Assembly (NCBI GenBank): GCA_002383325.1 | Contig: DFYJ01000130.1 | Span: forward strand, 4,893 to 22,129 | DNA length: 17,237 nt | Direction: 5' to 3' | Origin: Candidatus Aminicenantes bacterium UBA4085 | GTDB lineage: Bacteria; Acidobacteriota; Aminicenantia; Aminicenantales; UBA4085 | Shown: piece after piece, positions 1-17,237 of the stretch | How positions within the stretch are numbered: position 1 is the stretch's first letter | How the letters are laid out: each line of letters begins with the position of its first letter | Translations under genes and position numbers: made by a program | Notes under the pieces: generated by a model | Seen by the model: the letters and a program-made list of their open reading frames with translations, nothing else | Database searches by the model: none | Told to the model about the DNA's origin: nothing

Positions 1-1170
1 GTGCGCTTCCTGGACAACGTCATCGAGGTCAACAAGTACCCCCTGCCCGAGATCGAGGCGACCACCAAGGGCAACCGCCGCATCGGGCTGGGGATCATGG
101 GCTGGGCCGACCTGCTCATCCGCATGAAGATCCGCTACGACTCGGGCGAAGCCCTGGCTCTGGCCGACAAGCTGTCCGCCTTCCTGCGGACCCGGGCGGC
201 CGAGGCCTCGGCCCGGCTGGCCGGCAGCCGCGGCAGCTTTCCCAACATCGGCAAATCCGTCTACAAGGGCGGCAAGATGCGCAACGCCACCGTCTTCACC
301 ATCGCCCCGACCGGGACGATCGCCCGCATCGCCGGCTGCTCCTCCAGCGTCGAGCCCGTCTTCGCCTTCGAGTTCACCAGCCACATCATCGACGCCAAGC
401 TGCAGGACATCCACCCGCTGTTCAAGGAGTGGAAGAGGGACCACCCCGGCGAGACGCCGCCGTCCTATTTCGTCACGGCCCACGAGATCGCGCCCGAGTG
501 GCACATCCGGACCCAGGCCGCCTTCCAGAAACACGTCGACAACTCGGTCTCCAAGACCATCAATCTGCCCCATGAGGCCTCGCTCAAGGATGTCGAGAAG
601 GCCTATCTTCTGGCTTACGAGCTGGGGACCAAGGGCATCACCATCTACCGCGACGGATGCCGCGAGGAGCAGGTCCTGAACAAGACCGAGGGCGGCATCC
701 CGCGCCAGCCCGACGAGCGCCCCGACACCCTGAACTCGATCACCGACAAGATCAAGACCGGCTTCGGGAACCTCTACGTCACGACCACCTACTTCCACCA
801 GAAGCCGTTCGAAGTTTTCGCCTCGATCGGCAAGAGCGGCTACTCGACCATGGCCGACGCCGAGGCCATCGGCCGGCTGATCAGCCTGGCCCTGCGCAGC
901 GGGGTCGACCCCATGGAGGTCGTCTCCCAGATCAAGGGCATCGGCGGCTCCGATCCGGTCTTCACCGAGGGCGGCCTGGTGACCTCCATCCCCGACGCGG
1001 TGGCTAAGGTCCTGGAGCGGCACTTCGGCAACGGGAGCAAGAGCGGCGAGCCGGCCGCGGCCAAGCGCGGCCGGGACATGGGCGTCTCGCAGTGCCGGCA
1101 GTGCGGGGCCACCCTGCCCGATGAGAAGTGCCCGACCTGTCCCAACTGCGGCTGGAACAAGTGTTCTTGA
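1..1170 (+). CDS. nrdJ: Vitamin B12-dependent (class II) ribonucleotide reductase, C-terminal part; 5' end outside window
   Basis: Reduces ribonucleotides to deoxyribonucleotides using adenosylcobalamin, without needing oxygen. Only the last 389 residues are present. The reading frame is open from base 1, and the GTG there is probably an internal Val codon, because class II enzymes are much longer and the catalytic N-terminal half is missing. Visible family signatures are FLDNVIEVNKYP (4-15), GNRRIGLGIMGWADLL (24-39) and TIAPTGTIARIAGCSSSVEP (100-119). A C-terminal cysteine-rich tail carries C365, C368, C377, C380, C383 and C388 (CxxC pairs). In this family such a tail holds the redox-active or zinc-binding cysteines that re-reduce the active site. 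Stop TGA is at 1168-1170. The family assignment is confident, and the choice of class II over class I rests on the B12-type tail and motif wording. It is followed by a gap of about 120 bp before the Fe-S gene group. Confidence 0.9.
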   Translation: MRFLDNVIEVNKYPLPEIEATTKGNRRIGLGIMGWADLLIRMKIRYDSGEALALADKLSAFLRTRAAEASARLAGSRGSFPNIGKSVYKGGKMRNATVFTIAPTGTIARIAGCSSSVEPVFAFEFTSHIIDAKLQDIHPLFKEWKRDHPGETPPSYFVTAHEIAPEWHIRTQAAFQKHVDNSVSKTINLPHEASLKDVEKAYLLAYELGTKGITIYRDGCREEQVLNKTEGGIPRQPDERPDTLNSITDKIKTGFGNLYVTTTYFHQKPFEVFASIGKSGYSTMADAEAIGRLISLALRSGVDPMEVVSQIKGIGGSDPVFTEGGLVTSIPDAVAKVLERHFGNGSKSGEPAAAKRGRDMGVSQCRQCGATLPDEKCPTCPNCGWNKCS

Positions 1171-1176
1171 CAGAGA

Positions 1177-1220
1177 CCCCCTAATTCCTATAAAATCTAT
1201 AGGGATTAAGGATTAAGGGG
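1177..1220. repeat. Imperfect inverted repeat and short tandem repeat downstream of the reductase gene
   Basis: CCTATA (1187-1192) and TATAGG (1198-1203) form a perfect 6-bp stem around a 5-base loop. The stem can be extended outward imperfectly through CCTAATT on the left and ATTAAGG on the right, with one bulge. The right arm runs into two tandem copies of GGATTAA and then GGGG. The patch is AT-rich in a GC-rich background and starts 7 bases after the stop codon, so it could end transcription or be a worn repeat element. There is no run of T after the stem on either strand, so a classical intrinsic terminator is not well supported. It does not match the two repeat families seen elsewhere in the window. 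Confidence 0.35.
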
Positions 1221-1294
1221 CCCAAGCCCCCGGGCGGCGCTGGTAATGGCGGCCCGATCGGGCTATGATAAGGGTCCCGCACAAGGAGTCTACG

Positions 1295-1516
1295 ATGAAG
1301 GAAAGAGTCGAAGCGGCGCTCAATAAGGTCCGCCCGCAGCTGCGCATGGACGGCGGCGACGTCAAGCTGATCGAAGTCGGTGAGGACGGAGTCGTCAAGG
1401 TCAAGCTGACCGGAGCCTGCGGCGGCTGCCCCATGTCCCAACTGACCCTCAAGATGGGCATCGAGCGCATTCTGAAGAAGGAAGTCCCCGAGATCAAGGA
1501 AGTCGTCTCGGTCTGA
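1295..1516 (+). CDS. NifU C-terminal-domain (Nfu-type) Fe-S carrier protein
   Basis: A 73-residue stand-alone NifU C-terminal domain. Such proteins bind a [4Fe-4S] cluster between two subunits through a CxxC motif and pass it to apo-proteins in the cytoplasm. The motif ACGGCPMSQLTLKMGIE is at residues 41-57, with C42 and C45 as ligands, and RMDGGDVKLIEV (17-28) is the typical N-terminal signature. I chose ATG 1295 because a strong ribosome-binding site (AAGGAG, 1283-1288) lies 6 bases upstream. An in-frame ATG at 1265 would add ten residues (MIRVPHKEST) unlike the family and would bury the ribosome-binding site. It is first in a compact group with the IscS-like and IscU-like genes (23-bp gap to the next), which supports a role in cluster assembly or delivery. 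Confidence 0.9.
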   Translation: MKERVEAALNKVRPQLRMDGGDVKLIEVGEDGVVKVKLTGACGGCPMSQLTLKMGIERILKKEVPEIKEVVSV

Positions 1517-1539
1517 GCCCCCGGCTTCCCCCCAGCGCC

Positions 1540-2727
1540 ATGAAGCGCATCTATCTCGATCGGATCGCGGCTTCCCCGGTCCACCCTGATGTTCTGTCCG
1601 CCATGCTGCCGTATTTCCGCGAGCGGTTCGGCAACGCCCAGAGCCTGCACTCCGACGGCCAGACCGTCCAGGAGGCCGTGGCCGAGGCCCGCGAACAGAC
1701 GGCCCGGCTGATCGGCGCCGGTCCGGAGGAGATCACTTTCGTCTCCTGCGGCTCCGAGGCCAATAATCTCGCCCTCAAAGGCTTGGCCTTGGCAGCCCGG
1801 CCCAAGGGCGGTCATATCGTCCTCTCCGCGATCGAGCACAACTCCGTCCTCAATGCGGCCAAAAGCCTGGAGAAGCGGGGCTTCGCGACGACCATCGTCC
1901 CCGTCGACGGCGAGGCCCGGGTCGATCCCGGGGCGGTCGCCGCGGCCCTGCGGTCGGACACGGCGCTCGTCTCGATTCAGCTGGCCAACTCCGAAGTCGG
2001 CACGATCCAGCCCCTGGCCGAGATCGCCCGCCAGGTCAAAGCCAAGGCTCCGGGGGTATTGATCCATACCGACGCCGTGGCCGCGGCCGGTTCGATTCCC
2101 ATCGACGTCCGGGCCCTCGGTGTTGACGCCCTCTCGCTGGCCGGCGACCAGCTTTCCGGGCCCAAGGGCAGCGGCGCCCTGTACGTCCGCAAGGGCGTCA
2201 AGGTCCTGCCCCAGATCGACGGCGGCATCCAGGAAGGCGCGAGGCGGAGCGGAACCGAGAACGTCCCGGCCATCATCGGCCTGGGCCGGGCGGCCGAGAT
2301 CGCGATCGCGACCCTGGACGAGCGCCGCCGCTACCTGACCGCCCTGCGAGACCGGCTGATCGAGGGCCTCACGGCCCGCATCCCGCACGTCCTTCTGACC
2401 GGCGCCCGGACCGAGCGCCTGCCGCACCACGCCAGCTTCGCGGTCCGCTTTGTCGAGGGCGAGGCCATGCTGCTGAGCCTGGACATGAAGGGCATCGCCG
2501 CTTCCAGCGGCTCGGCCTGCACCTCCAAGTCGCTCAAAGCTTCGCACGTCCAGCTGGCCATGGGGCTGGACCATGCCGCCGCGAACGGCTCGATCGTCTT
2601 CAGCCTGCTGGAGGACGCCTCGGCCGCCGATATCGACTTTCTGCTCGACGTCTTCCCCCCGATCGTCGACCGCCTGCGGAAGATGTCGCCGCTCTACACG
2701 GAGTTTCTCAAGGAGACCGCCCGATGA
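1540..2727 (+). CDS. IscS/NifS-like cysteine desulfurase homologue lacking the PLP lysine
   Basis: Aligns by eye along its whole 395 residues with IscS/NifS, the PLP enzymes that take sulfur from cysteine for Fe-S assembly. Conserved parts include IYLD (4-7), the PLP-phosphate region VSCGSEANNLALKG (68-81), EH100, D178 (pairs with the PLP ring nitrogen), GPKGSGALYV (207-216), RRSGTENV (235-242) and the active-loop SSGSACTS with C327. The lysine that forms the Schiff base (K206 of E. coli IscS, in SGHK) is Gln204 (CAG, 2149-2151), and the preceding His is Asp203. Other usual PLP or substrate contacts also differ: NNE is NSE (150-152), DA(T/V)Q is DAVA (A181), and HGGGxERG is DGGIQEGA (227-234). 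The frame is intact, and its ATGA stop overlaps the next gene's start. It may be a pseudoenzyme or an altered PLP protein. No ribosome-binding site is obvious, so translation may be coupled. Confidence 0.88.
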   Translation: MKRIYLDRIAASPVHPDVLSAMLPYFRERFGNAQSLHSDGQTVQEAVAEAREQTARLIGAGPEEITFVSCGSEANNLALKGLALAARPKGGHIVLSAIEHNSVLNAAKSLEKRGFATTIVPVDGEARVDPGAVAAALRSDTALVSIQLANSEVGTIQPLAEIARQVKAKAPGVLIHTDAVAAAGSIPIDVRALGVDALSLAGDQLSGPKGSGALYVRKGVKVLPQIDGGIQEGARRSGTENVPAIIGLGRAAEIAIATLDERRRYLTALRDRLIEGLTARIPHVLLTGARTERLPHHASFAVRFVEGEAMLLSLDMKGIAASSGSACTSKSLKASHVQLAMGLDHAAANGSIVFSLLEDASAADIDFLLDVFPPIVDRLRKMSPLYTEFLKETAR

Positions 2728-3341
2728 TCTATTCCGATAAGGTGATGGACCACTTCTCCAATCCCCGCAACGTGGGCACCCTGCCCGACGCGAACGGCGT
2801 CGGCCAGGTCGGCAACCCGGTCTGCGGGGACATGATGACCTTCTACATCAAGGTTCAAGGCGACAAGCTGTCGGACATCAAGTTCCAGACCTTCGGCTGC
2901 GGGGCGGCCATCGCCGTCTCCAGCATGGTCTCGGAGATGGCCCTGGGCAAGACCCTGGACGAAGCCATGGCCATCACCAACGAGAAGGTCGCCGATGAGC
3001 TGGGCGGCCTGCCCAAGAACAAGATGCACTGCTCCAACCTGGGCGCCGATGCGCTGCATCTGGCCATCAAGAACTTCCGGGCCCGGGCGGCCGATCCCTC
3101 CGCCCCCACCGTAACCACCGACGGCGGGGCCGACCACCACGACGAAGAGCCCGAGGCGGAGGCGGCCGAGGCCAAGGGCGACGACGGCTGCCCTTACTGC
3201 GATGGTCCGGTCGGGAGCGAGGAGAAGGCCCCCTCCTGCCAGACCTGCGGCCTGGAGCTTGTCGAGTGCGCGGCCTGCGGCCTCTATACCGACAAGTCCA
3301 AGGCGGCCTGCACCCACTGCGGCGCAGCCCTGGCCGGGTGA
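2724..3341 (+). CDS. IscU/NifU-N-type Fe-S scaffold fused to a double zinc-ribbon tail
   Basis: Residues 1-120 are an IscU-type scaffold on which Fe-S clusters are built before transfer. The three cluster cysteines and the assisting Asp are present: NPVCGD (C34, D36), FGCGAAIA (C59) and KMHCS (C103). The usual LPPVKxHCS loop reads GLPKNKMHCS. After residue 120 comes an acidic linker rich in Asp, Glu and Ala (about 122-154), then four CxxC pairs (C156/C159, C172/C175, C182/C185, C196/C199) that look like two zinc ribbons or one rubredoxin-like pair of knuckles. Ordinary IscU stops near 130 residues, and classical NifU carries a [2Fe-2S] domain and an Nfu domain instead, so this tail is not standard. 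The start ATG overlaps the stop of the IscS-like gene (ATGA), which shows translational coupling. The separate Nfu domain is encoded two genes upstream. Confidence 0.88.
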   Translation: MIYSDKVMDHFSNPRNVGTLPDANGVGQVGNPVCGDMMTFYIKVQGDKLSDIKFQTFGCGAAIAVSSMVSEMALGKTLDEAMAITNEKVADELGGLPKNKMHCSNLGADALHLAIKNFRARAADPSAPTVTTDGGADHHDEEPEAEAAEAKGDDGCPYCDGPVGSEEKAPSCQTCGLELVECAACGLYTDKSKAACTHCGAALAG

Positions 3342-3345
3342 GACG

Positions 3346-4272
3346 ATGAGGGCGGGCGTTCCGGCGGCGGATCCGGGCGGGATGCATGAGCGCATCGTCC
3401 GGCTCAAGAAGGAGCGCCGGGCCGTCATCCTGGCCCATAATTACCAGGCGGGCGAGGTCCAGGACGCGGCCGACTTCGTGGGCGACTCGCTGGAACTGAG
3501 CCGCCAAGCCGCCGCGACCCGGGACGCCGAGGTCATCGTCTTCTGCGGCGTCCACTTCATGGCCGAGACGGCCGCCGTCCTGGCTCCGGACCGGACCGTC
3601 CTGATCCCCGATCCCAAGGCCGGCTGCCCGATGGCCGACATGATCACGGCCGAGGAGATGATCCGCTGGAGAGCGGAGCATCCGGGGGTGCCGGCGGTCT
3701 GCTACGTCAATACGTCGGCCGCGGTGAAGGCGGAGTGCGACGTCTGCTGCACGTCGGCCAACTCGGTCAAGATCGTCGACTCGCTGCCGGGGCGCGAGGT
3801 GCTGTTCGCCCCCGACAAGAACCTGGCCGCCTGGACGGCCACCCAAACAGCCAAGACGATCATCCCCTGGGACGGCTATTGCTACGTGCACCACAACATC
3901 CGGGCCCAGGACGTGCGGGAGGCCAGGGAGAAGCATCCCCAGGCCGAAGTGTGGGCCCATCCCGAGTGCCGGCTCGAAGTCCATGCCCTGGCCCACAAAA
4001 CCCTTTCGACGGGCGGGATGGTCCGGGAGGCGCGGGCGACGGCGGCCGAGGAGATCATCGTCGCCACCGAGGCGAACATGATCTACCGGCTGGCCAAGGA
4101 GAACCCCGGAAAGCGCTTCTACCCGGCCCACGAGCTGGCCTTCTGCGCCAATATGAGGAAGATCACCCTGGCCAAGCTGGCCGGGGCGCTGGAGACGATG
4201 ACCCAACGGGTCGTCGTCCCACCCGATATCGCCGCCCGCGCCCGGGTGGCCATCGAGCGGATGATCAGCTAG
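3346..4272 (+). CDS. nadA: Quinolinate synthase A
   Basis: Condenses iminoaspartate with dihydroxyacetone phosphate to quinolinate, the precursor of NAD, using a [4Fe-4S] cluster. The 308-residue length fits the family. Signatures are ILAHNYQAGEVQDAADFVGD (28-47), FCGVHFMAETAA (66-77), NTSAAVKAECDVCCTSAN (122-139), HPECR (205-209) and FCANMRKITLAKL (266-278). By family position the cluster ligands are most likely C94 (GCPMADM), C179 (DGYCYVHH) and C267. ATG 3346 lies 4 bases after the scaffold gene's stop. ATG 3382 (MHERIVRLKKER) is an in-frame alternative that removes a Pro/Gly-rich leader of 12 residues, and neither has a strong ribosome-binding site. Being directly behind a NifS-like and an IscU-like gene recalls Bacillus, where a NifS-type desulfurase encoded beside nadA serves NadA. 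No nadB or nadC is seen nearby. Confidence 0.93.
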   Translation: MRAGVPAADPGGMHERIVRLKKERRAVILAHNYQAGEVQDAADFVGDSLELSRQAAATRDAEVIVFCGVHFMAETAAVLAPDRTVLIPDPKAGCPMADMITAEEMIRWRAEHPGVPAVCYVNTSAAVKAECDVCCTSANSVKIVDSLPGREVLFAPDKNLAAWTATQTAKTIIPWDGYCYVHHNIRAQDVREAREKHPQAEVWAHPECRLEVHALAHKTLSTGGMVREARATAAEEIIVATEANMIYRLAKENPGKRFYPAHELAFCANMRKITLAKLAGALETMTQRVVVPPDIAARARVAIERMIS

Positions 4273-4282
4273 AATGGGAGGG

Positions 4283-4377
4283 AGGGGTCAGGTCTTGACA
4301 TTTGACATTTCTGACGGGTCCACGGATCGCTTTTCGGATATCCGATTGGATTTGTCAAATGTCAAGACCTGACCCCT
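4283..4377. repeat. Family 1 palindromic element, copy 1 (95 bp)
   Basis: Perfect 25-bp inverted repeats (4283-4307 and 4353-4377) begin with AGGGGTCAGGTCTT and continue GACATTTGACA. They enclose 45 bp that are not shared with the other copies. The element starts 10 bases after the nadA stop and ends 25 bases before the ferritin-like gene. It has no coding capacity. Size, perfect arms and position between genes fit a non-autonomous miniature element of the REP/BIME type, which elsewhere is moved by Y1 (IS200-like, RAYT) transposases. No such transposase is encoded in this window, so that link is inference. As RNA it would fold into one long hairpin. Confidence 0.9.
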
Positions 4378-4402
4378 GACCCCCACCGAAAGGAGTGATA
4401 AA

Positions 4403-4912
4403 ATGACCATCGATCCCAAAATTAAGGCGGCCGACGTCTACCCCATCGCCATTCGGGCTGAGATGGATGCCGCGGGCATCTACCGCGACCTCTACGGGCG
4501 GGTCCGCAATGAGGCCCTCCGCCAGAAGCTGGACTTCCTGGCCAAGGAGGAAGACCGCCACAAGGCTATTTTGGAGCGCGTCTTCCGCGATCATTTTCCC
4601 GGCCGCAAGATGGTCATCCCGGCCCAGTCCAAGCGGCCCAAGATCTCCTCCGCGGTGGACGACGCGACCCTGGTCGTATCGCTCTTCAAGCTGGCCATGC
4701 TGAAGGAGAAGGAGGCCGAGGACTTTTATAAGGGGGCCAAGGCCCAGGCCGAGGATGCCCAGGCCAAGCGCATCCTCGACTACCTATCCCGCGTCGAGCG
4801 CAGTCACTACTTCATGCTGAAGTCGGAGATCGACCTGCTGGAGCGGTTCCCGGATTATTACAACGTCGAAGACGCCCACGAAGGCCAGGACCTCTTCCAT
4901 ATCGGCGCGTAA
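4403..4912 (+). CDS. Ferritin-like / rubrerythrin-type diiron four-helix protein
   Basis: A 169-residue protein with the two-fold diiron ligand pattern of rubrerythrins: E20 in the first helix, E50-x-x-H53 in the second, E102 or E104 in the third (LKEKEAEDFY) and E132-x-x-H135 in the fourth. Such proteins bind two irons and usually reduce hydrogen peroxide or handle iron in the cytoplasm of anaerobes. There is no C-terminal rubredoxin domain, so an electron donor, if used, must be separate. The ATG has a clear ribosome-binding site (AAAGGAG, 4389-4395, 7 bases away). The gene is bounded on both sides by family 1 repeats, so its transcription may be independent of nadA. The exact subfamily is not recognised. 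Diiron binding is a confident inference, the reaction is not. Confidence 0.8.
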   Translation: MTIDPKIKAADVYPIAIRAEMDAAGIYRDLYGRVRNEALRQKLDFLAKEEDRHKAILERVFRDHFPGRKMVIPAQSKRPKISSAVDDATLVVSLFKLAMLKEKEAEDFYKGAKAQAEDAQAKRILDYLSRVERSHYFMLKSEIDLLERFPDYYNVEDAHEGQDLFHIGA

Positions 4913-4918
4913 ACAGAG

Positions 4919-5011
4919 AGGGGTCAGGTCTTGACATTTGACATTTCTAGTTAAAATGCCAACTCGAACTCCCGCCGTGGAAAAAATGTCAAATGTCAAG
5001 ACCTGACCCCT
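4919..5011. repeat. Family 1 palindromic element, copy 2 (93 bp), overlapping the start of nth
   Basis: The same perfect 25-bp arms as copy 1 (4919-4943 and 4987-5011) surround an unrelated 43-bp centre. It starts 6 bases after the stop codon of the ferritin-like gene. The right arm contains ATG 4993, which is the start codon of the endonuclease III gene, so the repeat is partly coding. The left arm contains TTGACA (4931-4936), followed 15 bases later by TAAAAT (4952-4957). That could act as a weak promoter reading toward nth, but the spacing is short. Confidence 0.9.
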
Positions 5012-5715
5012 CCAAGATCATCCGCATCCTGCGGGAGGATGACCCCCATCCCGAGACCTGCCTGCGCCACGAGACGCCCTGGGAGCTGCTGGTGGCCACC
5101 ATCCTGTCCGCCCAGTGTACGGACGAGAGGGTCAACCGGATCACGCCGGGCCTCTTCCGCAAATACCCCGACGTGAAGGCCTTCGCCGAGGCCGACCGGG
5201 CCGGGCTGGAGGCCGATATCCGACCGGCCGGCTTCTTCCGCAACAAGGCCAAGAGCATCCAGGGAGCGGCCCGCAAGCTGGCCGACGAATTCGGCGGCCG
5301 CGTCCCTGAGACCATGGCCGAGCTCATCACCCTGCCCGGCGTGGCCCGCAAGACGGCCAACATCGTTCTCTCCTCGGCCTTCGGCAGGGCCGAGGGCATT
5401 GCCGTAGACGTGCACGTGGCCAGGATCTCGGGGCGCCTCGGCTTGAGCCGCGAGACGGCGCCTGAGAAGATCGAGCGCGACCTGCTGGCCTTAGTTCCCA
5501 AGGACTACTGGCTGGACTTCAACTACCTTCTGGTCAACCACGGGCGTGCCGTCTGCCAGGCCCGCAAGCCAAAGTGCGGCGAGTGCAGGCTGGCCCCGCT
5601 CTGTCCCAAGATCGGGGTCGCTGCGGATCCCGTGGCCCGGGCGCGCGGCGCGGTGAAATCGCCGAGGATGACGTCAGGAATTGGAAGGGGGAAGCGGTAT
5701 AATCGGGTCGGGTAG
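4993..5715 (+). CDS. nth: Endonuclease III (DNA glycosylase/AP lyase)
   Basis: Removes oxidised pyrimidines from DNA and cleaves the abasic site. Visible are the helix-hairpin-helix LPGVARKTANIVLSSAFG (114-131) with catalytic K120, the catalytic Asp in VDVHVAR (D139), and the [4Fe-4S] loop C188-x6-C195-x2-C198-x5-C204. The 240-residue length includes a basic tail of about 36 residues after the cluster loop, longer than the E. coli enzyme. The start ATG lies inside the right arm of a family 1 repeat. The frame is closed by TAG at 4948-4950, and no other ATG or GTG in frame precedes the conserved region, so residues MSRPDPS come from the repeat. No ribosome-binding site is evident. When folded, the repeat would put the start codon in a stem, which could restrain translation. 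Confidence 0.93.
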   Translation: MSRPDPSKIIRILREDDPHPETCLRHETPWELLVATILSAQCTDERVNRITPGLFRKYPDVKAFAEADRAGLEADIRPAGFFRNKAKSIQGAARKLADEFGGRVPETMAELITLPGVARKTANIVLSSAFGRAEGIAVDVHVARISGRLGLSRETAPEKIERDLLALVPKDYWLDFNYLLVNHGRAVCQARKPKCGECRLAPLCPKIGVAADPVARARGAVKSPRMTSGIGRGKRYNRVG

Positions 5716-5735
5716 CCGGAATTAGGGAATTACGT

Positions 5736-6785
5736 ATGGTGTCCCCCTATCTCCACGAAGCTTCTCTTTGGACCTCCGCCCCGGAGGAACGGGTTGTGTG
5801 CGGGCTGTGCGCCCACCGCTGCGCCATCGCCCCGGGTCGCCGGGGGGTCTGCGGGGTGCGCGAGAACAAATCCGGCGCACTCGTCACCCACGCCTACGGC
5901 GCCGTCGTGGCCGCCAACGTCGACCCGATCGAGAAGAAGCCGCTCTACCACTTCCTGCCCGGCACGACCTCGATGTCGGTCGCCGCGGCCGGCTGCAATT
6001 TCAAGTGCGGCTTCTGCCAGAACTGGAGCATCTCCCAGGCTGCAGCGGGGGACGAAGGCGGCCTGGGCGGACGGCCTCTCTCGCCCGAGGGGATCGCCGG
6101 GCTGGCCGTCGAGCGGCGCTGCCGCAGCGTTTCCTACACCTATACCGAGCCGACCATCTTCTTCGAGTACGCCCGTGACACGGCCGTCGCCGCCAAGGCC
6201 GCCGGGCTGGCCAACGTTTTCGTCAGCAACGGTTACATGACTCCCGAGGCGATCGAAGCGGCCCGTCCCTGGCTGGATGCGGCCAATGTGGACCTCAAGG
6301 CTTTTCGCGACGAGACCTACCGGAAGGTCTGCGGGGCGCGCCTGCAGCCCGTACTCGACTCGATCAGAGCACTCCTCGCGGCGGGCGTCTGGATCGAGGT
6401 CACGACGCTCGTCGTGCCGGGCCTGAACGACGGCGAAGAGGAGCTGCGCGACATCGCCCGCTTCCTGGCCGCGGCGGGTCGGGATATCCCCTGGCACATC
6501 AGCCGCTTCCACCCCGACTACGAGATGACCGACCGCGGCCCCACACCGGCCGCGACGCTGGCCCGAGCCGCCGAGATCGGCCGCCGCGAGGGCCTGCGCT
6601 TCGTCTATGTCGGCAACGTCCCCGGGGAGGGCGACGCCACCGACTGCCCGGCTTGCGGCGCGGCCCTCATCCAGCGGTCGGGATTCTTCGTCCTGGAGAA
6701 CCGGATCGGCGGCGGCGGCCTCTGTCCCGATTGCGGAGCGTCCGTGGCCGGGAGATGGACCCTCCCGGCGCCGGAGGGCCGCTGA
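5736..6785 (+). CDS. amrS: AmmeMemoRadiSam-type radical SAM protein (AmrS-like)
   Basis: A radical SAM enzyme related to pyruvate formate-lyase activating enzymes, of the AmrS group named after the AMMECR1 and Memo proteins it often accompanies. Its reaction is not established. The SAM-binding [4Fe-4S] motif GCNFKCGFCQNW has C87, C91 and C94. An N-terminal cysteine set (C22, C25, C29, C39 in CGLCAHRC and RGVCGV) and a C-terminal pair of CxxC knuckles (C304/C307 and C330/C333) are typical of the group. Other signatures are YTYTEPTIFFEYARD (residues about 135-149), VDLKAF and WHISRFHPDY. At 349 residues it is of family size. ATG 5736 is followed at once by an alternative GTG (5739). TATAAT at 5698-5703, inside the end of nth, may be a -10 box, but I find no good -35. 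No AMMECR1 or Memo gene is in the window. Confidence 0.85.
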   Translation: MVSPYLHEASLWTSAPEERVVCGLCAHRCAIAPGRRGVCGVRENKSGALVTHAYGAVVAANVDPIEKKPLYHFLPGTTSMSVAAAGCNFKCGFCQNWSISQAAAGDEGGLGGRPLSPEGIAGLAVERRCRSVSYTYTEPTIFFEYARDTAVAAKAAGLANVFVSNGYMTPEAIEAARPWLDAANVDLKAFRDETYRKVCGARLQPVLDSIRALLAAGVWIEVTTLVVPGLNDGEEELRDIARFLAAAGRDIPWHISRFHPDYEMTDRGPTPAATLARAAEIGRREGLRFVYVGNVPGEGDATDCPACGAALIQRSGFFVLENRIGGGGLCPDCGASVAGRWTLPAPEGR

Positions 6786-6786
6786 C

Positions 6787-7386
6787 TTGAAAGCTCTCCC
6801 GGCCCTCGCCGCGATTCTGCTCTGGGCTCCGCCCGGGCTCCCGCCCGAGATGCCCTCCCAGGCGTCTGACTTTTTCGCTCGGCTGTCCACTGCGGCGATA
6901 GCTCTGACGGAACAGCCGGTCACCTACGATCCGGGCTATTTCGCCATGGCCTATCCGAACGGGGACGTGCCGGCCGACCGCGGCGTCTGCACGGACGTTG
7001 TGATCCGGGCTTATCGGGTCCTCGGCATCGACCTGCAGAAGGAAGTCCACGAGGACATGGCGGCGCATTTCGCGGCGTATCCCAAGCGATGGGGACTGAC
7101 CCGGACGGACACCAACATCGACCATCGGCGCGTGCCGAACCTGATGACCTTTTTCGGTCGCAAGGGGACGGTTCTGCCGATTACCGGCGTGGCGGCCGAC
7201 TATCGGCCGGGAGATATCGTTTGCTGGGATCTGGGCGGCGGCATCTCCCATATCGGGCTGGTCGTCGACCGCCGGGCGGAGGGGGAGGAAAGGCCGCTCA
7301 TCGTCCACAACATCGGGGCCGGCCAGGTCCTGGCGGACGGCCTTTTCGCCTACGCCATCATCGGCCACTATCGGTATTCCCAATAG
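6787..7386 (+). CDS. Secreted DUF1287 (YijF-like) NlpC/P60-fold protein
   Basis: A 199-residue protein of the DUF1287 family, which resembles NlpC/P60 cysteine peptidases and amidases of the cell wall. Motifs are RGVCTDVVIRAYR (65-77) with the candidate nucleophile C68, DHRRVPNLMTFF (112-123), PGDIVCWDL (141-149), SHIGLVVD (154-161) with candidate catalytic H155, and HNIGAG. I chose TTG 6787, one base after the radical SAM gene's stop, because MKALPALAAILLWAPPG then reads as a signal peptide. ATG 6850 is the alternative and would remove it. A longer extension upstream would overlap the radical SAM gene and is Ser/Arg/Ala-rich shadow sequence. The last two bases of the stop codon TAG (7384-7386) are the first two bases of family 1 repeat copy 3. 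The substrate is unknown. Confidence 0.78.
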   Translation: MKALPALAAILLWAPPGLPPEMPSQASDFFARLSTAAIALTEQPVTYDPGYFAMAYPNGDVPADRGVCTDVVIRAYRVLGIDLQKEVHEDMAAHFAAYPKRWGLTRTDTNIDHRRVPNLMTFFGRKGTVLPITGVAADYRPGDIVCWDLGGGISHIGLVVDRRAEGEERPLIVHNIGAGQVLADGLFAYAIIGHYRYSQ

Positions 7387-7478
7387 GGGTCAGGTCTTAA
7401 GATTCAAGTTATCGTGCCCTAAAGGCGCCCGCGTCAACGCTCATTGTCAGAAATCTTGAATCTTAAGACCTGACCCCT
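7385..7478. repeat. Family 1 palindromic element, copy 3 (94 bp), variant arms
   Basis: Perfect 24-bp inverted repeats (7385-7408 and 7455-7478). The outer 14 bases AGGGGTCAGGTCTT match copies 1 and 2. The inner ten are AAGATTCAAG instead of GACATTTGAC, and both arms have changed together so that pairing is kept. The 46-bp centre is unrelated to the other two. The element begins within the stop codon of the preceding gene and ends 57 bases before the next start. Confidence 0.9.
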
Positions 7479-7495
7479 CTGTGGCAATCGTTTCG

Positions 7496-7525
7496 TTGAC
7501 AGGCGCGCGGAGATAGGTCTATAGT
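7496..7525 (+). promoter_or_regulatory. Sigma-70-type promoter for the APC permease gene
   Basis: TTGACA (7496-7501) and TATAGT (7520-7525) are separated by 18 bases. Transcription would begin near 7532, only about 4 bases before the ATG at 7536, and no ribosome-binding site is seen, so the mRNA is probably leaderless or nearly so. It lies just beyond repeat copy 3. Confidence 0.6.
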
Positions 7526-7535
7526 TCCGGGCTCC

Positions 7536-8954
7536 ATGAAGAACATCTGGATCCGCAAATCCCCCGCCCAAATCATCGAAGCCTCCGAGCATACCCAGCT
7601 CAAGAAGAAGCTGACGGCCTTCGATCTGGCCGCGCTGGGCGTCGGCGCGGTCGTCGGCACGGGCATCTTCGTGGTCACCGGCCAAGCCGCCCATCTGGCC
7701 GGCCCGGGCGTCCTGCTGTCGTTTGTCGTCGGCGCCATCACCTGCGGCTTCTGCGCCCTGACCTATTCGGAGCTGGCCAGCATGTTCCCGATCGCGGGCT
7801 CCACCTACACCTACACCTACGCCGCGTTCGGCGAAGTCATCGCCTGGATCATCGGCTGGGACCTGGTGCTCGAATACCTGGTCACGGCCAGCGCCGTGGC
7901 CTCGGGCTGGTCCAAGACATTCATCGGGCTCCTTCAGAGCGCCGGGATCCATCTGCCCAAGGCCCTTGTGACGCCGCCCCTGACCACGGATGCAGCCGGC
8001 AAGATCGTCATGTTCGGCGGCCTGGTCGACCTGCCGGCGGTCCTCATCACCCTGCTTGTCACCTGGATCCTCTTTCTCGGTGTCCGGGAGAGCGCCAAGA
8101 TCAACAACATCATGGTCGGCGTCAAGATCGCCGTCATCCTGCTGTTCCTGTTCCTGGGCGTGCGGCACGTCAACCTGGCCAACTTGACCCCGATCATGCC
8201 CTTCGGCTGGGGCGGCGTCATGGCCGGAGCGGCCATCATCTTTTTCGCCTACATCGGCTTCGACGCCGTCTCCACGGCGGCCGAGGAGACCATCAACCCC
8301 AAGCGCGACGTCCCGCTCGGGCTGATCATCTGCCTGGGCGTGGTCATCCTCCTTTACGTGTCCGTGGCCTTTGTCCTGACCGGCATGGTGCCCTTCAAGG
8401 AAATCGATGCCGGCAACGCCCTCCCGGCCGCCCTGGGTCGCTTCGGCATCCGCTGGGGCGGGGCCCTGGTGGCCACCGGGGCGATCCTGGGCATGATCTC
8501 GACCCTGCTCGTGACCCTCTACGGGCAGGTCCGCATCTTCATGGTCATGGCCCGCGACGGCCTCCTGCCCAAGCCCTTCGCCAAAATCCATCCCGTGCAC
8601 CGGACGCCGCACACCTGCACCTGGATGACGGGCCTCGCCGCCGCGGCGATCGCCGGCTTCTTCCCGCTGTCCATGATCATCGACCTCTGCGTCATCGGGA
8701 CCCTGTTCGCCTTCGTCGTTGTCTCGATCGGCGTCATCGTCCTGCGCAAGACCCAGCCGGATGTCGAGCGGAAGTTCCGAACCCCGGGCGTGCCCGTCAC
8801 GCCGCTGATCACCGCCGGCTTCTGCATTTACCTGATGGTCAGCCTGCCCAAGGTCACCTGGATCTACTTCGGCGGCTGGCTCCTGGCCGGGCTGCTGATC
8901 TATTTCGCCTACGGCATCCGGCACAGCAGGCTCCAGCCGGGCGCCGCGAAATAG
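7536..8954 (+). CDS. APC-superfamily amino acid permease, cationic amino acid transporter (CAT/YfnA) type
   Basis: A 472-residue inner-membrane transporter with about 12 hydrophobic segments, and long enough to be complete. The first helix carries LGVGAVVGTGIFVVTGQ (34-50), the glycine-rich substrate-binding break of APC transporters in the wording typical of the CAT group. Other CAT-like features are YSELASMFPIAGSTYTYTY (about 85-103), FFAYIGFDAVSTAAEETINP (about 235-254) and GQVRIFMVMARDGLLP. It probably takes up amino acids with protons or sodium; the substrate cannot be read from sequence. It has its own promoter directly upstream and is followed 5 bases after its stop by archease. The start ATG is the first in frame and is preceded by no ribosome-binding site. 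Confidence 0.9.
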   Translation: MKNIWIRKSPAQIIEASEHTQLKKKLTAFDLAALGVGAVVGTGIFVVTGQAAHLAGPGVLLSFVVGAITCGFCALTYSELASMFPIAGSTYTYTYAAFGEVIAWIIGWDLVLEYLVTASAVASGWSKTFIGLLQSAGIHLPKALVTPPLTTDAAGKIVMFGGLVDLPAVLITLLVTWILFLGVRESAKINNIMVGVKIAVILLFLFLGVRHVNLANLTPIMPFGWGGVMAGAAIIFFAYIGFDAVSTAAEETINPKRDVPLGLIICLGVVILLYVSVAFVLTGMVPFKEIDAGNALPAALGRFGIRWGGALVATGAILGMISTLLVTLYGQVRIFMVMARDGLLPKPFAKIHPVHRTPHTCTWMTGLAAAAIAGFFPLSMIIDLCVIGTLFAFVVVSIGVIVLRKTQPDVERKFRTPGVPVTPLITAGFCIYLMVSLPKVTWIYFGGWLLAGLLIYFAYGIRHSRLQPGAAK

Positions 8955-8959
8955 CGGGC

Positions 8960-9490
8960 ATGGAGCGCTACCGCATCCTCGATCACGGCGGCGACGGCAA
9001 GATCCGGGCTTTCGGCGCGACCCTCGAGGAGGCTTTCGGCCACGCGGCCCTGGCCGTCACCTCGCTGATGACGGATTGGGAGAAGGTCGAGCCTCGGGTC
9101 GAACGGGCTGTGGCCGCTGAAGGCCGGGACCTGGGCCAGCTCTTGGTCAAATTCCTGACCGAGATCCTCTACTTGTCCGACGCCCAGGGCTTCGTCCTCG
9201 GCGCCGTGGCCGGCCTCAAGATTGAAGTACCAGACACAGACCCCATTGAATCAGCAGACACATACCTGATTCCTGCGCCTGCCCCTAACAAACTCAATGC
9301 CGGAGATGCAAAATCTCCAACTGCAACCCGCCCCGGATTTCGCCTGACGGCCCGCTTCCAGGGCGACGACCGCCCCGAGCGGTATGCCTTCCATGGCGAC
9401 GTCAAGGCGGTCACCTACAGCGAGTTGAAGATCGAGTCCTGCGCCTGCGGCCCGGGCGCCTGGGTCGTCCAAGTCGTCGTCGATCTCTAG
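8960..9490 (+). CDS. Archease with an in-frame repeat-derived insertion
   Basis: Archease is the small activator of the RNA ligase RtcB and also a chaperone for tRNA methyltransferases. The family averages about 140 residues and this protein has 176. Family features are ILDHGGDGKIRAFG (6-19, usually DHTADIGIRAYG, with both Asp kept: D8, D12), TLEEAFGHAALAVTSLMTDWEKVEP (21-45), FLTEILYLSD (65-74), GDVKAVTYSELKIE (146-159; the usual TYH is TYS) and the final VVVDL with D175. Residues 91-126 (9230-9337) have no counterpart in archease. They are Pro/Ala/Thr/Asp-rich and encoded by less GC-rich DNA containing family 2 repeat copies. The extra segment lies between two beta strands, where a loop might be tolerated. 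No rtcB gene is in the window. Start ATG 8960 lies 5 bases after the permease stop, suggesting co-transcription. Confidence 0.85.
   Translation: MERYRILDHGGDGKIRAFGATLEEAFGHAALAVTSLMTDWEKVEPRVERAVAAEGRDLGQLLVKFLTEILYLSDAQGFVLGAVAGLKIEVPDTDPIESADTYLIPAPAPNKLNAGDAKSPTATRPGFRLTARFQGDDRPERYAFHGDVKAVTYSELKIESCACGPGAWVVQVVVDL
9230..9337. repeat. Degenerate family 2 repeat pair and small hairpin inside the archease gene
   Basis: CCAGACACAGACCCCATT (9230-9247) and AGCAGACACATACCTGATT (9253-9271) are two copies in the same direction of the family 2 arm, whose intact form is AGCAGACACATACCAATT. They are followed by a small hairpin GGAGAT/ATCTCC (9302-9307 and 9313-9318, loop of 5). The segment is an exact multiple of three, has no stop in frame and coincides with residues 91-126 that archease normally lacks. 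The last base or two of the boundary are uncertain. Confidence 0.7.
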
Positions 9491-9520
9491 CCCATCGCGC
9501 GCGCCGCGCCGTGTCCCAAG

Positions 9521-10912
9521 TCAGGATGCCTTCCCGGCCTCCCTCTTCATCTTCCCCCTCCAGTACAAATAGGCGGGGATGCCCAGGCAGATGAGGAGCA
9601 GCCCGGCTATAGCGTTCTTGAAAGCGCTCAAGAGCGAGCCCACCGAGACATACAGCGCGGCCAGGATGAAGATGATCGGGGTGACGGGATAGCCCCAGGT
9701 CTTGTAGGGCCGGGGAAGGTCGGGCCGCTTCTTGCGCAGGACGATGACCGCGGCCACGGTCAGGCCGAAGAAAATCCATTGCCCGAAGACGACGTAGGTG
9801 AAAAGCTGGCTGAAGCTCCCGGTCAGGGTCAGGATGATGCTCCATGCGGTGATGGCGAGGATCGAGACGTGGGGCGTCAGGAATTTGGGATGGACCTCGC
9901 CGATCTTCTTGAAGAACAGGCCGTCCCGGGACATGGCGTAATAGACCCGGGGCGAGCAGAGCATATTCTGGTTGGCGGCTCCCAGGATGGAGAAGAGGAT
10001 GAGGAAGGTGATGAGGGAAGCGCCGAACGGTCCCGTCAGGAGTCCCATAAGATCGGGGGCCACGCTGCTGGACTTGGCGATCTCCCCGACGGGGAAGATG
10101 TAGAGATAAGCCAGGTTGGCCAGGACGTAGATGGTGATGACGGCGATCGTGCCCACAAGGATGCCCAGGGGCAGGTTGCGACGGGGGTTCTTGACCTCGC
10201 CGGCGCTGTAGGTCGCCGACTCCCAGCCCTTGTAGGCCCACAGGGACGCGACCAAGCCGACGCCGAAGGCTCCCAGCAAGCCGAAATGGAAGGGACCAGG
10301 AGCGGGCTTGACGAAATTCGCCGCGTGGCCTTGGCCCTTGGAGAAGAAGAAGGCGACGGCGACGACGATGGCGATGGCGCCGGTCTTGATGACGGTCAGG
10401 AGGGTCTGGAGGCGCGCCCCCCAGCGGACACCGACGTAATTGACGGCGCCCAGGAAGGCGATGAATCCGGCGGCGATCAGCATCCGCGTCGTCTTGGAGA
10501 TCCCGGCGAAGGCGGGGAATTTCGGCAGGATCTCGGAGGAGAAGGCCACGGCCAGTGTCGCGATGGCCCCGGAGTCGATGACCAGGAACAGGGTCCAGCC
10601 GAAAAGGAACGAGAGCAGGGGGCCGTAGGCCTCCCTGAGGTAGACATAGACGCCGCCCGCCTCCGGCATAGCCGCGCCGAGCTCGGCGAAGGCCACGGCG
10701 CCGAAGAAGCTGAACAGGCCGCCGACGACCCAGACGGCCAGCATCAGAAGAGGCGTGGGGACGGCGCTGGCGATGTTCGAGGGAGACAGAAAGATGCCCG
10801 AGCCGATGACGCCCCCAATGACGATCATAACGACGTCCCAGAGGCCCAGGACGCGGGGCAGCCCGAGCTTGCTTTTGTCGGCCGGGTCGGCGGTCTTGAT
10901 ATCCGATTCCAT
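9521..10912 (-). CDS. APC-superfamily amino acid permease, LAT-like
   Basis: A 463-residue inner-membrane transporter with about 12 hydrophobic segments. VIGGVIGSGIFLSP (31-44) is the unwound first-helix motif of the L-type (LAT/SteT-like) APC group. FAELGAAMPEAGGVYVYLREAYGP and ASLWAYKGWESATYSAGEVKNP are also typical. It probably exchanges or takes up neutral amino acids, but the substrate is not readable. The start ATG (10910-10912) has a good ribosome-binding site (AAGGAG, about 4-5 bases upstream). It differs clearly from the CAT-type permease at 7536-8954, so the two are not a recent duplication. It is last in the - strand gene row and converges on archease with only 30 bases between stops, where I see no terminator. 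Confidence 0.9.
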   Translation of the reverse strand: MESDIKTADPADKSKLGLPRVLGLWDVVMIVIGGVIGSGIFLSPSNIASAVPTPLLMLAVWVVGGLFSFFGAVAFAELGAAMPEAGGVYVYLREAYGPLLSFLFGWTLFLVIDSGAIATLAVAFSSEILPKFPAFAGISKTTRMLIAAGFIAFLGAVNYVGVRWGARLQTLLTVIKTGAIAIVVAVAFFFSKGQGHAANFVKPAPGPFHFGLLGAFGVGLVASLWAYKGWESATYSAGEVKNPRRNLPLGILVGTIAVITIYVLANLAYLYIFPVGEIAKSSSVAPDLMGLLTGPFGASLITFLILFSILGAANQNMLCSPRVYYAMSRDGLFFKKIGEVHPKFLTPHVSILAITAWSIILTLTGSFSQLFTYVVFGQWIFFGLTVAAVIVLRKKRPDLPRPYKTWGYPVTPIIFILAALYVSVGSLLSAFKNAIAGLLLICLGIPAYLYWRGKMKREAGKAS

Positions 10913-11002
10913 GGCTGTCTCCTTGACCGGGGGATGTCGGGCCGTCCAATGGAAGAAATTCTACTCGCTATCCTTGAAGAAAAATAGTATCCGCTCAGAA
11001 TT

Positions 11003-11064
11003 AGCAGACACATACCAATTTAAATAAGTATGTGTCTGGAAATTCGAATTGGTATGTGTCTGCT
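11003..11064. repeat. Family 2 palindromic element with nested arms
   Basis: AGCAGACACATACCAATT (11003-11020) is repeated inverted and perfectly at 11047-11064. Between them lies a second, shorter inverted copy (GTATGTGTCTG, 11028-11038) that can pair instead with 11005-11015. The left arm therefore has two possible partners. The element starts 2 bases beyond the stop codon of the - strand glycoside hydrolase gene and lies upstream of the LAT-like permease gene. As RNA it would form a stem just after the stop codon, which could protect the 3' end or end transcription. Confidence 0.88.
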
Positions 11065-11066
11065 AT

Positions 11067-12749
11067 TTAAAGCGAGAAGCGGTTGTCGCCGCGCTTGACG
11101 GCCAGCGTCTGATCGACGTACATGGCGCTCACCTTCAGGGTGAATTCTCCGTCAGATCGAACGGTGAGATTCCATCGCCCCTCGCCCTCGCCGGGAACCG
11201 CCTCCAGATCGACCACATGCCCGTTGAATCGATAGCGGGCGCAGCCCAGCCGCTTGGCCGCCTGGATGTCCCAGGTCAGGGTGTTGGCCGGCGCGTCGGG
11301 CTTCAGCCCCAGCCCATACTCCAGGAGGTAGAGGATCGGAGCCAGGCCGCTCCAGCCGACGAAGTCCTTCTTAGCCTGATTGCCCGGCTCGGCCGCATCC
11401 GGGGCGTAGTTCTCCCAGACCGTGCCCGTCTTGGCGAAGACCTGATAGGTGACGTCCAGGTCTTTCAAAGCCAGTGTGCGGGCCACCCGCCTGTAGCCGG
11501 CTTTCTCCAGCCCGCGCACCACCATGGTCGTGGTCGGTGCCCAGGCCGAGCCTTTCCAGTATTCGCCCTTGGGGTTGTAGCCCGGCTGGTCGGCGGCCAC
11601 GGTCGGCACCGGGTGGAGCCGCCCGAATGTCGCCGGCTTCTCCAGCTCGCGGACCATCAGGGACACTTGCGGCCCTTGGGCGACTCCGGCCAACAGGGCC
11701 CAGTAGCCGGCCACCGTCTTGATCGGGGCCCGCTTTCCGTCCAGGGTCAGGTCATAGTAGAAGTACTTCTGGGGATCCCACATCCAGCGGTTGATCAGCT
11801 GGGAGAGCTTGCCGGCCTCCCGCTCGAAACCCTCGCCTTCCGCCTCCGGCCGCCCGATCAGCCGGGACATCTCGGCCAGCTGATGGGCGAACAGGACCAT
11901 CTCGCAGGAGATATCGATTCCCGTGCCGCCGCGGTCGAGGTAAGGGTTGCGGGGAGAGTTGTCCATGCTGGCCCAGTCCGTCATGTAAAGGCCGTCGCCC
12001 TGGCGCAGGTATTCCTGGAGAGCCCGGTAGAAGCGGACCAGCGGCTCGTAGACCAGGGCCAGCCGGGCCTTATCGCCCGTCGTCCGATAGCTCTCCATCT
12101 CGGCCCAGGCGAAGATGGGATGGTTGAGGCCGTCAAGCGTCACCTTGGAGGGCGTGCGGGGCGCTTCGCGGCCGATGTATTGGATAGCAATAGGCGGCTT
12201 GGCCTTCTCCACGCCGAAGCCCCAGGCGCTATAGAGCGGCTGGCCCGGATTGACCCAGGCCTCGAAGTCCCGGCCGCTGGCGCGGTCAATCTCGCGGCAG
12301 ATCTCGCCGTCTTCATGCTGCCGGGCGTAAAAATTGTCGAGCGAGGCGATGCCCGGGACGAGCGGATGGGCGACGTTGGTGAACATCGTCATGAAGCATG
12401 TGTCCCAGGCGAAGATGTTCTGATTGAAAGCGGCGTCGATGAACTGTGAGACAAACCCCGTCCCCGCGGCCGGCTCGTGGAAATTGCGGAAGGCCAGCTC
12501 CCAGGCCTTCCAGTACATGTCCACATAACCGGGCTGGTCGTCAAAACGGGGCGCGGGAAGCAGGGCCTTGGTCCCGGCGAATGTCGGCAGGGGCTTGGGG
12601 ACGTAGGCCTTCTTGGCGAAATATATTCCCTGCTTTTCGCCGAGGGGCGCGGTCCCATGCGCTTGGCGGCCCGTGATCCCGGCCGTCGCGGATGCGGATA
12701 TTCCCAGGCCCATCGCCATGAGGGAGAATAAGATGGATGTGCGCTTCAT
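11067..12749 (-). CDS. Secreted MGH1-like (GH63/GH37-related) glycoside hydrolase
   Basis: A 560-residue (alpha/alpha)6-barrel glycosidase of the type related to mannosylglycerate hydrolase MGH1, trehalase and GH63 alpha-glucosidases. Signatures are NQNIFAWDTCFM (109-120), YMTDWASMDNSPR (255-267) with candidate general acid D263, GEYWKGSAWAPTTTMVVRGL (395-414) and GTVWENYAPD (442-451) with candidate base E446, then DFVGWSGLAPI. A small beta-rich C-terminal part closes the protein. I chose ATG 12749 because AGGAGG (12755-12760) lies 5 bases upstream and MKRTSILFSLMAMGLGISASATAG reads as a signal peptide. A longer frame starting at 12812 begins inside a family 2 repeat and is an artefact. It lies 90 bases behind the C45-type gene. 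The sugar substrate is not readable. Confidence 0.85.
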   Translation of the reverse strand: MKRTSILFSLMAMGLGISASATAGITGRQAHGTAPLGEKQGIYFAKKAYVPKPLPTFAGTKALLPAPRFDDQPGYVDMYWKAWELAFRNFHEPAAGTGFVSQFIDAAFNQNIFAWDTCFMTMFTNVAHPLVPGIASLDNFYARQHEDGEICREIDRASGRDFEAWVNPGQPLYSAWGFGVEKAKPPIAIQYIGREAPRTPSKVTLDGLNHPIFAWAEMESYRTTGDKARLALVYEPLVRFYRALQEYLRQGDGLYMTDWASMDNSPRNPYLDRGGTGIDISCEMVLFAHQLAEMSRLIGRPEAEGEGFEREAGKLSQLINRWMWDPQKYFYYDLTLDGKRAPIKTVAGYWALLAGVAQGPQVSLMVRELEKPATFGRLHPVPTVAADQPGYNPKGEYWKGSAWAPTTTMVVRGLEKAGYRRVARTLALKDLDVTYQVFAKTGTVWENYAPDAAEPGNQAKKDFVGWSGLAPILYLLEYGLGLKPDAPANTLTWDIQAAKRLGCARYRFNGHVVDLEAVPGEGEGRWNLTVRSDGEFTLKVSAMYVDQTLAVKRGDNRFSL

Positions 12750-12798
12750 GAGGGCCTCCTGAGGGCGGTGCCGGCTTCCCAGCTCGCGGCGATAATTC

Positions 12799-12832
12799 CA
12801 GACACATACCAATTTTAATTGGTATGTGTCTG
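12799..12832. repeat. Family 2 palindromic element, short perfect copy
   Basis: CAGACACATACCAATT (12799-12814) and its exact inverse (12817-12832) are separated by two T bases. The next bases (GCTATTTCT) match the right flank of the copy at 11003-11064. It starts 7 bases beyond the stop codon of the C45-type gene, on the same side of the gene as the other copy, and 50 bases before the glycoside hydrolase start. Confidence 0.9.
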
Positions 12833-12839
12833 CTATTTC

Positions 12840-14024
12840 TTAAGGGGCGGTCGTCGTCCGGGTCGGAAAATCGAAAACCTGGAAAGGCGCGATATCGGGG
12901 CGGCCGGGCGCGATGTGAAGCTCCGGCTTCTCGCCCAGCAGCATGATGGTGCAGCCGTAGGTCCCGGCGTTGTTGATGCCGGAAGGGCGGTCGGCGTAAA
13001 GGGCTTTCAAACGGTCGAGGTCGAGGACCGCCGTGTTGTCCGTGAGGGTCCGCCCGAGGAAGGCGAGCCGGGAGCAGAAGGCGCCGTATTGGGCCAGGGT
13101 CTGCCCGCGCCTCTTCAGCGACGCGGCGAAGCGGGGGGTGAAATCGTCGTTCACGATGGGGTGGTTGGTGTGGTAGGTGAACGCCGCCCCCTCGAAGGGG
13201 ACGAACCGGCTCATCCGTCCGGCCGAGCGCTCGTAGCCGGCGGCCTCCGCAGGGCCGCCGATCATGTAGTTCTGCGGCGCGGCCGGCGGGATATCCTCCA
13301 GGAATTTCACCGCTTCGGCGTAGGTCCTCTGCCGCAGGATGCCCCGGATGACGAAGGCTACCGGAAGCCCCTTGGGGGAGCAGGCGAGCTGGGTGACGGC
13401 GTTGACGCAGACGCCGACCGACCGGCTGTTCATCCCGTTCAGGGCGATCACGCCGGGGATGGTGAAGACCAGGGTCTCTAAATCCCGCCCGTCGTCCCGG
13501 ACCCGAAGCACCGTCGGGAAGCCGTGATAGAGGCCGGGGATGTCCTGGGTCTGGGAGGTGAAAGCGGGAAATCCCGGGCGCGGGCCGGCCGCGATGCTTG
13601 TGCATTTTTCCAGGCTCACGTCCCGGCCCATGACCCAGGATTCATCGATCATCTGGAAGGCGTACATCGTGTCGAAGTCGATGCCGGCGCCCTCGGCGAT
13701 GCCGCGGACCTCGTCCAGGAGGCCCGGCGTCCAGCGCTCGATGGCGGGCTTAAAGTCCGTGGCCGCCAGGAATTTCCGGATGAAGGCCTCGGCCGTCATC
13801 TTGTAGGTTCGGGCGAGGTCCTCTTTCCAGCGTTTAACGAGCTCGGCGATCTCGGCCTTGAGCGCCGTACCGTGAGCCAAGCCCATCTCGTAGGGGGTGC
13901 CCCGCAGGTCGACGACCCGGAGCGCCTGGTCCGGGGCCGGGGGTTGGGCGACGGCCGCGAAGGGGAGTGCCCCGGCCAGAAGAAGAGCGAAAAGCGCGAA
14001 CCGGCTGCTTCTCTTCGAGTTCAT
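12840..14024 (-). CDS. Secreted C45-family (acyl-CoA:6-APA acyltransferase-like) Ntn hydrolase
   Basis: A 394-residue protein of the peptidase C45 type, a group of self-cleaving N-terminal-nucleophile amidases and acyltransferases named after penicillin isopenicillin-N acyltransferase. RGTPYEMGLAHG (41-52) is the usual N-terminal motif. C141 in LEKCTSIAAG is the expected cleavage site and nucleophile. SQTQDIPGLY (157-166) takes the place of the common GxNxDW. Later parts (LNGMNSRSVGVCVNAVTQL, TYHTNHPI) also fit. A signal peptide with hydrophobic core FALFALLLAGALPFAAVA (9-26) points to export. No ribosome-binding site is seen before the ATG, and a promoter sits so close that the mRNA is probably leaderless. 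Bacterial members act on acylated amines or amino acids; the substrate here is unknown. Confidence 0.82.
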   Translation of the reverse strand: MNSKRSSRFALFALLLAGALPFAAVAQPPAPDQALRVVDLRGTPYEMGLAHGTALKAEIAELVKRWKEDLARTYKMTAEAFIRKFLAATDFKPAIERWTPGLLDEVRGIAEGAGIDFDTMYAFQMIDESWVMGRDVSLEKCTSIAAGPRPGFPAFTSQTQDIPGLYHGFPTVLRVRDDGRDLETLVFTIPGVIALNGMNSRSVGVCVNAVTQLACSPKGLPVAFVIRGILRQRTYAEAVKFLEDIPPAAPQNYMIGGPAEAAGYERSAGRMSRFVPFEGAAFTYHTNHPIVNDDFTPRFAASLKRRGQTLAQYGAFCSRLAFLGRTLTDNTAVLDLDRLKALYADRPSGINNAGTYGCTIMLLGEKPELHIAPGRPDIAPFQVFDFPTRTTTAP

Positions 14025-14030
14025 AGCCGG

Positions 14031-14059
14031 ACTTTAGCGCCCCCGCCGGGGGGTGTCAA
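14031..14059 (-). promoter_or_regulatory. Sigma-70-type promoter for the C45-family gene
   Basis: On the - strand TTGACA (14059-14054) and TAAAGT (14036-14031) are 17 bases apart. The start codon ATG (14024-14022) begins 6 bases after the -10 box, so transcription should begin at or next to the A of ATG. A small GC hairpin (CCCCC 14040-14044 with GGGGG 14048-14052) falls in the spacer. The -10 match is moderate (4 of 6). Confidence 0.5.
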
Positions 14060-14098
14060 GACGCCGCTTTTCCGCGAATCCAAGCTGGTGTCGTCTTT

Positions 14099-15919
14099 TT
14101 ATCGATACTCGATTTCCTTCAGGTCGGGGAAGGCGTAGACCTTGAAGCGCCGACCTTGGGTGATGACGATTCCGGAATCGAAGATCGTGAAGCGCGTGTC
14201 CCGGCGCTGGGTGTCGATGCCGGGGAAGCTGCGGATCAAGCGCGGGCCGGCCTGGCTCAGGCCATAGACATCGAGGTTTTTCCGGCTGCGCGAGCCGCCG
14301 ACGAAGTAGGCCTGATCCCCATGGCGATGGATGTGTCCCCAGGCATCATCGCTTTCCCGCCAATCGCCGATATCTTCGATTTCCAGCGTCTCCAGGCTCA
14401 TCCGGGCCAGCCGGGGCCCTCTTTTGCCATAGATGAAGGAAGGCGGGGGATCGTCCAAGGGCGTGCGGAAGAAGAAGGATCCTTCCTGGATCTGGAAGAT
14501 CTCCTCAGCGGGAAACTCCTTTTTATGCTCGAACGATGGGCCCGTGTCGTGCAGGACGATGATCGGCTCCTGGCCCGTGAAGAATAGGAGGCCGTTGAGG
14601 AGATGCGGGTTGTTTACGGTTTTCAATTGCCCTTTAACCAGAATTTCCTCGATGCGTCCGTCCTCCCAGAGACGCAGGGTGGATCGCTCGGTTTTCCAGA
14701 GAATCCTGCAGATCCAGAATCGTTTTCCGTCCCTGACGTCCGTCCCGACAAGCTCCGGCGTTCCGGCGCGGAATCCGTCATAGGTGAAGGAGGTGGTGAC
14801 CGTTTCCTTCGTCTTCAGATTCAGGGCGATGAGCTGGATTTCATCCGGGCGGGGTCCGTTGTCAAGAAAGACTACGACCGACCCGTAGGTCCGCGGCCTC
14901 CAGTAGGAAAGCTGCTTCCGGTCGAACTGATGGAGGGGGTCGATCTTCCCCGTCTCCAGATCGATGCGGTTGAGACGGCCGCCGTAGTCCCAGGCAAAGA
15001 GGGATGAGCCGTCATCCCATCCGGACCAGAGCCCGAGAGATTCAATGCGGATCCTCAGGCTCGATTCCGGGCCGCGGATCCTCATCGATCGGGAGCCATA
15101 CTTCCATTCGATGAGCTTAAGGTTTTGGGTCAATCGGAAATACTTGGGGGCTGCGGCATCGGCGGCCGCCGATGCCGCCAGGGCGCAGAGGGCCAGGCTC
15201 ACGGCGAAGACGATCCCATAGCGTCGGCTGAATCGGCGGGACCGACGGACGTCGAACCGGCCGAAGGAGAGAAGAAGAGCGGCGAGAAACGGAACAACCG
15301 GGAGAATGATCTGGAGCAGCATCAAGGGAAAGTTGAGGCCTCCCCGATACGTGGGAGCATCCGGTCGCGCCAGGGCGAGCAGGCCCTGTAAGTTCAATCC
15401 TGCAGGGAGGACCCCCCATCCGAGAATCAGCCGGGACATCGCCATCCACGACGCGTACCAGCCCGCGATCGAAGCGAGACAAAGAACGATGAAGTTTTCG
15501 ATGAAGACGGACAGCGATAGGGAGACCAGAAACAGCGGCAGGCCGATGCCGACGGCCAGGAGAGGAAAGATGTGATGGGGATCGGGGATGCCCGCGGCCG
15601 CCATCCCCGCTCCGGCCGCCAGCCAGAGAGCCGCCAGCACGAGAAGCCGCGGCCCGGCCATCCGGGCAAGAAGCCCCAGCCTGGAGTGAGGCAGCGAAAG
15701 AGAGTATTCCAGGGCCTGCTGGCCCCGCTCCCGTCCGAGAAGCGATGCGCCCAGAAACAGTGACCAAAAGACCAGTCCCGTTCCGAGGACGGGAATGAGG
15801 ACGGCAAGGTAAGGCCCCGGCACCCATTTGAGGAGAATGATGGGAATCGGAAGCGCAGCCGCGGCGCCCAGGAACCAGGCCGTCTGCTTGAGGACGTCAG
15901 CGAGCTCTTTTTTGAACAT
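14099..15919 (-). CDS. ABC-2-type permease fused to a large extracytoplasmic beta-propeller-like domain
   Basis: Residues 1-255 look like an ABC-2 transporter permease, with about seven hydrophobic segments (roughly 14-33, 37-61, 88-109, 117-140, 143-165, 195-219, 234-254). RERGQQALEYSLSLPHSR (63-80) is the cytoplasmic loop common in ABC-2 permeases of the Ytr/ABC_membrane type. Residues 256-606 are soluble and rich in beta-strand-like repeats of the form xxLxAWDYGGRLNRIDLETGKI, YVxGTDVRDGKRFWICRI and QAYFVGGSRSRKNLDVYGL, resembling WD/YVTN-type propeller blades. With seven segments and the N-terminus inside, the domain would lie outside the membrane. The gene start overlaps the end of the ATPase gene by 23 bases, so they are coupled partners. 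The transported substrate is unknown. The permease call is good; the propeller call is inferred from repeat texture. Confidence 0.72.
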   Translation of the reverse strand: MFKKELADVLKQTAWFLGAAAALPIPIILLKWVPGPYLAVLIPVLGTGLVFWSLFLGASLLGRERGQQALEYSLSLPHSRLGLLARMAGPRLLVLAALWLAAGAGMAAAGIPDPHHIFPLLAVGIGLPLFLVSLSLSVFIENFIVLCLASIAGWYASWMAMSRLILGWGVLPAGLNLQGLLALARPDAPTYRGGLNFPLMLLQIILPVVPFLAALLLSFGRFDVRRSRRFSRRYGIVFAVSLALCALAASAAADAAAPKYFRLTQNLKLIEWKYGSRSMRIRGPESSLRIRIESLGLWSGWDDGSSLFAWDYGGRLNRIDLETGKIDPLHQFDRKQLSYWRPRTYGSVVVFLDNGPRPDEIQLIALNLKTKETVTTSFTYDGFRAGTPELVGTDVRDGKRFWICRILWKTERSTLRLWEDGRIEEILVKGQLKTVNNPHLLNGLLFFTGQEPIIVLHDTGPSFEHKKEFPAEEIFQIQEGSFFFRTPLDDPPPSFIYGKRGPRLARMSLETLEIEDIGDWRESDDAWGHIHRHGDQAYFVGGSRSRKNLDVYGLSQAGPRLIRSFPGIDTQRRDTRFTIFDSGIVITQGRRFKVYAFPDLKEIEYR

Positions 15920-16742
15920 AAGCGCCTCCGATGAATGCCTTGACGATCTCGTCCAGCCCGATGTCCGTGAATGCCGTGCCGAATTCCCTTCGCCATTCCT
16001 CGCGGAAGGGGTAGATGTAGCGGTCCCGCCGATATTCCGAGGACGTTTCGAAGAGGACGGGCAGGGAGGGCGGGACCTCCTCGCTGCCGGCGACCTTCTT
16101 GACCTTGGCCATCAGGTCCTCCCGCCGCTCGTCGAGAAGGATCCGGCCGCCGTCCATGATCAGGACGCGCTCGGGGATCTCGGCCGTATCGGACAGGGTG
16201 TGGTTGACCATGACGACCGCCGTCTTCAGCTCGTCCATGGCCGTGATGACGGTCTCCAGGAATTTCTCGCGCAGGAACGGGTCCAGGCCGTGGACGACCT
16301 CGTCGATGAGGAGAACCGCCGGCCGCTGGGCCAGGATCAGGGAGAGGTGGAAAAGCGTTCTCTCGCCGACGGACAGGTGCCGGATCCTGCGGCCCCCGTC
16401 GAGGTGGAAGCCCTCGATGGGCGGGCGCCCGGCGGCCGCGATGCCGAACTCCTTTTTATGGAACCGCCAGGCCTCGCGCAGCGTCCAGCTCTCGTAGAGG
16501 CTCAGGCGGTCGGAAACGAAGCCGATCTTGGATTTGTCCAAGCCGCGTCCGAAAACCACCCGGCCGCGATCGGGGATGATCGCTCCGGCCAGGCACCGCA
16601 GCAGGGTGCTCTTGCCGGCGCCGTTGGACCCGGCGATCACCACGGCTTCGCCGGCGGCGAAGGCAACCGAGACGCCGTCCAGGGCGGTCCGGCGGCCGTA
16701 GCGGACGGTCAGCTTGTCGGCGGTCAGGATGGGGTCACTCAT
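15897..16742 (-). CDS. ABC transporter ATP-binding protein (YtrB-like)
   Basis: A 281-residue ATPase that powers the adjoining permease. Walker A is GSNGAGKST (38-46), the signature is LSVGER (123-128, in place of LSGGQ), Walker B is VLLIDE (143-148) with the following HGLD as D-loop, and H181 is in MVNHTL. The position usually held by the Q-loop glutamine reads IGFVSDRLSLYESWT (73-87) without Gln. I chose ATG 16742: the longer frame to 17039 runs through the regulator gene out of frame. The start overlaps the regulator's last 8 bases, and the end overlaps the permease start. The GntR-ATPase-permease order matches the ytrA-ytrB arrangement of Bacillus, where a YtrA-type repressor controls its own ABC transporter. 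Confidence 0.9.
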   Translation of the reverse strand: MSDPILTADKLTVRYGRRTALDGVSVAFAAGEAVVIAGSNGAGKSTLLRCLAGAIIPDRGRVVFGRGLDKSKIGFVSDRLSLYESWTLREAWRFHKKEFGIAAAGRPPIEGFHLDGGRRIRHLSVGERTLFHLSLILAQRPAVLLIDEVVHGLDPFLREKFLETVITAMDELKTAVVMVNHTLSDTAEIPERVLIMDGGRILLDERREDLMAKVKKVAGSEEVPPSLPVLFETSSEYRRDRYIYPFREEWRREFGTAFTDIGLDEIVKAFIGGAYVQKRAR

Positions 16743-17109
16743 GGCGGGCGATCCTTTCGATCGAGCTGCGGACATCATCCAGCGAGGCTCCCAGGGAGAA
16801 AGCCCGCTCCAGGTAAGCCTTGGTCTCCCCCTCGAGCATGCTGCGGCGAAGGCTGTCGATGTCCGGGGGGCGGGGCTTGACCCAGTTGCCGCTTCCGGGT
16901 CGGCTTTCAACGAAACCGGCCTCCTCCAAAGCGTAGTAAGACTTTGCGACGGTATTGGGGTTGAGCTTGAGGATCTTGGCCAGCTCCCGGATCGGCGGCA
17001 GGCGGTCGCCTTCCTTGAGTCTCCCTGAGATAATCTCAATAGATATGGCCTGAATGACCTGCTGGTAGGCGGGCACGGGCGAGGTCGAATCGAGGCTTAA
17101 TCTGAGCAT
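16735..17109 (-). CDS. GntR-family transcriptional repressor, YtrA subfamily
   Basis: A 124-residue cytoplasmic DNA-binding regulator. Residues 1-75 are the winged helix-turn-helix: SPVPAYQQVIQAISIEIISG (10-29), then GDRLPPIRELAKILKLNPNT (34-53), then VAKSYYALEEAGFVESRPGSG. The remaining 50 residues form the short helical dimer domain typical of YtrA-type members, which have no large effector-binding domain. I chose ATG 17109 because AAGGAG (17119-17124) lies 9 bases upstream. Extension to 17202 would translate through the palindromic operator. It is first in an overlapping row with the ABC ATPase and permease genes, and probably represses this operon through the palindrome at 17128-17153. 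The inducing signal is unknown; in YtrA relatives it is often cell-envelope stress. Confidence 0.92.
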   Translation of the reverse strand: MLRLSLDSTSPVPAYQQVIQAISIEIISGRLKEGDRLPPIRELAKILKLNPNTVAKSYYALEEAGFVESRPGSGNWVKPRPPDIDSLRRSMLEGETKAYLERAFSLGASLDDVRSSIERIARHE

Positions 17110-17127
17110 GGCGCCTGGCTCCTTGTT

Positions 17128-17153
17128 ATGTGTATTATATATATAATACACAT
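17128..17153. promoter_or_regulatory. Perfect 26-bp palindrome, probable GntR/YtrA operator
   Basis: The half-site ATGTGTATTATAT is followed directly by its exact inverse. The palindrome is pure AT in its centre and stands out in GC-rich DNA. It ends 18 bases before the regulator's start codon and overlaps the -10 region of the proposed promoter. YtrA-type repressors bind inverted repeats with GTAT/ATAC-like ends, which fits. Autorepression is inferred. Confidence 0.75.
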
Positions 17154-17168
17154 GGGCCGGCTTGTCAA
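17140..17168 (-). promoter_or_regulatory. Promoter of the GntR-ABC operon
   Basis: On the - strand TTGACA (17168-17163) is followed after 17 bases by TATATA (17145-17140), which lies inside the palindrome. Transcription would start near 17133, leaving a short leader that contains the ribosome-binding site at 17119-17124. A bound repressor would block the -10 box. Confidence 0.5.
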
Positions 17169-17193
17169 GCCCCCACATCCCTCGTCCGGAATT

Positions 17194-17211
17194 AGCAGAC
17201 ACATACTAATT
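17194..17211. repeat. Family 2 repeat, single arm at window edge
   Basis: AGCAGACACATACTAATT differs from the intact arm at 11003-11020 by one base (T for C). It is preceded by AATT or ATT as in the other copies. No inverse arm is visible in the 26 bases that remain, so the element is truncated, solitary, or continues beyond the window. It lies upstream of the regulator promoter. Confidence 0.75.
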
Positions 17212-17237
17212 TACCTGACTTTACCCCAAGTTTTATA

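Follow-up and report, generated by a model that had tools for sequence, protein, structure and literature searches.

In this study, we analysed a window of 17,237 nucleotides from Candidatus Aminicenantes bacterium UBA4085 and found that it encodes an IscS/NifS-type protein which is probably a catalytically dead desulfurase homologue, kept as a partner dedicated to an IscU-type scaffold, with its Cys327 serving as a ligand or sulfur acceptor. In textbook accounts, iron-sulfur cluster assembly opens with a catalytically active desulfurase bound to its scaffold. The large bacterial clade described here has lost the catalytic residues but retains both the loop cysteine and the motif for docking. 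Judged from its residues and from an archaeal precedent, the window protein very likely performs no normal cysteine desulfuration, and gene order, motif and selection together make a working partnership with MisU quite likely.

In a profile search, the product of the open reading frame scored 223 bits against PF00266 and 459 bits against TIGR03402 (FeS_nifS equivalog), the latter lying under the curated cut-off of 530.75, which places it among the class V proteins of NifS/IscS type. Its residues were paired with those of E. coli IscS by alignment (Table 1). We take Lys206 of E. coli IscS to be the Schiff-base lysine of PLP, Asn155 to contact PLP or substrate, Gln183 to contact PLP O3', Arg354 to bind the substrate carboxylate, His104 to stack on PLP and Asp180 to contact PLP N1. 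A sequence-only reading of this DNA had placed Gln204 opposite Lys206 and Asp203 opposite the preceding histidine, beside an intact GPKGSGALYV, and codons and alignment agreed with it. It was equally right about the change from NNE to NSE, Ala181 at the glutamine, DGGIQEGA in place of HGGGxERG, the retained SSGSACTS loop motif and Asp178, and the ATGA overlap by which the MisS-like gene, ending at 2727, is coupled to the scaffold gene, starting at 2724. The loss of Arg354, which is Val353 in the window protein, is a further change beyond that list. Against the features of an active type I desulfurase, Lys206 and Arg354 are absent and the loop cysteine is present. The window protein thus differs from E. 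coli IscS at Lys206, Arg354, Gln183, Asn155, Ser203 and His205, and has in common with E. coli IscS/NifS the fold, the loop cysteine, His104, Asp180 and the C-terminal IscU-contact motif.

Table 1. Features of the window, with residue pairing to E. coli IscS
Feature	Positions	Strand	Basis
Nfu-like gene, NifU C-terminal domain; upstream, same cluster	1265..1516	+	profile match
IscS/NifS-type protein without Schiff-base lysine, MisS-like, 395 aa	1540..2727	+	ORF, family profiles, fold match
His100, equivalent to His104, retained	1837..1839	+	alignment
Ser151 for Asn155	1990..1992	+	alignment
Asp178, equivalent to Asp180, retained	2071..2073	+	alignment
Ala181 for Gln183	2080..2082	+	alignment
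Asp203-Gln204 (GAC 2146-2148, CAG 2149-2151) for His205-Lys206	2146..2151	+	codons, alignment
Cys327, equivalent to Cys328, mobile-loop persulfide cysteine, retained	2518..2520	+	alignment
Lys333 in mobile loop, E. coli position 334, near loop cysteine	2536-2538		
Val353 for Arg354	2596..2598	+	alignment
RLRKMSPLY motif, C-terminal, within the IscU-contacting segment of E. coli IscS	2671..2697	+	alignment; accessible text of PMC2854127
IscU/NifU_N scaffold, MisU-like; cluster ligands intact	2724..3341	+	ORF, profile match
Double-zinc-ribbon-like Cys-rich tail of scaffold	3189..3323	+	DZR 20.6 bits, under cut-off 27.3
NadA quinolinate synthase, Fe-S enzyme; downstream, same cluster	3346..4272	+	profile match
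Rubrerythrin-type gene, ordinary	4403-4912		profile match
Endonuclease III-like gene, ordinary	4993-5715		profile match
Archease gene, ordinary	8960-9490		profile match

The absence of the lysine extends to the relatives of the window protein. Of 8000 candidates scored in a database search, 7997 had E <= 0.001, and none of the 120 matches listed, at 65-84% identity and under the database name 'cysteine desulfurase', had lysine at the column of residue 206; the replacement was mostly glutamine (112), with 4 Ala, 2 Ser, 1 Pro and 1 Val. The earlier reading had proposed checking conservation among homologues and had named sequencing error, or decay of this copy alone, as outcomes that would speak against it; neither occurred, the homologues being without the lysine as well. 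In a scan of GTDB representative genomes, 76 of the best 80 of 571 confirmed loci lacked Lys206, a count that applies to the surroundings of the query rather than to desulfurases at large, because the scan was limited to the best loci and steered by a family alignment. The four with lysine (L051, L055, L068 and L076) were ordinary HKxxGPKG enzymes.

For a comparison across groups, rows with identical C-terminal 250 residues were collapsed (from 453 to 373), and we distinguished 185 rows of the lysine-less or Q family, 103 relatives of A. fulgidus IscS (D family), 61 Lys type I and 23 Lys type II rows. Source and residue 206 defined the groups, so that Lys206 is present in every Lys row by construction (61/61 and 23/23, with 0/185 in Q and 0/103 in D); the other sites played no part in the sorting. 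Arg354 followed the same distribution, being absent from Q (0/185) and D (0/103) and present in every Lys type I (61/61) and type II (23/23) row. Gln183 occurred in 2/185 Q, 0/103 D, 60/61 type I and 22/23 type II rows, and Asn155 in 18/185, 28/103, 61/61 and 22/23, respectively. Cys328 was found in 185/185 Q, 103/103 D, 61/61 type I and 22/23 type II rows (one gap), and both His104 and Asp180 in all rows of all four groups (185/185 in Q, 103/103 in D). As read from these alignments, the Schiff base and the substrate site have vanished together, and the loop cysteine and two PLP contacts persist. Residue 206 itself varies in the Q family, where Q, A, S, V, E, P, R, L and M were all seen.

Thinned sets of 69 Q, 25 D and 55 Lys rows revealed changes common to Q and D. 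Serine occupies position 106 in 69/69 Q and 25/25 D rows and in 11/55 Lys rows, alanine occupies position 183 in 62/69 Q and 23/25 D rows, and position 354 is Val, Leu, Ile or Met in every Q and D row. When a relocated active-site lysine was sought, the only columns with lysine in at least 80% of the thinned Q rows were window positions 80, 112, 209 and 333. Position 209 is the lysine of GPKG, which is also present in 55/55 Lys rows, and position 333 (E. coli position 334) is a lysine gained in the loop, found in 65/69 Q rows versus 5/55 Lys rows.

Docking on the scaffold was approached through the C-terminal motif and gene order. According to the accessible text of PMC2854127, E. coli IscU contacts the C-terminal helix Arg379-Lys391 of IscS, and losing residues 376-404 abolishes binding. 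The SP pair of the corresponding LRxMSPLY motif is present in 184/185 Q and 103/103 D rows; among Lys type I rows it occurs in 16/17 with an IscU neighbour and 17/44 without one, and in type II in 0/23. An IscU neighbour was recorded for 66 of the 76 Q rows having genomic context, versus 17 of 61 Lys type I rows. By the rule applied, ten of the 76 had none, including L010, whose IscU is part of a merged frame, and L066, which lies close to the end of its contig; the remaining ones look unlinked. In all 20 loci labelled Aminicenantes/Acidobacteria the Lys-less gene is preceded by a NifU-C gene and followed by one for IscU, and NadA stands behind the module in 19 of them, L017 being the exception. 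The scaffold residues C37, D39, C63, K103, H105 and C106 are intact in 69/69 distinct partners of Lys-less proteins, but they do not mark out the Lys-less pair, since the partners of Lys-type enzymes keep them too (17/17).

Trees built with the five diagnostic columns removed recovered the Q family as one clade, with SH-aLRT 99 in a 155-row tree and bootstrap/SH-aLRT 100/99 in a 60-row tree from which the type II rows and four Lys rows on long branches were excluded. The D family likewise formed one clade (SH-aLRT 100, and 100/100, respectively). Both lie near each other among the Lys enzymes with weak support between, being joined in 12% of 200 bootstrap trees; a constraint to one clade was nevertheless not rejected (p-AU 0.742), and the constrained tree scored 20.8 log units above the one from the free quick search. 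One ancient loss of the lysine and two parallel losses are both possible on these trees. Among 59 family pairs at 80-99% identity, 36 were usable (dS defined and <3), and their median NG86 dN/dS was 0.0575 (range 0.03-0.157); these pairs share lineages and exclude the window gene, to which the nearest locus is 68% identical. The low ratio that the sequence-only reading had proposed as a check was obtained for the family, which, on its coding sequences, is under purifying selection. A Lys-containing homologue beside IscU, L051 (genome G038, a Desulfovirgula record), adjoins the Q clade in the 155-row tree and not in the 60-row tree; it is possibly a glimpse of the state before the lysine was lost.

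The named hosts include Aminicenantes/Acidobacteria, Chloroflexi (Dehalococcoidia), Nitrospirae, Elusimicrobia, Deltaproteobacteria, Deferribacteres, Saganbacteria, Geothermincola and Bacillota, and nearly all of their genomes are MAGs. Through the loci, 51 genomes were reached, 50 with the Lys-less protein and one Lys-only comparison (G038). A survey of the stronger desulfurase matches, down to about 170 bits and leaving out two fragments in G023, found a Lys-containing desulfurase elsewhere in 47 of the 50 genomes and none in G012, G021 and G049, which as MAGs are possibly incomplete. A Lys-type desulfurase is accompanied by its own IscU/NifU neighbour in 14/50 genomes, many of them Nitrospirae (G006, G007, G018, G023, G029, G031, G033, G034, G035, G040, G041, G047, G048 and G050). 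Profile searches found a SUFBD scaffold in 12/50 genomes and none in 38/50 (control positive in 14/14 genomes). Where such a neighbour (14/50) or SUFBD (12/50) exists, the Lys-less pair is therefore not the sole machine. NifU_N was found in 51/51 genomes. Exactly one NifU_N and no SUFBD were found in 18 of the 50, a number in which MAG incompleteness could hide other systems, and coordinate comparison showed that in 14 of these 18 the sole NifU_N directly follows the Lys-less gene; in G029 it follows a Lys-type gene, and in G032, G039 and G044 it is unlinked. Frataxin was found in 0/50 genomes, an absence that carries little weight because the control was positive in E. coli alone of 14 genomes. 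That the hosts are sulfate reducers was rejected as a general explanation: dsrA was above the cut-off in 17/50 genomes and in 0/16 from Aminicenantes/Acidobacteria-labelled records, so that a sulfide-making metabolism fails to explain the whole family.

A lysine-less kind of IscS is already known from archaea, and its primary papers, on A. fulgidus IscS, are reportedly those of Marinoni 2012 and Pagnier 2015. In their accessible portions, PMC7585200 and PMC9769115 state that A. fulgidus IscS is inactive as a desulfurase because the essential lysine is an aspartate; the former adds that one ligand of the [2Fe-2S] cluster in IscU is a cysteine of this protein, and the latter gives this ligand as Cys321 and, in a figure legend, has PLP drawn in the complex 4EB5. 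Like A. fulgidus IscS (IscS2; 4eb5, 4eb7, 4hvk, 4r5f), the window protein has a type I fold without the Schiff-base lysine and Arg354, keeps His104, Asp180, the loop cysteine and the SP docking motif, and has an adjacent IscU gene; Ala183 (23/25) and Ser106 (25/25) in the thinned rows of the A. fulgidus family are further likenesses. The best PDB fold match of the predicted structure, used for fold matching only (mean pLDDT 79.9, with Cys-loop residues 324-332 below 50), was 4r5f, the D199K form of A. fulgidus IscS, and the IscS-IscU structures 4eb5 and 4eb7 were in the top seven. The archaeal precedent makes the window protein less unprecedented than the sequence-only reading had implied. A. 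fulgidus IscS has been solved in complex with IscU. The two kinds differ in some respects: the A. fulgidus kind has Asp for Lys (D199) in 119/119 aligned relatives (120 listed, one near-duplicate left out), whereas the window family has mostly Gln; and the A. fulgidus relatives are archaeal where named and form a separate supported clade in the trees, although a single clade for both kinds is not rejected (p-AU 0.742). The analogy is also inexact because the window subclade has Asp for His205, where A. fulgidus has Asn. Methanosarcina acetivorans IscS1, likened to the window protein by description only, is a further archaeal protein without the essential lysine; it is paired with IscU1 and perhaps functions like A. 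fulgidus IscS, according to the available text of PMC7585200.

The other point of comparison is the MIS system, for which Garcia 2022 is said to be the MIS/SMS phylogeny paper. MIS (MisS-MisU; Helicobacter pylori NifS-NifU) is defined, at second hand and in the parts accessible of PMC12442378 and PMC10653786, as a module of two genes, one for an IscS-type protein and one for a U-type scaffold, an organization common to the window. In these descriptions MisS is a cysteine desulfurase, whereas the window protein lacks Lys206 and Arg354. PMC9973013, which treats MIS regulators, and PMC9628965, which describes a full isc operon in the Nitrospirae acidophile Leptospirillum, have no bearing on the lysine. 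In the accessible open-licence literature no description of the bacterial Gln family was found, which does not establish its absence from print. What looks new is the bacterial clade with Gln for Lys, its breadth, its pairing with IscU genes and its being the partner of the sole scaffold found in some genomes.

On these grounds we propose that the MisS-like protein would form the usual dimer, that its C-terminal segment would dock IscU and that its mobile loop would reach the assembly site of the scaffold. No persulfide would be made in situ from cysteine on Cys327; by analogy with A. fulgidus IscS-IscU, this residue would instead be a cluster ligand, or would accept sulfane sulfur or sulfide produced by another route, and it seems somewhat likely that Cys327 acts in one of these two ways. 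The sulfur source could be a separate Lys-type desulfurase, free sulfide, or both. With His104 and Asp180 invariant, PLP or PMP may still be bound in the pocket, where some chemistry could take place; a B6 cofactor may be there as a structural element, which is less sure in the window subclade given its Asp for His205.

Between persulfide shuttling and a structural or ligand role, the sequence fits either. A relay, in which a Lys-type desulfurase loads Cys327 or forms mixed dimers and the Lys-less protein passes the sulfur to IscU, is favoured by the Lys-type enzymes encoded in 47/50 host genomes, by the invariant loop cysteine and by the lysine near it (K333 in the window protein). We nevertheless regard it as unlikely: the Lys-type gene of L089, L091, L136 and L153 belongs to a SerA/methionine-synthase-like cluster without IscU, and no Lys-type enzyme was found in 3/50 genomes, possibly incomplete MAGs. 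Sequestration of IscU outside assembly by a regulatory or storage protein, for example under sulfide scarcity, is very improbable, for an invariant loop cysteine would be needless and the Lys-less protein is the linked partner of the sole NifU_N found in 14/18 one-scaffold genomes, even if keeping the docking motif while losing the catalytic residues agrees with such a role.

The sequence-only reading had also considered an unusual PLP enzyme with another base. Such a PLP or PMP enzyme, acting on another amino substrate through the Gln/Asp site, the loop lysine or cofactor-only chemistry, is improbable. A catalytic base would not be expected to vary as residue 206 does in the Q family; the loss of Lys206 is accompanied by those of Arg354 and Gln183; and the IscU link and the loop cysteine are left unexplained, all against the invariance of His104 and Asp180 (185/185 Q and 103/103 D rows) and the PLP of the A. 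fulgidus complex 4EB5, which favour it. Since Arg354 is lost with the lysine in 185/185 rows and residue 206 is variable, this branch of the earlier interpretation is weakened, and its other part, a non-decaying scaffold partner without normal desulfuration, is well supported by the sequences. Several active-site residues changed at once, as a pseudogene, a sequencing error or recent decay might produce; yet the whole clade is without the lysine, dN/dS is about 0.06, frames are intact and gene order is conserved, so that the chance of this is negligible. Sequencing error and decay were rejected on the homologues, the entire clade lacking the lysine.

If a catalytically dead partner of the scaffold were also borne out in vitro, the oddity of A. 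fulgidus would become a widespread mode of assembly, and many 'cysteine desulfurase' annotations would be corrected. It would furthermore offer a natural system separating the ligand role of the IscS loop cysteine from its persulfide-donor role, so that how this cysteine acts on IscU would become directly testable. We advance only tentatively the broader idea that the main Fe-S cluster assembly machine of Aminicenantota, and of several further bacterial lineages, could be a scaffold with a dead desulfurase, fed by sulfide or relayed sulfur, with the loop cysteine as ligand and desulfuration left to a separate enzyme, a common bacterial solution that would be shared or paralleled in archaea.

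Some minor observations concern the surroundings of these genes. In the four Aminicenantes/Acidobacteria-labelled loci L089, L091, L136 and L153, the Lys-type gene lies amid SerA-like and pterin-binding/methionine-synthase-like genes (the SerA-like and methionine-synthase-like names being read by eye from the translations) with no IscU, its loop reads GSACSEESEE, and its product perhaps has a role in sulfur-amino-acid metabolism. In the window, the NadA gene is directly 3' of the MisS-MisU-like module; PMC7585200 notes that in methanogens genes for the biosynthesis of methionine and NAD share a cluster with iscSU. A search with the zinc-ribbon-like tail of the scaffold gave matches in 13 of 20 Aminicenantes/Acidobacteria-labelled partners and in 0 from Chloroflexi or Nitrospirae records.
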